From NCBI RefSeq assembly GCF_035953295.1, contig NZ_CP108370.1:2294001-2358000 (forward strand): DNA of 64,000 nucleotides, written 5' to 3'. This stretch comes from Streptomyces sp. NBC_01335 (GTDB lineage: Bacteria; Actinomycetota; Actinomycetes; Streptomycetales; Streptomycetaceae). This document shows, piece by piece, positions 1 to 64,000 of this stretch (position 1 is its first letter; each line of letters begins with the position of its first letter). The notes below the pieces were generated by a model. The model did not search any database. It saw only the letters and a program-made list of their open reading frames with translations, and had not been told where the DNA came from. The translations under genes were made by a program, and so were the position numbers.

Positions 1-1038
1 GGCGTACTCGATGAACTTCCACGCGGCGGCCTTGTGTTCGGAGGTCTTGAAGAGGCCGAGTCCGTCGACGGGGTTGGAGACCTGGACCCGCTTGCCGCCC
101 GCGCCGATCGGCTGCGGGATGCCCCGGAACCTGTCCGTGCCGAGGGCGGTCACGTGGTCCTGGTACGAGCCGAGGTTGTGGTTGACCATGCCGATGGTGC
201 CGGAGTCGTACTGGGCGACCATCTTGATGAAGTCGTTGTTGAGGTCGGCGGAGGGCGTGACCTTCTTGTAGAGGGCCGCGTACTTCTGCAGGGCGGCGAC
301 GTTCCGGGGGTCGTTGAGGGTGGTCTTCTCGCCCTTGGCGTCCCAGAAGGACGTGATGCCGGACTGCCCGTACATGGCGTCCATGGCCTGGGCGATGGAG
401 CCGGCGCCGCCGCGGATGGTGTAGCCGAAACGATTCTTCTTGGGGTCGCTCAGCTTCTCGGCCGCCTTGTAGAAGTCGTCCCAGGTGGTCGGCGCGGCCA
501 GTTGGGCCTTCTTGAAGAGGTCGGTGCGGTAGTAGAGCACCCCGTTGTTCGCGGAGATCGGGACGTTGTAGGTGTGCTCCTCGGAGCCGCCTGCCGCCTT
601 CATCGCCTCGACCATGCCCGGGTTGAGCTCGCCGTCCAGCGAGGAGTCCGCGCTCCGGCCTTCCAGGGGCTCCAGCGAGCCCTGGGCGGCAAGCCCGGCG
701 AGCATCGCCGCGCCGACCCCGCCGACGTCCGGCAGTCCGCCGCCCTGGATGGCGTTGTCGTACTTGGTCTGGATCTCGGTGGCCGCCACCCCGACGTACT
801 GGACCTGGATTCCCGGGTTCTCCTTCTCGAAGCCGGCGATGATCGCCTTCCATATGTCGGTACGCACACCGCCGTTGTTGTCCCAGAAGACGATCTTTCC
901 CTTGCCGTCGCCCTCGGCGCCCGCGCCCCCGGCGATCCCGCTGCCGTCGTCACCGCAGCCGGTGACGGTCAGGGCGAGAGCCGCCGTGAGCGACATCGCC
1001 GCCGCCGCGCGCGCCCGGTGCGTCTTCGAGATCTTCAT
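1..1038 (-). CDS. ABC transporter sugar-binding lipoprotein (partial, 3' end outside window)
   Basis: Extracellular solute-binding protein, family 1, which captures a sugar outside the membrane and delivers it to an ABC permease. The 346 visible codons start at ATG 1038, preceded by GGAG with a 6-nt gap. The N-terminus is a lipoprotein signal: basic residues, an Ala/Leu core and lipobox LTVTGC with Cys28. The mature part begins with IVFWDNNGG and contains the NPGIQVQYVG and YYRTDLFKKA segments typical of the family. The permease genes would lie beyond the left edge. The GntR gene 80 nt upstream on the same strand probably regulates it. The substrate is unknown. Confidence 0.9.
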   Translation of the reverse strand, partial: MKISKTHRARAAAAMSLTAALALTVTGCGDDGSGIAGGAGAEGDGKGKIVFWDNNGGVRTDIWKAIIAGFEKENPGIQVQYVGVAATEIQTKYDNAIQGGGLPDVGGVGAAMLAGLAAQGSLEPLEGRSADSSLDGELNPGMVEAMKAAGGSEEHTYNVPISANNGVLYYRTDLFKKAQLAAPTTWDDFYKAAEKLSDPKKNRFGYTIRGGAGSIAQAMDAMYGQSGITSFWDAKGEKTTLNDPRNVAALQKYAALYKKVTPSADLNNDFIKMVAQYDSGTIGMVNHNLGSYQDHVTALGTDRFRGIPQPIGAGGKRVQVSNPVDGLGLFKTSEHKAAAWKFIEYA

Positions 1039-1118
1039 CGTCGGCTCCACTCTCTCGGTACTTCAGTAGCGGTGTGGCTTGGCATGCAGGAAAGACAGGA
1101 ACGGCAGGAAAAGGGGGG

Positions 1119-1799
1119 TCAGCCCGCGCTCACGGGCCCAGGGACGGGGGGCGCGTCCGCGGGTTCGTCGGCCGGGAAGGCGCGGCGGACGAAAGACGCG
1201 ATGTGGTCGTGGAGGGCGGCGGCGGCCCCGGCCGCGTCGGCGGCCAGCGCGAGCCGCAGGATCTCCCGGTGCTCGGCCGCCTCGCGCTCCCAGGACGGGT
1301 CGGCCGCCCAGGCCACGGTGGAGACGAGCGCCGCCTGGTCGCGGACCTCGTCGAGCATCCGGCCCAGCAGCGGGTTGCCGCAGGAGAGGTAGAGGGCGCG
1401 GTGGAAGTCCCGGTTGGCGAGCGAGCGTTCGGCCTTGTCGGGCGCCGAGTCGGCTCGCTCCAGGGCCTCTTGGGCCGCGTTCAGGGAGGCCCGGCAGGTG
1501 ATCGTCCGGCGCAGCGCCTCAGGTTCGAGGAGCAGCCGTACGTCGTAGACCTCGCGTGCCATCTCGGCGTCCACGAGCCGTACGGTGGCGCCCTTGTACT
1601 GGCTCATGACGACGAGCCCGGTACCGGCGAGCGTCTTCAGGGCTTCGCGTACCGGCGTCTTCGACACGCCGAACTGCGCTGCCAGTTCGGTTTCGACGAG
1701 CGCCTGCCCCGGCCTCAGCTGGGCCGTCAGGATCGCGTGTTTGATCGCTTCCAGCACGAACTGCGTTCTGGACGGGATCGGGGTGGGCGCAAACGTCAT
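1119..1799 (-). CDS. GntR-family regulator with FCD domain
   Basis: DNA-binding regulator of the FadR/GntR type. Residues about 10-75 form the winged helix-turn-helix (LVETELAAQFGVSKTPVREA). The rest is an all-helical FCD ligand domain with the usual metal-site His pattern (DFHRALYLSCGNP, EHREIL). I chose ATG 1799 because GAGAG lies 6 nt upstream; an in-frame ATG at 1814 would add five residues. The lipoprotein gene of a sugar ABC system follows 80 nt downstream, so it probably controls sugar uptake and itself. A nested inverted repeat lies just upstream (1822-1859). Confidence 0.9.
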   Translation of the reverse strand: MTFAPTPIPSRTQFVLEAIKHAILTAQLRPGQALVETELAAQFGVSKTPVREALKTLAGTGLVVMSQYKGATVRLVDAEMAREVYDVRLLLEPEALRRTITCRASLNAAQEALERADSAPDKAERSLANRDFHRALYLSCGNPLLGRMLDEVRDQAALVSTVAWAADPSWEREAAEHREILRLALAADAAGAAAALHDHIASFVRRAFPADEPADAPPVPGPVSAG

Positions 1800-1821
1800 G
1801 AAGGGCTCTCGCATCTCGCGT

Positions 1822-1859
1822 ATCGCGTCTCATATATGACGTACGAAGTACGACGCGAT
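1822..1859. promoter_or_regulatory. Nested inverted repeats upstream of the GntR gene (putative operator)
   Basis: Perfect 8-bp outer arms, ATCGCGTC (1822-1829) and GACGCGAT (1852-1859), enclose two further dyads: TCATATATGA (1830-1839) and CGTAC-GAA-GTACG (1840-1852). The AT-rich core stands out from its surroundings. Its place 23-60 nt before the GntR start suggests autoregulation. The remaining 219 nt to the next gene show no open frame I would support. Confidence 0.6.
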
Positions 1860-2078
1860 GAAGCTAGATGTACCCCGAAGATTTCGTCAACGCATCTGAC
1901 AGAACAACTTCGCAGAGCTACCGGGCACCGGGGTGGATCACCGGCGTCCGCCGGTGGAGTCCGCGGCCCGCGGTGACCGTGTGTCACGCGCGGGCTCCGG
2001 AGGGCGGCGGCCACGCACACCCCCGCCCTCCGGCCGGCCGACCGTCAGCAGGTCAGCAGGTCGCTCCGGTCCACGCGG

Positions 2079-2561
2079 TCAGTTCTCCCAGATCTTGAAC
2101 GCCCGTACCTGGTAGGGGGAGCGCGGGACCCAGGTGCCCGGTCCGGGGTAGGTCTCGAACTCCCCTGTCTCACCGCATTCGGCCGACTGGTACAGGGTGA
2201 CGTTGCGGCCGGTGCGGTTGGCGAAGGACTGCGCGTCGCTTCCGGCCGGCAGCGGGACGCAGCTCTCGATGTCGACGGCGGAGAGGTCCTGGTTCAGCCG
2301 GCCGCCGGTGAAGTCCGGCTTCTTCCAGAGGCAGAGCTGGCCTGCCGCACACTCCCCGAGCCGGACCCCCGAGGCCCGGCCGGGCGCGGCCGCGGTGACC
2401 TTGGCGGCCTTGGCGGCTTTGGCGGCCTCGGCGGTGCTGGGGGTCGTGACGGTGGTGTACGTGCCCCCGGACGCGGTGGGTGTGGCGGCCGGAGCGACGG
2501 CCGAGGCGGCGGGAACGAGAGCGGTGGCGGCCAGGACGGCCGCGACGACGGTCTTGCGCAT
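2079..2561 (-). CDS. Secreted peptidase-inhibitor I36-like protein
   Basis: 160-residue exported protein. Residues 1-21 are a Sec signal peptide (MRKTVVAAVLAATALVPA, cleavage after ASA). An Ala/Thr/Lys-rich linker with repeated AAK units follows. The C-terminal 95 residues carry four cysteines (GECAAGQLCLW, ESC, AEC) and repeated aromatic/Gly motifs such as FTGGRL, as in the I36 family (Streptomyces metalloproteinase inhibitor, beta/gamma-crystallin fold). Inhibition of a secreted metalloprotease is inferred from the family only. A hairpin upstream separates it from the efflux pump gene. Confidence 0.75.
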   Translation of the reverse strand: MRKTVVAAVLAATALVPAASAVAPAATPTASGGTYTTVTTPSTAEAAKAAKAAKVTAAAPGRASGVRLGECAAGQLCLWKKPDFTGGRLNQDLSAVDIESCVPLPAGSDAQSFANRTGRNVTLYQSAECGETGEFETYPGPGTWVPRSPYQVRAFKIWEN

Positions 2562-2657
2562 GGTGGATCAACCCCGTGGTCGTGCGGTTCTCTTGGCCTG
2601 ACCTTGACCTGCCGCAACCTGCCCGGGGAAGGGGTTCGGAGCGGGACCACCCGGATA

Positions 2658-2691
2658 GGTGGTGTCCGGCCGCGATCCGCCGGACACCACC
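2658..2691 (-). terminator. Hairpin after the DHA2 efflux gene
   Basis: Perfect 13-bp stem GGTGGTGTCCGGC / GCCGGACACCACC with an 8-nt loop, located 78 nt after the stop of the minus-strand MFS gene and before the I36 gene. It has no T-tract, as is usual in Streptomyces. Confidence 0.7.
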
Positions 2692-2769
2692 TGCGCGACA
2701 GCCCCGCCGGTTCGGACCGACGGGGCTGCGCGGACGCGGGTTGACGCGGTTGCGCCGGGGCGGGTGGGG

Positions 2770-4380
2770 TCAGATGTGGCCGACTCCGGCACCGGCCTCG
2801 GCGTTCTCGCCGCGCTTGGTGAAGAGGGCGACCACCGCGGCGATCACCGCCACGCAGCCGGCCACCACGAACGCGGTGCTCATGCCTGACACGAAGGTGT
2901 CATGCGCGACCGCGGTGATCTTCGCGGCGATCTCCGGCGGGGTGTTCGGGGCGATGGGCGGCATACCGACCTCGATGGCCGAGGACGCCTGCGAGAGCTG
3001 CTCCGCGGAGGTCTTCGGGAGGCCGGCGTCCGCCCAGTTGCCCGGCAGCAGGGAGTCGACCCGGGCCGCCATCACGGCGCCGAGGACGGCCGTGCCGAGG
3101 CTGCCGCCGACCTGCATGCCCGCCTGCTGGAGCCCGCCGGCGACACCGGACAGCTCCATCGGGGCGTTGCCGACGATGACCTCGGTGGCGCCCACCATGA
3201 CGGGGGCGAGTCCGAGGCCGAGCAGCGCGAACCAGATCGACATGGTCAGCGTGCCCGTACCGATGGTCAGCTGCGACATGCCGAAGCAGGCGACGGCGGT
3301 GCACACCATGCCGCCGACCAGCGGGACCCGCGGGCCGAACTTGGTGATCAGGGCGCCGGCGAGCGGCGAGGCGACGATCATCATGGCGGTCAGCGGGAGC
3401 AGGTGGAGACCGCTGTCGACGGGGCTCATGCCGTGCACGTTCTGGAGGTAGAACGTGACGAAGAACAGGCCGCCCATGAAGGCGAAGGCCATCAGCACCA
3501 TCAGGATCGCGCCCGCCGACAGCGGGACCGACCTGAACATCGCCAGCGGGATCAGCGGCTCGCGGACGCGCGTCTGGACGAGTGCGAAGGCCGCGAAGAG
3601 GACGACCGCCGCGACGAGGAAGCCGATCGTCTTGACGTCGCCCCAGCCCCACGCGGCCCCCTTGATGAGCGCCCAGATGAGACTGAACATCGCCAGCGAG
3701 AGCAGGACGATGCCGCCGATGTCGAAGGAGCGGGGCGCGTTCTCGGCACGGTGGTCCCTGAGGATCACCAGGCCGAGCAGGAGCGCGATCACGCCGACCG
3801 GCACGTTGATGAAGAACACGGACTGCCAGCTGACGTGCTCGACGAGCACGCCGCCGAGGATCGGGCCGCCCGCGGTGGAGGCGCCGATGACCATGCCCCA
3901 GATGCCGATGGCCATGTTGAGCTTCTCGGCGGGGAAGGTGGCGCGCAGCAGGCCGAGCGCGGCGGGCATCAGCAGGGCCCCGAACAGGCCCTGGAGCACC
4001 CGGAAGACGATCACGAACGTGACGCTGGAGGAGAGGCCGATGGCCCCGGAGGCGGCGGCGAAGCCGACGACGCCGATGAGGAACGTCTGGCGGTGGCCGA
4101 AGCGGTCACCGAGTTTGCCCGCGGTGATCAGCGAGACCGCGAGCGCCAGCATGTAGCCGTTCGTGATCCACTGGACGTCCGCGAGGGAGGCGTTGAGGTC
4201 CTTCTGGATGGCGGGGTTGGCGATGGCGACGATCGTGCCGTCGAGCGCGACCATCATCACGCCGATGGCCACGGCGAACAGCGTCAGCCAGGGATGGCCA
4301 CGAAGTCCCTTGGTGGGCGCGGGAACTGATATGTCCGCGGGCTCCCGCGAAGCCTTCTCGACGGAGGTCTGACTAGTCAT
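2770..4380 (-). CDS. MFS drug:H+ antiporter, DHA2 (14-TM) family
   Basis: 536-residue multidrug efflux protein of the EmrB/QacA type. Motif D1 is visible as ALDGTIVAIANPAIQ near residue 45, motif A as GKLGDRFGHRQT, and motif C as GPILGGVLVEH. About fourteen hydrophobic segments follow. The start is ATG 4380; an upstream in-frame codon at 4422 lies inside the operator and is unlikely. It is divergent from a TetR gene across an inverted repeat, the usual arrangement for a drug-inducible pump. The exported compound cannot be read from the sequence. Confidence 0.92.
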   Translation of the reverse strand: MTSQTSVEKASREPADISVPAPTKGLRGHPWLTLFAVAIGVMMVALDGTIVAIANPAIQKDLNASLADVQWITNGYMLALAVSLITAGKLGDRFGHRQTFLIGVVGFAAASGAIGLSSSVTFVIVFRVLQGLFGALLMPAALGLLRATFPAEKLNMAIGIWGMVIGASTAGGPILGGVLVEHVSWQSVFFINVPVGVIALLLGLVILRDHRAENAPRSFDIGGIVLLSLAMFSLIWALIKGAAWGWGDVKTIGFLVAAVVLFAAFALVQTRVREPLIPLAMFRSVPLSAGAILMVLMAFAFMGGLFFVTFYLQNVHGMSPVDSGLHLLPLTAMMIVASPLAGALITKFGPRVPLVGGMVCTAVACFGMSQLTIGTGTLTMSIWFALLGLGLAPVMVGATEVIVGNAPMELSGVAGGLQQAGMQVGGSLGTAVLGAVMAARVDSLLPGNWADAGLPKTSAEQLSQASSAIEVGMPPIAPNTPPEIAAKITAVAHDTFVSGMSTAFVVAGCVAVIAAVVALFTKRGENAEAGAGVGHI

Positions 4381-4403
4381 GCCCGGCAGAATAGTGACAG
4401 CGA

Positions 4404-4444
4404 CTGACAGTTGACCAACCAATTCACCAACCGGTAACTGTCAG
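4404..4444. promoter_or_regulatory. Operator between the MFS pump and TetR genes
   Basis: Perfect 9-bp inverted repeat CTGACAGTT (4404-4412) / AACTGTCAG (4436-4444). The inside holds two ACCAACC direct repeats. It lies 24 nt from the pump start and 51 nt from the TetR start, so one site could control both promoters. Confidence 0.7.
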
Positions 4445-4494
4445 GTGGCTCACAACGGAGCCGTACGGGCGGAGCGACGGGAGAGGGACGGCAC

Positions 4495-5349
4495 GTGACA
4501 GAAGGTCCGGCGAAGCGCCGACGGGTCGGGGCGCCGCGCGGGAACGCGCAGCCCACGGCGGTGGCGCGCGAACAGCTCAGCAGGGCGGCGGGGTTGCTGC
4601 GGCGCCCGGAGTGCGCGGTCGGGTTGCGGGAGCGCAAGAAGCAGCGCACCCGGGACGCGCTGCTCCACGCCGCGCTCGAACTCTTCACCACCCGGGGGTA
4701 CGAACGGACCACGGTGGACGGGATCGTGGAGGCGGTCAAGGTCTCCCAGCGCACGTTCTTCCGGTACTTCGCGAGCAAGGAGGACGTCGTCTTCGCCACC
4801 CAGGACCTGGTGGAGGCGCGCTTCCTCGCGGAGTTGCGGCAGCGCCCGGCCCAGGAGCCGCCGCTCGAAGCGATGCGGCAGGCCGTGTTCAGCGCCTGGG
4901 ACGCGCTGGAGCGCTCCGATCCGTCCGAGGCCACGGTGGAGCTGCACGTACGGACGTTCCGGATGATCGAGTCCCAGCCGACGCTGCTGGCCACGCACAT
5001 GCGCCGGTGCATCGCCATGGAGGAGGAGGTGGCCGCGGTGATCGCCGGGCGGGAGGACCTGGACCTGGACGCCGACCCGCGCCCCCGGGTGGCGGTCGCC
5101 GCGTTCTCCGGGACGATGCGGGTCACCGGGCAGCTGTGGGGCCGCTCCGGCGACGGCACGCTGGCCTCGCTGCGCGCCCTGGCCGAACGCCACCTGGACC
5201 TGCTCGGTCCGACGCTCGCCTCCGACTGGCGCGCGCCCGGACCGGGGGCCGGCAGTCCGCCCGCCGCCGTGTCCCCCGTACCACTCGCGACCCCGGTTCC
5301 CCTCGCGGGCGCCGGTGCGATCTCGCCGGGGGCGGTGAGCGGGCCGTAA
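4495..5349 (+). CDS. TetR-family transcriptional regulator
   Basis: 284-residue repressor with a GTG start. After a basic N-terminal extension of about 40 residues comes the TetR helix-turn-helix (residues about 45-95), ending in VSQRTFFRYFASKEDVV. The ligand domain contains HVRTFRMIESQPTLLATHMRR, common in actinobacterial TetR proteins beside MFS pumps. The C-terminal 45 residues are Pro/Ala-rich and probably disordered. It is divergent from the DHA2 pump and very likely represses it through the 4404-4444 repeat. Confidence 0.9.
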   Translation: MTEGPAKRRRVGAPRGNAQPTAVAREQLSRAAGLLRRPECAVGLRERKKQRTRDALLHAALELFTTRGYERTTVDGIVEAVKVSQRTFFRYFASKEDVVFATQDLVEARFLAELRQRPAQEPPLEAMRQAVFSAWDALERSDPSEATVELHVRTFRMIESQPTLLATHMRRCIAMEEEVAAVIAGREDLDLDADPRPRVAVAAFSGTMRVTGQLWGRSGDGTLASLRALAERHLDLLGPTLASDWRAPGPGAGSPPAAVSPVPLATPVPLAGAGAISPGAVSGP

Positions 5350-5517
5350 CGCGGGCCTCCGCGCCGGACGGCCGCCAGGCAGCACACCACCCCCGCGCAC
5401 CTGATCCGGCACACCACCCGGGCACACCCCCCGGGCGCACGACCCCGGCGCCCGATCCGCGCTGTGCGCCCCTCCGTGACTACGGAACGTAAGAAAATCG
5501 GCCTACAAACCCGTCCA

Positions 5518-5570
5518 CCGGGTGAGGTACGTCACCCGGGCTCCGCTGCCCGGCACCCGTCTCCTAGGGT
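5518..5570 (+). promoter_or_regulatory. Promoter/operator of the first DUF1023-like hydrolase
   Basis: An 8-bp inverted repeat CCGGGTGA (5518-5525) / TCACCCGG (5532-5539) lies just upstream of a TAGGGT -10-like box (5565-5570), which is 8 nt before the GTG start. The dyad would cover the -35 region. Confidence 0.5.
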
Positions 5571-5578
5571 GTCCCGCA

Positions 5579-6790
5579 GTGAATCCCTCCTTCGACACCT
5601 CCCCCACTCTGACCGCATGGCGCGCGCTGCTCGCCATAGCCGTCGTGTTCGTGATGCTGGCGACCACCGGGTGGACCGCCGTACGCCATCAGCCCTCCGA
5701 CGAGCCACGCGAGCGGGCGTTGGCCGCCTGGACGCATGCCCGGGCGAGAGGCCGGCCCGTCCCGGCGCTGGACGCGCCGGTCTCGGTGATCGCCCGTTTC
5801 TTCGCCTCGTTGTCCGCCGCGGACCGGCTCTCGCTGGCCGATCACCACCCCCTGGTGGTCGGCAACCTCAACGGAGTGCCGGTCGCTCTGCGTTACCACG
5901 CGAACCGGCACGCACTGCGGGACGCCGAGGCGGTGGAGCAGCGCCGGACGCACGATCCCGGGCTCTCCCTCGACGGGCGTACCGAGGCGCGGCTGCGGCT
6001 GGAACGCTTCCGCGCGATGCTCTCCGGCGACCGGCAGATCCTCTCCTTCGACCCCTCGGGGCGGGGCCGGGCGGCCGAGGTCTTCGGCGATCTCGACCGG
6101 GCTCGGCGGGTCTCCGTCGTGGTCCCGGGCGTGGACACCCAGCTGCTCACGCTGGAGCGGGAGAACCGTCCGAACAGCGCGCCGGTCGGCATGGCGAAGT
6201 CCCTGTACGCCGCCGAGCGGGACGCCCGGCCCGACGTGCGTACCGCGGTCATCGCCTGGGCCGACTACACCGCCCCGGCCGGGATCGGCATGGACGCCGT
6301 CCTCGGCGGGCTCGCCACCCAGGGCGCGCTGCGGCTGAACGCGCTGGTGGCCGCCCTGCCGGGAAAGGCCACCGTCTCGCTGGTCTGCCACAGCTACGGT
6401 TCCGTGGTGTGCGGGGTCGCGGCGCACCGCCTGCCGTCCCGGGTCACCGACATCGCCGTGGCGGGGAGTCCCGGTATGCGGTCCGCGAGCGCGGCGGCGC
6501 TGGGCACGCGGGCCCGGGTGTGGGCGATGCGCGACGAGGACGACTGGATCGCGGACGTGCCCAACCTGGAGGTCGGCGGGTTGGGGCACGGCGCCGACCC
6601 GGTGGACCCGGAGTTCGGGGCGCGGATCGTCTCGGCGGGCGACGCGGTGGGGCACAGCGGCTACTTCGAGCCGGGTACGGAGAGTCTGCGCAACTTCGCG
6701 GCGATCGGAGTCGGCTCATATACGACGGTCGGCTGCGCATCGGCGGATCGCGCCTGTCTCAGCGGTATTTCCGGTGGAACAGATGTCTGA
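5579..6790 (+). CDS. Membrane-anchored alpha/beta hydrolase (DUF1023-like)
   Basis: 403 residues from GTG 5579; a TAGGGT box 8 nt upstream and no ribosome site suggest a leaderless message. A hydrophobic segment at residues about 15-32 acts as signal anchor, so the catalytic part is outside the cell. The nucleophile elbow is CHSYGS (near residue 270), followed by VVCG and the SPGMR segment. DWI and a late GHSGYF probably supply Asp and His. It is a paralogue of the hydrolase at 13644. The substrate is unknown; lipid or peptidoglycan-lipid esters are guesses. Confidence 0.82.
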   Translation: MNPSFDTSPTLTAWRALLAIAVVFVMLATTGWTAVRHQPSDEPRERALAAWTHARARGRPVPALDAPVSVIARFFASLSAADRLSLADHHPLVVGNLNGVPVALRYHANRHALRDAEAVEQRRTHDPGLSLDGRTEARLRLERFRAMLSGDRQILSFDPSGRGRAAEVFGDLDRARRVSVVVPGVDTQLLTLERENRPNSAPVGMAKSLYAAERDARPDVRTAVIAWADYTAPAGIGMDAVLGGLATQGALRLNALVAALPGKATVSLVCHSYGSVVCGVAAHRLPSRVTDIAVAGSPGMRSASAAALGTRARVWAMRDEDDWIADVPNLEVGGLGHGADPVDPEFGARIVSAGDAVGHSGYFEPGTESLRNFAAIGVGSYTTVGCASADRACLSGISGGTDV

Positions 6791-6875
6791 CGCGCGTAGA
6801 TCATGCGGAAGCTCGGTGAATCGGGGCTGACGCGAAGGGGCGACGTACGAGCGAGGGCCGCATACGATGAGGCGC

Positions 6876-7826
6876 ATGGGTGATGTGCTGGCCGGAATTC
6901 ATGCCACCTGGGAGTTCGACACCGACTCCGTGCTCATCCGCTTCGAACGGGGCATCCGTACGCCGAGGCTCTTCCAGAGCCTGCGGGAGCGACGCATTCC
7001 GTATGCGGCGCTGTCGGCGGTCGGTCTGTCTCCGGGCAAGCGGGGCACGGTGGTTCTGCACGCCTCGCCGAGACCGGGGGCCGACCCGCTGATGGAGGTG
7101 GCGGCCGGGCAGTTGAAGGACGGCTGCGATCCGTACCGCCTGGTCCTGCCCGCCGACCGGGAGACGCTCGCCGAGTACTACCGCGACGAGATGCGCGCGC
7201 TGCTCGGCCCCGAGGCCGGGGAACCGGCGGACCGCTTCCTGGTCGCGGCGCCCCAGGGGCCCCTGCAGTTCAAGGCGTACGACGGGCGGGCCAGCTTCGA
7301 CGGGGAGCGGGTCTCCTTCCGCTGGTCGTGGACGGGTGCGTCCAGCGCCAAGTGGCGGGCGGGCGACCAGACGTTCCCGGTGGAGCGGGTGGCCGGGGTG
7401 GAGTGGCGTTCCCCGGAGGCCTTCGAGGGGTATCTGCGGCTGCTGACGCGTCCCTCCGACGCGGCGGCGGCCGTCCCGGCGCAGCCGGGCGTCCTCTCCC
7501 CCGCCTGCGCCGTGACCGGCGAGGTGCCCGGCGGCGCGGCCGCGGAGCGGCCCACGCAGGCGGACCAGGACCCGGCGGCGGTGCTCTTCGGCCTGGGGTA
7601 CGGCCCGGTCCACGAGTCGCTGCCGTTCGCGGCGGCGGTCCTGGAGTCGGCGCGCCGCAGGCCCTCCGTACCCGTACCGACCTCGCTGGTGCCGGTCGGC
7701 GCGGTGCGGAGCGACCCGGCGGACATCGCGGAGCGCATCCGGCACCTGGGCGAGTTGCATCAGGCGGGGCTGGTGACGGACGTGGAGTTCAGCGCCAAGA
7801 AGGCTGAGCTGCTGGCGGAGTTGTAG
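6876..7826 (+). CDS. DUF4429 protein with C-terminal SHOCT motif
   Basis: 316-residue cytoplasmic protein of unknown function. The first two thirds contain two DUF4429-like repeats (ATWEFDTDSVLIRFERG near residue 10; LQFKAYDGRASFDGE near residue 130), a lipid- or membrane-sensing-like beta fold in family descriptions. The last 30 residues form a SHOCT motif (LGELHQAGLVTDVEFSAKKAELL). ATG 6876 was chosen over ATG 6867 because TACGAT (6863-6868) sits 7 nt before it. A 13-bp tandem repeat starts inside the TAG stop. Confidence 0.8.
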   Translation: MGDVLAGIHATWEFDTDSVLIRFERGIRTPRLFQSLRERRIPYAALSAVGLSPGKRGTVVLHASPRPGADPLMEVAAGQLKDGCDPYRLVLPADRETLAEYYRDEMRALLGPEAGEPADRFLVAAPQGPLQFKAYDGRASFDGERVSFRWSWTGASSAKWRAGDQTFPVERVAGVEWRSPEAFEGYLRLLTRPSDAAAAVPAQPGVLSPACAVTGEVPGGAAAERPTQADQDPAAVLFGLGYGPVHESLPFAAAVLESARRRPSVPVPTSLVPVGAVRSDPADIAERIRHLGELHQAGLVTDVEFSAKKAELLAEL

Positions 7827-7857
7827 CGGGGGCTCGGAGCGGGGGCTCGGAGCGGGG
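7825..7857 (+). repeat. 13-bp tandem repeat starting in a stop codon
   Basis: Two full copies of AGCGGGGGCTCGG (7825-7837, 7838-7850) and a partial third. The first begins with the last two bases of the TAG stop of the DUF4429 gene. It fills the whole gap before the convergent SMI1/KNR4 gene. Confidence 0.85.
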
Positions 7858-9237
7858 TCAGGCCCCGAGGTCGCCCTCCCGTACGGTCCGGGGGATCGGG
7901 GGCCTCCCGAAGAGGCCGAGGATCTCGTTGGCGAGGTCCACGACGGGCGGCAGCTCCGGCTGGTACCGCACCATGATCGCGGCGGCCAGCAGGCCGCGCG
8001 GTACGGCTCCGGCGTCGAGCAGGACGCGCCAGTCCGCCGGCCCCAGCTCCAGGAACTCCAGCGCGGTCAGCCCGGCGATCTCCAGCGGGTCGGCGAGCGT
8101 ACCGGCGTAGGCGCTGAGGGTACGGAGCCGGGGCAGCCCTGTGACGGGGGCGAGGGAGACCGGATCGTCGTCCTCCCGCACCCCGATGCTCAGGACCTCC
8201 AGCAGGGGGTGGGCGGCGGCTTCGACGTCCGGGAGGGCGGACCGGTTCACGTAGGCGACGGCGGGCGTCTCGCGGTCGCGGCGGCGGCTGGGCCGTTCCT
8301 CCCGGTGCCGGCCGCTCACCCAGTCGGTGAGGGAGTCGGCGAGGAGGTCCGCCCCGATGTTCCCCTCGTGGCCGATCATGATGATCTGACCGGTGTATCC
8401 GCGCGGTCCCGGGGTCAGGTCCACCGCCAGCCGGTCGCCGCCGCCGTTGTCGCCGAACACGATCCAGCCCGGTGAGCCCACGATGCCCTGGACCCGGGCG
8501 TCGGGCCCGGTGACGGCCGCTTCCATGGCGGCGAACGTCCAACGGCAGGGGCGGGACGTCGCGTCGGCGAGGTAGAGGTCGTCCAGGGAGAGGAGCTCGC
8601 AGTCGACCGCTTCGAAGACGCGGTCGGCCGTCTCCGGGTCGTCCTTCCAGTCGTCCCAGCACGCCCGCGTCACCTGGTAGACCGTCTTGAGTTCGTCGGG
8701 CAGGACCGTCCCGAGACGCGCCTCGGCCGCGGCGATCTCCTCCTCCGTGGCGCCGAGGGCGTCGGGCAGTGCCGCGCGGAGCGTGCGCTCCAGCAGGCCG
8801 GGATCGGCGGTCGGGGCCGGTACGGCGTCCGGCACCGGGTCGGGGAGCCTGCGCCAGGGTGCGGGCAGGGCGCCCTCCACCAGGAGCAGTTCGCCCGGGT
8901 GGGGCCCGCCGATTCCGGGCTCGGCGGCTCCGCCGGGACCGTACAGGTCGAGCGTCGCCCACCCGGCCGGGTCGACCCGCAGCGCGAACGCGACGCTCTC
9001 CGCGCCGGACCCGGCGAGCGCGTCCCGTACCCGGTCCACGGCGTCGAACTCCGCCCGCATGTCCTCGGCCCGGGCCGCCCGGCCGGTCCGCGGGGACCGG
9101 CGCCGCAGGGGGAGGCTCCAACTGCCGCGCCCGATCTGCCCGGCCACCTGGCCGCCCCCGGCGAGGGTCTCCGCGTTGCTCTCCCGCAGCAGCCGCAGTA
9201 CCGGCACCCAGGTGGCGAAGTCGTGTATCGGGGACAC
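7858..9237 (-). CDS. SMI1/KNR4-family protein
   Basis: 459 residues from GTG 9237, preceded by GGAGG with a 7-nt gap. The SMI1/KNR4 core (about 190-330) shows EEEIAAAEARLGTVLPDELK, the Trp/Asp cluster ACWDDWKDD, and WIVFGDNGGGDRLAVDL with the hallmark FGDNGGGD. The C-terminal part looks leucine-rich. The superfamily includes immunity proteins of polymorphic toxin systems, but no toxin gene is adjacent, so a standalone regulatory or immunity role is only possible. It converges on the DUF4429 gene. Confidence 0.85.
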   Translation of the reverse strand: MSPIHDFATWVPVLRLLRESNAETLAGGGQVAGQIGRGSWSLPLRRRSPRTGRAARAEDMRAEFDAVDRVRDALAGSGAESVAFALRVDPAGWATLDLYGPGGAAEPGIGGPHPGELLLVEGALPAPWRRLPDPVPDAVPAPTADPGLLERTLRAALPDALGATEEEIAAAEARLGTVLPDELKTVYQVTRACWDDWKDDPETADRVFEAVDCELLSLDDLYLADATSRPCRWTFAAMEAAVTGPDARVQGIVGSPGWIVFGDNGGGDRLAVDLTPGPRGYTGQIIMIGHEGNIGADLLADSLTDWVSGRHREERPSRRRDRETPAVAYVNRSALPDVEAAAHPLLEVLSIGVREDDDPVSLAPVTGLPRLRTLSAYAGTLADPLEIAGLTALEFLELGPADWRVLLDAGAVPRGLLAAAIMVRYQPELPPVVDLANEILGLFGRPPIPRTVREGDLGA

Positions 9238-9326
9238 CCGTCGGCCTCCAGTCGTCCGGTGCGGGCTCCGCACCCGTGGCGAGGACGATAGCGTCGGCGT
9301 CCGCCCGGCCCCACCCCGGGGCGCTC

Positions 9327-9408
9327 CACCCCCTACCCCGGTACGACACGGCCCGCCGCACTCCGACACCCCGGTATGACGCCTGCGGGGCGGTCCGCTG
9401 CCTACGCT
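9327..9408 (+). promoter_or_regulatory. Promoter of the two-component system, copy A of a shared element
   Basis: The 17-mer CACCCCCTACCCCGGTA (9327-9343), with core palindrome TACC-CC-GGTA, is followed by CCGGTATGACGCC (9371-9383) and TACGCT (9403-9408). The same 17-mer, the CCGGTRTGACGCC box and a TACNNT box recur before the hydrolase at 13644. In both copies 20 nt separate TGACGC from the -10-like box. Confidence 0.65.
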
Positions 9409-9417
9409 GACCGGGCC

Positions 9418-10890
9418 ATGTCCGAGACCCCCGAAACTCCCGAATCCCCCCGCTCCCCCGGGTCCGCGCCCCCGGCACCGCCCGCCGGGAAGCCGTCTGC
9501 CGAGAAGCCACCCGCCGAGGGGCCACCCGCCGAGGGACCGCGTGCCCGGGAACCGTCGGGCGCGGCCCGGAACCGGCTGCGCGCGCTCGTCGAACGGCTG
9601 TCGGCGCCCTCGCACCCGGTCACCCCGCTGCTGGCGGACGCGCCGAGGCGCTGGCAGCGGATGATCCCGTACGCGGTGGTGCTCGCCCTGACGTCGGCGC
9701 TCCTGCCGGTCACCATCAACGTGCTGACCCACGACCGGGGGCTGCCGGGCGCGCTGGCCGCCACCCTCGCGGTGGCTCAGACGCTCCCCCTGCTGCTCCT
9801 CGCCCACCGGCCCCTCCAGGTCTGGTGGGTCACCTTCCTCGCCTCGGTCGCCGGGGCGCTGGCGCTGCTGGCCGAGCCCCAGGGTCCGTACACCGTCTGG
9901 CCGTGGCCGCCGACCGTCATCGTCGGCCAGCTCTTCGTGCTGCTCGCGCTGGGGCTGCGGGAGACCCGCCGGACCCTGGTGGCGGTGTGGCTGGCGACGG
10001 GCGCGGCAGGTCTGGTTCTCTACTCGCTGGCGCCGGACCGGGGCAACGCGAGCGCGCTGCTGCTCTTCGTGCTCGGCGCGGTGGTGCTGATGGCGGGGGC
10101 GGCCGTACGGGAACGGGGCGTCGCGCAGCGGCGGCTGGTCGAGCAGGAGACCATCAGCGCGGAGGAGCGGGCCCGGCGCACGCTGCTGGAGGAACGCGCC
10201 CGGATCGCCCGGGAGTTGCACGACGTGGTCGCGCACCACATGTCCGTGATCACCGTGCAGGCGGACTCCGCCCCGTACCGGGTGGCCGGGCTCTCCGAGG
10301 AGACCCGGGAGGAGTTCGCCTCGATCGCGGCGAGCGCCCGGGAGTCGCTGGCGGAGATGCGGCGGCTGCTCACGGTGCTGCGCGGTGACGGCACGTCGGG
10401 CGAGCGGGCCCCGCAGCCCGGCCTGGACCGGTTGCAGCAGTTGGTGGAGGCGACCGTACGCACGGGCCTGCCGGTGGAGTTGGCGCTCGCGGCGGAGCTG
10501 GGCGAGGTGCCGCCGGCCGTGGACCTGTCCGCGTACCGGATCGTGCAGGAGGCGCTGGCCAACGTGGTGCGGCACGCGCCGGGCGCCCCGACCCGGGTGT
10601 CCGTACGGGCCGATGACGGGCACCTGACGGTGCTGGTGGTCAACTCACCTCCCCCGAGACCCGGTTCTCCGCTGGAGACGTCCGGCACGGGGCACGGCCT
10701 GGTCGGGATGCGGGAGCGGGTACGCCTGACCGGCGGCACACTGGACACCGGCCCGCTGCCGGACGGCGGGTTCCGGGTCGCGGCCCGGCTTCCGCTGGGG
10801 CCGTCCGCCCCCGGTGGCGTACCGCCCTCCCCGGCCGCTCCCCCTGCCGTACCCGCCGACCCGCCCACCGCCCCGGAGGATTCCCCGTGA
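9418..10890 (+). CDS. Sensor histidine kinase, NarL/DesK type
   Basis: 490-residue membrane kinase. The Pro/Glu-rich N-terminus (residues 20-50, encoded by near-repeats of CCACCCGCCGAGG) precedes about five membrane segments (85-230) with little external sequence, so it probably senses within the membrane. HisKA_3 carries the phospho-acceptor in ARELHDVVAHH (His268). The ATPase domain has N-box QEALANVVRHA and G-box GHGLVGMRERV. It overlaps the response regulator gene by 4 nt (GTGA). Its promoter matches that of the 13644 hydrolase, pointing to a common regulon. Confidence 0.93.
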   Translation: MSETPETPESPRSPGSAPPAPPAGKPSAEKPPAEGPPAEGPRAREPSGAARNRLRALVERLSAPSHPVTPLLADAPRRWQRMIPYAVVLALTSALLPVTINVLTHDRGLPGALAATLAVAQTLPLLLLAHRPLQVWWVTFLASVAGALALLAEPQGPYTVWPWPPTVIVGQLFVLLALGLRETRRTLVAVWLATGAAGLVLYSLAPDRGNASALLLFVLGAVVLMAGAAVRERGVAQRRLVEQETISAEERARRTLLEERARIARELHDVVAHHMSVITVQADSAPYRVAGLSEETREEFASIAASARESLAEMRRLLTVLRGDGTSGERAPQPGLDRLQQLVEATVRTGLPVELALAAELGEVPPAVDLSAYRIVQEALANVVRHAPGAPTRVSVRADDGHLTVLVVNSPPPRPGSPLETSGTGHGLVGMRERVRLTGGTLDTGPLPDGGFRVAARLPLGPSAPGGVPPSPAAPPAVPADPPTAPEDSP

Positions 10891-11567
10891 CCATCCGTGT
10901 GATCATCGTCGACGACCAGGCCATGGTGCGGGCCGGGTTCGCGGCCCTGCTGTCGGCGCAGAGCGACATCGACGTGGTGGGCGAGGCGCCGGACGGCCGC
11001 CAGGGCGTCGAGGTCAGCCGCAACCAACGTCCCGACGTGGTCCTGATGGACGTCCGGATGCCCGAGATGGACGGACTCGCAGCCGCCCGAGCCCTGTTGG
11101 ACCCACCGATCGGCGTGGTGCACCGCCCGAAGGTGCTGATGCTCACGACGTTCGACGTGGACGACTACGTGTACGAGGCGCTGCGCGCCGGGGCGTCCGG
11201 GTTCCTCCTGAAGGACGCGCCCCCGGCCGACCTGATCGCGGCGGTACGGGTGGTGGCGGCGGGCGACGCACTGCTCGCACCGTCCGTGACCCGGCGGCTG
11301 ATCGCGGACTTCGCCGCCCAGCGCCCGTCCGGCGCCGCCCGCAGCGGCCAGGCGCTCCGGCTGAACGGGCTGACGCCCCGGGAGACCGAGGTCCTGGAGC
11401 TGATCGCGCGCGGGCTCTCCAACCAGGAGATCGCGGGCCGGCTGGTGCTCGCCGAGCAGACGGTGAAGACCCACATCGGGCGGGTCCTCGCCAAGCTGGA
11501 CCTGCGGGACCGCGCACAGGCCGTGATCTTCGCGTACGAGTCGGGGCTCGTGACGCCGGGGAGTTGA
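10887..11567 (+). CDS. LuxR/NarL-type response regulator
   Basis: 226 residues from GTG 10887, translationally coupled to the kinase. The receiver domain has the acidic pair VDD (residues 8-10), phospho-acceptor Asp55 in VLMDVRMPEMDG, and Lys in FLLKDAPP. The LuxR helix-turn-helix is LTPRETEVLELIARGLSNQEI with TVKTHIGRVLAKL. It probably activates its own promoter (9327-9408) and that of the hydrolase-acyltransferase operon at 13644, since both carry the same palindromic box. Confidence 0.95.
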   Translation: MTIRVIIVDDQAMVRAGFAALLSAQSDIDVVGEAPDGRQGVEVSRNQRPDVVLMDVRMPEMDGLAAARALLDPPIGVVHRPKVLMLTTFDVDDYVYEALRAGASGFLLKDAPPADLIAAVRVVAAGDALLAPSVTRRLIADFAAQRPSGAARSGQALRLNGLTPRETEVLELIARGLSNQEIAGRLVLAEQTVKTHIGRVLAKLDLRDRAQAVIFAYESGLVTPGS

Positions 11568-11673
11568 GGCGGGTCGTCGCGGGGGCGGTGCGTGAGGTGT
11601 GGCCGCGCACACTTCCGGTCGCGCGGGCGGACCGGCACGCACGGCTCCGGCGCGCGGGCGGCAGAATGCCCCC

Positions 11674-12393
11674 GTGACGAGCACCGATGACCCGCGTCCC
11701 ACCCGCATACCCGGCTACGAGAGCGACGCGCTCACCCACCCCACCGACCTCCTCGACGACGCCTTCTTCTGGTTGGGGCACCTGCACTCCTGTCCGGAGA
11801 GCGAGGAGACGGAGGGGTTGCTGTTCGGCGCGGACCACGACGCGGCGAGCGTCTACGCCGAGCAGCTGTGGAGGTACGCGGACTGGCCGACGTTCACCGT
11901 TCCGCTCGCCCTTGGCCACCATCTCTACGTCGTCTACCGCACCTTCGCCGAGGATCCTGGAGTCGACTACCTCCTCCACCACCCGGACTGGGAGCACGTC
12001 GAGCATCTGGCCTCGGACGAGGGGCACTTCATGGGTCCGGGCCTGTCCTGGCCGGAGCTGGTGGCGGCGGCCGGCAACGGGCTGCCCGGCGGCAGCACCA
12101 CCGACCCGCACGCCCGACTTCTGCTCCTGCTCCCCGCGTTGGGCGACGAGGACGTGCCCGAGGACGCCGCCGGCCGGCTGACGGCGGCCCTGCGAGCCCG
12201 CACCGGGGTTGACGATGCCGAGGCGCTCGCGGTCGCGCTCCTGGCCGACCAGGGGCCGACCGGCCCGGTGAACTGGAGGACCCGTGACGGCATCCGGGTC
12301 GACGACGGTGCGCATTCCTACCGCAACCCCGCCAACCCCTTCGCGCTGCCGCCCGACCGGATGGCCCGGGTGTCGGCAGCGCTGGCGCCCTGA
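11674..12393 (+). CDS. Hypothetical protein
   Basis: 239-residue soluble acidic protein, not recognised. It starts at GTG 11674 with a CAGAAT box 6 nt upstream, so it may be leaderless. It is rich in Asp, His and Trp (DWPTFTVPLALGHHLYVVYR; HHPDWEHVEHLASDEGHFMGPG), resembling Streptomyces proteins annotated only as hypothetical. No signal peptide, membrane segment or clear catalytic motif is visible. It follows the response regulator by 106 nt but has its own promoter-like box. Confidence 0.7.
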   Translation: MTSTDDPRPTRIPGYESDALTHPTDLLDDAFFWLGHLHSCPESEETEGLLFGADHDAASVYAEQLWRYADWPTFTVPLALGHHLYVVYRTFAEDPGVDYLLHHPDWEHVEHLASDEGHFMGPGLSWPELVAAAGNGLPGGSTTDPHARLLLLLPALGDEDVPEDAAGRLTAALRARTGVDDAEALAVALLADQGPTGPVNWRTRDGIRVDDGAHSYRNPANPFALPPDRMARVSAALAP

Positions 12394-12436
12394 GGCGGCG
12401 GGCCGTAGGTGGCCGCGGGCCGGAGCGACTTCGGGA

Positions 12437-12679
12437 TCAGGGCGTACGGAGTTCGCATTCCTGGGCCGTGCTGTGGTCGCAGCGGCTCGGCGGCACCAAG
12501 GATGCCAGGCCCCACAGCCCCAGTGCCGGCGCGCCCAGGACGACGACGGCGGCGCCGGTCCGGAGGACGACGGCCCCCGTGGTCCCGCCGTCCAGGCACT
12601 TCACGGCCAGGTACAGGGCCGCCGGTATCCATATCAGCAGGGCGGACATGACCAGGACGAACCATCCGTGGTGACTCAC
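12437..12679 (-). CDS. Small two-TM membrane protein
   Basis: 80 residues from GTG 12679. Two hydrophobic helices (WFVLVMSALLIWIPAALYLAV; VVLRTGAAVVVLGAPALGLW) are separated by a short Lys/Asp/Gly loop, and the hydrophilic tail carries two cysteines. The hydrophobic pattern follows this frame and not the antisense frames. The function is unknown, and the ribosome site is weak. Confidence 0.5.
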   Translation of the reverse strand: MSHHGWFVLVMSALLIWIPAALYLAVKCLDGGTTGAVVLRTGAAVVVLGAPALGLWGLASLVPPSRCDHSTAQECELRTP

Positions 12680-12876
12680 CTTCGGACGATGCCCCCGCCG
12701 GTACCCCCCGAAGCCCGTAGGTACAGCGGGAACACGTCACTCCGGCTCCTCCTGGACCACCCTCCGCAGGACTCCCTCCGTGCGCGTCCCCGCCCCCGGC
12801 GGCGGCCTCGGGTCCGGCCGTCGGAGCCCCCGGAAAATGCCGTGGACGCCGCGCCGATCCCCTCTACGGTGGCCTG

Positions 12877-13416
12877 ATGACGACTCAGGTGATCGTGTTG
12901 AACGGCGGCTCCAGCTCCGGCAAGTCCGGGATCGTCCGGTGTCTGCAGGCGGTGCTGGCGGAGCCGTGGCTCGCGGCCGCCATCGACACCCTGGTGGACT
13001 CGATGCCCGCATCGCTCCAGACGTCCGACGGCGGGATCGAGTTCACCGCGGACGGCGGAGTGAACGTGGGTGCGGAGTTCCGGCGGCTGGAGGCGGCCTG
13101 GATGGAGGGGGTCGCCGCGACGGCGCGCGCGGCCGCCCGGGTGATCGTGGACGATGTCTTCCTCGGCGGCGCGGAGTCCCAGGCGCACTGGCAGAAGGCC
13201 CTGGTGGGGCTGGACGTGCTGTGGGTCGGGGTCCGGTGCGCGAGCGAGATCGCCTCGGGGCGGGAGATCGCGCGCGGCGACCGCACCCGCGGGATGGCGG
13301 CCGCGCAGGCGGAGTCGGTCCACGAGGGCGTGGTGTACGACCTGGAGGTGGACACCACGCGTACGGAGTCGCTGGCGTGCGCCCGGACCATCGCCGCCCG
13401 CGCCGAACGGCCCTGA
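12877..13416 (+). CDS. Chloramphenicol 3-O-phosphotransferase-like kinase
   Basis: 179-residue P-loop kinase. From memory it closely resembles the S. venezuelae chloramphenicol phosphotransferase: Walker A GGSSSGKS (residues 10-17), catalytic Asp37 in [19 protein letters not shown], the conserved [17 protein letters not shown] and DVLWVGVRC, and EVDTTRTES near the end. The family transfers ATP phosphate to the primary hydroxyl of chloramphenicol. No chloramphenicol genes are near, so it may give intrinsic resistance or act on another substrate. TACGGT (12865-12870) lies 6 nt before ATG, indicating a leaderless message. A 39-bp tandem duplication covers its stop codon. Confidence 0.88.
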
Positions 13417-13499
13417 GCCCAACAACCCCTCGCCGCCCGCGCCGAACGGCCCTGAGCCCAACAACCCCTCGCCGCCCGCGGCGAACGGCCCTGAGCCCC
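13391..13499 (+). repeat. 39-bp tandem repeat spanning the stop codon
   Basis: A 39-bp unit containing GAACGGCCCTGAGCCCAACA occurs at 13402-13440 and 13441-13479, then 20 nt of a third copy with one change (13480-13499). The unit includes the TGA stop (13414-13416) of the kinase gene, so the coding end is copied downstream. Confidence 0.9.
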
Positions 13500-13523
13500 G
13501 CGCCGGACGGCTCCGCCCCCGTA

Positions 13524-13597
13524 CACCCCCTACCCCGGTAGCACCTCGCACTTGGCTCTCCGGTGTGACGCCCGCCGGGGTGTCGCCTTCCTACCTT
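13524..13597 (+). promoter_or_regulatory. Promoter of the hydrolase-acyltransferase operon, copy B of a shared element
   Basis: The 17-mer at 13524-13540 is identical to that at 9327-9343. CCGGTGTGACGCC (13560-13572) and TACCTT (13592-13597) follow, with the same 20-nt spacing from TGACGC to the -10-like box as in copy A. The first box is 8 nt closer to the second than in copy A. Confidence 0.65.
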
Positions 13598-13643
13598 CTG
13601 CTCCGTCGCGCCGACCGGGGCGACGGAGCGGAAGGAGGGCCGG

Positions 13644-14702
13644 ATGCGTCGGTACGCGAGGACCCTGGTGGCGGTCGCGCTGGCGGCCACCGTGGCGGCG
13701 GGGACCGCCGGCTGGGCGTCGGGGAGTACACAGCGAGCCGTGAGCGGGCCGCCGCCGGGAAGCGCGTCCTGGCGCGCGGACGAGGTGCGGGGGCACGCGC
13801 TGCCCGATCCCGCGAGCGCCACACCCACCCAAGTGGCGGCTTTCTTCGCCGCGTTGACCCCCGCGCAGCGCCAAGTGCTGGTGGTGCGGCACCCGTCCGT
13901 CGTCGGCAACCTCGACGGCGTACCGCTGGAACTGCGCTACCGGGCCAACTCCCTCTCCCTGCGAGCGAGTGACGATCCCCGGTACCGGCTGCTCGCCGAA
14001 CAGGGGCGCCGGATCCTCGCGTTCGACCCGCGCGGTCGCGGCCTGGTGGCCGAGGTGTTCGGCGACCTGCGGGCGGCCCGGCACGTGGCGGTCGTGGTGC
14101 CCGGGTCGGACATCGACGCGGGGACGTACGACCGGGACAGCGACCCGTACGGCGCTCCGGCCGGGATGGCACGGTCGCTCCGGGACGCGACGGGGCCGGA
14201 CACCGCCGTGATCGCCTGGGCCGGGTACACCACCCCGGTCGGAGTCGGGTGGGACGCGGCCACCGGGGAGCTGGCGGAGGTCGGCGCGGACCGGCTGGCC
14301 CGGTTCACGGACGGGCTGGCGGCGGACCGTCTTCCGGCGCCCGCCGTGTTCTGCCACAGCTACGGCTCGGTGGTCTGCGGGCTCGCCGCGCACCGGCTGC
14401 ACGTCGGCGACCTGGTGGTGCTCGGCTCCCCGGGGATGCGCGCCGGCAGCGTCGCCGCGCTCGGCACCACCGCCCGGGTGTGGGCGGCGAAGGACCCCAC
14501 CGACTGGATCGACGACGTGCCGAACGTCGAGTTCGCGGGGGTCGGCCACGGAACCGATCCGACCGACCCGGGGTTCGGCGCCCGTCGGGTGCCCGCCCGC
14601 CGGGCCGTGGGCCACACCGGCTACTTCGCCCCCGGCACCGACTCGCTCACCGCCTTCGCCGCCATCGTCGAGGGGATCGCGGGAGAGGGGGCGCTCCGAT
14701 GA
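13644..14702 (+). CDS. Secreted alpha/beta hydrolase (DUF1023-like)
   Basis: 352 residues with a Sec signal or anchor at residues 1-25 (RRYARTLVAVALAATVAAG). The catalytic core matches the 5579 protein in order: VVGNLDGVPLELRYRAN, FDPRGRGLVAEVFGDL, VVVPGSDID, nucleophile CHSYGS (Ser near 235), SPGMRAGS, DWIDDVPN, VGHTGYF. Its stop overlaps the acyltransferase start (ATGA), so the two are translated together. An exported ester hydrolase coupled to a membrane acyltransferase suggests acyl modification or turnover of a surface molecule (inference). Confidence 0.85.
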   Translation: MRRYARTLVAVALAATVAAGTAGWASGSTQRAVSGPPPGSASWRADEVRGHALPDPASATPTQVAAFFAALTPAQRQVLVVRHPSVVGNLDGVPLELRYRANSLSLRASDDPRYRLLAEQGRRILAFDPRGRGLVAEVFGDLRAARHVAVVVPGSDIDAGTYDRDSDPYGAPAGMARSLRDATGPDTAVIAWAGYTTPVGVGWDAATGELAEVGADRLARFTDGLAADRLPAPAVFCHSYGSVVCGLAAHRLHVGDLVVLGSPGMRAGSVAALGTTARVWAAKDPTDWIDDVPNVEFAGVGHGTDPTDPGFGARRVPARRAVGHTGYFAPGTDSLTAFAAIVEGIAGEGALR

Positions 14703-15913
14703 GTCTCGCCACGCTCGCCGCCCGGATCGAGTCCCGCACACCCGCCCACCGTGACCGCGCGATCGACGGGATGCGCGCGCTCGCGCTCCTCGCCGTGCCG
14801 ACCGGGCACTGGCTGCTCGGCGGGTTCACCCGCGACGGCGACGGCGCCCTGCACAACGCGAGCCCGCTCTCCACGTTCGGGGTGCTGGCCCCGGCGAGCT
14901 GGGTGCTCCAGATGCTCGGGGTGTTCTTCCTGGTCGGCGGGTACGTCTCCGCCCTCTCCTACCGGCGCCGCACGTCCACCGCCCGCGCCTGGCTGGGCGG
15001 GCGGCTCGCCCGGCTGGGCCGTCCCGTCCTCGGGGTGACCGCCGTGTGGGCGGTGCTCGCTCCGGTGGCGCATCTGCTCGGGGTGGAGTGGACCACCCTG
15101 CGGACCGGGGCGACGCTGGTGATCCAGCCGCTCTGGTTCGTCGGGGTCTACCTGGTGGTCACCGCGCTGACCCCGGTCTGCGTGCGGCTCGCGGAACGCC
15201 TCGGCGGGTGGGCCGCCGCGCCGCTGCTGGGGGCGGTCGCCGTCGTGGACTTCCTGCGGTACGGGCCGTACGCGGACGCCGTGCCGTCCTGGCTGAGCCT
15301 GCTGAACATCCTGCCGGGGTGGCTCTTCGCGTACCAGCTCGGCGCGAGCTGGGGCGTGGGGCGGATCGGGCGGCGCGGTGCGCGGTTCCTGCTGGTGGGC
15401 GGCACGGTGCTGTTCGCCGCGCTGCTGCTGGTCTGGCACTACCCGGCGTCGATGGTCGGCGTACCGGGCGTGGCGCGCACCAATTCGCATCCGCCGTCGC
15501 TTCTGGTGCTGGCGCTGGCGGCCGCGCAGAGCGGCGCGGCGATCCTGCTGCGCGACCGGATCGGCCGGCTGCTGCGCCGCCCCGCGCTCTGGGCGCCGGT
15601 GGTGGTCGTCAACCTGTCGGCGATGACGATCCTGTGCTGGCACCAGACCGCGCTGCTTGCCGCCGCCGTCCCCGCGTCCCTGGTGGGAGGCGGCGGCGTA
15701 CCGGGGCTGACCACGGCCCCCGACAGTGTCGGCTGGATCGTGGCGCGGGTGCTCTGGCTGCCGGTGTGCGCGGCCCTGCTGGTGCTGATCGCCCGCTTCA
15801 CCCGCCGCTTCGAGGCCCCGTGGCGCCGGGGCACCCGCACCACCCGGGCGCGCAACGCCGTGGTGGGAGTACTGGCGGCGGGGTTCGCGGTGTTCGCGCT
15901 GGGGCTGGCATGA
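14699..15913 (+). CDS. Acyltransferase 3 family membrane protein
   Basis: 404 residues with about ten membrane segments. RAIDGMRALALLAVPTGHWLLGG near residue 20 carries the Arg and His of the acyltransferase-3 family, which transfers acyl groups from the cytoplasm to extracytoplasmic sugars or lipids. QMLGVFFLVGGYVSALSY and the basic loop RLARLGRPVL follow the family pattern. It overlaps the hydrolase by 4 nt and ends at a strong convergent hairpin. Confidence 0.88.
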   Translation: MSLATLAARIESRTPAHRDRAIDGMRALALLAVPTGHWLLGGFTRDGDGALHNASPLSTFGVLAPASWVLQMLGVFFLVGGYVSALSYRRRTSTARAWLGGRLARLGRPVLGVTAVWAVLAPVAHLLGVEWTTLRTGATLVIQPLWFVGVYLVVTALTPVCVRLAERLGGWAAAPLLGAVAVVDFLRYGPYADAVPSWLSLLNILPGWLFAYQLGASWGVGRIGRRGARFLLVGGTVLFAALLLVWHYPASMVGVPGVARTNSHPPSLLVLALAAAQSGAAILLRDRIGRLLRRPALWAPVVVVNLSAMTILCWHQTALLAAAVPASLVGGGGVPGLTTAPDSVGWIVARVLWLPVCAALLVLIARFTRRFEAPWRRGTRTTRARNAVVGVLAAGFAVFALGLA

Positions 15914-15969
15914 GGCGGGGGGTGTGAGGCGGGTGGGGCCGGCGTGGGGCGCGCGGTTGGCGGGCGGGG

Positions 15970-16013
15970 CGGGCGCCCGTACCTCGCTCGTACGTGAGCG
16001 GTACGGGCGCCCG
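15970..16013. terminator. Bidirectional hairpin terminator
   Basis: 14-bp perfect stem CGGGCGCCCGTACC (15970-15983) / GGTACGGGCGCCCG (16000-16013). The loop itself contains a 4-bp GCTC/GAGC dyad. It lies between the convergent acyltransferase and aldo/keto reductase genes and can serve both. Confidence 0.85.
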
Positions 16014-16026
16014 TGGCGTGCCGGGC

Positions 16027-17042
<1,016 letters not shown>

Positions 17043-17043
<1 letters not shown>

Positions 17044-17489
17044 CAGCCACACGGCCTTTCCGGCGCCCGTCGGGCGCTCGCGTAGAAGTCGATCTTGTAG
17101 TCGAGGACGGTGAGCGTCTCGTGGAGCTCCGCGATCCGCGCCCGTACGTCGCGGCGGGTCGCCTCCAGCAGCTCCTGCCTCTGGTCGAAGGTGTGCTCGC
17201 CCTCGCGCAGCAGCTCCGCGTACCGGACCATGTCGGCCACCGGCATCCCGGTCAGCCGGAGCTTGCCGACGAAGGCCAGCCAGTCGAGGTCCTTGTCGGT
17301 GAACCGCCGCTGACCGGTCTGCGAGCGGTCGACGTGCGGCATCAGGCCGATCCGCTCGTACCAGCGCAGGGTGTGCGCGGTGAGCCCGGTGCGGGCCGCG
17401 ACCTCGCTGATCGTGTACCGGGCCGTACGGCCCGGCGGGGAGACCTGCTGGGGTACGGGCCGTACCGGCGTGCTCTGCGTCACCGTCAT
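17043..17489 (-). CDS. MerR-family regulator
   Basis: 148 residues. The winged helix-turn-helix is YTISEVAARTGLTAHTLRWYERIGLM, with RRFTDKDLDWLAFVGKLR next, then a long dimerisation helix. There are no cysteines suited to metal sensing. Adjacency to the coupled aldo/keto reductase suggests control of aldehyde or electrophile detoxification. The start is ATG 17489 or GTG 17498; both lie by a palindrome that would be its operator. Confidence 0.88.
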
Positions 17490-17492
17490 GCC

Positions 17493-17513
17493 CTCCACGT
17501 TAGAACGTTGGAG
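17493..17513 (-). promoter_or_regulatory. MerR-type operator before the merR-akr pair
   Basis: Dyad ACGTT-AG-AACGT (17497-17508), flanked by CTCC and GGAG to give a near-palindrome over 17493-17513. MerR proteins bind dyads inside long-spacer promoters and typically control themselves. Confidence 0.55.
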
Positions 17514-17567
17514 TGCACTCGAAGCAAGTGGGACCCGCGGGTGACGCCCGGCGGGTCCTTGTCGTGC

Positions 17568-17585
17568 CGCCGCATCAATGCGGCG
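17568..17585 (+). promoter_or_regulatory. Perfect 18-bp palindromic site upstream of the DUF4118 gene
   Basis: CGCCGCAT-CA-ATGCGGCG, arms of 8 bp with only 2 nt between, so an operator is more likely than a hairpin. It lies 108 nt before the DUF4118 gene in an otherwise featureless 180-nt gap. Confidence 0.4.
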
Positions 17586-17693
17586 TCAGCGCTGTATCAG
17601 TGATCCGTCAAGTTCCCCACCGGCGGACGCTGCTCCCGCCGCGCGGGGCCGAAGCTGGGACCACAGGTTCCTTCGAGTTCTGCGAGGCACGTC

Positions 17694-18542
17694 ATGAGGT
17701 CCGGCCTGCGGGACGTGGTCGCCGTACTGTCCGGGGTACTGGCCCCGCTGCTCCTGGCGCTGGTCCTCATCCCCGTCCGTACCGATATCACGAACACGAA
17801 CGCGGCGCTGCTCCTCGTCGTCGTGGTCGGGGCCGTGGCGGCGCTCGGGAACCGCCTCGCGGGCGCCGTCGCCGCGCTGTCGTCCGCCGCGTGGTTCGAC
17901 TTCTTCCACGCCGAGCCGTTCGAGAGCTTCGACATCGACGACGGGGCCGACATCGAGACGGCCGTGCTGCTCCTGGTGGTCGGGCTGGCCGTGTCGCAGC
18001 TGGCCGCGCGGGCCCTGGTCCTGCGCCGGTTCGCCTTCACGGAGGCCTCCCACCTGGACCGGCTGCACCGTACGACGGGGCTGGTCAGGACCGGCGTGTC
18101 CGCCGACGCCGTGATGGACCGCGTCCGGCACGAGCTGGTGGACGTCCTGGAGCTGAGCGGGTGCCGCTTCGAGTACGGCGCCGAGCCCCCCGTCGAACGC
18201 GATGTCGCGCACGGGCTCGCGCACGGTCTGACGCACGACTTCGCGCACGACTTCACGCACACCGAGCCCGTCGGGCAGCCGTCGCTGCTCGCCCCGGACG
18301 GGAGCGTGCGGGTGCCGGGCTGGATCTGGGACGTGGACCGGCAGGGCTGGCCGGACGGCGAGATCGAGCTCCGGGTCACGGTGCTCGACCGCTGCCTGGG
18401 ACGGTTCGTGCTGACTCCCCCGCCGGGCGCCGTACCCCCGCCCCTGGAGGCGCGCCTCGTCGCCGTCGACCTGGCCGCCCAGGCCGCCGTGGCGCTGCCG
18501 ACCCCGCTCCGGGACGCGGGTCCGCTCCCTCTACCCTCGTAA
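17694..18542 (+). CDS. DUF4118-type membrane sensor-like protein with a His ladder
   Basis: 282 residues. Residues 8-110 form four membrane helices as in the KdpD-like DUF4118 module (NAALLLVVVVGAVAALGNRL; AAWFDFFHAEPFESFDI). A cytoplasmic region follows with no kinase or other enzyme domain. Residues 173, 177, 181, 185 and 189 are all His, spaced exactly four apart and encoded by 12-bp repeats, giving one His-lined helix face. The C-terminus is Ala/Pro-rich. Metal or pH sensing is a guess. Confidence 0.8.
   Translation: MRSGLRDVVAVLSGVLAPLLLALVLIPVRTDITNTNAALLLVVVVGAVAALGNRLAGAVAALSSAAWFDFFHAEPFESFDIDDGADIETAVLLLVVGLAVSQLAARALVLRRFAFTEASHLDRLHRTTGLVRTGVSADAVMDRVRHELVDVLELSGCRFEYGAEPPVERDVAHGLAHGLTHDFAHDFTHTEPVGQPSLLAPDGSVRVPGWIWDVDRQGWPDGEIELRVTVLDRCLGRFVLTPPPGAVPPPLEARLVAVDLAAQAAVALPTPLRDAGPLPLPS
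18207..18266 (+). repeat. 12-bp in-frame tandem repeat encoding the His ladder
   Basis: Five 12-nt units of the form RCGCACGRBYTB from 18207 to 18266, each giving Ala/Thr-His plus two residues. They keep frame inside the DUF4118 gene. Confidence 0.8.
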
Positions 18543-18544
18543 CC

Positions 18545-19357
18545 ATGCAGAGCCTGGCGTTGATCGAGAACTGGCCCGTCCCCACCGCGGCAGCCGCCGT
18601 CGTACGCGCGGACGGCACCGTCCTCGGTACGCACGGCGACACCGCGCACCGCTTCCCCCTCGCCTCAGTGACCAAGCCGCTGGCGGCGTACGCGGCGCTC
18701 GTCGCGTACGAGGAAGGCGCCGTGGAGCTGGACGAACCGGCCGGCCCGGAGGGCTCGACCGTCCGCCACCTGCTCGCCCACACCAGCGGCCTCGCCTTCG
18801 ACGAGCACCGGGTGACGGCCCCGGCCGGTACCCGGCGGCTCTACTCCAACGCGGGGTTCGAGGTCCTCGGCGAGCACCTCGCGAAGGCGTCCGGCATCCC
18901 CTTCGCCGGCTACGCCCGCGAGGCCGTCCTCGAACCGCTGGGAATGGCGTCGACCACCCTCGACGGCTCCCCCGCCAAGGACGGCGTCTCGACCGTGGCC
19001 GACCTGGTCCGCTTCGTCGCCGAGGTCCAGGCGCCCCGGCTGCTGGACCCGCGCACGGTGCTGGAGGCGCAGACCGTCGTGCACCCCGGGCTCAAGGGCG
19101 TACTCCCCGGGTATGGCCACCAGAACCCCAACGACTGGGGCCTCGGCTTCGAGATCCGCGACTCCAAGTCCCCGCACTGGACCGGCACCACCTCGTCCCC
19201 GGCGACCTTCGGCCACTTCGGCCAGTCCGGCACGTTCCTCTGGATCGACCCGGTCGCGGGCGTCGCCTGCATCGCCCTGACCGACCGCGCCTTCGGCCCC
19301 TGGGCCGCCGAGGTGTGGACGCCGTTCACGGACGCGGTCCTGGCCGAACTGCGCTGA
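18545..19357 (+). CDS. Serine hydrolase, class C beta-lactamase/DD-peptidase-like
   Basis: 270-residue beta-lactamase-superfamily protein. The SxxK motif is SVTK (residues about 39-42), YxN is YSNAGFE, and the third motif region is FGHFGQSGTF. It has no signal peptide, so it is probably a cytoplasmic esterase-like enzyme and not a secreted lactamase. TACCCT (18532-18537) lies 7 nt before ATG and no ribosome site is seen: leaderless. It starts just after the DUF4118 gene. Confidence 0.88.
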   Translation: MQSLALIENWPVPTAAAAVVRADGTVLGTHGDTAHRFPLASVTKPLAAYAALVAYEEGAVELDEPAGPEGSTVRHLLAHTSGLAFDEHRVTAPAGTRRLYSNAGFEVLGEHLAKASGIPFAGYAREAVLEPLGMASTTLDGSPAKDGVSTVADLVRFVAEVQAPRLLDPRTVLEAQTVVHPGLKGVLPGYGHQNPNDWGLGFEIRDSKSPHWTGTTSSPATFGHFGQSGTFLWIDPVAGVACIALTDRAFGPWAAEVWTPFTDAVLAELR

Positions 19358-19375
19358 GGGCCGGCCCGGCCCCGT

Positions 19376-19560
19376 ACGACTCCCGCCAGATCCGCGACCT
19401 CAGGCTGGGCGACGACGAACGCGATCGCCTGTTCCACCTGGTGGGACATCAGCCGCGGCCTGCGGACGGCACGCGCGTCCGACCCGGGCCGGGCTGATCC
19501 GCATGCTCGACCCGCTCAAGGCCTTCCGGGTCGATCCGGCCCAGGCTGGCACCTCCTGCG
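19376..19560 (+). pseudogene. Remnant of an XRE regulator (MmyB-like ligand domain)
   Basis: A fragment reading RQIRDLRLGDDERDRLFHLVGH resembles the MmyB-like region of actinobacterial XRE regulators. It is interrupted near 19485 by a CCGGG-CCGGG duplication. Removing 5 nt joins RVRPG to LIRMLDPL, as expected in the family. There is no helix-turn-helix and no start, so this is decay. The rest of 19561-19680 shows nothing further. Confidence 0.4.
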
Positions 19561-19682
19561 CGGGCTCGGCGCGGGGTCGGCGCGCCTCGGCCGGTCGGGC
19601 GGGCGTCCGGGCAGGATGCGGTGGGGTGGCGGGCCTCGGGACGGCCCGCCCGGCACCGCCCACCGCGTGGAGAGGCTCGGTC

Positions 19683-19784
19683 ATGCACCTGTACGACGAC
19701 CCGCTGTTCCCGTCCCCCGGCCCCGACCGGGCGCCTGAACAGTACGAGGACGACGCTCCGGGCCCCGTACGGGTGACGGCGTGA
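19683..19784 (+). CDS. Possible 33-residue leader peptide coupled to the methyltransferase
   Basis: Short acidic, Pro-rich ORF (MHLYDDPLFPSPG...). Its TGA overlaps the GTG start of the methyltransferase gene by 4 nt (GTGA), an arrangement typical of real coupled genes. It could equally be the tail of the decayed regulator upstream. The function is unknown. Confidence 0.35.
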   Translation: MHLYDDPLFPSPGPDRAPEQYEDDAPGPVRVTA

Positions 19785-20635
19785 GCGCCGCGCCGAACGG
19801 GGGCGCCTCATCGGAAGGGGGCCGGTACGGCGAGGCGTTCTTCCGCCCCGAGCAGGCGGGCGAGGGCGAACGCATCGACTTCGGGGCCCTCGCCTACGAC
19901 GACCTCACCCTGGCGCGGCTGCGGGCGCTCGGCGCCGGCCCGGGGTGGCGCTGCCTCGACGTGGGTGCGGGCACGGGCACGGTCTCCCGCCGGCTGCTGG
20001 GCGAGGCCGGGGTGGAGAGCGTGCTCGCCGTCGACCGCGACGTACGGTTCCTCGGCGAGCGGCCGGTCCCCGGGCTCGACCTCGTGGAGGCCGACATCAC
20101 CGCCCCGGGGTTCGTCTCCGGCACGTACGACCTCGTCCACGCGCGCTTCGTCCTGATGCATCTCGCCGAGCACGAGCGCCTGATCACCTCGCTGGCCGAA
20201 CTCGTCGCCCCGGGCGGCGTGTTGGTGCTGAGCGACGCGGTTGACCTGAGCGGTGACCGTACGCCCGGCACCCCGTACGCCACGGCGATGCGGGCGATGT
20301 GGCAGGGGCTGCGGGCGTCGATCGGCACCGATGTCTCCTGGGTGCCGTCGTACCCGCAGCTGTTGCGCGGGGCGGGACTTGAACCTGTCGCCGCCGAGAT
20401 CCACGTACCGCCGCTCCAGCCGGAGAGCCCCATCAGCCGCTTCTGGGCCGACACTTGGGAGCGCAGCCGGTCCGCGATGATCGCCACCGGGCTGGTGGAC
20501 GACGCGGCCCTCGACGACGCGATCCGCTACCTGGTCTCCGACGAGTGCGCCGCGCTGTCGGCCGGGATGCTCACCGCGTGGGGGTGGAAACCGGGGGCGG
20601 CGCCCGGGGCGAGCCCTGCGGCGAGGGGGCGCTGA
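19781..20635 (+). CDS. Class I SAM-dependent methyltransferase
   Basis: 284 residues from GTG 19781. The Rossmann SAM site is CLDVGAGTGTVSRRL (motif I, near residue 60), followed by acidic VLAVDRD (motif II), VEADI, DLVHARFVLMHL (motif IV) and LVAPGGVLVLSD (motif V). It belongs to the small-molecule UbiE-like methyltransferases. The substrate is unknown, and the Ala/Pro-rich end is dispensable-looking. Confidence 0.88.
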   Translation: MSAAPNGGASSEGGRYGEAFFRPEQAGEGERIDFGALAYDDLTLARLRALGAGPGWRCLDVGAGTGTVSRRLLGEAGVESVLAVDRDVRFLGERPVPGLDLVEADITAPGFVSGTYDLVHARFVLMHLAEHERLITSLAELVAPGGVLVLSDAVDLSGDRTPGTPYATAMRAMWQGLRASIGTDVSWVPSYPQLLRGAGLEPVAAEIHVPPLQPESPISRFWADTWERSRSAMIATGLVDDAALDDAIRYLVSDECAALSAGMLTAWGWKPGAAPGASPAARGR

Positions 20636-20639
20636 CCGG

Positions 20640-20861
20640 GCGGGGCGGCTGCTTCGAGGGCGGCAGCCCCGCCGCGGTCGGCGGCACCCGGACCGACCCC
20701 GGCCCGGGTGCCGCGGTGAAGGCGCCGTGGCGCCACACCACCTTGCCGTTGACGGTGACGGTGCGGTCCCGGCCGGAGACCGGGACGGCGATGGTGCTGC
20801 GGGCCGGCGGGTGAACCTCACGCGGAGTGCGCCGCGTCAGCCGCGGCTCGTCCCGGAGCAC
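20640..20861 (-). pseudogene. Unrecognised fragment, possible end of a secreted enzyme
   Basis: The minus-strand frame reads STIAVPVSGRDRTVTVNGKV near its middle, a beta-strand pattern like the C-terminal sandwich domain of glycoside hydrolases. It has no N-terminal domain, and its reading frame runs into the methyltransferase gene. Possibly a gene relic. Otherwise this 235-nt gap holds nothing I can support. Confidence 0.2.
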
Positions 20862-20870
20862 CGCGCTCGG

Positions 20871-21287
20871 TCAACGTCCGGCTTCCGCCGCCTCCAGCAG
20901 CGCGACCGTCTCCGGCCAAGACCCTTTCCGCGCCCATTCGAGGGCCGTGCTGCCCGTGCCGTGGTCCTCGCGGAGGTGCGGGTCGGCTCCCGCTGCCAGG
21001 AGGACGCGCACGGCGTCCGCTTGCCCCCAACAGGCGGCCGCACACAGGGGTGTTCCCTCGCTTCCGTGGCCGCTCTCGGTGTCCGGGGCGGCACCGGCGC
21101 GCAGGAGGATTTCGACGGCGTCCGCGTCGCCCTGGACCGAGGCCGCGTAGAGCGGGGTGGTGCCGTCCTGGTCGGCCGCCTCCGGATCGGCACCGGTGCG
21201 CAGGAGTACGTGGATACGCGCGGTGTCACCGGTCAGGACCGCGCCGACCAGCTTCCTCGACAGCTTCTTGGACCGCCTTCGGTTCAT
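20871..21287 (-). CDS. Ankyrin-repeat protein
   Basis: 138 residues with about four ankyrin repeats: TGDTARIHVLLRTGADPEAAD, DGTTPLYAASVQGDADAVEIL, GTPLCAAACWGQADAVRVLL, STALEWARKGSWPETVALLE. Ankyrin repeats bind protein partners; which one is not shown. The basic N-terminus (MNRRRSKKLSRK) may contact nucleic acid or membrane. It is divergent from the GT39-like gene across a palindrome at 21341. Confidence 0.85.
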   Translation of the reverse strand: MNRRRSKKLSRKLVGAVLTGDTARIHVLLRTGADPEAADQDGTTPLYAASVQGDADAVEILLRAGAAPDTESGHGSEGTPLCAAACWGQADAVRVLLAAGADPHLREDHGTGSTALEWARKGSWPETVALLEAAEAGR

Positions 21288-21340
21288 GGGTGCGGAGCGT
21301 AGCCCTGAAGCCGGTCGGCAAGGGCATCACAGGAGCCAAC

Positions 21341-21359
21341 TGTCTTATGACATAGGACA
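21341..21359. promoter_or_regulatory. 19-bp operator-like palindrome
   Basis: TGTCTTATGACATAGGACA is a 9-bp-arm palindrome around a central A with a single mismatch. It lies between the divergent ankyrin and GT39-like genes. Its core decamer TATGACATAG recurs (inverted) at 57911-57920. Confidence 0.6.
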
Positions 21360-21490
21360 CTTCACGGCGCATGATGCGGTACGTAGAGTGCGAGCGCGGT
21401 CCGGGATCCGTAGCGGCGGTGCGGAGGGTGGGGCCGCAGGTGGAGCCCGGGCTCGAAACCGGGCGCGGGGGCGGGAAACCGGGGGCGGAC

Positions 21491-23053
21491 ATGACGGACG
21501 AGTCGGATTCGGAGCAGCAGGCGGAACGGACGGGAAGGGCGGAGAAGACCTCGGTGGCCGGCCCGCCCGTCGGGCCGCTGGACCGGAGGGTGTTCGTCGT
21601 CGCGGGCGTGGTGTTCGCCGTGCTGATGGCGTTCTCCACGCGCTACGGCTTCCACGCCGACGAGTTGTACTTCCTCGACAGCGCCCGGCACCTCCAGGCG
21701 AGCTACGTGGACCAGCCGGTGCTGGCGCCACTGCTGGCCCGGGTCTCGTTGTCGCTGTTCGGCGTCTCGGAGGCCGGCCTGCGCCTGTGGCCGGCGCTGG
21801 CCGCGGCGGGCACGGTGGTCGTGGGCGGGCTGACCGCGCGGGAGTTCGACGGGGCGCGGCGGAGCCAGTTGCTCGCGGCGGTCGCCACCGGCACCATGCC
21901 GGTGCTGCTCGGCGGTGCGCACCTCGCCAACACCACCTCGTACGAGGTGCTGGCGTGGGCGGCGATCGCGTTCGTGGTCGTACGGATCGGCCGCACCGGT
22001 GACACGCGGTGGTGGCTCGCCGCCGGTGCTCTGGTCGGTATCGGCGCGGAGTTCAACCACCTCGCGGCCGTCTTCGGGATCGTCCTGCTGGCAGCCGTGC
22101 TGCTCGGCCCGGCCCGCCGGGCCGTGGCCGACCGCTGGCTGCTCGCGGGCGTGGTGGCGGCCGTCCTGCTCGTACTGCCCGACCTGTGGTGGCAGGCGCA
22201 CCACGACTGGGCGATGTTCCCGATGACGCGGGCGCTGAACGGGAAGAACGGCGGTCCCGGCAACGTCCTCACCTGGGTCGTGGGGCAGGTCGTCATCGCG
22301 GGCCCGGTGATGCTGGCGGTGTGGGTGGCGGGCCTTCGGTTCTTGTGGCGGTCCGGCCGGCCGCTGTGGCGGTGCCTGGTGACCTCGTACGCCGTGCTGT
22401 TCGTGCTGTTCGCGCTGACGACCGGAGCACAGATCTACTACCTGGGCGGGCTGTACGTGTGCCTGCTGGCGGCGGGGGCGGTCGCGCGCGACGGGTGGCT
22501 GTACGCGCTCCCGGACCGGATGCGCAGCCTGCGGACGGGCACGGCCGTCTCCGCCGCGTTCCTCGCCGTGGTCGTGCTGCCGGTGCTGCCGCCCTCGCAG
22601 GTCGGCTGGACGTACGGCATCAGCACCAACTCCGGGGAATCCGTGGGCTGGCCCCAACTCGTCGGCACCGTACGGCAGGTGTGGACCGGGCTGCCGCCCG
22701 CACAGCGCGCGCACGCGGTGATCTTCACGGCGGACTACGCCGAGGCCGGCGCGATCAACGAACTCGGCCGGGGCTCCGGGCTGCCCACCGCCGTGAGCGC
22801 CCACAACAGCGCCTGGTGGTGGGGCCCGGGCAACCCGTACGCCACGACCGTGGTGGCCGTCGCCCCGGGCCCGGACCACGCCCCCGGATACACCGCATAC
22901 CTGCGCCGGTACTTCCGTGACGTCCGTGTGGCGGCCACCCTCACCAACCCCTACGGCGTGCACAACGTCGAATGGGGCGGCCACGTCTACGTCTGCACGG
23001 GCCCCCGCCGCCCGTGGCGCGCGTTCTGGCCCGAGTTGCGGCACTACGGGTGA
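21491..23053 (+). CDS. Glycosyltransferase family 39-like membrane protein
   Basis: 520 residues from ATG 21491 with about ten to twelve membrane helices. The first external loop has the GT39/ArnT-type acidic motif FHADELYFLDSARH, where Asp-Glu serves catalysis. YVDQPVLAPLLAR and ANTTSYEVLAWAA follow, as in actinobacterial GT39 proteins. Such enzymes move sugars from polyprenyl-phosphate donors to proteins or cell-wall lipids outside the membrane. The acceptor is unknown. An in-frame ATG at 21371 exists but gives a Gly/Arg-rich leader unlike the family. Confidence 0.82.
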   Translation: MTDESDSEQQAERTGRAEKTSVAGPPVGPLDRRVFVVAGVVFAVLMAFSTRYGFHADELYFLDSARHLQASYVDQPVLAPLLARVSLSLFGVSEAGLRLWPALAAAGTVVVGGLTAREFDGARRSQLLAAVATGTMPVLLGGAHLANTTSYEVLAWAAIAFVVVRIGRTGDTRWWLAAGALVGIGAEFNHLAAVFGIVLLAAVLLGPARRAVADRWLLAGVVAAVLLVLPDLWWQAHHDWAMFPMTRALNGKNGGPGNVLTWVVGQVVIAGPVMLAVWVAGLRFLWRSGRPLWRCLVTSYAVLFVLFALTTGAQIYYLGGLYVCLLAAGAVARDGWLYALPDRMRSLRTGTAVSAAFLAVVVLPVLPPSQVGWTYGISTNSGESVGWPQLVGTVRQVWTGLPPAQRAHAVIFTADYAEAGAINELGRGSGLPTAVSAHNSAWWWGPGNPYATTVVAVAPGPDHAPGYTAYLRRYFRDVRVAATLTNPYGVHNVEWGGHVYVCTGPRRPWRAFWPELRHYG

Positions 23054-23091
23054 CGCCGTCGCCGTACGGACGGGCGGCATGTGGAGTCGGT

Positions 23092-23148
23092 CGTCGGCAT
23101 ACGGAGTCGTCGGCATACGGAGCCGTCGGCATACGGAGCCGTCGGCAC
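23092..23148 (+). repeat. 16-bp tandem repeats downstream of the GT39-like gene
   Basis: Three copies of CGTCGGCATACGGAGY (23092-23107, 23108-23123, 23124-23139) and a 9-nt partial. Degenerate copies precede from about 23060. They lie in the 170-nt gap between convergent genes. Confidence 0.85.
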
Positions 23149-23223
23149 GGCGCGCCGCCGCCACGGGCTGGGACGCACACGCGGAGGACCGCCGCGCACC
23201 CACCAGGGACTATGGGACAGCCC

Positions 23224-23841
23224 TTACCTGCTGTAGTTCTTCCCGACGGGCCTGCCGGGGATCGGCTTGCCGATGAGAGCGATCGGAACGAACAGGGAGA
23301 GCTGGCCGATGGCCAGGGCGAGCGCCCAGATCGCCTCCTCGTCGTAGAGAGCTGCCACTTCGGCGAACAGCTCGTCGGAGACGCGCTCCCCGAAGGGGTT
23401 CGGGGTGAGGACGGCCTCCGTGAGCTTCAGTGCGACTCGTTCGGAGTCGGTGAAGAAGGGGGCGTCCTGCCACGTCGCCACGGCGGTGATGCGCGTCTCG
23501 GTCTCCCCGGCCTTGCGGAGGACGCCGGTCAGGGAGACGGCGTGGTAGGTGCTGCCGACGATCTGCGCGCCACGGAGCATCGACAGGTTGATGGCGGCCT
23601 GCGGAACCGGCGCGTTCCGCAGGGCGTTGCGCAGCGCTCCGGAGAGTTTCGGCAGTTCGGGGAAGAGCCGGGTGAGGTCGGGCAGACGCGACTGGACTCC
23701 GCCGTCCTCCTCCGCCTCCGGGCCGGTCGCGGGGCCGGTCACGGGGGCGCCGGCCGGATCGGTTGCCGGGCCGGTCGCCGGATCGATCGCAGGCGCGGTC
23801 GCCGGGTCGGTCGCCGGTTCGGTCGTGCTTCGCGTGGACAT
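23224..23841 (-). CDS. Carboxymuconolactone decarboxylase-like protein lacking CxxC
   Basis: 205 residues. Residues 8-45 are a disordered Pro/Ala/Asp/Thr repeat (PATDPAT-like). The rest is an all-helical CMD/AhpD-like domain with LPDLTRLFPELPKLSGALRN and FTDSERVALKLTEAVL. Where AhpD enzymes have a redox CxxC before His, this protein has GSTYHAV, so peroxidase chemistry by that pair is not possible. CMD-like genes are the standard partners of ECF41 sigma factors, and one is divergent here. The start is ATG 23841 behind GGAGGAAGGGA. Confidence 0.8.
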   Translation of the reverse strand: MSTRSTTEPATDPATAPAIDPATGPATDPAGAPVTGPATGPEAEEDGGVQSRLPDLTRLFPELPKLSGALRNALRNAPVPQAAINLSMLRGAQIVGSTYHAVSLTGVLRKAGETETRITAVATWQDAPFFTDSERVALKLTEAVLTPNPFGERVSDELFAEVAALYDEEAIWALALAIGQLSLFVPIALIGKPIPGRPVGKNYSR

Positions 23842-23884
23842 GATGGGGTTCCCTTCCTCCGTGCTGGTCGGTGTCTCACCCGTC

Positions 23885-23950
23885 CGACAACGCAGGGGTT
23901 CCGAATGTGAGGCGGGCGCAGGCCTCACATTCGGTGGGGCTGCCCGGTCG
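23885..23950. promoter_or_regulatory. Symmetric bidirectional ECF41-type promoter
   Basis: A perfect 13-bp inverted repeat, CCGAATGTGAGGC (23901-23913) and GCCTCACATTCGG (23922-23934), has an 8-nt centre. Reading outward, both strands give CCTCACA, 17 nt, then GTCG (plus 23923-23950; minus 23912-23885). ECF41 promoters are described with a TGTCACA -35 and CGTC -10, which this resembles. It would drive the sigma gene and the CMD-like gene together. Confidence 0.65.
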
Positions 23951-23994
23951 AACCGGTGAGGACAGGAAGAGAGACCGAGGGAGCCGAGGACACC

Positions 23995-24936
23995 ATGCCC
24001 ATCCCGTACGAGCCGGACGACGGCCGCCCCGATCCGGGTCCGAGCGCGGTCATGAGCGAGCGACGCCGGCTGATCAACCTCTCCTACCGGCTCCTCGGCT
24101 CCCTCACCGAGGCCGAGGACGCCGTGCAGGAGACGTACGCCCGCTGGTACGCGCTGTCACCGCAGCAGCGGCAGGCCATCGACTCCCCGGGCGCCTGGCT
24201 GAACAAGGTCGCCGGGCGCATCTGCCTCAACCTGCTCGGCTCCGCACGCGTCCGACGGGAGACGTACGTCGGTGAGTGGATTCCCGAGCCGCTGCCCGAA
24301 CCCGCGGAGTGGCCCGGCGGTCGGGCGGGAGGCTACAGCGCCATGGACCCTGCCGACCGCGTCACCCTCGACGAGTCGGTCGGCATGGCCTTCCTCGTCG
24401 TACTCGAATCGATGACCCCGGCCGAACGCGTCGTCTTCGTCCTCCACGACGTCTTCCGCTACCCGTTCCCCGAAGTCGCCGAGATCGTCGGTCGCACCCC
24501 GGTGGCCTGCCGTCAGTTGGCCTCGTCGGCCCGCAGGCGTATCCGTACCTCACGGACACCCGAGTCCCCGACCGCGCTGCGGGCCGCCGTCGTCAGGAAC
24601 TTCAAGCAGGCCTGGGAGGCCAAGGACATCGAGGCCCTCATCGGTCTCCTCGATCCGCGGGTCACGGCGACCGGCGACGGCGGCGGCCTCGCCACCACGG
24701 CGCGCCGCCCCTTCGAAGGCGCCGGGCAGATGGCGCGGGGCCTCGTCGGCCTGGTCGGCGGAGTGACCGGTCTGACGTTTCTGGAGCGCACGGTCAACGG
24801 GCAGCCCGGCCTGGTCGCTCAGCAGGACGGCGTCGTCGTCACCGTGTACGCGTTCGACATCGCGGGTGGCCTGATCACGCACATCTGGGCCGTGCGCAAC
24901 CCGGAGAAGCTCCGGCCGTGGACGGTGAGCCCCTGA
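23995..24936 (+). CDS. RNA polymerase sigma factor, ECF41/SigJ group
   Basis: 313 residues. Region 2 (about 15-85) has LINLSYRLLGSLTEAEDAVQ; region 4 (about 130-185) has SMTPAERVVFVLHDVFRYPF. The linker carries WIPEPLPEP, typical of ECF41. A fused SnoaL-like C-terminal domain contains NGQPGLV and NPEKL, the motifs that tune ECF41 activity. There is no anti-sigma gene, as expected for this group. The start is ATG 23995 with GAGGA upstream. It is divergent from the CMD-like gene. Confidence 0.92.
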   Translation: MPIPYEPDDGRPDPGPSAVMSERRRLINLSYRLLGSLTEAEDAVQETYARWYALSPQQRQAIDSPGAWLNKVAGRICLNLLGSARVRRETYVGEWIPEPLPEPAEWPGGRAGGYSAMDPADRVTLDESVGMAFLVVLESMTPAERVVFVLHDVFRYPFPEVAEIVGRTPVACRQLASSARRRIRTSRTPESPTALRAAVVRNFKQAWEAKDIEALIGLLDPRVTATGDGGGLATTARRPFEGAGQMARGLVGLVGGVTGLTFLERTVNGQPGLVAQQDGVVVTVYAFDIAGGLITHIWAVRNPEKLRPWTVSP

Positions 24937-24981
24937 CGGATACGGGCCGTCGGCCTCGACCGGAGAGGGGAGGTCAGCGCA

Positions 24982-25032
24982 CTCCAGGACCGGCCTCACT
25001 CCAGGGCCGGCCTCACCCCGGGGCCGGCCTCT
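24982..25032. repeat. 17-bp tandem repeat at the yczE remnant end
   Basis: Three near copies of CTCCAGGRCCGGCCTCA (24982-24998, 24999-25015, 25016-25032). They cover the 3' end of the minus-strand YczE-like frame, whose stop is at 24996-24998. Confidence 0.85.
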
Positions 25033-25465
25033 CCGGCCGTCCGCCGCCCGGGATCGCCGCCTTCCCCCGTAAGGAGTCCGTCGCCGCCCCCATAGGTGAA
25101 CCGGGGCAGGAAGTACTGGGTGACCGGGCCGACCGCGAGCGCATACAGCACGGTGCCGACGCCCACGCTGCCTCCGAGGAGCCACCCCGCCGCCAGCACG
25201 ACGATCTCCATCAGGGTGCGGACGAGCCGGACGGAGCGCCCCGTGAGGCTGGACGCTCCGGTCATCAGGCCGTCGCGGGGGCCGGGTCCGAGGCGGGCGC
25301 CGACGTACACGGCGACGGAGAATCCGTTGAGGAGTACGCCTCCGAGGAGCAGACCGGTCCGGGCCGGGAGGCCGAGGTGCTCGGGGACGATCCGGAGCCC
25401 GAGATCGGACGAGCACGCCAGGACGACGACGTTGGCGACGGTGCCGAACCTCGGCCGTCCGTGCC
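24996..25465 (-). pseudogene. Truncated YczE-like membrane protein
   Basis: The frame from RPRFGTVANVVVLACSSDLG onward matches the middle and end of YczE/YitT-like proteins: TGLLLGGVLLNGFSVAVYVG, GPGPRDGLMTG, GRSVRLVRTLMEIVVLAAGW. The N-terminal helices are missing. Upstream the frame turns into an Arg/Pro-rich stretch without membrane character. An in-frame start exists at 25607, but a functional protein is unlikely. It sits back to back with a remnant of its usual partner YczR. Confidence 0.6.
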
Positions 25466-25647
25466 GGGTCCGGCCCCAGCCCCAGCCCCGGGGTCGGCGG
25501 GGTCGGCGGGGTCGTCGCGATCGGTGGTCTTCTGGTCCATGCCGGTCCGGCCCTCCCGTACGTTCGCGCCCGGCTGTCCGGGTGCCACTGGCGGCGAGTC
25601 TGTACATTGAGCGGCATCATCAGCATGGCCAATTCCGGGAGAGTGGC

Positions 25648-25908
25648 ATGGCAGACCCGCTCCAGCCCGGCGCGGTCGGGGCACCGCACCAGGAGCACCA
25701 GGAGCACCGAGCGCACCGGGCGGCAAGGACCCTCGGCGGCCGGCAGCTCGCCGCCCTGTTGCCCGACCCGGCGGACGGCACGCACCTCCGCATCCCGTAC
25801 ACCCTGGAGCCCGGCACGCTGCGCGAGGCCGTGCATCGGATGGCCGCCGCGCTCGCCGACGGACTCCCGGCCGGACCCGCCGGACGACGGGCACGCTGGA
25901 TCGTCTGA
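25648..25908 (+). pseudogene. Remnant of a MocR/YczR-type regulator C-terminus
   Basis: An 86-codon frame whose second half (GTHLRIPYTLEPGTLREAVHRMAAAL) resembles the end of the aminotransferase-like domain of MocR regulators. No GntR domain, PLP lysine or other part remains. YczR genes normally stand divergent to yczE, as here, and both have lost the halves facing each other. It could be read as a small hypothetical gene from ATG 25648. Confidence 0.4.
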
Positions 25909-26038
25909 CCACCGCGGGAACAGCCCCCCGGAGCGGTCGTGTTCGGCCGGGGCCGGGCGACGGCCTCGGTCACCTGCCCGTGCCCGACGGGGCACCGCCG
26001 GTGGCCGCCCGGGCAGCGAAACAGCCTGTGAATTCCGC

Positions 26039-26059
26039 CTTGACCGGCGTCCGGTCAGG
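26039..26059. terminator. Short hairpin in the gap before the TetR gene
   Basis: TGACCGG-CGT-CCGGTCA, 7 bp perfect and extendable to 9 with one G-U pair, lies between the plus-strand remnant and the convergent TetR gene. The rest of 25909-26212 holds only short GC repeats (CCGGGCACCGTCCGGTCC twice). Confidence 0.45.
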
Positions 26060-26212
26060 TGAGCCGTTGGCGGGCCTACGGCGGATCGAGGGCGCGAAGC
26101 CCCTCGGACGGTGCCCGGCGGATCATGGCCGGGCACCGTCCGGTCCGCCGGGCACCGTCCGGTCCTCCCCGGATGCGCCGGGGGTGGACGGAGTCGGCGG
26201 GGGAATCGCCGA

Positions 26213-26785
26213 TCACTCCCCCGCCGCCACCGCCTTGAGCTCGCCCAGCGACTCCCGCAGGAAGTGCAGCAGGGGGCGCTCCTCGTCCTCGGCGCCGCCG
26301 ACCCAGCGTTCGAAGCCGACCTTGAAGACGGCGATGCCCGCCTCGGCGGTGAGGCTGGCGGCGGGTTCCGGGACGCCGCGTTCGCGGAGCGTCCCGGTCA
26401 GCGCGGCGGCCAGCGCGGCGAGCTTGACGAGTTCGCGTTCGTGGAGGTCGTTGCTGGCCATGATGACGGCCTGGCGCTGCCGGGCGAACGGGCGGCGGTC
26501 CTCGAAGTAGGCGGCAGCGGCCTCCAGCGCGGAGGCCATCGCGTCGATCGGTGCGGCCGTCCTCGGAGTTGCGGCGAGCGCCTCCACGAAGGCCTGCTCC
26601 AGCAGGTGCGCGCCACCGAAGAGCACCTCGCGCTTGTCCGCGTAATGGCGGAAAAAGGTCCGCTCGGTGAGCCCGGCGCGGGCGGCGATCTGCGCGGCGG
26701 TGGTCTGCTCGAAGCCGCGCTCGCCGTACAGCTCCAGCGCCGCCTGTCCCAGACGTTCGCGCGCGTTCGGTTGCCATCGGCCCAT
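26213..26785 (-). CDS. TetR-family regulator
   Basis: 190 residues. The helix-turn-helix at 8-55 reads RERLGQAALELYGERGFEQT and ends in LTERTFFRHYADKREVLF. The C-terminal domain has the AAAYFEDRRPFARQRQAVI pattern of actinobacterial TetR proteins. TAGGAT lies 6 nt before ATG 26785: leaderless. It is divergent from an NAD(P)-binding oxidoreductase gene and very likely represses it and itself via the two sites at 26801-26857. Confidence 0.9.
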   Translation of the reverse strand: MGRWQPNARERLGQAALELYGERGFEQTTAAQIAARAGLTERTFFRHYADKREVLFGGAHLLEQAFVEALAATPRTAAPIDAMASALEAAAAYFEDRRPFARQRQAVIMASNDLHERELVKLAALAAALTGTLRERGVPEPAASLTAEAGIAVFKVGFERWVGGAEDEERPLLHFLRESLGELKAVAAGE

Positions 26786-26800
26786 GGCCCGATCCTACGT

Positions 26801-26857
26801 GATGACAGTGCCTGACATCAGGTGTACGTTGGAGACGCTACGACAGTCACTGACATC
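26801..26857. promoter_or_regulatory. Two TetR operator-like sites
   Basis: Site 1, 26801-26819: GATGACAG-TGC-CTGACATC, arms of 8 bp with one mismatch. Site 2, 26839-26857: TACGACAGTCACTGACATC, which matches site 1 at 15 of 19 positions. Centres are 38 bp apart, between the TetR and oxidoreductase genes. Confidence 0.65.
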
Positions 26858-26960
26858 AACTGGTCGGCCGTTGCGTTTCCGTGTCCGGGGCTCCCCGCAC
26901 CAGCGGGGCCCACGACGGTGTCCGCGACCCGGGCGGCCGACCCTCTCTGGAGGTTCTCCC

Positions 26961-27911
26961 ATGCGTGTATTCGTCACCGGCGCGTCCGGCTGGATCGGCT
27001 CGGCGGTCGTTCCGGAACTCATCGCCGCAGGTCATCAGGTGGTTGGGCTCGCCCGCTCGGACGCCTCCGCCGCCGCGCTCACCAAGGCGGGCGCCGAGGT
27101 GCGGCACGGCTCGCTCGACGACCTGGAGGTGCTGCGCGAGGCGGCGGCCGAGTCGGACGGCGTGATCCACCTCGCCTTCCGGCACGACCTCGCGTTCAGC
27201 GGCAGCTTCGACGCGGCCACCGAGGCGGACCGCCGTGCCATCGACACCCTCGGTGAGGCACTCGCCGGTTCGGGCCGCCCGCTGGTGATCGCCTCCGGGA
27301 TTCTCGGCCTCGCCCCGGGACGGGTCGCCACCGAGGAGGACGGGCAGCCCTCCGGCCGGGAAGGCGGCGCGGGTGCGGAAGCCCCGGCAAGCGGTCCGGC
27401 CGGCCGGCTGGCCAACGCCCACGCGACGCTCGCTCTGGCGGACCGGAACGTCCGCCCCTCGGTCGTACGCCTGCCCCCGACGGTGCACGGGGACGGGGAC
27501 CACGGCTTCCTCGCCACGGTGGTCGCCACCGCCCGCGCCAAGGACGTCTCCGGCTACATCGGCGACGGCGCCAACCGCTGGCCCGCCGTCCACCGGGACG
27601 ACGCCGCGCGCCTCTTCCGCCTCGCGCTGGAGAACGCCCCGGCCGGTGCGACCCTGCACGCCATCGGCGACGAGGGTGTGCCGATCCGGACGGTCGCCGA
27701 AGTGATCGGGAAGCACCTCGGAGTGCCGGTGGCCTCCGTCGCCCCGGCCGACGCAGCCGCTCACTTCACCTGGCTCGCCGACCTCCTCGCCCTTGACAGC
27801 CCCGCCTCCGCCGACCGCACCCGCGCCCTGCTGGACTGGCGGCCGACCGGGCCGGGCCTCCTCGACGACCTCGCCGAGGGGCACTACTTCAAGAAGAGCC
27901 CGGCCGCCTGA
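26961..27911 (+). CDS. NAD(P)-dependent epimerase/dehydratase-like oxidoreductase
   Basis: 316-residue extended SDR protein. The Rossmann motif is VTGASGWIGSAVVPEL at residues 5-20, followed by GLARSD and the second-strand pattern HGSLDD. The usual YxxxK is not obvious; the SGILGL region and SGPAGRLANAHATLAL take its place, so catalysis may differ. The start is ATG 26961 with GGAGG 7 nt upstream. It is controlled by the divergent TetR. A 20-bp duplication spans its stop. Confidence 0.88.
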   Translation: MRVFVTGASGWIGSAVVPELIAAGHQVVGLARSDASAAALTKAGAEVRHGSLDDLEVLREAAAESDGVIHLAFRHDLAFSGSFDAATEADRRAIDTLGEALAGSGRPLVIASGILGLAPGRVATEEDGQPSGREGGAGAEAPASGPAGRLANAHATLALADRNVRPSVVRLPPTVHGDGDHGFLATVVATARAKDVSGYIGDGANRWPAVHRDDAARLFRLALENAPAGATLHAIGDEGVPIRTVAEVIGKHLGVPVASVAPADAAAHFTWLADLLALDSPASADRTRALLDWRPTGPGLLDDLAEGHYFKKSPAA

Positions 27912-27933
27912 GCAAGAGCCCGGTCGCCTGAGC
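27894..27933 (+). repeat. 20-bp tandem duplication spanning a stop codon
   Basis: AAGAGCCCGGCCGCCTGAGC (27894-27913) is followed directly by AAGAGCCCGGTCGCCTGAGC (27914-27933), one change apart. The first includes the TGA of the oxidoreductase gene. Confidence 0.9.
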
Positions 27934-27990
27934 GGGCCCCTTCCACCCGCCTTCGAGCCACCGGAGGCGGGCGGGCCGGCCCTCATCCCC

Positions 27991-28650
27991 TCAGCCCGCC
28001 AGCTCCCACACCAGCACCTGCGCCCCCGCGCCCGCCGCCCGCAGCTCCAGCCCCTCGGCGTCCGTGATCCGGGCCGAGTCGCCCGGCCCGAGGTGGTCGC
28101 CGCCGAGGGCCACCTCGCCGGTCACCACGTGGACGTACGCCCGCGCCGCGTCCGGGACCGCCGCGCGCTCGCCCGCCGCGAGCCGGCGGACGTGCAGCAT
28201 CGCCCCGGCGGCGGGCAGGGCGTACGGGGTGGAGTCGGCGATGCCGGGGACGACGGTGTACGCGGGCTCACCGCCGGCCTCCAGCGGGGCCAGCCACACC
28301 TGGAGGAAGGTCAGGGGGGTGTCGCCGTCGTTGCGTTCGACGTGCCGGACCCCGGCCGCCGCACTGAGGTGCTGTACGTCACCGGCGCGCACCACCCGGG
28401 TGTGACCGGCCGAATCGCGGTGGGTGAGCTCGCCCTCCACCACCCACGTGACGATCTCGGTATGGCTGTGCGGATGCTCGTCGAACCCCGCACCGGGGGC
28501 GAGCCGCTCCTCGTTGCAGGCGAGGACCGCGCCGAAGCGGAGATTGTCGGGGTCGTAGAAGGAACCGAAGGAGAAGGCGTGCCGGGACTCGATCCCCGCC
28601 GCCCGGTCCCCGCCCTCGTACCGGCTCTGCGCACGGTGTACGGACATCAC
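27991..28650 (-). CDS. Pirin-family protein
   Basis: 219-residue bicupin of the YhhW type. The metal ligands are visible in DEHPHSHTEIVTWVVEGELTHRDS. The N-terminus has SRHAFSFGSFYDPDN; the second cupin follows LHVRRLAAGERA. Bacterial pirins are Fe-binding and some are quercetin dioxygenases; the role here is open. Start: GTG 28650, with TACGGT 6 nt upstream (leaderless), or ATG 28647. Confidence 0.9.
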   Translation of the reverse strand: MMSVHRAQSRYEGGDRAAGIESRHAFSFGSFYDPDNLRFGAVLACNEERLAPGAGFDEHPHSHTEIVTWVVEGELTHRDSAGHTRVVRAGDVQHLSAAAGVRHVERNDGDTPLTFLQVWLAPLEAGGEPAYTVVPGIADSTPYALPAAGAMLHVRRLAAGERAAVPDAARAYVHVVTGEVALGGDHLGPGDSARITDAEGLELRAAGAGAQVLVWELAG

Positions 28651-28842
28651 GCCCCCACCGTAGCCCCGCCCACCGTGCGGCCTGGCCGCCCCGGAACGGC
28701 CGGGGCCCACCCCCACGGCCACGACCGCCCTCCCGCACCGGGCGCCCGCCCTCCTCCCACAACGGCCGGAACCCGCCCCCGTACACCTGACCGCCCGCCC
28801 CTCCCCTCCGCCCCTCTGCCCGGATAAGGCAGTCTTGTCTCC

Positions 28843-30042
28843 GTGCCCCGACCCGATCCCGCGCAGCGCGCCGCCAAAGACGCCCATCTCCATGCCGCGA
28901 CCCTGAAACGGCTGGAGCAGTCCTCCGGCCGGCTGTCGGCGAACGCCATCGCCCGCATGGACGAGACGCTGCCCTGGTACCGGGCCATGCCCCCGGAGAA
29001 CCGGTCGTGGATCGGCCTGGTCGCGCAGGCGGGCATCGCCGCGTTCACCGAGTGGTTCCGGCATCCGGAGACCCCGCAGGCGATCTCCACCGACGTGTTC
29101 GGCACCGCCCCGCGCGAGCTGACCCGGGCGATCACGCTGCGACAGACCGTCGAGATGGTCCGTACGACGATCGAGGTCATGGAGGCGGCGATCGAGGAGG
29201 TCGCCGCTCCGGGCGACGAGTCCGTACTGCGCGAGGCCCTGCTCGTCTACGCCCGGGAGATCGCCTTCGCGACCGCCCAGGTCTACGCGCAGGCCGCCGA
29301 GGCGCGGGGCGCGTGGGACGCCCGGCTGGAATCGCTCGTGGTCAACGCGGTGCTGTCCGGCGAGGCGGACGAGGGGGCGGTCTCCCGGGCCGCCGCGCTC
29401 GGCTGGAACTCCCCCGAGCACGTCTGTGTGATCCTCGGCACCGCCCCGGACGGGGACAGCGAGCTGACGGTCGAGGCGATCCGGCGGGCCGCGCGCGGCT
29501 CCAAGGTGCAGGTGCTGACCGGTGTGCTGGGCCACCGCCTCGTGGTCATCGCGGGCGGCAGCGACAACCCGCTCCAGGTCGCGCGGGGTCTGATCGGCCC
29601 GTACGCGGCCGGGCCGGTCGTCGCCGGGCCGGTGGTCCCGGACCTGCTGGCGGCGACCCGGTCCGCGCAGGCTGCGGCCGCCGGACTCAAGGCGTGCATC
29701 GCGTGGCAGGACGCGCCCCGCCCGGTGCTGGCCGACGATCTCCTGCCGGAGCGCGCGATGGCCGGAGACCCTGCCGCGCGGGACCAGCTGGTGGAGGAGA
29801 TCTACAGCCCTCTGGAGGAAGCCGGGTCCGCGCTCCTGGAAACGCTGAGTGTCTACCTGGAGCAGGCGAGCAGTCTGGAGGGCGCCGCCCGGATGCTGTT
29901 CGTGCACCCCAACACCGTGCGCTACCGGCTACGACGTGTGACGGACGTCACCGGCTGGTCGCCGTCCGATGTGCGCTCCGCCTTCACGCTCCGGATCGCG
30001 CTGATCCTGGGGCGCTTGGCCGCCAGAGATGGCCAGTCCTAG
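28843..30042 (+). CDS. fasR: Fatty acid biosynthesis transcriptional activator FasR
   Basis: 399-residue PucR-type regulator with GTG start. The C-terminal helix-turn-helix is SSLEGAARMLFVHPNTVRYRLRRV (about 350-373), and the long N-terminal part is the sensor and dimer region. Its place directly before fabD-fabH-acpP-fabF matches S. coelicolor FasR, the activator of that operon that responds to lipid state. No clear ribosome site is seen; GTG 28843 fits the family N-terminus. It ends 89 nt before fabD. Confidence 0.9.
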   Translation: MPRPDPAQRAAKDAHLHAATLKRLEQSSGRLSANAIARMDETLPWYRAMPPENRSWIGLVAQAGIAAFTEWFRHPETPQAISTDVFGTAPRELTRAITLRQTVEMVRTTIEVMEAAIEEVAAPGDESVLREALLVYAREIAFATAQVYAQAAEARGAWDARLESLVVNAVLSGEADEGAVSRAAALGWNSPEHVCVILGTAPDGDSELTVEAIRRAARGSKVQVLTGVLGHRLVVIAGGSDNPLQVARGLIGPYAAGPVVAGPVVPDLLAATRSAQAAAAGLKACIAWQDAPRPVLADDLLPERAMAGDPAARDQLVEEIYSPLEEAGSALLETLSVYLEQASSLEGAARMLFVHPNTVRYRLRRVTDVTGWSPSDVRSAFTLRIALILGRLAARDGQS

Positions 30043-30131
30043 ACTTTTGTCGGACTTCAACAATTCCCCTGACGGTTCTTCGTCCCTGTCCCCACGGGCG
30101 TACGGGACCGTCCGCAAGAGAGAGTGTGAGG
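30043..30131 (+). promoter_or_regulatory. fab operon promoter region
   Basis: The 89-nt gap between fasR and fabD begins AT-rich. It contains the dyad TTGT-N9-ACAA (30047-30063), a candidate FasR contact, and ends with GAGAGAG before the fabD start. Assignment to FasR rests on its known activation of this promoter in S. coelicolor. Confidence 0.4.
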
Positions 30132-31046
30132 GTGCTCGTACTCGTCGCTCCCGGCCAAGGCGCTCAGACGCCCGGCTTCCTGACTCCCTGGCTCGATCTG
30201 CCCGGTGCAACCGACCGCATCGCGGCCTGGTCCGACGCCATCGGGCTCGACCTTGCCCACTACGGCACGAAGGCCGACGCCGACGAAATCCGTGACACGG
30301 CGGTGGCGCAGCCCCTGCTGGTGGCCGCGGGTCTCCTCTCCGCGTCCGCGCTGAACGCCTCGCCCGCCGTCGTGGCCGGGCACAGCGTCGGCGAGATCAC
30401 CGCCGCCGCCTTCGCCGGTGTGCTCGGCGACGAGGCCGCGCTGCGCCTGGTCCGTACCCGCGGGCTCGCGATGGCCGAGGCCGCCGCGGTCACCGAGACC
30501 GGCATGGCCGCGCTGCTCGGCGGCGACCCGGAGGTCACCGTCCCGTTCCTGGAGAGCCTCGGGCTGACCCCGGCCAACGTGAACGGTGGCGGCCAGATCG
30601 TCGCCGCCGGTACGGCCGCGCAGATCGCCGAGCTGGCCGAGAACAAGCCGGAGGGCGTGCGCCGTGTGGTGCCGCTCAAGGTCGCCGGGGCGTTCCACAC
30701 GCACCACATGGCTCCGGCCGTGGAGCGGCTGCGCGAAGCGGCCCAGGGCCTGGAGGTCGCGGACCCCACCGTGACGTACGTGTCGAACAAGGACGGCAAG
30801 GCCGTCGCCACCGGTGCCGAGATCGTCGAGCGCCTGGTCGGGCAGGTCGCGAACCCGGTCCGCTGGGACCTGTGCATGGAGACGTTCCAGGAGCTCGGTG
30901 TGACCGCGCTCATCGAGGTGTGCCCCGGCGGCACCCTCACGGGGCTCGCCAAGCGGGCGTTGCCCGGCGTGCAGACCCTCGCGCTCAAGACCCCCGACGA
31001 CCTCGACGCGGCCCGCGCGCTCATCTCCGAGCACGCGTCCGCCTAA
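30132..31046 (+). CDS. fabD: Malonyl-CoA:ACP acyltransferase
   Basis: 304 residues. It transfers malonyl from CoA to AcpP to start fatty acid elongation. The nucleophile is GHSVGE (Ser85). GQGAQTPGF lies near the N-terminus, the catalytic His in GAFHTHHMAPA, and QGAQ plus the later Arg bind malonate. I chose GTG 30132, which gives the family N-terminus VLVLVAPGQ with GAGAGAG about 8 nt before; GTG 30126 is possible. It is the first gene of the type II FAS operon and may also load polyketide ACPs. Confidence 0.95.
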   Translation: MLVLVAPGQGAQTPGFLTPWLDLPGATDRIAAWSDAIGLDLAHYGTKADADEIRDTAVAQPLLVAAGLLSASALNASPAVVAGHSVGEITAAAFAGVLGDEAALRLVRTRGLAMAEAAAVTETGMAALLGGDPEVTVPFLESLGLTPANVNGGGQIVAAGTAAQIAELAENKPEGVRRVVPLKVAGAFHTHHMAPAVERLREAAQGLEVADPTVTYVSNKDGKAVATGAEIVERLVGQVANPVRWDLCMETFQELGVTALIEVCPGGTLTGLAKRALPGVQTLALKTPDDLDAARALISEHASA

Positions 31047-31057
31047 GGAGCACGAGC

Positions 31058-32059
31058 ATGTCGAAGATCAAGCCCAGCCAGGGCGCCCCGTACGCGCGCA
31101 TCATGGGGGTCGGCGGCTACCGCCCGACCCGTGTGGTGCCGAACGAGGTGATCCTCGAAACGATCGACTCGTCCGACGAGTGGATCCGCTCCCGCTCCGG
31201 CATCGCCACCCGGCACTGGGCCTCCGACGAGGAGACGGTGTCCGCGATGTCCGTGGAGGCCGCCGGAAAGGCCATCGCCGACGCGGGGATCACCCCGGAG
31301 CAGATCGGCGGTGTGATCGTCTCCACCGTCTCGCACTTCAAGCAGACCCCGGCCGTCGCCACCGAGATCGCACACAAGATCGGCGCGGGCAAGCCCGCCG
31401 CGTTCGACATCTCGGCCGGCTGCGCGGGCTTCGGTTACGGCCTGACGCTCGCCAAGGGCATGATCGTCGACGGTTCCGCGGAGTACGTCCTCGTCATCGG
31501 CGTGGAGCGGCTCAGCGACCTCACCGACCTGTCGGACCGGGCCACGGCCTTCCTGTTCGGCGACGGTGCGGGCGCGGTGGTCGTCGGCCCGTCGAAGGTA
31601 CCGGCCATGGGCCCGACCGTCTGGGGCTCCGAGGGCGACAAGTCGGACACCATCAAGCAGACCGTGTCGTGGGACCAGTTCCACGCCGAGCGCCCGGAGA
31701 AGTTCCCGGCCATCACGCAGGAGGGTCAGGCGGTCTTCCGCTGGGCCGTCTTCGAGATGGCGAAGGTGGCCCAGCAGGCGCTGGACGCCGCCGGGGTCGC
31801 TCCGGAAGACCTGGACGTCTTCATTCCGCACCAGGCCAACATGCGGATCATCGACTCGATGGTGAAGACCCTCAAACTGCCGGAGAACGTCACCGTCGCC
31901 CGCGACGTGGAGACCACCGGCAACACCTCCGCCGCCTCGATTCCGCTCGCGATGGAGCGGCTCCTGGCGACCGGGCAGGCGAAGAGCGGCGACACCGCGC
32001 TCGTCATCGGCTTCGGGGCGGGTCTCGTCTTCGCCGCGACGGTCGTTACTCTCCCCTAA
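31058..32059 (+). CDS. fabH: Beta-ketoacyl-ACP synthase III
   Basis: 333 residues with AAGGAG 7 nt before ATG. It condenses an acyl-CoA primer with malonyl-ACP, the first step of fatty acid chains; in Streptomyces it prefers branched primers. The triad is Cys122 in SAGCAGFGYG, His in FIPHQANMRI and Asn in ETTGNTSAASIP. It lies 11 nt after fabD. Confidence 0.97.
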   Translation: MSKIKPSQGAPYARIMGVGGYRPTRVVPNEVILETIDSSDEWIRSRSGIATRHWASDEETVSAMSVEAAGKAIADAGITPEQIGGVIVSTVSHFKQTPAVATEIAHKIGAGKPAAFDISAGCAGFGYGLTLAKGMIVDGSAEYVLVIGVERLSDLTDLSDRATAFLFGDGAGAVVVGPSKVPAMGPTVWGSEGDKSDTIKQTVSWDQFHAERPEKFPAITQEGQAVFRWAVFEMAKVAQQALDAAGVAPEDLDVFIPHQANMRIIDSMVKTLKLPENVTVARDVETTGNTSAASIPLAMERLLATGQAKSGDTALVIGFGAGLVFAATVVTLP

Positions 32060-32156
32060 GGCTTTTCGCCCGGTCCGAACGAGAACCTCCAGCTCCATCG
32101 GAGTTCTCGGTCCGGAGTTAAGAACCCCCGTAGACAACCACTGAAGGAGCGCCGAC

Positions 32157-32405
32157 ATGGCCGCCACCCAGGAAGAGATCGTCACCGGTCTCGCCGAGAT
32201 CGTCAACGAGATCGCCGGTATCCCGGTCGAGGACGTCCAGCTGGACAAGTCCTTCACCGACGACCTGGACGTCGACTCGCTGTCCATGGTCGAGGTCGTC
32301 GTCGCCGCCGAAGAGCGCTTCGACGTCAAGATCCCGGACGAGGACGTCAAGAACCTCAAGACGGTCGGCGACGCTGCCGACTACATCCTGAAGAACCAGG
32401 CCTGA
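32157..32405 (+). CDS. acpP: Acyl carrier protein
   Basis: 82-residue acidic four-helix protein carrying growing acyl chains on phosphopantetheine attached to Ser41 in DVDSLSMVE. GAAGGAG precedes ATG. A 97-nt AT-richer spacer separates it from fabH, and 79 nt separate it from fabF; either could hold an extra promoter to raise AcpP level. Confidence 0.97.
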   Translation: MAATQEEIVTGLAEIVNEIAGIPVEDVQLDKSFTDDLDVDSLSMVEVVVAAEERFDVKIPDEDVKNLKTVGDAADYILKNQA

Positions 32406-32484
32406 TCCCAGGCCGGTTCGTGTGTCGCCACCCGGCGGTGGCGCCGCTGATTCACGACCCTCTACACGTGGAGAAGATTTTCCA

Positions 32485-33747
32485 GTGAACTCGACCAATC
32501 GCACCGTGGTCGTCACCGGTATCGGCGCAACCACTCCGCTGGGTGGCGACTCCGCATCGACCTGGGAAGGGTTGATGGCCGGCCGCTCCGGCGTCAAGCC
32601 TCTCGAGGGCGAGCGCTTCGCCGAACTGCCCGTCCGGATCGCCGCGCTGGCCGCGGTGGACCCGGGCGAGGTACTGCCCCGCCCGCTCGCCCGCAAGCTG
32701 GACCGTTCGGCGCAGTTCGCGCTGATCGCGGCCCGCGAGGCGTGGGCGGACGCCGGCTTCACCGGCAAGGCCGGTGAGGACGACAAGATCCAGCCCGAGC
32801 GGCTGGGCACGGTCATCGCCTCCGGTATCGGTGGTGTGATCACGCTGCTCGACCAGTACGACGTGCTGAAGGAGAAGGGCGTACGCCGCGTCTCCCCGCA
32901 CACCGTCCCCATGCTCATGCCGAACGGCCCGTCGGCCAACGTCGGCCTCGAGGTCAACGCCCAGGCCGGTGTCCACACCCCGGTCTCCGCGTGTGCTTCG
33001 GGTGCCGAGGCCATCGGGTACGCCGTCGAGATGATCCGTACCGGCCGTGCCGACGTGGTCGTCGCCGGTGGTACCGAGGCGGCCATCCACCCGCTGCCCA
33101 TCGCGGCCTTCGCCAACATGATGGCGATGTCCAAGAACAACGACGAGCCCCAGAAGGCCTCGCGTCCGTACGACACGGGCCGTGACGGCTTCGTCCTCGG
33201 CGAGGGCGCGGGCGTCGTGATCCTGGAGTCCGCCGAGCACGCCGCCGCGCGCGGCGCCAAGGTCTACTGCGAGGTGCTGGGCCAGGGCCTGTCGGCCGAC
33301 GCCCACCACATCGCGCAGCCCGAGCCGACCGGCCGGGGCATCGCCGCCGCGATGCGCAACCTGCTGGAGAACACGGACCTCAAGCCGTCCGAGGTCGTCC
33401 ACCTCAACGCGCACGCCACGTCCACGCCGCAGGGCGACGTGGCCGAGCTGAAGGCGCTGAGCGCGGTCCTGGGCGATGACCTCGACCACGTCGCGATCTC
33501 CGCGACCAAGTCGATGACGGGTCACCTGCTCGGTGGCGCCGGCGGCATCGAGACCGTGGCCACGGTCCTCGCGCTGCACCACCGGATGGCCCCGCCGACC
33601 ATCAACATCGAGAACCTCGACGACGACGTGACGGCGAACATCGTCCGCGACAAGCCGCAGCCGCTGCCGGAGGGTTCGATCGCCGCGATCAACAACTCCT
33701 TCGGCTTCGGCGGCCACAACGTGGTCCTCGCCTTCCGCAGCGTCTGA
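32485..33747 (+). CDS. fabF: Beta-ketoacyl-ACP synthase II
   Basis: 420 residues from GTG 32485 with GGAGAAG upstream. It elongates acyl-ACP by decarboxylative condensation with malonyl-ACP. The triad is Cys170 in VSACASGAEA, His in NAHATSTPQGD and His in MTGHLLGGAGG; the C-terminus has NNSFGFGGHN. It is the last gene of the operon, followed by a strong hairpin. Confidence 0.97.
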   Translation: MNSTNRTVVVTGIGATTPLGGDSASTWEGLMAGRSGVKPLEGERFAELPVRIAALAAVDPGEVLPRPLARKLDRSAQFALIAAREAWADAGFTGKAGEDDKIQPERLGTVIASGIGGVITLLDQYDVLKEKGVRRVSPHTVPMLMPNGPSANVGLEVNAQAGVHTPVSACASGAEAIGYAVEMIRTGRADVVVAGGTEAAIHPLPIAAFANMMAMSKNNDEPQKASRPYDTGRDGFVLGEGAGVVILESAEHAAARGAKVYCEVLGQGLSADAHHIAQPEPTGRGIAAAMRNLLENTDLKPSEVVHLNAHATSTPQGDVAELKALSAVLGDDLDHVAISATKSMTGHLLGGAGGIETVATVLALHHRMAPPTINIENLDDDVTANIVRDKPQPLPEGSIAAINNSFGFGGHNVVLAFRSV

Positions 33748-33785
33748 TCGTCTCCGCGCGGTCCGTACGGCTCGATTCGTACGGT

Positions 33786-33822
33786 GATGCCCGCCCCCCG
33801 GTTCTCCGGGGCGGCGGGCATC
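33786..33822. terminator. Terminator between fabF and the GNAT gene
   Basis: Outer stem GATGCCCGCC / GGCGGGCATC (10 bp), inner stem CCCCGG / CCGGGG with loop TTCT and one bulged C. It lies between convergent genes. Confidence 0.85.
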
Positions 33823-33837
33823 GGCGTGTCCGGGACC

Positions 33838-34488
33838 TCACACCCGCCCGGGTTCGACGATCGCCTCGCTGCCGATCGGCACGAACCCGGCGGCGAGGAA
33901 GCCGCGCAGGGAGCGGGCGTTGCCGGGGGCGACGGCCGCGAAGACGGGGCTGCCGGGCGGTACGAGGGTGAGGGCGTCCGCCAGCAGGCTCCGGCCGCGC
34001 CCCCGGGCGGACGCCGGAACGGGGGCCTCCGGTGCGTGCAGTTCGATGCTGAGCTCCGGGCGGCCCGCGAGCCCTTCGGCGAGGGTGATCAGGCCGCGCT
34101 CGTCCCCGTACACCGTCACGTTCCGGCGGATTCTCCGGGCGTGCCGTACGCGGGGGTGGTCGTCGTACCCGTCCAGGCGGCCGAGACGGGGCGGGCCGCC
34201 GGTGCCCGGTGCGGTGAGGGTCGCGTCGGTGACGCCGACCGTGCCTCGTGGTCCCGCCAGCAGCCGCAGGAAGTCCGGCGCGAGCGAGGCGCCGAAGCCG
34301 TCCGGCCCGGCGGCCAGGATCTTCGGGGCGGGCAGGGCGGTGGCGACGACCGCGTGGCCGGTGAACGCGACGGAGCACTCCAGCCCGCCCGGTAGCGGCG
34401 GAGTCACGGTCACCTCGCCGTCGACCGGCGGGAAGCGTCCCTCGGCGGCGGCAAGGAAGAGGCCGAGCAGGGGGTGCGGGCCGGTCAT
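33838..34488 (-). CDS. GNAT-like acetyltransferase domain protein
   Basis: 216 residues. The C-terminal half looks like a GNAT fold: RGRGRSLLADALTLVPPGSP (acyl-CoA binding RGRG) and VAPGNARSLRGFLAAGFVPIG. The N-terminal half (EVTVTPPLPGGLECSVAFTGH) is specific to an actinobacterial subgroup. Its ATG overlaps the stop of the upstream hydrolase gene (ATGA), so the two are coupled. The substrate is unknown. Confidence 0.78.
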   Translation of the reverse strand: MTGPHPLLGLFLAAAEGRFPPVDGEVTVTPPLPGGLECSVAFTGHAVVATALPAPKILAAGPDGFGASLAPDFLRLLAGPRGTVGVTDATLTAPGTGGPPRLGRLDGYDDHPRVRHARRIRRNVTVYGDERGLITLAEGLAGRPELSIELHAPEAPVPASARGRGRSLLADALTLVPPGSPVFAAVAPGNARSLRGFLAAGFVPIGSEAIVEPGRV

Positions 34489-35300
34489 CGGGCGTCCGCC
34501 ACCTGTGTGGCGAGGAAGTCGAGCAGGACGGCGTTGAACCGCTCGGGCTGTTCGGCGCCCGGCAGATGGCCCGCGCCGTCGATCACTTCGAGCCACGCGT
34601 GCGGGGCGTGGCGGCGGAGCTCCTCGGCGTCGGCGAGCGGGGTGTACACGTCGTCGGCGCCGACCACGACGAGTACGGGGACGTCGGCGGCGGCCAGCAC
34701 GGGCCGCAGGTCGGGGCGTTCGGCGCGGCCCCGGAGCGCGGCGGCGGCGCCGCGCGGGTCGGTGGTCCGCATCATCGTCAGCACCCGGTCGGCGACCTCG
34801 GGCAGGGCGGTGACGTTGTACTCCGCGAGCATCTTGCCGATGACCTCGGCGGCGTACCCGTCCATGCCCTCGGCGAGCAGCCGGTCGGCGAGCTCGTTGC
34901 GGTACGCCTTGCCGTCCTCGGTCTCCGGCGGCGCCGAGGTGTCGGAGAGGACCAGGGCGCGGACCCGCTCCGGGTGGAGCCGGCGGAACTCCAGGGCGAT
35001 CTGGCCGCCCATCGAGACACCGCCGACGACCGCGTCCGCGAGGCCCAGGTGGTCCAGGAGCGCGGCGAGGTCGTCGGCGAAGTCGGAGAGGTACACCGTC
35101 CCCTCGGTCACCCCGCTCGCGCCGTAGCCGCGCAGGTCCGGGGTGATCACCCGGTGTCCGGCCGCCACCAGCGCCCGGACCTGCGGGGCCCAGAGGGTGC
35201 GGTCGAAGGGGTGGCCGTGGATGAGGACGACGGGTGTTCCGCCTCGGGGGCCGGTGTCGTCGTGGTGGAGGGTGGCGCCGCGCACCTGGTGGGAGCTCAT
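34485..35300 (-). CDS. Alpha/beta fold hydrolase
   Basis: 271 residues. The oxyanion region is VLIHGHPFDRTLW, the nucleophile elbow GGVSMGG (Ser about 96), the acid in VVGADDVYTP and the His in DGAGHLPGAEQPERF. It resembles 3-oxoadipate enol-lactonase and haloperoxidase-like esterases. TACGCT (35309-35314) lies 8 nt before ATG. It is coupled to the GNAT gene. Confidence 0.9.
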   Translation of the reverse strand: MSSHQVRGATLHHDDTGPRGGTPVVLIHGHPFDRTLWAPQVRALVAAGHRVITPDLRGYGASGVTEGTVYLSDFADDLAALLDHLGLADAVVGGVSMGGQIALEFRRLHPERVRALVLSDTSAPPETEDGKAYRNELADRLLAEGMDGYAAEVIGKMLAEYNVTALPEVADRVLTMMRTTDPRGAAAALRGRAERPDLRPVLAAADVPVLVVVGADDVYTPLADAEELRRHAPHAWLEVIDGAGHLPGAEQPERFNAVLLDFLATQVADAR

Positions 35301-35320
35301 GCGCGCGCAGCGTAGTGAAG

Positions 35321-35362
35321 CCGCGTCCCGCGGTCACCCGCGATTCACCATGCGGGACGCGG
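35321..35362. terminator. Long-loop hairpin upstream of the hydrolase gene
   Basis: CCGCGTCCCGC (35321-35331) pairs perfectly with GCGGGACGCGG (35352-35362), 20-nt loop. It may be a second terminator for the DUF3145 gene. Confidence 0.45.
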
Positions 35363-35379
35363 GCTTTGACGACCCGTGA

Positions 35380-35399
35380 GCCACGGGTGCCCCCGTGGC
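35380..35399 (-). terminator. Hairpin after the DUF3145 gene
   Basis: GCCACGGG-TGCC-CCCGTGGC, 8-bp perfect stem with 4-nt loop, 19 nt after the stop of the minus-strand DUF3145 gene. Confidence 0.75.
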
Positions 35400-35417
35400 C
35401 CCGACGGCGTGCCGGGC

Positions 35418-35912
35418 TCAGACCACCTGGTGCAGCCAGCGGACCGGGGCGCCCTCGCCCGCGTGCCGGAAGGACTCCAGCTCGTCGTCCCAGGGTTTGC
35501 CGAGGAGCCCCGCGACCTCCGCCTCCAGGTCCGACTCCCCGCGCAGGGAGCGCGTCAGGGCGGCCCGTAGCCGGTCCTCGGGGACGAGGATGTCGCCGTT
35601 CATTCCGGTGACGGCGTGGAAGATGCCGAGCGTGGGGGTGGAGCTGTAGCGCTCGCCCTCGGCCGTGGCGCACGGCTCGGCGGTCACCTCGAAGCGGAGG
35701 AGGTCCCAGCCGCGCAGGGCGGAGGCGAGCTCCGAGGCGGTGCCGGCGCGGCCCCGCCAGGAGAACTCGGACCGCCAGGTGCCGGGCGCGGCCGGCTGTC
35801 TGATCCAGTCCAACTGGACCCGCACCCCCAGCACGCCCGCGACCGCCCATTCGATGTGCGGACAGAGCGCGCGCGGTGCGGAGTGTACGTACAGGACTCC
35901 ACGTGTCGTCAC
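35418..35912 (-). CDS. DUF3145 protein
   Basis: 164 residues from GTG 35912 with GGGAGG 5 nt upstream. It is conserved across actinobacteria with no known function. Visible family blocks: RGVLYVHSAPRALCPHIEWA, VQLDWIRQPA, WLHQVV at the end, and the central GWDLLRFEVTAEP. Soluble, with no enzyme motif. It stands alone with a terminator behind and a 367-nt gap before. Confidence 0.9.
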   Translation of the reverse strand: MTTRGVLYVHSAPRALCPHIEWAVAGVLGVRVQLDWIRQPAAPGTWRSEFSWRGRAGTASELASALRGWDLLRFEVTAEPCATAEGERYSSTPTLGIFHAVTGMNGDILVPEDRLRAALTRSLRGESDLEAEVAGLLGKPWDDELESFRHAGEGAPVRWLHQVV

Positions 35913-36015
35913 CGGAACCTCCCGTGTGGGACGAGGTACGCCTTCCCCAGCGGCCTCGCGCCCGTACCGCCTGTTCCCGGCCGGCTCCCGAGGTTGTCAT
36001 CAGTAAACAGCATCG

Positions 36016-36058
36016 GGAGATAATCTCCAGAAAACGGACAGTATGTGACGTGAGGTAA
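36016..36058. promoter_or_regulatory. Palindrome and BldD-like box in the DUF3145/lipoprotein gap
   Basis: GGAGAT-A-ATCTCC (36016-36028) is a perfect dyad. TGAC-GTGAG-GTAA (36046-36058) fits the BldD consensus TNAC-N5-GTNA. Both sit in an AT-richer island upstream of the DUF3145 gene. The rest of the 367-nt gap (36059-36279) shows no gene. Confidence 0.4.
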
Positions 36059-36279
36059 CTTACCGGACCTCCCGTGCGGGCGCGCGGGTGGGCGGGCGTC
36101 ACTGTTCTCCGGGAAGAAGCTACCGTGCGCCGGGGCCGGACGTGTGACGTACGGTCGGTCCCGAGCCCCTCATTCGCCCGCTTTCACCCGGCGGAGCGCG
36201 CCCGGCGCACGCCTGCACGCACCGGGTGTGCCGGGGGCCATGACCAGGGGCATAGGCCAGGGAAGACGGAGGGTTGAGG

Positions 36280-37206
36280 ATGCCGGAGCGCATGCGGTCG
36301 GGTCACCGTTCACGTACCACCGTCACCGGTTTGGCCGCATGGGCGTGCGCCGGCGCACTCGCGCTGACCGGCTGTTCCGGCGGAGCGGACGGGGGCGCGA
36401 AGAGCGCGCCGAAGGGCGCGGGTCACGCCTCCGCCGCGGCGCCCGCCGGTCCGGTGTGGAACCGCCGGCCGGGCTCGGTCGCGGCGGTCGGCGATTCGAT
36501 GACCCGGGGGTTCGACGCCTGTTCGGTGCTGGCCGACTGCCCCGAGGTCTCCTGGGCCACCGGAACGGACGGCGCGGTGCGCAGTCTCGCCGCCCGGCTC
36601 CTCGGCCCCTCCGAGGTGGCGACGCACAGCTGGAACCACGCCGTGTCGGGGGCGCGGATCGCCCAGTTGCCGGAGCAGATGGCCGAGGCGGCGCGGGAGC
36701 GGCCGGAGCTGGTGACGGTGATGATCGGCGCCAACGACGCCTGCCGGGGCTCGGTGGCGTCCATGACGCCCGTCGAGGACTTCCGGTTCTCCTTCGATCT
36801 GTCGCTGCGGCAGCTGCGGGCGGCCGTCCCGAAGGCGCAGGTGTACGTGGCGAGCGTGCCGGACCTGTGGCGGCTCTGGTCGACCGGGCGCCGCAGCCCG
36901 CTGGGCAAGCAGGTGTGGAAGCTCGGGATCTGCAAGTCGATGCTGGCCGACGCCGACGACATGGGCGCGGCGGCCACCGCCCGGCGGGCCGCCGTGCGCG
37001 CGCGGGTGGTGGAGTACAACAAGGTGCTGCGCGAGGTGTGTGCCGGGGACGACCTCTGCCGGTACGACGGCGACGCGGTCTACGACTATCCGTTCACCGG
37101 CGCCCAACTCAGCCCGTGGGACTGGTTCCACCCGGGGCGCGAGGGTCAGGCCCGGCTGGCGGAGATCGCCTACCGCAATGTCACGGCACCCGCCCCACCA
37201 GCGTAA
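36280..37206 (+). CDS. SGNH/GDSL-type lipoprotein hydrolase
   Basis: 308 residues. The signal ends in lipobox LALTGC (Cys near 30), so it is lipid-anchored outside the cell. SGNH blocks: VAAVGDSMTRGF (Ser nucleophile), VTVMIGANDAC (Gly/Asn), and DWFHPGREGQARLAE (Asp-His). Several Cys pairs suggest disulfides. It is probably a secreted esterase or lipase. GGAGGG precedes ATG 36280. Confidence 0.9.
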   Translation: MPERMRSGHRSRTTVTGLAAWACAGALALTGCSGGADGGAKSAPKGAGHASAAAPAGPVWNRRPGSVAAVGDSMTRGFDACSVLADCPEVSWATGTDGAVRSLAARLLGPSEVATHSWNHAVSGARIAQLPEQMAEAARERPELVTVMIGANDACRGSVASMTPVEDFRFSFDLSLRQLRAAVPKAQVYVASVPDLWRLWSTGRRSPLGKQVWKLGICKSMLADADDMGAAATARRAAVRARVVEYNKVLREVCAGDDLCRYDGDAVYDYPFTGAQLSPWDWFHPGREGQARLAEIAYRNVTAPAPPA

Positions 37207-37215
37207 AGTCCGATC

Positions 37216-38217
37216 ATGAGTACGGTGACGACGATCAGCAGCGACGCATTCGGCACCCTCCCGGACGGTACGTCCGTGGAGCGCTGGACCCTGGAACGCG
37301 ACGGGACCCGGGTGCGTCTGCTGACGTACGGCGCGATCGTGCAGTCCGTCGAGGTGCCGGACCGGAACGGGACGGCCGGGGAGGTCGTCCTCGGGCTGCC
37401 GGACCTGGCCGGGTACACGACGTACGCCTCGCCCTTCTTCGGCGCGGTCTGCGGGCGGTACGCGAACCGCATCGGCGGCGCCGCCTTCACGCTCGACGGC
37501 CGCACCCACCGGCTGACCGCCAACGAGGGCCCCAACCAGCTGCACGGCGGGGCGCGCGGCTTCGACAAGCGGGTCTGGGACGCCCGCGAGGTCGACGGCG
37601 GAGTGGAGCTGGGCCTCGTCGCCGAGGACGGCGAGGAGGGCTTCCCCGGACGGCTCGCGGTCTCGGTGACGTACACGCTGGAGCCCGGCGGGACGCTGCG
37701 GATCGGCTACCGGGCGACGACCGACGCGCCGACCGTCGTGAACCTCACCAACCACACCTACTGGAACCTGGCGGGCGCGGAGACCGGGAGCGCGCTCGGG
37801 CACGAGCTGCGGATCGCGGCCGGCCGGATCACCCCGGTGGACGCCGCTTCGCTGCCGACCGGCGAGCTCGCGTCCGTGGACGGCACCCGGTTCGACTTCC
37901 GCCGGGCGAAGCCGGTGGGCCCGGAGTACGACCACAACTACGTGCTGGACGCTCCGGGCGAGCTCGCCGAGGCCGCCGCCGAGCTGTACGACGCGGGGTC
38001 CGGGCGGGCTCTGACGGTGCGTACGACCGAGCCGGGCATCCAGCTCTACACCGCCGACCACCTCGGCGACGGCGGCCCGTTCGTGCCGTCCGCCGGGATC
38101 GCGCTGGAGACCCAGCACTTCCCGGACTCGCCGAACCGGCCGCACTTCCCGAGCACGGTGCTGCGGCCGGGCGAGGAGTACGTCTCGACGACGGAGTACG
38201 ACTTCTCGGTGCGCTGA
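37216..38217 (+). CDS. Aldose 1-epimerase (galactose mutarotase)
   Basis: 333 residues. It interconverts alpha and beta sugar anomers. Motifs: CGRYANRIGGA, NQLHGG (His), TNHTYWNLAG (His) and catalytic Glu in ALETQHFPDSPN. TAAAGT (37204-37209) lies 6 nt before ATG, indicating a leaderless message. It has no signal peptide. It follows the lipoprotein by 9 nt but has its own promoter box, and ends at a very strong hairpin. Confidence 0.93.
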   Translation: MSTVTTISSDAFGTLPDGTSVERWTLERDGTRVRLLTYGAIVQSVEVPDRNGTAGEVVLGLPDLAGYTTYASPFFGAVCGRYANRIGGAAFTLDGRTHRLTANEGPNQLHGGARGFDKRVWDAREVDGGVELGLVAEDGEEGFPGRLAVSVTYTLEPGGTLRIGYRATTDAPTVVNLTNHTYWNLAGAETGSALGHELRIAAGRITPVDAASLPTGELASVDGTRFDFRRAKPVGPEYDHNYVLDAPGELAEAAAELYDAGSGRALTVRTTEPGIQLYTADHLGDGGPFVPSAGIALETQHFPDSPNRPHFPSTVLRPGEEYVSTTEYDFSVR

Positions 38218-38266
38218 TCCCCGGCCCGGACGAAGAGGCGCGGGCCGCGGGCGCGGCGCGGACGAG

Positions 38267-38310
38267 GGAGGAGCCCCCCGGCGGTGTCAGGTCCGCCGGG
38301 GGGCTCCTCC
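38267..38310 (+). terminator. 18-bp perfect hairpin after the epimerase gene
   Basis: Stem 38267-38284 / 38293-38310 (begins GGAGGAGCCCCCCGGCGG), loop TGTCAGGT. The strongest hairpin in the window. Confidence 0.92.
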
Positions 38311-38439
38311 GTGCTTGGACCGTCCCGAGCCCGGTACCTACCCCGGATCTCCGCGATCATCCCGGGGGACTTCCTTCCGGCCACCCGGATCCCGCGAAGG
38401 TCCGGGCGCGGCCGGTGGGAGCTGTGCGAAGGTGGCCGG

Positions 38440-38850
38440 ATGACGTCGTTGGAAGACCTTCGCAGACTGCGCCGGGCCCGCGACCGGATGGACCGCGAGT
38501 ACGCCGAGCCGCTGGACGTCCCCGCGCTGGCCCGGACCGCCCTGATGTCGGCGGGCCACTTCTCCCGCAGCTTCAAGGCGGCGTACGGGGAGACCCCGTA
38601 CAACTACCTCATGACCCGCCGGATCGAGCGGGCGAAGGCGCTGCTGCGGCGGGGCGACCTGTCGGTCACGGAGGTCTGCTTCGAGGTCGGCTGTACCTCG
38701 CTGGGGTCGTTCAGCTCGCGCTTCACCGAGCTGGTCGGCGAGAGCCCGAGCGCCTACCGGGCCCGCTCCCACGAGGCGGGCGCGGCCGTCCCCGCCTGCG
38801 TCGCGAAGATCCACACGCGACCGGTCAGGAATGGAGAAGCGAAACGATGA
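38440..38850 (+). CDS. AraC-family regulator (DNA-binding domain only)
   Basis: 136 residues, only the double helix-turn-helix and a short tail: VPALARTALMSAGHFSRSFKAAYGETPYNYL and VTEVCFEVGCTSLGSFSSRF with GESPSAYR. It has no ligand domain, so activity may depend on expression or a partner. It is followed by a VOC gene and a UvrA-like gene on the same strand, an arrangement I recall from other Streptomyces. Confidence 0.9.
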   Translation: MTSLEDLRRLRRARDRMDREYAEPLDVPALARTALMSAGHFSRSFKAAYGETPYNYLMTRRIERAKALLRRGDLSVTEVCFEVGCTSLGSFSSRFTELVGESPSAYRARSHEAGAAVPACVAKIHTRPVRNGEAKR

Positions 38851-38872
38851 CGCCGCCCGTAGCGTGAAACGC

Positions 38873-39286
38873 ATGGACATCAACCTTTCCCAGTGCTTCA
38901 TCGCCGTCGACGACCACGACAAGGCGCTCCCCTTCTACCGCGACGTGCTCGGGCTCGAGGTCCGCAACGACGTCGGGTTCGAGGGGATGCGCTGGGTGAC
39001 CGTGGGCTCCCCCGCACAGCCCGACGTGAACATCGTGCTGGAGCCGCCGCTGGCGGACCCGGGCGCCTCGGCCGCCGACCGGCAGGCCGTGGCGGAGCTG
39101 CTCGCGAAGGGCCTGCTGCGTGGGGTCATCTTCTCGACCGACGACGTCGACGCCACCTTCGAGCGCATCCGCGAGGCGGGCGGCGAGGTGCTCCAGGAGC
39201 CGCTCGACCAGCCGTACGGCGTCCGCGACTGCGCCTTCCGCGACCCGTCGGGCAACATGCTGCGCTTCACCCAGAACAAGAAGTGA
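38873..39286 (+). CDS. VOC-family protein (glyoxalase-like)
   Basis: 137 residues with two beta-alpha-beta-beta-beta modules: SQCFIAVDDHDKALPFYRDVLGLEV and GVIFSTDDVDATFERIREAGG, ending YGVRDCAFRDPSGNMLRFTQ. VOC members bind metals or small drugs. TAGCGT (38860-38865) lies 7 nt before ATG 38873: leaderless. It stands between an AraC regulator and a UvrA-like ATPase, suggesting a joint response to a toxic compound. Confidence 0.9.
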   Translation: MDINLSQCFIAVDDHDKALPFYRDVLGLEVRNDVGFEGMRWVTVGSPAQPDVNIVLEPPLADPGASAADRQAVAELLAKGLLRGVIFSTDDVDATFERIREAGGEVLQEPLDQPYGVRDCAFRDPSGNMLRFTQNKK

Positions 39287-39318
39287 GCCACGCACCCGGG
39301 GCACGGCTCTTCGCCGCG

Positions 39319-39391
39319 CCGTAGTCCGCCGTACCGCAGTCCGCAGTCCGCAGCACCGCACTTCGCAGCACCGCAGTCCGCCGTACCGCAG
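39319..39391 (+). repeat. Degenerate CCGCAGT/CCGTACCGCAGT repeats
   Basis: Imperfect copies of CCGCAGTCCGCAGYACCGCA fill the gap between the VOC and UvrA-like genes and end directly at the GGAGGAG ribosome site. Confidence 0.7.
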
Positions 39392-39403
39392 GAGGAGACA
39401 CGC

Positions 39404-41803
<2,400 letters not shown>

Positions 41804-41864
41804 GGCAGCATCCGTACCAGGACGGGCGCCCCCGCGCGTCCGGCGGGCTCCCGGCCCCCTCGGC

Positions 41865-42662
41865 TCAGTCGTCCTCGGCCTTCACCAGCGAGGTGACCGG
41901 GGAGGGTTGCGCCTGGGGGGCGTCCTCGGCGTCGACGAGGTCGCGGACGAGCAGGGTCGCGCCGGCCACCGCGCCCGGCATCAGGAATATGGCGACGACC
42001 GGGATGAGGAAGGCGAGCGTCAGCGGGACGCCGAAGCCGAGGACCAGCATCCGCCGGCCGCGCAGCAGGGCGAGACGGGAGCGCAGGTCGCGGCCCCGGC
42101 GCTGGAGGGCCACGGAGGTGAGTTCCTCGGCGAGGAAGTAGCCGGAGACGCAGAACCCGAGGGCGGGGACGACGGTCTGTCCGGCCACCGGGATGAAGCC
42201 GAGGGCGAAGAGGGCGATGCCGTAGAGGGAGACCCGCACCAGGATGCGGACGGAGTCGCGGGCGGAGATCCAGAGTTCGCGCCAGAACGGGAGCCCGGAC
42301 TCGGGGACCTCGCCGCCTTCGCTGCGGTCGACCTCCTCGGAGAGCGACTCGTAGAACGGCTGGCCGACCAGGAGGGTGACGGCGGTGAAGGTGATGACCG
42401 CCAGGAACAGGCCGAAGGCGAAGACCAGGACGGTCAGCGTGTTGCGCAGCAGTCCGAGCCAGGGCGACGACCAGTCGTCGGCGAACGGGGTGGACCAGCC
42501 GACGAAGTCGTCGGCGCCGTAGGCGAGTCCGACGAGCGCGCCCGCGTACAGGACGAGGGTGATCAGTCCCGGCAGCAGCCCGAAGCCGAACCAGCGGCCG
42601 TGCCGGCCGACCCAGCGCTGGCCCTTCATCAAGTAGCCGAATCCGGCCGCGAGATCACTCAT
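41865..42662 (-). CDS. EI24-domain membrane protein (CysZ-like)
   Basis: 265 residues with about six hydrophobic segments in the EI24/CysZ pattern: FGYLMKGQRWVGRHGRWFGF at the start, VGQPFYESLSEEVDR in the middle and GFIPVAGQTVVPALGF. CysZ imports sulfate; for actinobacterial members no function is proved. ATG 42662 has TACCCT 6 nt upstream (leaderless). It converges on the UvrA-like gene. Confidence 0.88.
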   Translation of the reverse strand: MSDLAAGFGYLMKGQRWVGRHGRWFGFGLLPGLITLVLYAGALVGLAYGADDFVGWSTPFADDWSSPWLGLLRNTLTVLVFAFGLFLAVITFTAVTLLVGQPFYESLSEEVDRSEGGEVPESGLPFWRELWISARDSVRILVRVSLYGIALFALGFIPVAGQTVVPALGFCVSGYFLAEELTSVALQRRGRDLRSRLALLRGRRMLVLGFGVPLTLAFLIPVVAIFLMPGAVAGATLLVRDLVDAEDAPQAQPSPVTSLVKAEDD

Positions 42663-42679
42663 GGCGCCAGGGTACGTGC

Positions 42680-42718
42680 GCACCCCCCGGACGGTCCCAT
42701 GGGGTGTCCGGGGGGTGC
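42680..42718 (-). terminator. Hairpin after the ohr gene
   Basis: GCACCCCCCGGAC / GTCCGGGGGGTGC, 13-bp perfect stem with 13-nt loop, just upstream of the EI24 promoter box and 32 nt after the ohr stop. Confidence 0.8.
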
Positions 42719-42750
42719 GGGTGCGGCGTTTGCCGTGGCGAGCGGCGGGA

Positions 42751-43179
<429 letters not shown>

Positions 43180-43266
43180 GCGGGGTTCCTCCTGCTGGTG
43201 GCCGAATGCCGTGCGGTCGGACAAGAAGCGCGGTCGGACCCGGGTGGCGGTCCGACGGGGAGACGG

Positions 43267-44286
43267 TCAGACGAGGGAGACGATCATCTTCCCGGTGTTC
43301 TCGCCGCGCATCAGGCCGTCGAAGGCGTCGAAGCCGTTCTCGATGCCCTCGACGGTGGTCTCGCGGTACTTCAGCTCGCCCGAGGCCAGCCAGCCGGCGG
43401 CCTCTTCGACGAACGTGGGCCGGAGCGCGGTGTGGTCGCCGACGAGCAGACCCTCCAGGCGCAGCCGCTTGCCGATGACGAGCGCGAGGTTGCGCGGGGC
43501 CGGGGTCGGCTCGGTGCTGTTGTACTGGGCGATCATGCCGCAGATGGCGGCGCGGCCGTGCACGTTGAACGACGAGAGCGCGGCTTCCAGGTGCTCGCCG
43601 CCGACGTTGTCGAAGTAGACGTCGATGCCGTCCGGGGCGGCCTCGCGGAGCTGGTCGCGGACCGGGCCGTTCTTGTAGTTGAACGCCGCGTCGAAGCCGT
43701 ACTCCTCGACCAGGAGCTTGACCTTCTCGTCGGAGCCGGCCGAACCGATCACCCGGGAGGCGCCCTTGAGCCGGGCCATCTGGCCGACCTGGCTGCCCAC
43801 GGCTCCGGCGGCGCCGGAGACGAAGACCGCGTCGCCCTCCTTGAAGGAGGCGACCTCGAAGAGTCCGGCGTAGGCGGTGAGGCCGGTCATGCCGAGCACG
43901 CCGAGGTAGGCGGAGAGCGGGGCGACGTCCGGGTCGACCTTCGCCACGCGCTTCGCGGGGACCTCGGCGTACTCGCGCCAGCCGAGGCCGTGCAGGACGT
44001 GGTCGCCGACGGCGATGCCCTCGGCGTTCGAGGCGATGACCTCGCCCACCGCGCCGCCGTCCATCGGCTGGTCGAGCTGGAAGGGCGGGGTGTACGACTT
44101 GACGTCGTTCATCCGGCCGCGCATGTACGGGTCGACCGAGAAGTAGAGGTTGCGGACGAGGACGTGGCCCTCGGCAGGAGCGGCCACCGGCGCCTCACGC
44201 AGCGCGAAGTCCTCGGGCTTCGGCCAGCCGTGCGGGCGGGCGACGAGGTGCCATTCGCGGCTGGAGGCGGGAAGTGCTGCAGACAT
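43267..44286 (-). CDS. Zinc-independent MDR oxidoreductase (NADP-dependent)
   Basis: 339 residues of the leukotriene B4 dehydrogenase/CurA-like group, reducing activated double bonds with NADPH. Motifs: NLYFSVDPYMRGRM, VSGAAGAVGSQVGQ (cofactor), AFNYKNGPV and FDNVGGEHLEA. No zinc ligands are present. It is divergent from a MarR gene that probably represses it, and upstream of ohr, which suggests electrophile/lipid-peroxide detoxification. Confidence 0.92.
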   Translation of the reverse strand: MSAALPASSREWHLVARPHGWPKPEDFALREAPVAAPAEGHVLVRNLYFSVDPYMRGRMNDVKSYTPPFQLDQPMDGGAVGEVIASNAEGIAVGDHVLHGLGWREYAEVPAKRVAKVDPDVAPLSAYLGVLGMTGLTAYAGLFEVASFKEGDAVFVSGAAGAVGSQVGQMARLKGASRVIGSAGSDEKVKLLVEEYGFDAAFNYKNGPVRDQLREAAPDGIDVYFDNVGGEHLEAALSSFNVHGRAAICGMIAQYNSTEPTPAPRNLALVIGKRLRLEGLLVGDHTALRPTFVEEAAGWLASGELKYRETTVEGIENGFDAFDGLMRGENTGKMIVSLV

Positions 44287-44382
44287 GGGCTCGGGTTCTC
44301 CTCGGTGTCGGGTGTGGGGGTCCGTACCCGGTGGGGCGTACGGCGTGGAAAAGCTTCACCACATGAAACAACCATGCTCCTG

Positions 44383-44415
44383 GATATTTCACCTTGTCAA
44401 GTATCTGGGTATCCT
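44383..44415 (+). promoter_or_regulatory. MarR promoter/operator
   Basis: The inverted repeat GATATTT (44383-44389) / AAGTATC (44399-44405) overlaps a promoter TTTCAC-N17-TATCCT (44387-44415) that ends 7 nt before the marR start. This AT-rich stretch also lies upstream of the divergent oxidoreductase. Confidence 0.6.
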
Positions 44416-44422
44416 GTGTGTC

Positions 44423-44890
44423 ATGACCACCCCGCGCACAGATCCTCTGACCCTCGAAGTCGTCGAGCTGATCGGCACTGTCGTGGCGCGCTACTACGAG
44501 GAGTACGACCGGGCCGCCGCCTCCTTCTCGCTCACCGGCGCCCAGGCCCGGGTCCTGCGTCTGCTGTCCATCGAGCCGATGCCCATGCGCCGGATCGCCC
44601 AGAAGCTGAAGTGCGAGCCCTCGAACGTGACCGGCATCGTGGACCGGCTGGAGGCACGTGACCTGGTCGAACGTCGTCCGGACCCGCACGACCGGCGGGT
44701 GAAGCTCGCCGCCCCGACCGAGCGGGGCCGCCTGACCGCGCTCCGGCTCCGCGAGACGCTGGACTTCGCCCGCGAGCCGCTGGCCGGCCTGTCGGACGCG
44801 GAGCGCACGGTGCTGCGGGACCTGCTGCGCCGGATGATCGGGGCCGGGCCGGACGGGGACCTCGGAGGCCTCGGGGACCTCGGGGGCTGA
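44423..44890 (+). CDS. MarR-family regulator
   Basis: 155 residues. The winged helix is MRRIAQKLKCEPSNVTGIVD with wing RRPDPHDRRVKLAAPTERG. A Cys (LKCEPS) sits in the recognition helix region and could give redox response. The message appears leaderless (TATCCT, 7 nt, ATG). It is divergent from the MDR oxidoreductase. The Gly/Asp/Leu-repeat C-terminus ends in a 17-bp duplication across the stop. Confidence 0.92.
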   Translation: MTTPRTDPLTLEVVELIGTVVARYYEEYDRAAASFSLTGAQARVLRLLSIEPMPMRRIAQKLKCEPSNVTGIVDRLEARDLVERRPDPHDRRVKLAAPTERGRLTALRLRETLDFAREPLAGLSDAERTVLRDLLRRMIGAGPDGDLGGLGDLGG

Positions 44891-44918
44891 GCACCGGCAA
44901 CGGCTGAGCACCGGTAAC
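44885..44918 (+). repeat. 17-bp tandem duplication spanning a stop codon
   Basis: GGCTGAGCACCGGCAAC (44885-44901) is followed by GGCTGAGCACCGGTAAC (44902-44918). The first includes the TGA of the marR gene. Confidence 0.9.
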
Positions 44919-44941
44919 GGCGGGCGGGCAGGATGGACCCC

Positions 44942-45520
44942 ATGACCGCCGCCGCCCCCTTCGGACCGCTCCAGTTCCAGCTCGTCCTGCTCCGCCGGAT
45001 GGCCGATCACCAGCCGGACCTGGCCGAGGAGGCCCGGCACGAGCTGAGCGCGACGCTCGCCGAGGCGCGCGAGGCGAACCGCCGCTGGCAGGCCATGGTG
45101 CGCGGACCGGGCGGCCGGGGCGTGCTGCGGCGGTACCGCTCCGTGCTCGGCGAGCCCGAGCGGTCCGTCCGGCGCACCGTCGGCGACCTGGAGTGCGACG
45201 CCCTGACGTGGGCGCTGCCGCTCTGGCCCGACCTGCGGTTCGAGGTGATGGCCGCACCCGGCGGAGCGGTGTGGAACGCCTGGCTGGTCCGCGCGCCCGG
45301 CGCCCCGGGCCCCGAGCTGCGCGGCGCGGCCGACCTCACCCCGTGGTCCTGCACGGTGGACGAGGTGGCGCGGGCCTTCGCGCCGGTCCGCCCGATGGAG
45401 GGCAGCGCGCCGACCCGCTGGGCGCTGGCCTTCACGGACCCGGCGACCGGCACCGGTCACGTCGCCGAGTTCACCTGGGGCCTCTTCCAGCGCCTGCTGC
45501 CCGGCCCCCGGGCGCTCTGA
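44942..45520 (+). CDS. Hypothetical protein
   Basis: 192-residue soluble protein, not recognised. The helical N-terminus (LQFQLVLLRRMADHQPDLAEEARHELSATL) is followed by a Trp-rich beta region (TWALPLWPDLRFEVMAAPGGAVWNAWLVR). It has no signal or membrane segment. CAGGAT lies 7 nt before ATG 44942, so it may be leaderless. The 213 nt after it hold no gene. Confidence 0.7.
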   Translation: MTAAAPFGPLQFQLVLLRRMADHQPDLAEEARHELSATLAEAREANRRWQAMVRGPGGRGVLRRYRSVLGEPERSVRRTVGDLECDALTWALPLWPDLRFEVMAAPGGAVWNAWLVRAPGAPGPELRGAADLTPWSCTVDEVARAFAPVRPMEGSAPTRWALAFTDPATGTGHVAEFTWGLFQRLLPGPRAL

Positions 45521-45733
45521 GCCGGCCGGGTCCAGCGGCTGCGGGCCCGGCAGACGTACGCCCCGGGCCGACCCGGGCCGGCGGCTGCCGCCCGGCCCCC
45601 GGCGGTTCCGAGCCCCGCTGTTCCCGCAGGCCCGTCCGGCGTACCTCAGCGCGCGCCCGGCCCCCGCTCCGCCCACGATGCGAAGGAGAGCCGGCTGCCG
45701 CCGGGACCCCACCAGCTCTCGGGAGAACCTGCC

Positions 45734-46771
45734 GTGACCGTCAGCCTTGAGCAGTTGCGCCGTTGCCACGTCGCCGTCGACCTGGGGGCCGCGAGCACCC
45801 GCGTGTACGTGAAGGGGCTCGGGCTCGTCGTCGACGAACCGAGCGTCGTGGCCGTCAACACCCGCACCGGATCGCTCATCGCGGTGGGCGCGCTCGCCGA
45901 GCAGATGACCGGCCGCACCCCCGCCTACATCCGGGTGGCCCGGCCCGTGTCGGGCGGCACCGTGGTGGACATCGAGATGGCCCAGCGCATGCTGCGTCAC
46001 CTGATCGGCGAGAAGCTCCGCCGCCAGCTGCGCCGCAAGCCCCGGCTGCGGGCCGCCGCCTGCACCCCGCACGACAGCGACCCGCTGGCCCAGCGTGCGA
46101 CCGTGGAGACTCTGGTCGGGCTCGGCGCCCGCCGGGTGGAGCTGGTGGACACCCTGATCGCGGCAGCCGTCGGCTGCGGGCTCCCGGTCGAGCAGCCGAC
46201 CGCCACCATGATCATGGTGTGCGGTGCGGCCACCACCCAGATCGCGGTGCTCTCGCTGGGCTCGATCGTCACCGCCGTACGCATCCCCATCGGCGGGAAC
46301 ACCATCGACGACGCGGTGATCCAGCACCTGCGCCAGCACCACGAGCTGATGCTGCCGAGCCAGTCCGTACGCCCCCTGCAACTGGCCCTCAGCGGCAACG
46401 GGCTGACCTCGCAGGGGCCGGACGTGACCGAGATCCACGGCCGCGACGTGGCGACCGGGCTGGCCCGTTCCGTACAGGTGGACACGGCCGCCGTGCGGCA
46501 GGCGATCCACACCCCGCTCACCGCGGTGGTGGACGGTCTCGGCAGGGTCCTGCGGGACTGCCCGCCCGATCTGGTGGCCGACCTCGCCGACCGGGGCATC
46601 ATGATGGTCGGCGGCAGCGCCCTGCTGCCCGGCTTCGACCAGTTGCTGCGGACCGCCACCGGGATGCCGGTGACGATCGCCGAGCGGCCGGAGGCCTGCT
46701 CGATCCTCGGCCTCGGCGCGATGCTGGACGGCACGATCGCGCCGATGGTCCTCAACCCGCTCGCCGGCTGA
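45734..46771 (+). CDS. mbl: MreB-like protein (Mbl), catalytic residues replaced
   Basis: 345 residues, GTG start, actin-like fold aligned end to end with MreB: VDLGAASTRVYVKGLGLVVDEPSVVAV, GRTPAYIRVARPVSGG, CPPDLVADLADRGIMMVGGSALLPGF. From memory S. coelicolor has an Mbl (SCO2451) that aids spore-wall synthesis with MreB; this is its likely orthologue. MreB catalytic Glu (EEP) is Thr140 here (VDTLIAAAVG), and the DIGGGTT Asp is Val162 (MVCGAATT). It may bind but not hydrolyse nucleotide. The next gene follows after 28 nt. Confidence 0.85.
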   Translation: MTVSLEQLRRCHVAVDLGAASTRVYVKGLGLVVDEPSVVAVNTRTGSLIAVGALAEQMTGRTPAYIRVARPVSGGTVVDIEMAQRMLRHLIGEKLRRQLRRKPRLRAAACTPHDSDPLAQRATVETLVGLGARRVELVDTLIAAAVGCGLPVEQPTATMIMVCGAATTQIAVLSLGSIVTAVRIPIGGNTIDDAVIQHLRQHHELMLPSQSVRPLQLALSGNGLTSQGPDVTEIHGRDVATGLARSVQVDTAAVRQAIHTPLTAVVDGLGRVLRDCPPDLVADLADRGIMMVGGSALLPGFDQLLRTATGMPVTIAERPEACSILGLGAMLDGTIAPMVLNPLAG

Positions 46772-46799
46772 CCACCCCCGCGCGGCTGGGGCGAGGCGG

Positions 46800-48476
46800 A
46801 TGGCGCGGGAGCACGGCGGCGGACCGGACGGGCCCGAGGACGCGCACGGCGCGGCGGGCGGTCCCGACGCCTCCGAGGGCGGCGGGCACGCCTACGCCCC
46901 CCGGCTGCCGGAGCTGCTGGAGGCGGTGTTCAGCGTCGGCACCGATCTGGGGCTCGGCACGACGCTCCAGCAGATCGTGGACACCGCCTCGCTGCTGACC
47001 GACGCCCGCTACGGCGCGCTCGGGGTGCTGGACCCCGAGTCCGGCCGGATCACCGAGCTGTACACGGCGGGCCTCGGCGACGAGGAGCGCCGGCGCATCG
47101 GCGCGCTCCCGGACGGCCGCCGGGGGGTGCTGGGCGCGCTGATCCACGAACACCGGCCGCTGCGCTCCGACGACGTGACCCGCGACCCCCGCTCGGTGGG
47201 CGTACCGCCCGGGCACCCCGCCATGCACACCTTTCTCGGCACGCCCGTCCGGGTCGACACCGAGGTGTTCGGCAACCTCTATCTCGCCGAGAAGAGCGGC
47301 GGACGGCCGTTCACCGACGCCGACGACGCCCTGCTGCGGGTGCTGGGCTCCCAGGCGGGCATCGCGATCAGCAACGCGCGGCTCTACGAGTCGGCCCTCC
47401 AGCGGGAGCGCTGGCTGCAGGGGGCGGCGGCCGTCACCACCGCGCTGCTCACCGGGACGAGCAGGGCCGAGGCGCTCCAGACCGTCGCCGAGGGGGCCCG
47501 GGTGCTCGCGGAGGCGGCGGCCGGGGTGATCCTCCAGTCCCGCGAGGACGGCGGCATGGAGATCGTCACCGTGTCGACCCTGGAGGACCCGGCGGGCATC
47601 CTGGGTGCCTCGATCGCGCCCGGCTCCCCCGTACTCGTCCATCTGCTGGGCGGGGAGCCGGTGTTCATGGACGACGCGGCGACCGACCCGCTGATGACGA
47701 CGTCGGTGCGCCACCGGTTCGGGCCCAGCATGATGCTGCCGCTGGCGAGCGACGGCCGGCTGATCGGGACGCTCGCCCTGCCCCGGCTGCGGGGCGGCAG
47801 GCCGTACACCTCGGCGGACCGGCAGCTGGCGACCCAGTTCGCCTCGCAGGCGGCGGTGGCCCTGGTGCTGGCCGACGCCCAGCACGACCGGGAGCAGCTG
47901 GCGGTCTACGAGGACCGCGACCGGATCGCCCGTGACCTGCACGATCTCGTGGTCCAGCGGCTCTTCGCGACGGAGATGACGCTGGAGTCGGCCCGCCGCA
48001 GGGCCGTCGCGGCGACGAAGGCCCCCGAGTGGTCCGGGGACCCGGACGACGCGGTGGAGGCGGACGGTCTGCTGGTGCGGGCGGTGGACGAGCTCGACTC
48101 CACGATCCAGGAGGTACGGACCACGATCTTCGCCCTCCAGCAGCCGCCCGCCGACGCCCCGACGACGTTCCGGGGCCGGGTGCTGCGGGAGACGGCGGGC
48201 GCTTCGGCCCTGCTCGGCTTCCAGCCGTCGGTGCACTTCGCGGGGCCGGTGGACGCGCTGGTGGGCGACCCGGCGGCCGGGCAGCTGCTGGCGGCCCTGC
48301 GGGGTGCGCTCGCCGCCGCCCACCGCCGGGCGGGCGTCTCGGCGATCGAGGTCGAGGTGGACGCGACGGTCCGGCTGCCGGACGGGCGGCGGGCGGTGCG
48401 GCTGCTGGTCGCGGACGACGGGCAGGACGAGCGGGGTGAGCGGCGGTCGCCGGTCACCTGGCAGGCGCCGATCTGA
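46800..48476 (+). CDS. GAF-GAF histidine kinase with shortened ATPase domain
   Basis: 558 residues, DevS/DosT-like: acidic Gly-rich leader, GAF1 (about 45-195), GAF2 (about 225-360), HisKA_3 with ARDLHDLVVQRLFA (His381). The usual N-box Asn motif is replaced by LLAALRGALAAAHRRA. After LLVADDGQ the protein jumps to SPVTWQAPI, the last strand of a normal ATPase domain, so the G-boxes and ATP lid are absent. Autophosphorylation seems unlikely; it may be a scaffold, phosphatase or be phosphorylated by a partner. It lies beside mbl and no response regulator is adjacent. Confidence 0.85.
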   Translation: MAREHGGGPDGPEDAHGAAGGPDASEGGGHAYAPRLPELLEAVFSVGTDLGLGTTLQQIVDTASLLTDARYGALGVLDPESGRITELYTAGLGDEERRRIGALPDGRRGVLGALIHEHRPLRSDDVTRDPRSVGVPPGHPAMHTFLGTPVRVDTEVFGNLYLAEKSGGRPFTDADDALLRVLGSQAGIAISNARLYESALQRERWLQGAAAVTTALLTGTSRAEALQTVAEGARVLAEAAAGVILQSREDGGMEIVTVSTLEDPAGILGASIAPGSPVLVHLLGGEPVFMDDAATDPLMTTSVRHRFGPSMMLPLASDGRLIGTLALPRLRGGRPYTSADRQLATQFASQAAVALVLADAQHDREQLAVYEDRDRIARDLHDLVVQRLFATEMTLESARRRAVAATKAPEWSGDPDDAVEADGLLVRAVDELDSTIQEVRTTIFALQQPPADAPTTFRGRVLRETAGASALLGFQPSVHFAGPVDALVGDPAAGQLLAALRGALAAAHRRAGVSAIEVEVDATVRLPDGRRAVRLLVADDGQDERGERRSPVTWQAPI

Positions 48477-48531
48477 GCTCCCGCCCGCTCGGGCCCGGTC
48501 CGTGGCCGGCCGGTGGGTGGCCGGTGGCCGG

Positions 48532-48966
48532 TCAGTGGTGGGTGGGGGCCGCCCGCAGCGCGATCCGGGTGACGGAGTGGGCGACGCCCGCGTCCCGCTT
48601 GAGGCGTCGCAGCAGGGAGTCGAGGGCGCCGGGGTCGGCGGCGGTGGCGCGTACGAGGTAGTCGTGGCCGCCGGTGAGGTGCACCACCTCGGTGATGCCC
48701 GGCAGCATCAGCACGGAGCGTTCGAACTCCTCGTTGGTGGTGTCCAGGCGCAGCGAGACGTCGATGAAGACGACGAGTCCGGAGCGGGTGTCGGCGGCGG
48801 GGTCCACGATCACCGTGAAGCCGCGGATGACGCCGTCGCGGCGCATCCGGCGTACCCGGTCGCCCGCCGCGTTGGCGCTGAGCCCGACGCGTACGCCCAG
48901 GTCCCGGTAGGAGATCCGGGCGTCCTCCTGGAGGATGGCGAGTATTTCTCTGTCCAGCCGGTCCAT
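48532..48966 (-). CDS. Lrp/AsnC-family regulator
   Basis: 144 residues. Helix-turn-helix DREILAILQEDARISYRDLGVRVGLS with RRMRRDGVIRGF, then RAM domain with VVHLTGGHDYLVRATAADP. Such regulators sense amino acids. It is divergent from the NarK-like transporter by 155 nt and may control it. Confidence 0.92.
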   Translation of the reverse strand: MDRLDREILAILQEDARISYRDLGVRVGLSANAAGDRVRRMRRDGVIRGFTVIVDPAADTRSGLVVFIDVSLRLDTTNEEFERSVLMLPGITEVVHLTGGHDYLVRATAADPGALDSLLRRLKRDAGVAHSVTRIALRAAPTHH

Positions 48967-49121
48967 ACGGCGATTGTCGCAGCATTCGGGCGAAACCGAC
49001 TGCGGAGGCGACCGTGGGAACACGGGCGCGCACCGGGGGTGAGCACCCGCCCCGCTCACCGTATGCCCCGGTCGGAGCAGTCCGACGGGCTCCCGGCGGG
49101 CGGCCGGTCTTGACTGGGCCC

Positions 49122-50342
49122 GTGAAGACAGCAGCCCCCAAGCAGCCCGCCGCGCCGGCGGCGGCCAGGCCTTCCGCCGCCGCGTACCGCAATCTCGTCG
49201 TGGCGACGATCGGCTTCGCGCTGACCTTCTGGGCGTGGAACCTGGTCTCGCCGCTCTCCGGCGAGTTCAAGGACCGGCTCGGGCTCAGCTCGTTCCAGCA
49301 GTCCTTCCTGGTCGCCGTGCCGGTCATCGTCGGCTCGCTCGGCCGCATCCCGGTGGGCGCGCTGACCGACAAGTACGGCGCGAAGCTCATGTTCCCCGCG
49401 GTGTCGGCGCTGACCATCGTGCCCGTGCTGCTGCTGATCCCGGCGAAGGACTCGTACGGGGCGATGCTGGCCGTGGGCTTCCTGCTGGGGCTGGGCGGCA
49501 CCACGTTCGCCATCGGCATCCCGCTGGTCAACTCGTGGTTCCCGCCCTCCGACCGGGGGCTCGCGCTCGGCGTCTTCGGCATGGGCATGGGCGGGGTGGC
49601 GCTCTCCGGGTACTTCACCCCGCGCATCGCCAAGCACAGCGACGACCTGCCGTTCCTCGTGGTGGCGGGCGCGCTCGTGGTGTACGCGCTGCTGGCCGCC
49701 GTACTGATCACCGACCGCCCCGACCGGCCCGTGCCGGCCGACACGCTGGTCCACCGGCTCACCGAGGCGGGCAGGCTGCGGGTGACCTGGGAGCTGTCGG
49801 CGCTGTACGCGATCGGCTTCGGCGGCATCGTGGCGTTCGGGGTGTACCTGCCGACGTACCTCAAGACCTGGTACGACATGTCCCCGACCGACGCGGGCAC
49901 CAAGGCGGCCGGCTTCGCGCTGGTGACCGTCGTCTTCCGGCCGGTCGGCGGCTATCTCTCGGACCACCTGCACCCGGCGCTGGTCACCGCGGCGGCGCTG
50001 CTGCTGGCCGCGCTGATGGCGATCGTCCAGGCCTTCGACCCGTCGCTGAACCCGGTCGGCACCATCGCGCTGCTCGCCATGGCGGCCGGGCTCGGCACCG
50101 CGAGCGGCAGCGTCTTCGCCCTGGTCTCGCAGGTGACCCCGCAGCCGAAGGTGGGCAGCGTGACCGGCATCGTCGGCGCGATGGGCGGCCTCGGCGGGTT
50201 CGTGCCGCCGCTGGTGATGGGCGCGATCTACAGCGCCAAGGGCTCGTACTCGATCGGCTTCATGCTGCTCTCCGACCTGGCGCTGGCGGGCTGCGTGTAC
50301 GCGTACGGGCGGATGCGGAACATCAAGCGGGACTCGGGCTGA
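49122..50342 (+). CDS. Nitrate/nitrite transporter, NarK family
   Basis: 406 residues from GTG 49122 with twelve membrane helices. Both nitrate signatures are present: FGMGMGGVALSGYF in helix 5 and GIVGAMGGLGGFVPP in helix 11, plus RIPVGALTDKYGAK (motif A). It moves nitrate in or nitrite out. No nitrate reductase genes are in the window. Confidence 0.9.
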   Translation: MKTAAPKQPAAPAAARPSAAAYRNLVVATIGFALTFWAWNLVSPLSGEFKDRLGLSSFQQSFLVAVPVIVGSLGRIPVGALTDKYGAKLMFPAVSALTIVPVLLLIPAKDSYGAMLAVGFLLGLGGTTFAIGIPLVNSWFPPSDRGLALGVFGMGMGGVALSGYFTPRIAKHSDDLPFLVVAGALVVYALLAAVLITDRPDRPVPADTLVHRLTEAGRLRVTWELSALYAIGFGGIVAFGVYLPTYLKTWYDMSPTDAGTKAAGFALVTVVFRPVGGYLSDHLHPALVTAAALLLAALMAIVQAFDPSLNPVGTIALLAMAAGLGTASGSVFALVSQVTPQPKVGSVTGIVGAMGGLGGFVPPLVMGAIYSAKGSYSIGFMLLSDLALAGCVYAYGRMRNIKRDSG

Positions 50343-50418
50343 GCCGCCGGGCAGCCATCCCTCGAGGGCTCGCGGGGAATCAAGGTGTTGCCTCCCCGCA
50401 AACCCTTACGCTGACGGC

Positions 50419-51978
50419 GTGACGCAACTTTCTCCCGCGCCCCTTCCGCCCGAGCCCCTCCTTCCCGCGCTCCAGCATCCGTCGGCCGGTACGGACGGCC
50501 GGGAGGCGGTCCGGTTCGGCGAACTCTCCCTCTCGTACGCCCGGTTGTCCGCGCTCGCGGGCGCGCTCGGGCCCCGGGTCACCGGGGCGGGCGGCCGGGT
50601 CGCCGTCTGGGCGACGCCGTCCGCGGAGACCGTCGTCGCCGTGGTGGCCGCGCTCCTCGCGGGCGTGCCCGCCGTCCCCCTCAACCCGAAGACCGGCGAG
50701 CGCGAACTCGCGCACATCGTCGGCGACAGCGCACCGGCCGCCGTGCTCGCCGGACCGGGGGACGTGCTGCCGCCGGTGCTCGCCGCGCTCCCCCGGATCG
50801 ACGTCCTCGTGGGCGGGGACGATGTGCCTCCCGCTCCCCCGTCCGCCGCCGTCGAGCCCGGTTCCGAGAGCGCCGCGCTGGTCGTCTACACCTCCGGCAC
50901 CACCGGGCCGCCCAAGGGCGCGGTCCTGCCCCGCCGGGCGGTCGCCGCCTCGCTGGACGCGCTGGAGGACGCCTGGGGCTGGACCGGCGGCGACGTCCTC
51001 GTCCACGCCCTGCCGCTCTTCCACGTGCACGGGCTGGTGCTGGGGGTGCTCGGGCCGCTACGCCGGGGCGGTTCGGTACGCCACCTGGGGAGGTTCTCCG
51101 CCGAGGGCGTGACGCGTGAACTCGGCTCCGGGGGCACGATGTTGTTCGGCGTGCCGACCATGTACCACCGCCTGGCCGAGGTGCTCGGGTCCGGCGGGGG
51201 CACCGGGGATACCGCGGGGGAGGCCGCCGCGGCCGAGCTGGCCGGAGCGCTGGCCGGTGCCCGGCTGCTGGTCTCGGGGTCGGCCGCGCTGCCGGTCCAC
51301 GACCACGAGCGCATCCACGCCGCGACCGGGCGGCGGGTGATCGAGCGGTACGGCATGACGGAGACGCTGATGAACACCGGGATCCGCGCGGACGGCGTCC
51401 CCCGGCCCGGCACGGTCGGCCCGCCGCTCGCCGGGGTGGAGCTCCGCCTGGTGGAGGAGGACGGTTCCCCGGCGGACGGCCCGGAGGCGATCGGTGAGAT
51501 CCAGGTGCGTGGCCCGAACCTCTTCAGCGGCTACCTCAACCGGCCGGACGCCACGGCGGCGGCGTTCACCGGGGACGGCTGGTTCCGCACCGGCGACATG
51601 GCCACGGTGGACCCCGACGGGTACGTGCGGATCGTCGGGCGCAAGGCCACCGACCTGATCAAGAGCGGCGGTTACAAGATCGGGGCGGGCGAGATCGAGA
51701 ACGCCCTGCTCGACCACCCCGGGGTGCGCGAGGCCGCGGTCACCGGCGAGCCGGACCCGGACCTCGGCGAGCGGATCGTCGCCTGGGTGGTCCCGTCCGA
51801 CCCCGGATCTCCGCCCGGCGCGGCCGAGTTGGCGGACCACGTGGCGAAGCTCCTCGCCCCGCACAAGCGCCCGCGCACCGTCCGCCATCTCGACGCCCTG
51901 CCGCGCAACGACCTGGGCAAGATCATGAAGCGGGCGCTGACGGCGGACCCCGCGAGCGGGCCGGGCCACGGTGGCTGA
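50419..51978 (+). CDS. matB: Malonyl-CoA synthetase (MatB-like)
   Basis: 519-residue AMP-forming ligase. Motifs: VVYTSGTTGPPKGAVLPRR (A3), YGMTETLMNTGI (A5), FRTGDMATVDPDGYVRIVGR (A7/A8) and catalytic Lys in RNDLGKIMKRAL. LPLFHVHGLVLGVLGPLRRGG and FGVPTMYHRLAE match S. coelicolor MatB from memory, which makes malonyl-CoA from malonate. Gly/Ala insertions near 260 explain the extra length. TACGCT lies 6 nt before GTG: leaderless. It overlaps the carboxyltransferase gene by 8 nt. Confidence 0.88.
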   Translation: MTQLSPAPLPPEPLLPALQHPSAGTDGREAVRFGELSLSYARLSALAGALGPRVTGAGGRVAVWATPSAETVVAVVAALLAGVPAVPLNPKTGERELAHIVGDSAPAAVLAGPGDVLPPVLAALPRIDVLVGGDDVPPAPPSAAVEPGSESAALVVYTSGTTGPPKGAVLPRRAVAASLDALEDAWGWTGGDVLVHALPLFHVHGLVLGVLGPLRRGGSVRHLGRFSAEGVTRELGSGGTMLFGVPTMYHRLAEVLGSGGGTGDTAGEAAAAELAGALAGARLLVSGSAALPVHDHERIHAATGRRVIERYGMTETLMNTGIRADGVPRPGTVGPPLAGVELRLVEEDGSPADGPEAIGEIQVRGPNLFSGYLNRPDATAAAFTGDGWFRTGDMATVDPDGYVRIVGRKATDLIKSGGYKIGAGEIENALLDHPGVREAAVTGEPDPDLGERIVAWVVPSDPGSPPGAAELADHVAKLLAPHKRPRTVRHLDALPRNDLGKIMKRALTADPASGPGHGG

Positions 51979-53365
51979 GCGGCCGGCGCGCCGGACCGCG
52001 CGCGAGATGATCGCCGTCGTCGCCGGCACCTTCGACGAACGCCCGGCCCCCGGCGACGAGCACCACCCGGGCGGCGCGGGGGCACCGGACGGCCCGCTCG
52101 GCTGGAGCGGTTACGGCGCCGCGCGGGCCCAGGCCGCGGAGCGGACCGGCGAGACGGAGTCGGTCGTGCACGGCACGGCCCTGGTCGGCGGGCAGTCCTG
52201 CGTACTGCTCGCCTTCGAATTCGGCTTCCTGGGCGGCTCGTTGGGGCACCGCACCGGGGACCGGCTGACGGCCGCGTACACCCTCGCCCGGGAACTCCGG
52301 CTGCCGCTGGTCTCCCTGGTCGCCACCGGCGGCAGCCGGATGCAGGAGGGCATGGTCGCGCTCACCCAGCTCCAGCGGGTGGCCCGCGCCTCGGCGGAGC
52401 TGCGGGCGGCCGGGCTGCCGCAGCTCGCGGTCCTGCGGGACCCGACGACCGGCGGTGGCTGGGCCACCGTGGGTGCGGGCGCCGACGTGGTGCTGGCGCT
52501 GCCGGGGGCGCAGGTCGGGTTCGCCGGTTCGCGGGTGCGCCCGCCGGACGCGGACCCGTACGCGTACACCGCCGAGGGCCAGTTGGCGGCGGGGCAGGTC
52601 GACGCGGTGGTGGAGCAGGCGGAGTTGGCGGAGGCGCTGGGCCGGTGGCTGGCGGTGCTGAGGGGCGGCACCGGGACGGGTGCGCGGGCCTCGGGCGTAC
52701 GGCCCGCACCGGTGCCGCAGGCGCTCTCCCACACCCGGCTCCCCGCGACCGGCCGGGAGGCGGTGGCCCGGGCCCGGGCGCCCGAACGGCCGCGTGCGGA
52801 GGCGTACTTGGACGCGTACTTCACGTACCGGCTCGCCCTGCACGGCGACCGGGCGGGCGGCACGGACCCGGGGACGCTCTGCGGGTTCGGGCTGCACGGG
52901 GACCGGCCGGTGGCGTACGTCGCCCAGTGCGGCACCGCCACCCGGCCGGCCGGGTACCGGGCGGCGGCCCGGACCGTGCGGCTCGCGGACCGGCTCTCCA
53001 TCCCCGTACTCACCCTGATCGACACCCCGGGCGCCGCCAACGACGCGGCGGCCGAACGGGCCGGGGCGGGCGCGGCGATCGCCGACGCCTTCGCGGCGAT
53101 CGCGGAGGCGCGGGTGCCGGTGACCACGCTGGTGATCGGCGAGGGCGGTTCGGGCGGCGCGCTCGCCCTCGCCGCCCCCGGCCGCACCCATGTCACGGCG
53201 GACAGCTACTTCTCGGTCATCGCACCGGAGTTGGCGGCGGCGATCCTCAAGCGCCCGCCGTCGCTGGCCGACGAGACGGCCGACCAGCTCGGCCTGCGGC
53301 CCCAGGACCTGGTGGCCCTGGGGATCGCCCGGAGCATCGTGGGCGAGGAGCCGGGGGCCCTGTAG
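51971..53365 (+). CDS. Fused biotin-dependent carboxyltransferase-like protein
   Basis: 464 residues combining AccD-like (residues about 60-220: EFGFLGGSLG, VATGGSRMQEGMVAL, DPTTGGGWATVGAGADVVLALPGAQVGFAG) and AccA-like (about 270-450: TLIDTPGAANDAAAE, EGGSGGALALA) crotonase-type halves. There is no zinc finger. It may carboxylate an acyl-CoA or work in reverse with MatB; biotin carboxylase genes are not adjacent. Translation is coupled to matB. Confidence 0.85.
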   Translation: MAERPARRTAREMIAVVAGTFDERPAPGDEHHPGGAGAPDGPLGWSGYGAARAQAAERTGETESVVHGTALVGGQSCVLLAFEFGFLGGSLGHRTGDRLTAAYTLARELRLPLVSLVATGGSRMQEGMVALTQLQRVARASAELRAAGLPQLAVLRDPTTGGGWATVGAGADVVLALPGAQVGFAGSRVRPPDADPYAYTAEGQLAAGQVDAVVEQAELAEALGRWLAVLRGGTGTGARASGVRPAPVPQALSHTRLPATGREAVARARAPERPRAEAYLDAYFTYRLALHGDRAGGTDPGTLCGFGLHGDRPVAYVAQCGTATRPAGYRAAARTVRLADRLSIPVLTLIDTPGAANDAAAERAGAGAAIADAFAAIAEARVPVTTLVIGEGGSGGALALAAPGRTHVTADSYFSVIAPELAAAILKRPPSLADETADQLGLRPQDLVALGIARSIVGEEPGAL

Positions 53366-53378
53366 GCGGCACCTCGGC

Positions 53379-54476
53379 TCAGGAGGACGCCGCCAGGGCG
53401 CGGAGCCGGGGGGCGACCTCCTCGCCGACGCGGAACGCCTCCTCCAGGTGGGGGTAGCCGGAGAGCACGAACTCGTCCACGCCCAGGCGCCGGTACTCGT
53501 CCAGCCGGGCGGCCACCTCGTCGTGCGAGCCGACCAGCGCGGTGCCGGCCCCCTCACGGACCAGGCCGATGCCGGCCCAGAGGTTCGGGGAGATCTCCAG
53601 CTTCGCGGCGTCGGCGCTGCCGCCGTGCAGGGCGGTCATCCGGGCCTGGCCCACGGAGTCCATCCGCGCGAACCGCTCCTGGCTCGCCCGGACCGCCTCC
53701 GGGTCGATGCCCGCGAGGATCCGGTCGGCCTCGGACCAGGCCTCGGCGGAGGTGTCCCGGCTGATGACGTGCAGCCGGATCCCGTACCGCAGCGCGGGCG
53801 CCACCGCGCGCAGCCGTGCGATGCGCCCGGCGAGGGCGGCGGGCGGTTCGCCCCAGAGCAGCTGGACGTCGGCCCGGCGGGCGGCGACCGCCTCGGCGGC
53901 GGGGGACGCCCCGCCGAAGTAGAGCGGAACCCGGTGCTGGACGGCCGGGTCGGTGAGCTTGGCGCCCTCGATCCGCAGGTGTTCGCCGTGGTGGTCGACC
54001 TCCTTGCCGTCGAGGAGGTCCCGCACCACCGACATCACCTCGTCGGTCCGGGCGTACCGCTGGTCGTGCGGCAACGCGTCGCCGTAGGCGAGCTGTTCGG
54101 CCGGATCGCCGCCGGTGACCACGTTGAGGGAGAGCCGGCCACCGGCGAACCGACGGAAGGCGTCGGCCTGTTGGGCGAGGAGCGTCGGGCTGGTGAATCC
54201 GGCGCGGAAGGCGACGAGGAAGCCGATCCGCTCGGTGTGCTGGGTGAGCGCGGCGCTGAGGATCCACGGGTCGACGCAGCCCAGCCCGACCGGCGTCAGC
54301 AGCGAGTGGAACCCGGCGGTCTCCGCGGCACGGGCGACCTGCGCGAGGTAGCCGACGTCGGCGCGGCGGCGGGTGGCGGAGCCGGTACGGCCCTGCACGG
54401 CGGTGACCCCGCCGGGGTCGCGGCCGTCACCGCCGGTGGGCAGGAACCAGTGCAGCAGGAGAGAGCTCTCGGACAT
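53379..54476 (-). CDS. LLM-class flavin-dependent monooxygenase (SsuD-like)
   Basis: 365 residues. FMNH2-dependent; SsuD cleaves alkanesulfonates to aldehyde and sulfite. Blocks: LHWFLPTGGDGRDPGG (N-terminus), ETAGFHSLLTPVGLGCVDPW, FLVAFRAGFTSPTLLAQQAD, GGRLSLNVVTGGDPAEQLAYGD, LYFGGASPAAEAVAA. The order of motifs is full length. Converges on the carboxyltransferase gene. The upstream gap has two 18-bp direct repeats. Confidence 0.92.
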   Translation of the reverse strand: MSESSLLLHWFLPTGGDGRDPGGVTAVQGRTGSATRRRADVGYLAQVARAAETAGFHSLLTPVGLGCVDPWILSAALTQHTERIGFLVAFRAGFTSPTLLAQQADAFRRFAGGRLSLNVVTGGDPAEQLAYGDALPHDQRYARTDEVMSVVRDLLDGKEVDHHGEHLRIEGAKLTDPAVQHRVPLYFGGASPAAEAVAARRADVQLLWGEPPAALAGRIARLRAVAPALRYGIRLHVISRDTSAEAWSEADRILAGIDPEAVRASQERFARMDSVGQARMTALHGGSADAAKLEISPNLWAGIGLVREGAGTALVGSHDEVAARLDEYRRLGVDEFVLSGYPHLEEAFRVGEEVAPRLRALAASS

Positions 54477-54584
54477 GGCGGACCCCGATCGGCAGCGGTG
54501 GGAGCGGGAGCGACGGCGGGTTGCTCGGCGGGTGCGCGGTACGCGGCCGAGCGGTACGGGCGGCCGTCGGCGGGAGGCGTGACG

Positions 54585-54622
54585 GTCAGCGGTACGTACG
54601 ACGTGTCAGCGGTACGTACGAC
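54585..54622 (-). promoter_or_regulatory. Two 18-bp direct repeats upstream of the monooxygenase
   Basis: GTCAGCGGTACGTACGAC occurs at 54585-54602 and again at 54605-54622, 20 bp apart start to start (two helix turns). Each contains the palindrome GTACGTAC. They lie 109 nt before the monooxygenase start. The rest of the 368-nt gap 54477-54844 holds no gene. Confidence 0.6.
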
Positions 54623-54844
54623 AACAGTGTTCGGCCCGACAGCGCGCGGTCGGGACGCGCGGCGGAACCACGGGGCGTCGCGAAACCGGGCAAGGGGCCA
54701 TGGAGGCATGGTGATCCGCCCGCCGCCCGCCCGACAAGCGCGTCCCGCATGACGGACAGCCCGCACCCGCATCCCGGGCAGGCCGGGGCCGGTGGGGTCG
54801 GGGCCCGGTGGGTTCAGGGCCGGGCGGGTGCAGGGCCCGGTGGC

Positions 54845-56209
54845 TCAGGGCTGCGGGTTGCGGGCGTCGTAGTGGAGGAAGCCGCGCCACTTCAGCGCCA
54901 GCAGCAGTACCGCGACCACGCACGCGAGGCCGCCGCCGGTGACGGCGACGCCCGGGGAGGCCAGGTCGGAGACGGAGCCGGCCAGGAAGTCGCCGAGGCG
55001 GGGGCCTCCGGCGACCACGACGATGAAGACGCCCTGGAGCCGCCCGCGCATCCGGTCCGGCACGGCGGCCTGGAGCATGGTGCCGCGGAAGACCATCGAG
55101 AAGGTGTCGGCGCAGCCCGCCAGGGCCAGGAACACGATGCCGAGCCAGAGCTGGCGGGTGAGGCCGAAGGCGGCGATCGCCGCGCCCCAGCAGGCGACGG
55201 CGCAGACGACGGCGAGCCCGTGCCGTCTGACCCGGCCGAGCCAGCCCGAACAGACTCCGCCGAGAAGAGCGCCGAACGCGGGGGCCGCGACGAGGAGTCC
55301 GGTGGTGCGCGCGTCGCCGTGGTACCAGACGATCGCGACGACGGGGAAGAGCGCCTTGGGGCTGGCGAGCACCATCGCGCAGAGGTCGCTGAAGAAGGTC
55401 ATCCGCAGGTTGGGGCGGGTGCCGAGGAACCGCAGCCCCTCCAGCACGGAGGCCCGCTCGCGCGGCCGCTCCCCACCGGGCCCGGTGCCGGACTCGGGCT
55501 CGGTGCCGGTCCCGGTGCCGGACTCGCCGGGTGCGGACGTATCGGCTGCGGCCTCGCCGGGCGCCGCCTTGGTGCCCCGGTCCGGGAGCATGGAGGGCAG
55601 GCGCCACATGGCGTACAGGGAGGCGGTGAAGGTGATGGCGTCCACGGTGTACGCGGCGCGGTAGCCCCACCATCCGACGATCACGCCGCCCAGCATGGGA
55701 CCGACGAGGGTGCCGGTCGTGCTGGTGAGGGAGGAGAGCGCGTTGGCCGCGGGAAGCTGCTCGGGCGGCAGCAGCCGGGGGATCATCGAGCTGCGGGCCG
55801 GGGAGTTCAGCGCGAAGCAGACGGCCTGGAGGGCGACGATCGCGTACAGCAGCCCGACCTGCTCCACCCCCGCGACGGCCGAGGCGAGCAGGGCCACCGA
55901 GAGCAGGAACGATCCTGTGGAACTGCCGAGCCCGAGCTTGCGCCGGTCCATGGTGTCGGCGATGGCGCCGCCGTACAGGCCGAAGACCACCAGCGGTACG
56001 AGCGAGCAGAAGCCGATGAGCCCCACGGAGAAGGCGGACCCGGTGAGGTCGTACACCTGGAGCGACACCGCGAGCGAGGTCATCCCCTGCCCGATCCAGG
56101 ACACGGTGTTGCCGAACCACAGCCGCCGGTAGTCGGGGGACGTGCGCAGCGGGGTCAGATCGGCGAATATGCGTGTGCGGTGTACATCCGGTTTGCTCTT
56201 TTGGGTCAC
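54845..56209 (-). CDS. MFS exporter, DHA3-like
   Basis: 454 residues from GTG 56209 with twelve helices. FADLTPLRTSPDYRRLWFGN at the start and GGAIADTMDRRKLGLGSS (motif A) are typical of the enterobactin-exporter-like branch. A hydrophilic loop of about 55 residues (Thr/Gly/Glu repeats, GTGTGTEPESGTG) lies between helices 6 and 7. The exported compound is unknown. It reads toward the monooxygenase but a 368-nt gap makes one operon unlikely. Confidence 0.9.
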   Translation of the reverse strand: MTQKSKPDVHRTRIFADLTPLRTSPDYRRLWFGNTVSWIGQGMTSLAVSLQVYDLTGSAFSVGLIGFCSLVPLVVFGLYGGAIADTMDRRKLGLGSSTGSFLLSVALLASAVAGVEQVGLLYAIVALQAVCFALNSPARSSMIPRLLPPEQLPAANALSSLTSTTGTLVGPMLGGVIVGWWGYRAAYTVDAITFTASLYAMWRLPSMLPDRGTKAAPGEAAADTSAPGESGTGTGTEPESGTGPGGERPRERASVLEGLRFLGTRPNLRMTFFSDLCAMVLASPKALFPVVAIVWYHGDARTTGLLVAAPAFGALLGGVCSGWLGRVRRHGLAVVCAVACWGAAIAAFGLTRQLWLGIVFLALAGCADTFSMVFRGTMLQAAVPDRMRGRLQGVFIVVVAGGPRLGDFLAGSVSDLASPGVAVTGGGLACVVAVLLLALKWRGFLHYDARNPQP

Positions 56210-56358
56210 GCCGGATGATAGCGACCCTCCCCCGACCTGCCGGAACGTACCCCTGGGGGGCGGGAGCGCCGGGCCGGACCCGCCCCGGACGGCCCGGCCG
56301 CCCCGGTCGGCGGCACCGCCCGGTCACTCGTCGAACGCCCGGTCACGCGGCCGCCCGG

Positions 56359-57003
56359 TCACTCGCCGAACGCCAGGCGGAGGCCGAATCCGGCCACCAC
56401 CGTGCCGGTGATCCGGTCGAGCAGACGGCGGGCGCGCGGCTTGCGGAGCCAGCCGCCCAGGAGTCGGGCACAGCCGATCAGCACGGCCGACCAGACCAGC
56501 CCGAGGACGAGGTGCACGCTCGTCAGCAGGAGCCCCGCGGTGAAGTGGTCGGCGCCGGGCGGGATGAACTGGGGCAGGACGGCGACGTAGAACGCGCCCA
56601 TCTTCGGGTTGAGGAGATTGGTCAGGGCTCCCTGGCGCCAGCCGCCGCCCAGGGTGTCCGCCCCGGCGGACAGCGGGCCTTCCGGCTCGTCGGCGGCCGG
56701 GGACGTGCGGCCCCTGAAGGTGTCGCGGAGCATCCGTACGCCCATCCACACCAGATAGGCGGCTCCCGCACAGCGGAGCACCTCGTAGGCCAGGTGGGAG
56801 GCGGTGAGGAGCGCGGTCACGCCCAGGGAGGTGAGGGCGCCCCAGAGCAGGGTGCCGGTCTGTATGCCGAGGACGACGCCCCAGGCACGTCTGCGCCGGC
56901 CGAGGGCGGCGGTGCGCAGGATCAGGGCGGTGTCGAGGCCCGGAGTGAGAGTGAGGAGCCCTACGACGAGGGCGAAGGTCCACAGCGAAGCAGTCATTGC
57001 CAT
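56359..57003 (-). CDS. LysE/RhtB-family exporter
   Basis: 214 residues with six helices. LLTLTPGLDTALILRTAALG near the start and GALTNLLNPKMGAFYVAVLPQF in the middle are the LysE signatures. Members export amino acids or homoserine lactone-like compounds. ATG 57003 with TAGGCT 8 nt upstream (leaderless); ATG 56997 is also possible. Confidence 0.92.
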   Translation of the reverse strand: MAMTASLWTFALVVGLLTLTPGLDTALILRTAALGRRRRAWGVVLGIQTGTLLWGALTSLGVTALLTASHLAYEVLRCAGAAYLVWMGVRMLRDTFRGRTSPAADEPEGPLSAGADTLGGGWRQGALTNLLNPKMGAFYVAVLPQFIPPGADHFTAGLLLTSVHLVLGLVWSAVLIGCARLLGGWLRKPRARRLLDRITGTVVAGFGLRLAFGE

Positions 57004-57164
57004 GGACCGCCAGCCTATCCGGCCCGGCCCGTGACGGTGCCGGAAGGGGTCCGTCCTCCGGCCCGCGTTCCGCCGTGCCCGGTACCCGATCGGCACTCCG
57101 GGGGGAACCGCGGGCACCATGGTGGACCTGTCGCGTTCCGGCACCACCGAAATGGGAAGACCCG

Positions 57165-57791
57165 ATGACCACCCCCGCAGCCCGATCCTTCCTCTTCGTC
57201 CTCGGCAGCTCGCGCCCGGACGGCAACTCCGAGGCGCTGGCCCGGCGTGCCGCCTCGGCCCTTCCGGCGTCCGTGGCCCAGCGGTGGATCCGGCTGAGCG
57301 ACCACCCGCTGCCGCGCTTCGAGGACGTACGGCACACGGGCACGGGTCTGTACGAGGAGCCGGACGGGAACGCCGGGATGCTCCGGCAGGCGACGCGCGA
57401 GGCCACGGACCTCGTCATCGTCAGCCCGCTGTACTGGTACAGCGTTTCGGCGGAGGTGAAGCTGTACCTGGACCACTGGTCGGGCTGGATGCGCTTCCCA
57501 GGCCCGAGGTTCACCGAGGAGATGCGGGAGAAGACGATGTGGGGCGTCACGGCGTACGCCTCGGCCGACGCCTCCCTCGCCGACCCGCTGATCGGCACGC
57601 TGCGCAACACCGCCGACTACCTGCGCATGGGATGGGGCGGCGTGCTGCTCGCCAACGGCACACGGCCGGGCCAGGTCCTGGAGGACGACGCCGCCCTCGA
57701 CCGGGCCGCGCGCTTCTTCGCGCGGGTGGGGACGGACGAAGCGGCCCCGGCGGGCGCGGCGGACGACGCCGAGGTTCTCGTCGGACCGTGA
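57165..57791 (+). CDS. NADPH-dependent FMN reductase-like flavodoxin-fold protein
   Basis: 208 residues. FMN phosphate loop GSSRPDGNSEALARRAA at residues 14-30, second flavin contact SPLYWYSVSAEVKLYLDHW. It belongs to quinone or FMN reductases of the flavodoxin fold. It might supply reduced FMN to the monooxygenase at 53379, though it is not in its operon (inference). Confidence 0.88.
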   Translation: MTTPAARSFLFVLGSSRPDGNSEALARRAASALPASVAQRWIRLSDHPLPRFEDVRHTGTGLYEEPDGNAGMLRQATREATDLVIVSPLYWYSVSAEVKLYLDHWSGWMRFPGPRFTEEMREKTMWGVTAYASADASLADPLIGTLRNTADYLRMGWGGVLLANGTRPGQVLEDDAALDRAARFFARVGTDEAAPAGAADDAEVLVGP

Positions 57792-57952
57792 CGCGGCGGC
57801 ACCGGGCGCGGACCCCGGGCCGACCGGAGCGCCCGGGAGCCGCCGGGCCGGGGAGGAGGACCGCCGGATGCACCCGGACGCCATGCTCGGACCACGCCGA
57901 CCGATGCCCTCTATGTCATATTTCGGATACGTCTCCGAGCGAAGGGCAACCC

Positions 57953-58681
57953 ATGAAGTTCGCGGTCATCGGCGGTACCGGGCTGATCGGCTCGCAGGTC
58001 GTCAACGATCTGAACGCCGCAGGTCACGAGGCGGTTCCGCACTCCCAGTCCACCGGCATCGACGTCATCAGCGGGCGCGGGCTCACGGAGGCGGTGGCGG
58101 AGGCCGACGCCATCGTCAACCTGACGAACTCACCCACCTTCGACGAGGCGTCCCCGGCCTTCTTCCAGAAGTCGATGGACAACCTCCTGGCGGCGGGCGC
58201 CGAGGGCGGTGCCGGCCACTTCGTGATCCTCTCGATCGTGGGCGTGGACCAGGTCCCCGAGCTGGACTACTACCGGGCCAAGAAGCTCCAGGAGGACATC
58301 CTCGCGGCCGGGCCGATCCCGTACTCGATCGTCCGGGCGACCCAGTTCATGGAGTTCGTCGAGTCGGTGCTCTCCTGGACCACCGAGGGCAGCACCGTGC
58401 GGCTGCCCGCCACCCCGATCCAGCCGATCGCCGCCGCGGACGTGGCCCTGGCGGTGGCCGAGGTCGCCGCGGGCTCCCCGCTGGGCGGGGTGCGCGACAT
58501 CGCCGGCCCGGACGTCTTCACCCTGGACGAGCTGGGCAGGATCACGGTGGCCCACGCGGCCGACGGCCGTACCGTCGTCACCGACCCCACCGCCGGGATG
58601 TTCGCCGCGGTCAAGGGCGATGTCCTCACCGACAGGAACGCCCACCTCGCCCCCACCCGCTACGCCGACTGGCTCGCCTGA
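57953..58681 (+). CDS. NmrA/SDR-type NAD(P)-binding protein
   Basis: 242 residues. Cofactor loop VIGGTGLIGSQVVNDL at 5-20; no YxxxK catalytic pair in the classical spacing, though DYYRAKKLQEDIL supplies a YxxxK-like segment. NmrA-like members sense NADP redox state or reduce quinones. GAAGGG precedes ATG. An AT-rich stretch upstream holds TATGTCATA (57912-57920), related to the palindrome at 21341. Confidence 0.88.
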   Translation: MKFAVIGGTGLIGSQVVNDLNAAGHEAVPHSQSTGIDVISGRGLTEAVAEADAIVNLTNSPTFDEASPAFFQKSMDNLLAAGAEGGAGHFVILSIVGVDQVPELDYYRAKKLQEDILAAGPIPYSIVRATQFMEFVESVLSWTTEGSTVRLPATPIQPIAAADVALAVAEVAAGSPLGGVRDIAGPDVFTLDELGRITVAHAADGRTVVTDPTAGMFAAVKGDVLTDRNAHLAPTRYADWLA

Positions 58682-58706
58682 GAAGCCGGACGGACGCGGG
58701 TACGGC

Positions 58707-59963
58707 TCAGACGCCGAGCCAGGCCAGGGCGGCGACGGTCAGGGCGCTGACACCGGTGTCCAGCGTGGGCTGGAGGACGGGGGCGAAGAAGGGGCTGTGG
58801 TTGACCGGGACGTCACGGGCGACGGTGCCGTTCCCGGCGGCCTCGGCGTACAGCTCCGGGTCGATGCCGCCGATGCCCCAGTAGGTGAACGGCACCCCGT
58901 ACGCGTCCGGGATCAGGCTCAGGTCCTCGCTGGCCGTCTGGAGTTCGATGGTGTGCGCGTCCTCACCGAAGTGGGCGGCGAACGCCTCGGCGACCCGCCC
59001 GGTCACGGCCTCGTCGTTGACGGTGGGCGGGAAGGCGGCGATCTTCTCGATCAGCGGCTGTGCCGGAGCTCCGGACGCCTGGCACTCGGCCCGCACGATC
59101 CGCTCGATCGCGCCCAGCACCTGGGCGCGCGAAGCGTCGTCGTAGGTGCGGACGTTGAGCTGGATGACCGCGCTGTCCGGGATGACGTTGGGGCCGGTCC
59201 CGGCGTGGATGCTGCCCACGGTGACGACGGCCGGGGTGGTGGCCGCCAACTCCCGGGAGACGACGGTCTGCAGGCGCACCACGATCATCGCGGCCATCAC
59301 CACGGGGTCCACCGACGCCTGGGGCATCGAGCCGTGCGCGCCCCGGCCGTACACGGTCACGCGCAGGCTGTCGGCGGCCGACAGGAACGGTCCCGGGCGC
59401 GTCCCCACGTAACCCGCCGGATGGGCCAGTACGTGCTGGGCGAGGACCACGTCGGGGCGGGGCACCCGCGAGGTCAGACCGTCGGCGATCATGGCGTCCG
59501 CCCCGTCGCCCTTCTCCTCGGAGGGCTGGAAGAGCGCCACGAAGGTGCCCCGCCAGGCTTCCCGGGACTCGGCCATCAGCCGCGCACCGCCGATCAGCGC
59601 GGTCATGTGCACGTCGTGCCCGCAGGCGTGCATCACGGGCTGCTCGGAGCCGTCCTCGCCGGCCACGGTCGCGGTGGAGGCGTACGGGAGACCGGTGCGC
59701 TCCTGGACCGGGAGGGCGTCCATGTCGGCGCGGGCCATGACGACCGGCCCCTCGCCGTTGGCCAGCACGCCGACGACCCCGGTCCCGCCGATCCCCTCGA
59801 CGACCTCGTACCCGGCCTCGCGCAGCGCCCCGGCCACCTTGCCGGCCGTGCGGTGTTCCTGAAGGCCGAGCTCGGGGTGGGCGTGCAGGTCCTTGTACAG
59901 GTCCTCCAGGCCGGACCGGATGCCGTCCAGGCCGGCCAGTACGGTGCGGGCGCCGTCGCTCAT
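58707..59963 (-). CDS. M20-family amidohydrolase
   Basis: 418 residues. Metal-site residues in HAHPELG, MHACGHDVHMTAL, FQPSEEKGDGA, and the dimerisation segment GRGAHGSMPQASVDPV. The family (hippurate/N-acyl-amino-acid amidohydrolases) removes acyl groups from amino acids. It has full length and no signal peptide. AGGAGGAA precedes ATG. It is divergent from a LysR gene across a perfect palindrome and is probably its target. Confidence 0.93.
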   Translation of the reverse strand: MSDGARTVLAGLDGIRSGLEDLYKDLHAHPELGLQEHRTAGKVAGALREAGYEVVEGIGGTGVVGVLANGEGPVVMARADMDALPVQERTGLPYASTATVAGEDGSEQPVMHACGHDVHMTALIGGARLMAESREAWRGTFVALFQPSEEKGDGADAMIADGLTSRVPRPDVVLAQHVLAHPAGYVGTRPGPFLSAADSLRVTVYGRGAHGSMPQASVDPVVMAAMIVVRLQTVVSRELAATTPAVVTVGSIHAGTGPNVIPDSAVIQLNVRTYDDASRAQVLGAIERIVRAECQASGAPAQPLIEKIAAFPPTVNDEAVTGRVAEAFAAHFGEDAHTIELQTASEDLSLIPDAYGVPFTYWGIGGIDPELYAEAAGNGTVARDVPVNHSPFFAPVLQPTLDTGVSALTVAALAWLGV

Positions 59964-60110
59964 GGTTCCTCCTCGTGCGAGTGACGCTCTCCCGCGCTCC
60001 AGGGGCGGGACGGGAGCCGCGCCGATCTGCGGGGCCAGTCTAAAAGCGGCACCGGGCGGCGTTTCGCAGGCCAGGACGGGTGTCCTCGCTCCGCCGACGA
60101 CGATGCGTGG

Positions 60111-60130
60111 CTATCGGTGGCCACCGATAG
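60111..60130. promoter_or_regulatory. Perfect 20-bp palindrome between M20 and LysR genes
   Basis: CTATCGGTGGCCACCGATAG, two 10-bp arms without spacer. It lies 18 nt before ATG 60149 and 57 nt before TTG 60188. It lacks the plain T-N11-A spacing of textbook LysR sites. Confidence 0.7.
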
Positions 60131-60187
60131 AGTGACCGGCGACATCGGATGCGAGGGCCGGGCGGCGGCGAGGAGCGGCGGTTCCCT

Positions 60188-61120
60188 TTGGAGCTACGCC
60201 AGTTGCGCTACTTCCTCACGGTCGCCGAGGAGCTGCACTTCGGCCGGGCGGCCGAGCGGCTGCACATCGTCCAGTCGGCCGTGAGCCAGCAGATACGGCG
60301 GCTGGAACGCGAGCTCGGATGCGATCTCTTCGACCGTTCGGCCCGCCGGGTGAGACTCTCGCCCGGCGGGCTCGTCCTGCTGGCCCACGCCCGCGAGATG
60401 CTGCTGATCGAGGAGAAGGCCAGGGCCGCCGTGGCCGCCGTCGGAACCGACGGCACCGTGCTGCGGCTCGGCACCAGTTCGGGGATGGGTCACCGCCTCG
60501 ATCTCCTCCTCGACGCGCTGGCACGGGACGCGGCCGGTGTGCGCACCGAGTTGGTCTCGCTGCCCGTGCAGGCCCGCGTCCAGGCCGTGTGCACCGGGCG
60601 GCTGGACGCCGCGTTCGTACGGGCCGCCCTGCCCGTCCAGGGGCTCACCACCGTCCCGGTGTGGCGGGACGAGGTCCTCGTGGCACTGCCGGCGGCCCAC
60701 CCCGCGGCCGAGGACGGGACGACGCTCGACCTGATCCGGCTGGCCGCGCTCCCGTTGCGCCTCACCAGCCGGCGCAGCCATCCCGCGCTGGTCGACCTGG
60801 TCACCGCCGCCTGCCGCGTCTCGGGCTTCGAGCCGGTCACCGCGGCCGCGCCCGGCTCGCTGCACGACACGCCGGCCGCGATCGGTAGCGGAGCGCCGTC
60901 CTGGACCGTCGTCTACGCCTCCCAGGCCCGCCAGTTGCACACCCCGCGCGTCACGTTCCGCTCCCTGTCGGGCTCCGGGCTGTGGATGGAGACCTCCGTC
61001 CTCGTCCGCGAGGACGACACGGGAACGGCCGTGCGGCGGCTGCTGGGCCTGTGCGCCGAACTGACCGCCCTGGACGGTACGGAGAGCACGGACGGCACGC
61101 GGCGTACGGGCGGCATCTGA
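60188..61120 (+). CDS. LysR-family regulator
   Basis: 310 residues from TTG 60188, giving the family start LELRQLRYFLTVAEE; an ATG at 60149 would add 13 residues (Gly/Arg-rich) and cannot be excluded. Helix-turn-helix FGRAAERLHIVQSAVSQQIRRLE. The co-inducer domain follows (LRLGTSSGMGHRL; GRLDAAFVRAALP). Divergent from the M20 amidohydrolase, which it probably controls. Confidence 0.9.
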   Translation: MELRQLRYFLTVAEELHFGRAAERLHIVQSAVSQQIRRLERELGCDLFDRSARRVRLSPGGLVLLAHAREMLLIEEKARAAVAAVGTDGTVLRLGTSSGMGHRLDLLLDALARDAAGVRTELVSLPVQARVQAVCTGRLDAAFVRAALPVQGLTTVPVWRDEVLVALPAAHPAAEDGTTLDLIRLAALPLRLTSRRSHPALVDLVTAACRVSGFEPVTAAAPGSLHDTPAAIGSGAPSWTVVYASQARQLHTPRVTFRSLSGSGLWMETSVLVREDDTGTAVRRLLGLCAELTALDGTESTDGTRRTGGI

Positions 61121-61153
61121 TCCGGTCAGGGGCACCCGGCGTGGGGCGCCTCG

Positions 61154-61221
61154 TCACCGCGCGTCCCTTCACCGCGACCCCCGTCACCGCGCGCCCCCTC
61201 ACCGCGCGCACCATCACGAAA
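61154..61221. repeat. 15-bp-period TCACCGCG iterons
   Basis: TCACCGCG at 61154, 61169, 61184 and 61199, then TCACGAAA at 61214: five boxes at an exact 15-bp period, with variable 7-nt spacers. They lie in the 217-nt gap between the LysR and tautomerase genes. Confidence 0.75.
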
Positions 61222-61337
61222 ACTGATCGCTGCCTTCGCCGAACGCGCCTTGGACCTCGCGCTCTCCTCGGCTGGAATCGAAGAGCCCCGTTCGGGGCCT
61301 CGGCCATACCATCACCCTTCGTCCAGGGAGCCCCGTC

Positions 61338-61544
61338 ATGCCCGTCGTCACCGTCCAGCAAGGACCCCGGCCGACCGAGCGGAAGCGTGAACTCGTCTCC
61401 CTCGTCACCGATGCGTTCGTCCACGCGTACGGGAAACCGCCCGAGGCCGTCCAGGTATGGATCCACGAAGTCGCCCCGGAGAGCTGGGGAATGGCGGGCC
61501 GACCGGCCGCCGACGCCGACCGGCAGTCGGCGGTGGCCTCGTGA
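61338..61544 (+). CDS. 4-oxalocrotonate tautomerase-family protein
   Basis: 68 residues. N-terminal Pro (after Met removal) is the catalytic base in PVVTVQQGPRPTERKRELV; VQVWIHEV is the conserved second strand. The enzymes are small hexamers that tautomerise unsaturated keto acids. Its TGA overlaps the GTG of the EamA transporter (GTGA), so they are coupled. Confidence 0.9.
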   Translation: MPVVTVQQGPRPTERKRELVSLVTDAFVHAYGKPPEAVQVWIHEVAPESWGMAGRPAADADRQSAVAS

Positions 61545-62500
61545 ACCGGCGCGTGATCCAGTCCCTGCTGGTTCTCACGGCACTGTTCTGGGGCGCGACG
61601 TTCAACCTGGTCGGCTACACCGTCGACCACCTGTCGCCGGCCCTGGCGGCCGCGCTGCGCTACTCGCTCGCCTCGGTGTTCACCCTGGTCGTCCTGGGCT
61701 TCCGGGCCCGTGAGGCGCTCGACACCCTGAAGCGTGCGTGGAAGCCGCTCCTCGCCATGGCGGGCATCGGCGTGGTCGTCTTCAACCTGTTCCTCTTCCT
61801 GGGACTGCGCCACACGACCCCCACCAACGGCGCGCTCATCCAGGCCACCAACCCGCTCCTGACGGCGCTCATCGCCCGGGCCTTCCTGCACGAGCGCATC
61901 GGCCGGGGACACCGCATCGGCACCTCCATCAGTTTCGCCGGAGTCGCCGTACTGATCCTCTCCGGCTCCGTGCAGCGGCTCCAGGCCCCCGACGTCGGCG
62001 ACCTGCTCTGCCTCGGCGCGACGTTCTGCCTGGCCGCCTACTCGGTCATCGGCGGCCGTTTCCTCAAGGGGGGCAAGCCCGTCCTCACCACGGGTCTCAC
62101 CACCCTGATGGGCTGCGCCGGACTGTGGCTCACGGTGCCGGCGGTCGGGCCGCTCCCCGACGCGCACACCTTCACCTCCCAGCCCGCGGGCGTCTGGTGG
62201 TCGCTCGCCTTCGTCGGCGTCCTGTCGACCGTGCTGGCCTACATCTTCTGGAACTACGGGGTCAGCCACCTCGGCGTGCCCGACACGGCGGTCTTCTTCC
62301 ACCTCGTCCCGGTCTTCACCGTCCTGGCCTCGCTGGCGATGGGCCAGTCCGTCACCCCGGTGCAGATCGTCGCGGGCGCCGTCGTACTGATGGGCGTCTT
62401 CATCTCCTCCCGTCATCCCGCCCCCGCCGGCGCCCCTGCAGCTGCCCCTGAGCCCACCGCCAACCGCGGGGCCTGTACTGCCGCCCCGGAACAGGCGTGA
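61541..62500 (+). CDS. EamA/DMT-family transporter
   Basis: 319 residues with ten helices in two EamA repeats: LLVLTALFWGATFNLVGYTV and FCLAAYSVIGGRFLKGG, with GVLSTVLAYIFWNYGVSHLG. A drug or metabolite exporter of unknown substrate. GTG start overlapping the tautomerase stop. Pro/Ala-rich cytoplasmic tail. Confidence 0.92.
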   Translation: MNRRVIQSLLVLTALFWGATFNLVGYTVDHLSPALAAALRYSLASVFTLVVLGFRAREALDTLKRAWKPLLAMAGIGVVVFNLFLFLGLRHTTPTNGALIQATNPLLTALIARAFLHERIGRGHRIGTSISFAGVAVLILSGSVQRLQAPDVGDLLCLGATFCLAAYSVIGGRFLKGGKPVLTTGLTTLMGCAGLWLTVPAVGPLPDAHTFTSQPAGVWWSLAFVGVLSTVLAYIFWNYGVSHLGVPDTAVFFHLVPVFTVLASLAMGQSVTPVQIVAGAVVLMGVFISSRHPAPAGAPAAAPEPTANRGACTAAPEQA

Positions 62501-62590
62501 AGCGCCTGGTCACCGCGTGCACCGCAACGGTCGGCCGGCCGGCCGCCGGTGGCCTCAGGGCTGCGTAACGCCTGCCGTGCGGGAATGGCG

Positions 62591-62633
62591 TAACGTCTTG
62601 GCCATGTTCTTCCAGACACCGATTTACGAGTGA
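62591..62633 (+). promoter_or_regulatory. Leaderless-type promoter with a 9-codon ORF
   Basis: TAACGT (62591-62596), 7 nt, then ATG 62604 opening the nonapeptide MFFQTPIYE and TGA 62631-62633. GCGTAACG occurs twice (62563, 62588). It lies 98 nt before the DUF6243 start and could act as a uORF or mark its promoter. Confidence 0.45.
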
Positions 62634-62730
62634 GAGCGTGACGGGTCCCGCTGACGTCCCTTTCCGACGTCGCCGCTCCCGTCCCCCACCGATGAATCCG
62701 TAGATCACTTCACATCATCCGGGAGAACCC

Positions 62731-62952
62731 GTGAGCAAGAACATCAACAACCCCGTGGGCATGGGCGGCGGCCAGCGCAAGCGGCAGTCCCGCACCGAGC
62801 GGCAGAACAACGGCCCGCACCGCAACCTCGACCGCCAGGGCGCCGCCGACCAGAAGGCGGAGCTGGTACGCAAGATGCGCGAGAAGGCCGCCGCGGCCGA
62901 GGGCGCGACCGGGACCTCCGGGCAGACGGGCGACGACACCGCACAGAGCTGA
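62731..62952 (+). CDS. DUF6243 small basic protein
   Basis: 73 residues from GTG 62731 with GGGAGAA upstream. Very hydrophilic and basic, with GMGGGQRKRQSRTERQNN and a helical DQKAELVRKMREKAAA, likely largely disordered. The family is known in Streptomyces with no assigned function. A small leaderless ORF lies upstream and a hairpin downstream. Confidence 0.85.
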   Translation: MSKNINNPVGMGGGQRKRQSRTERQNNGPHRNLDRQGAADQKAELVRKMREKAAAAEGATGTSGQTGDDTAQS

Positions 62953-62961
62953 CGCACCCTG

Positions 62962-63000
62962 CCGTACTCCGCCGCTCCCGCCGGGTGCGGCGGAGTACGG
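62962..63000 (+). terminator. Hairpin after the DUF6243 gene
   Basis: CCGTACTCCGCCG (62962-62974) / CGGCGGAGTACGG (62988-63000), 13 bp extendable to 14, loop about 11-13 nt, 10 nt after the stop. Confidence 0.88.
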
Positions 63001-63078
63001 AGCCGGGGTGCGAGTCCGGTCCGCCCGATCCGGGCGAAAGCCTCCGAGCCGCGCCCAGCAGTGTGGCTGCGCCAGTGG

Positions 63079-63124
<46 letters not shown>

Positions 63125-63289
63125 GGGCCGTACCCGGGGACGACTCGCCCTGGTTCCCGTCTTCGGCCGCTTCCAAGCCGGTGGTCACCGCCCACGCGGG
63201 TCTCCTGAGCTGCGTGAGCGCCGCCTGATCGCCCTGTTATTGGCATGGCATCATCAGCCACACCAACGCTCGGGGCGAGGACTCCACTC

Positions 63290-63790
63290 ATGCAGCCGCT
63301 CACTCAGGACGACCCCACACATCTCGGGCCCTACCGGTTGCTGGTTCGCCTCGGGGCCGGCGGGATGGGGCGCGTGCACCTGGGACGACACCGCGATGCC
63401 CCGGCCACCGGCGGGGCTGGCCGTCGTGAAGACGATTCGCACAGAGATCGCTGACACCGCCCCCTTCCAAGCCCGGTTCGCCCGGGAGGTTCGTGCGGCT
63501 CAGCGGGTCAGTGTCGCGTGGACGGCTCAGGTGCTCGACGCGGACACCGAGGTGACGCCTCCGTGGATCGCTACCGCATATGTCCCCGGTCCGACGCTGC
63601 AACACATGGTGGACAGCGATTTCGGCCCGTTGCCGCCTGCCTCCGCGCATGTCCTGGCCCGTCGGATGGCCCTGGCGCTCGTGGCCGTCCACGAGGCCGG
63701 AATAGCGCACCGGGACGTCAAGCCGTCCGACGTACTGCTACACCGGACGGCCCGCGAGTCATCGATTTCGGCATCGCCCGGGCCCGTTGA
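63290..63790 (+). pseudogene. Broken Ser/Thr protein kinase
   Basis: ATG 63290 opens a Pkn-type kinase: PYRLLVRLGAGGMGRVHLGR (Gly loop). An extra G in the run 63413-63416 shifts frame; VVKTIRTEIA (ATP Lys) and GIAHRDVKPSDVLLH (catalytic loop) continue in the second frame. A 1-nt loss near 63745 returns to the first frame for GPRVIDFGIARAR and then a stop, right after DFG. The activation segment and C-lobe are missing. Decay is more likely than two reading errors. Confidence 0.75.
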
Positions 63791-63903
63791 GCTTTTCAGG
63801 ATCGCGTAGGCACCGCCACCGCCCACGGCATCCACGTCGCCGCCGTCGTGCCGGGCTCCCCCGCCGGACGGGGCCCCTTCGGCATGAGGTGCAGACAAAA
63901 TCG

Positions 63904-63932
63904 TTGACAATTCTGTTCGCTGGATTTAGCTT
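63904..63932 (+). promoter_or_regulatory. Canonical promoter before the last gene
   Basis: TTGACA (63904-63909), 17 nt, TAGCTT (63927-63932), with a start codon 29 nt later. The best HrdB-type promoter in the window, in a local AT-rich patch. Confidence 0.65.
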
Positions 63933-63960
63933 CGACAAGCACTCACTCAGGGAGGGCAGA

Positions 63961-64000
63961 TGCCGGAGGAAGCCCGTCCGGGCTCCGGGGAGCAGGCGAA
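63961..64000 (+). CDS. Partial gene start, unidentified
   Basis: ATG 63961 with GGGAGG 5 nt upstream and a consensus promoter. Only 13 codons (MPEEARPGSGEQA) are inside the window, too few for identification. Confidence 0.6.

Follow-up and report, generated by a model that had tools for sequence, protein, structure and literature searches.

An inverted repeat between two divergent genes in the window (the whole 64-kb stretch of DNA that we analysed) is very probably the upstream part of two back-to-back promoters, both read by the ECF41 sigma factor that one of these genes encodes (23995-24936, plus strand). The start of the sigma gene at 23995 and that of the minus-strand gene at 23841 are separated by 153 bp, and the repeat lies in the middle of this intergenic region. 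Each arm is 13 bp long; the right one (23922-23934, GCCTCACATTCGG) is the exact reverse complement of the left one (23901-23913, CCGAATGTGAGGC), and 8 bp separate them. Outward from each arm, the two strands read CCTCACA-N16-[G/T]GTC. On the plus strand, the predicted sigma-gene promoter has its -35 box, CCTCACA, at 23923-23929 and, 16 nt after it, its -10 box, GGTC, at 23946-23949. On the minus strand, the predicted partner promoter has the same heptamer at 23906-23912 (read from 23912 to 23906) and, again after 16 nt, TGTC at 23886-23889 (read from 23889 to 23886). A G follows each -10 box, and the two heptamers are 10 bp apart (23913-23922). Both heptamers, and the GTC core of the partner-side -10 box, are kept in relatives.

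A preliminary description of this DNA had placed a perfect 13-bp inverted repeat between the sigma gene and a CMD-like gene, with CCTCACA 17 nt before GTCG on both strands; the coordinates were checked and both statements are exact, 17 nt to GTCG being 16 nt to GGTC or TGTC. Its reading of the arms as -35 elements stands, each arm being the -35 of its own promoter, and its proposal of two divergent ECF41 promoters is supported by relatives, which keep both -35/-10 pairs and their 16-nt spacers, by a gene-blind scan and by the published consensus. The further idea that one site sets a fixed ratio of sigma to partner is unsupported: the sigma-side -10 box is GGTC but that of the partner is TGTC, and a fixed ratio is not established because two promoters whose -10 boxes and leaders are not alike can be unequal in strength.

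Published studies of other ECF41 loci lead us to infer that the sigma factor would recognise both window promoters and that its C-terminal extension would restrain it. RNA polymerase with the ECF41 sigma factor would bind CCTCACA at -35 and GGTC at -10 and transcribe the sigma gene itself, and the same holoenzyme on the mirror copy, CCTCACA with TGTC, would transcribe the CMD-fold partner (23224-23841). The locus would then be a positively autoregulated module of sigma factor plus target.

Rarity of the motif and identity of the sigma factor

The motif TCACA-N16-NGTC occurs once on each strand of the window, both times at the site at 23885-23950. When the 153-bp intergenic region was dinucleotide-shuffled 20,000 times, 134 of the products carried it on at least one strand and 1 on both strands, and the [CG]CTCACA form appeared on both strands in none of 20,000. 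Across the 8.36-Mb genome to which the window belongs, CCTCACATTCSG-N12-GTCG has two exact matches, which are the two window promoters; with two mismatches allowed, the nine matches in that genome amount to background, given 19 for a reversed-pattern control. On its own, the palindrome carries less weight than the promoter pair, because the window holds seven distinct 13-bp perfect inverted repeats with loops of at most 20, against 0.15 expected per shuffled 64 kb (100 shuffles). The six further repeats, perfect over at least 13 bp and with loops of at most 20, are at 2657, 15970, 26105, 38267, 42679 and 62962. On a 106.9-kb contig of the same genome (C2, 53509-53536, minus strand), 21 of the first 22 bases of another stretch (L015) equal the window's plus-strand -35 box and early spacer; this stretch has no -10 box, and the resemblance is perhaps due to chance.

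The plus-strand gene encodes an ECF41-type sigma factor of 313 residues with a C-terminal extension, as assigned from Pfam, NCBIfam and structure matches. Regions 2 and 4 are present (Pfam Sigma70_r2 and Sigma70_r4_2, both above cut-off), the NCBIfam SigJ model is matched to residue 308 at 282.8 bits (cut-off 271), and the best solved-structure match is SigJ of Mycobacterium tuberculosis (5xe7), covering residues 22-306 of 313. Region 4 reaches only to about residue 183 of 313, in keeping with the C-terminal extension of about 100 residues expected of ECF41. This extension contains DGGG and NPEKL, which we take to be ECF41 extension motifs. At residue 95, between regions 2 and 4, the protein has WIPEP, which differs by one conservative change from WLPEP, the ECF41 motif at that place (PMC3426412). 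SigJ, likened to our protein by the structure match, is a named ECF41 example in PMC8999054. The closest sigma paralogue in the genome is also an ECF41 protein, 60% identical (L010; contig C1, 4122030-4125893). The exact motif is absent upstream of this paralogue, where we found only a degenerate partner-side CCTTACC-N16-CGTC, and this counts against the ECF41-promoter reading. The degenerate motif precedes an open reading frame for a membrane protein that resembles those of two loci described below (L100 and L102).

Conservation and layout of the promoter pair

Both promoters, with exact 16-nt spacers, are present in the four putative Streptomyces relatives first found by gene homology; the identity of the arms varies among them, and the gap between the -35 boxes is 8, 12, 31 and 31 bp (10 in the window). 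Conservation of the spacing in relatives had been set beforehand as a test, and these exact 16-nt spacers passed it. The wider set comprised 80 of 153 loci, from named actinobacteria, and 27 of the best sigma relatives. In 141 loci, we searched the roughly 140 nt before the sigma start for TCAC[AGT]-N16-NGTC, with an opposite TCAC[AG]-N16-NGTC beside it. No ECF41 match was present in 26 of these loci; of the other 115, 90 had both promoters, 10 had the sigma-side promoter only and 15 lacked a sigma-side promoter (among the sigma sequences of these 90 loci, 88 are distinct and have 200 residues or more). In the gene-homology set, window included, each strand carries a correctly spaced promoter in 64 of 88 ECF41-bearing loci, a count that leaves out L171-L200 (30 of 36 pattern-scan sites), which were selected by the double-promoter motif itself. 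The pair was not found in the remaining 24 of the 88 gene-selected ECF41 loci, and this is counted against the ECF41-promoter reading. Some genomes occur in two sets (L050 and L191, probably also L130 and L200). The CCTCACA variant of the ECF41 -35 box is common in relatives; GGTC as a sigma-side -10 box is rare (3/90 loci).

The same arrangement was recovered by a scan blind to genes. We searched 394 class-level actinomycete genomes for GACG-N16-TGTGA-N(2-32)-TCACA-N16-CGTC and found one site in each of 36 genomes, from 18 of 137 genera, against 1 site for the reversed pattern. When 30 of the pattern sites were made into loci, 27 had an ECF41 gene nearby, and in 25 of the 30 the ECF41 match starts 30-91 nt beyond one -10 box and reads away from it; three (L184, L188 and L190) had no ECF41 gene within the stretch around the site. 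At the 36 sites, the -35 boxes had a gap of 9-12 bp in 17 cases, -1 or 0 in 5, 5-6 in 6 and 14-24 in 8. With gaps of 29-59, the same pattern gave 14 sites in 13 of the same 394 genomes, so widely spaced pairs exist too, and ECF41 promoter pairs are compact often, not always.

A similar picture holds where genes guided the selection. The gap is 9-12 bp in 42 of the 64 gene-selected two-promoter loci and exactly 11 in 28 of them; it is at most 0 in 5 and at least 14 in 15. With the motif-selected loci included, it is 9-12 bp in 52 of 90, the extremes being -2 and 101 bp. Of the 90 loci, 52 have the same heptamer in both -35 boxes (CCTCACA in 41) and 38 have two different ones; past the heptamer, the arms agree at 3.52 of 6 positions when they belong to one locus and at 3.15 of 6 when two loci are compared. 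The palindrome as such is therefore not required, because the heptamers differ in 38/90 loci and the outer arms barely match above the between-locus level, and it is best understood as one consensus present twice. In 32 distinct gap-11 sites, the -35 boxes hold 2.0 and 1.7 bits per column, the -10 boxes 1.7, the spacers about 1.2 and the gap 1.1, so that the gap appears about as conserved as the spacers, whether through inheritance or through constraint.

The 9-12 bp layout occurs with GSTYH-type CMD partners and also with SnoaL_4/LUD (L064, 11 bp), DoxX (L182, 11), an FMN reductase (L194, 11), an FAD-binding oxidoreductase (L178, 12), a beta-lactamase fold (L197, 9) and an unclassified membrane protein (L102, 11). 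Other gaps accompany YceI (22, L050), a CMD protein with CxxC (34, L062), an NAD-binding protein (5, L172) and an alpha/beta hydrolase (-1, L185), and the gap is 6 in 5 of 6 loci with a transporter family that is MMPL-like by eye only. On a quick tree of 88 rows, in which 33 of 85 inner branches are weakly supported, the gap class changes 20 times and the partner class about 22 times; these partner classes are approximate, because the start codons were set by a mechanical rule and several reads seem to be out of frame (a cluster of 9 around L093, and L116, L119, L125, L127, L132 and L143). Taken together, the compact layout is favoured, not fixed, and it is kept across several unrelated partner genes. 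Two sharper descriptions were tried and rejected. Gap classes with sharp borders find no support, given the scatter from -2 to 101 and the 20 class changes on the quick tree, and neither does helical phasing: of the 37 gaps that fall outside 8-13 bp, 22 share the phase of an 11-bp gap, against about half expected by chance.

Two loci have unusually long gaps, of 35 and 38 bp, that look as if the -35 box had been duplicated: L094 contains TGTGACGTCGG units and L129 a second TGTGAGG, in each case extra copies of the -35 heptamer inside the gap. In four others (L100, L102, L117 and L124), a small membrane-protein gene is inserted between the sigma and CMD genes, and the promoter pair stays by the sigma gene and faces the inserted gene, with gaps of 11, 11, 12 and 0; the inserted protein of L102 has no Pfam match.

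These comparisons also bear on what else the repeat might be. The perfect 13-bp symmetry in the window, the identical heptamers in 52 of 90 loci and a gap that is often 9-12 bp could suggest that the palindrome is mainly an operator for a dimeric transcription factor controlling both genes, with the likeness to -35 boxes secondary. We consider this quite improbable, because the GTC cores of the -10 boxes and the 16-nt spacers are conserved along with the arms, the distance between half-sites varies from -2 to 101 bp and so is not constant, the half-sites differ in 38/90 loci, and symmetry beyond the heptamer is barely above the between-locus level. That one arm is a working promoter and the other a decoy or relic would fit the 10 of 115 ECF41 loci with a sigma-side promoter only and the unusual sigma-side GGTC of the window; however, 64 of 88 gene-selected loci preserve the two promoters at the exact spacing, and both strands are kept in the nearest putative Streptomyces relatives, which makes this reading highly improbable. 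With six further short-looped perfect inverted repeats of 13 bp or more in the window, the repeat might be taken for an RNA hairpin, a terminator or a palindrome due to chance, but it lies between divergent genes and ends no transcript, the search for a terminator-like site or an Rfam match at the gathering threshold gave neither, and the shuffles and the conservation of both promoters speak against chance. We therefore give this last reading almost no credence.

Within the preferred reading of two divergent ECF41 promoters, the back-to-back geometry might itself be a control device, although we regard this as rather doubtful. Two ECF41 polymerases would come into contact at their upstream faces, because the -35 boxes are usually 9-12 bp apart and are kept so while the partner is swapped, and loading at one promoter would help or block loading at the other. 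The locus would be an auto-amplifying switch with the output of sigma factor and target tuned by geometry, and the driven CMD-fold protein, its redox cysteines lost, may bind or sense and not act as a peroxidase.

A partner protein without the CxxC motif

The partner gene (23224-23841, minus strand) encodes a CMD/AhpD-fold protein of 205 residues with GSTYH in place of CxxC, an assignment based on Pfam, a structural model and homologues. It matches Pfam CMD (PF02627) at 26.8 bits (cut-off 23), as expected of an ECF41 neighbour gene. An AlphaFold2 model (mean pLDDT 82.2) predicts the all-helical AhpD fold, matching 2ijc (PA0269/AhpD) with a TMt of 0.88-0.89, and the sequence resembles 7xw1 at an E value of 1.6e-12. 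AhpD/CMD proteins such as PA0269 (2ijc, 2o4d and 7xw1) thus share the fold and sequence likeness of the partner, but they have CxxC, whereas alignment puts GSTYH, with its S..H, at this place in the partner. Inside the gene, five copies of a 23-nt direct repeat (window 23718-23824) encode a repetitive N terminus rich in Ala, Thr, Asp and Pro, which is modelled with low confidence.

Among the best 120 of 661 partner homologues, query included, 114 have S..H, 5 have N..H, 1 has S..Q and none has C..C. The absence of CxxC is judged from these best 120 of 661 and not from the 80 of 153 loci that were fetched by peptide patterns holding GSTY or GKNY, whose motif is consequently uninformative on this point. 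According to the 2012 study, all ECF41-linked CMD proteins keep CxxC (PMC3426412, section 20); the window partner does not have this conserved motif, and on these alignments its branch is an exception to that statement. A literature search for CMD proteins without CxxC yielded only PMC3426412. Given the change from CxxC to S..H, the known thiol chemistry is not expected. A CMD partner lacking CxxC speaks against this branch serving simply in peroxide defence.

Wider targets and published ECF41 systems

The motif also precedes genes that lie away from ECF41 factors. In 24 more distant CMD-like proteins from Streptomyces (L021-L043 and L045), N or S replaces the first Cys and L the second, and TCAC[AG]-N16-CGTC lies upstream of 21 of the 24 genes. 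An ECF41 match lies within about 1.5 kb on each side of only one of the 24 (L021), and within about 8 kb on each side in 2 of 15 loci that were re-read. Judging by these upstream motifs, such genes may be read by ECF41 factors in trans. The compact double promoter, recognisable from DNA alone, is a route to ECF41 loci and their targets, including targets away from sigma genes, and it raises a well-defined question concerning two polymerases on a single short piece of DNA.

ECF41 comprises about 400 proteins from 10 phyla, and the inducing condition was not known to the study that described them (PMC3426412). That work gave the promoter consensus TGTCACA-n16-CGTC, mapped start sites and showed reporter activation for ECF41 promoters in two other species, and reported 36 sigma-side and 41 partner-side promoters in 55 divergent ECF41 loci (PMC3426412, Table 4). 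Like the window, the divergent ECF41/COE loci of Wecke et al. 2012 (PMC3426412) have a sigma gene divergent from a CMD-family gene and a promoter motif with a 16-nt spacer before both. The window follows the ECF41 promoter (TGTCACA, 16 ± 1 nt, CGTC) only as a variant, with CCTCACA at -35 and GGTC or TGTC at -10, and CCTCACA together with GGTC is counted against the ECF41-promoter reading. Searches of PMC3426412 and PMC8103513 for 'palindrom' and 'inverted repeat' returned 0 uses, and the literature searched holds no report of a compact back-to-back or palindromic layout, a weak absence in that later subscription work on ECF41 lay largely outside it. Relative to the loci in PMC3426412, the window differs in that its -35 boxes, with 10 bp between them, make up a palindrome, an arrangement on which that paper is silent, and in that its CMD protein is without the CxxC that the published ones keep. 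In conclusion, the divergent ECF41 promoter pair is real, mostly known and of a variant subtype, with its arrangement already in print (PMC3426412); the new details are the recurring compact layout and the missing active-site cysteines of the partner.
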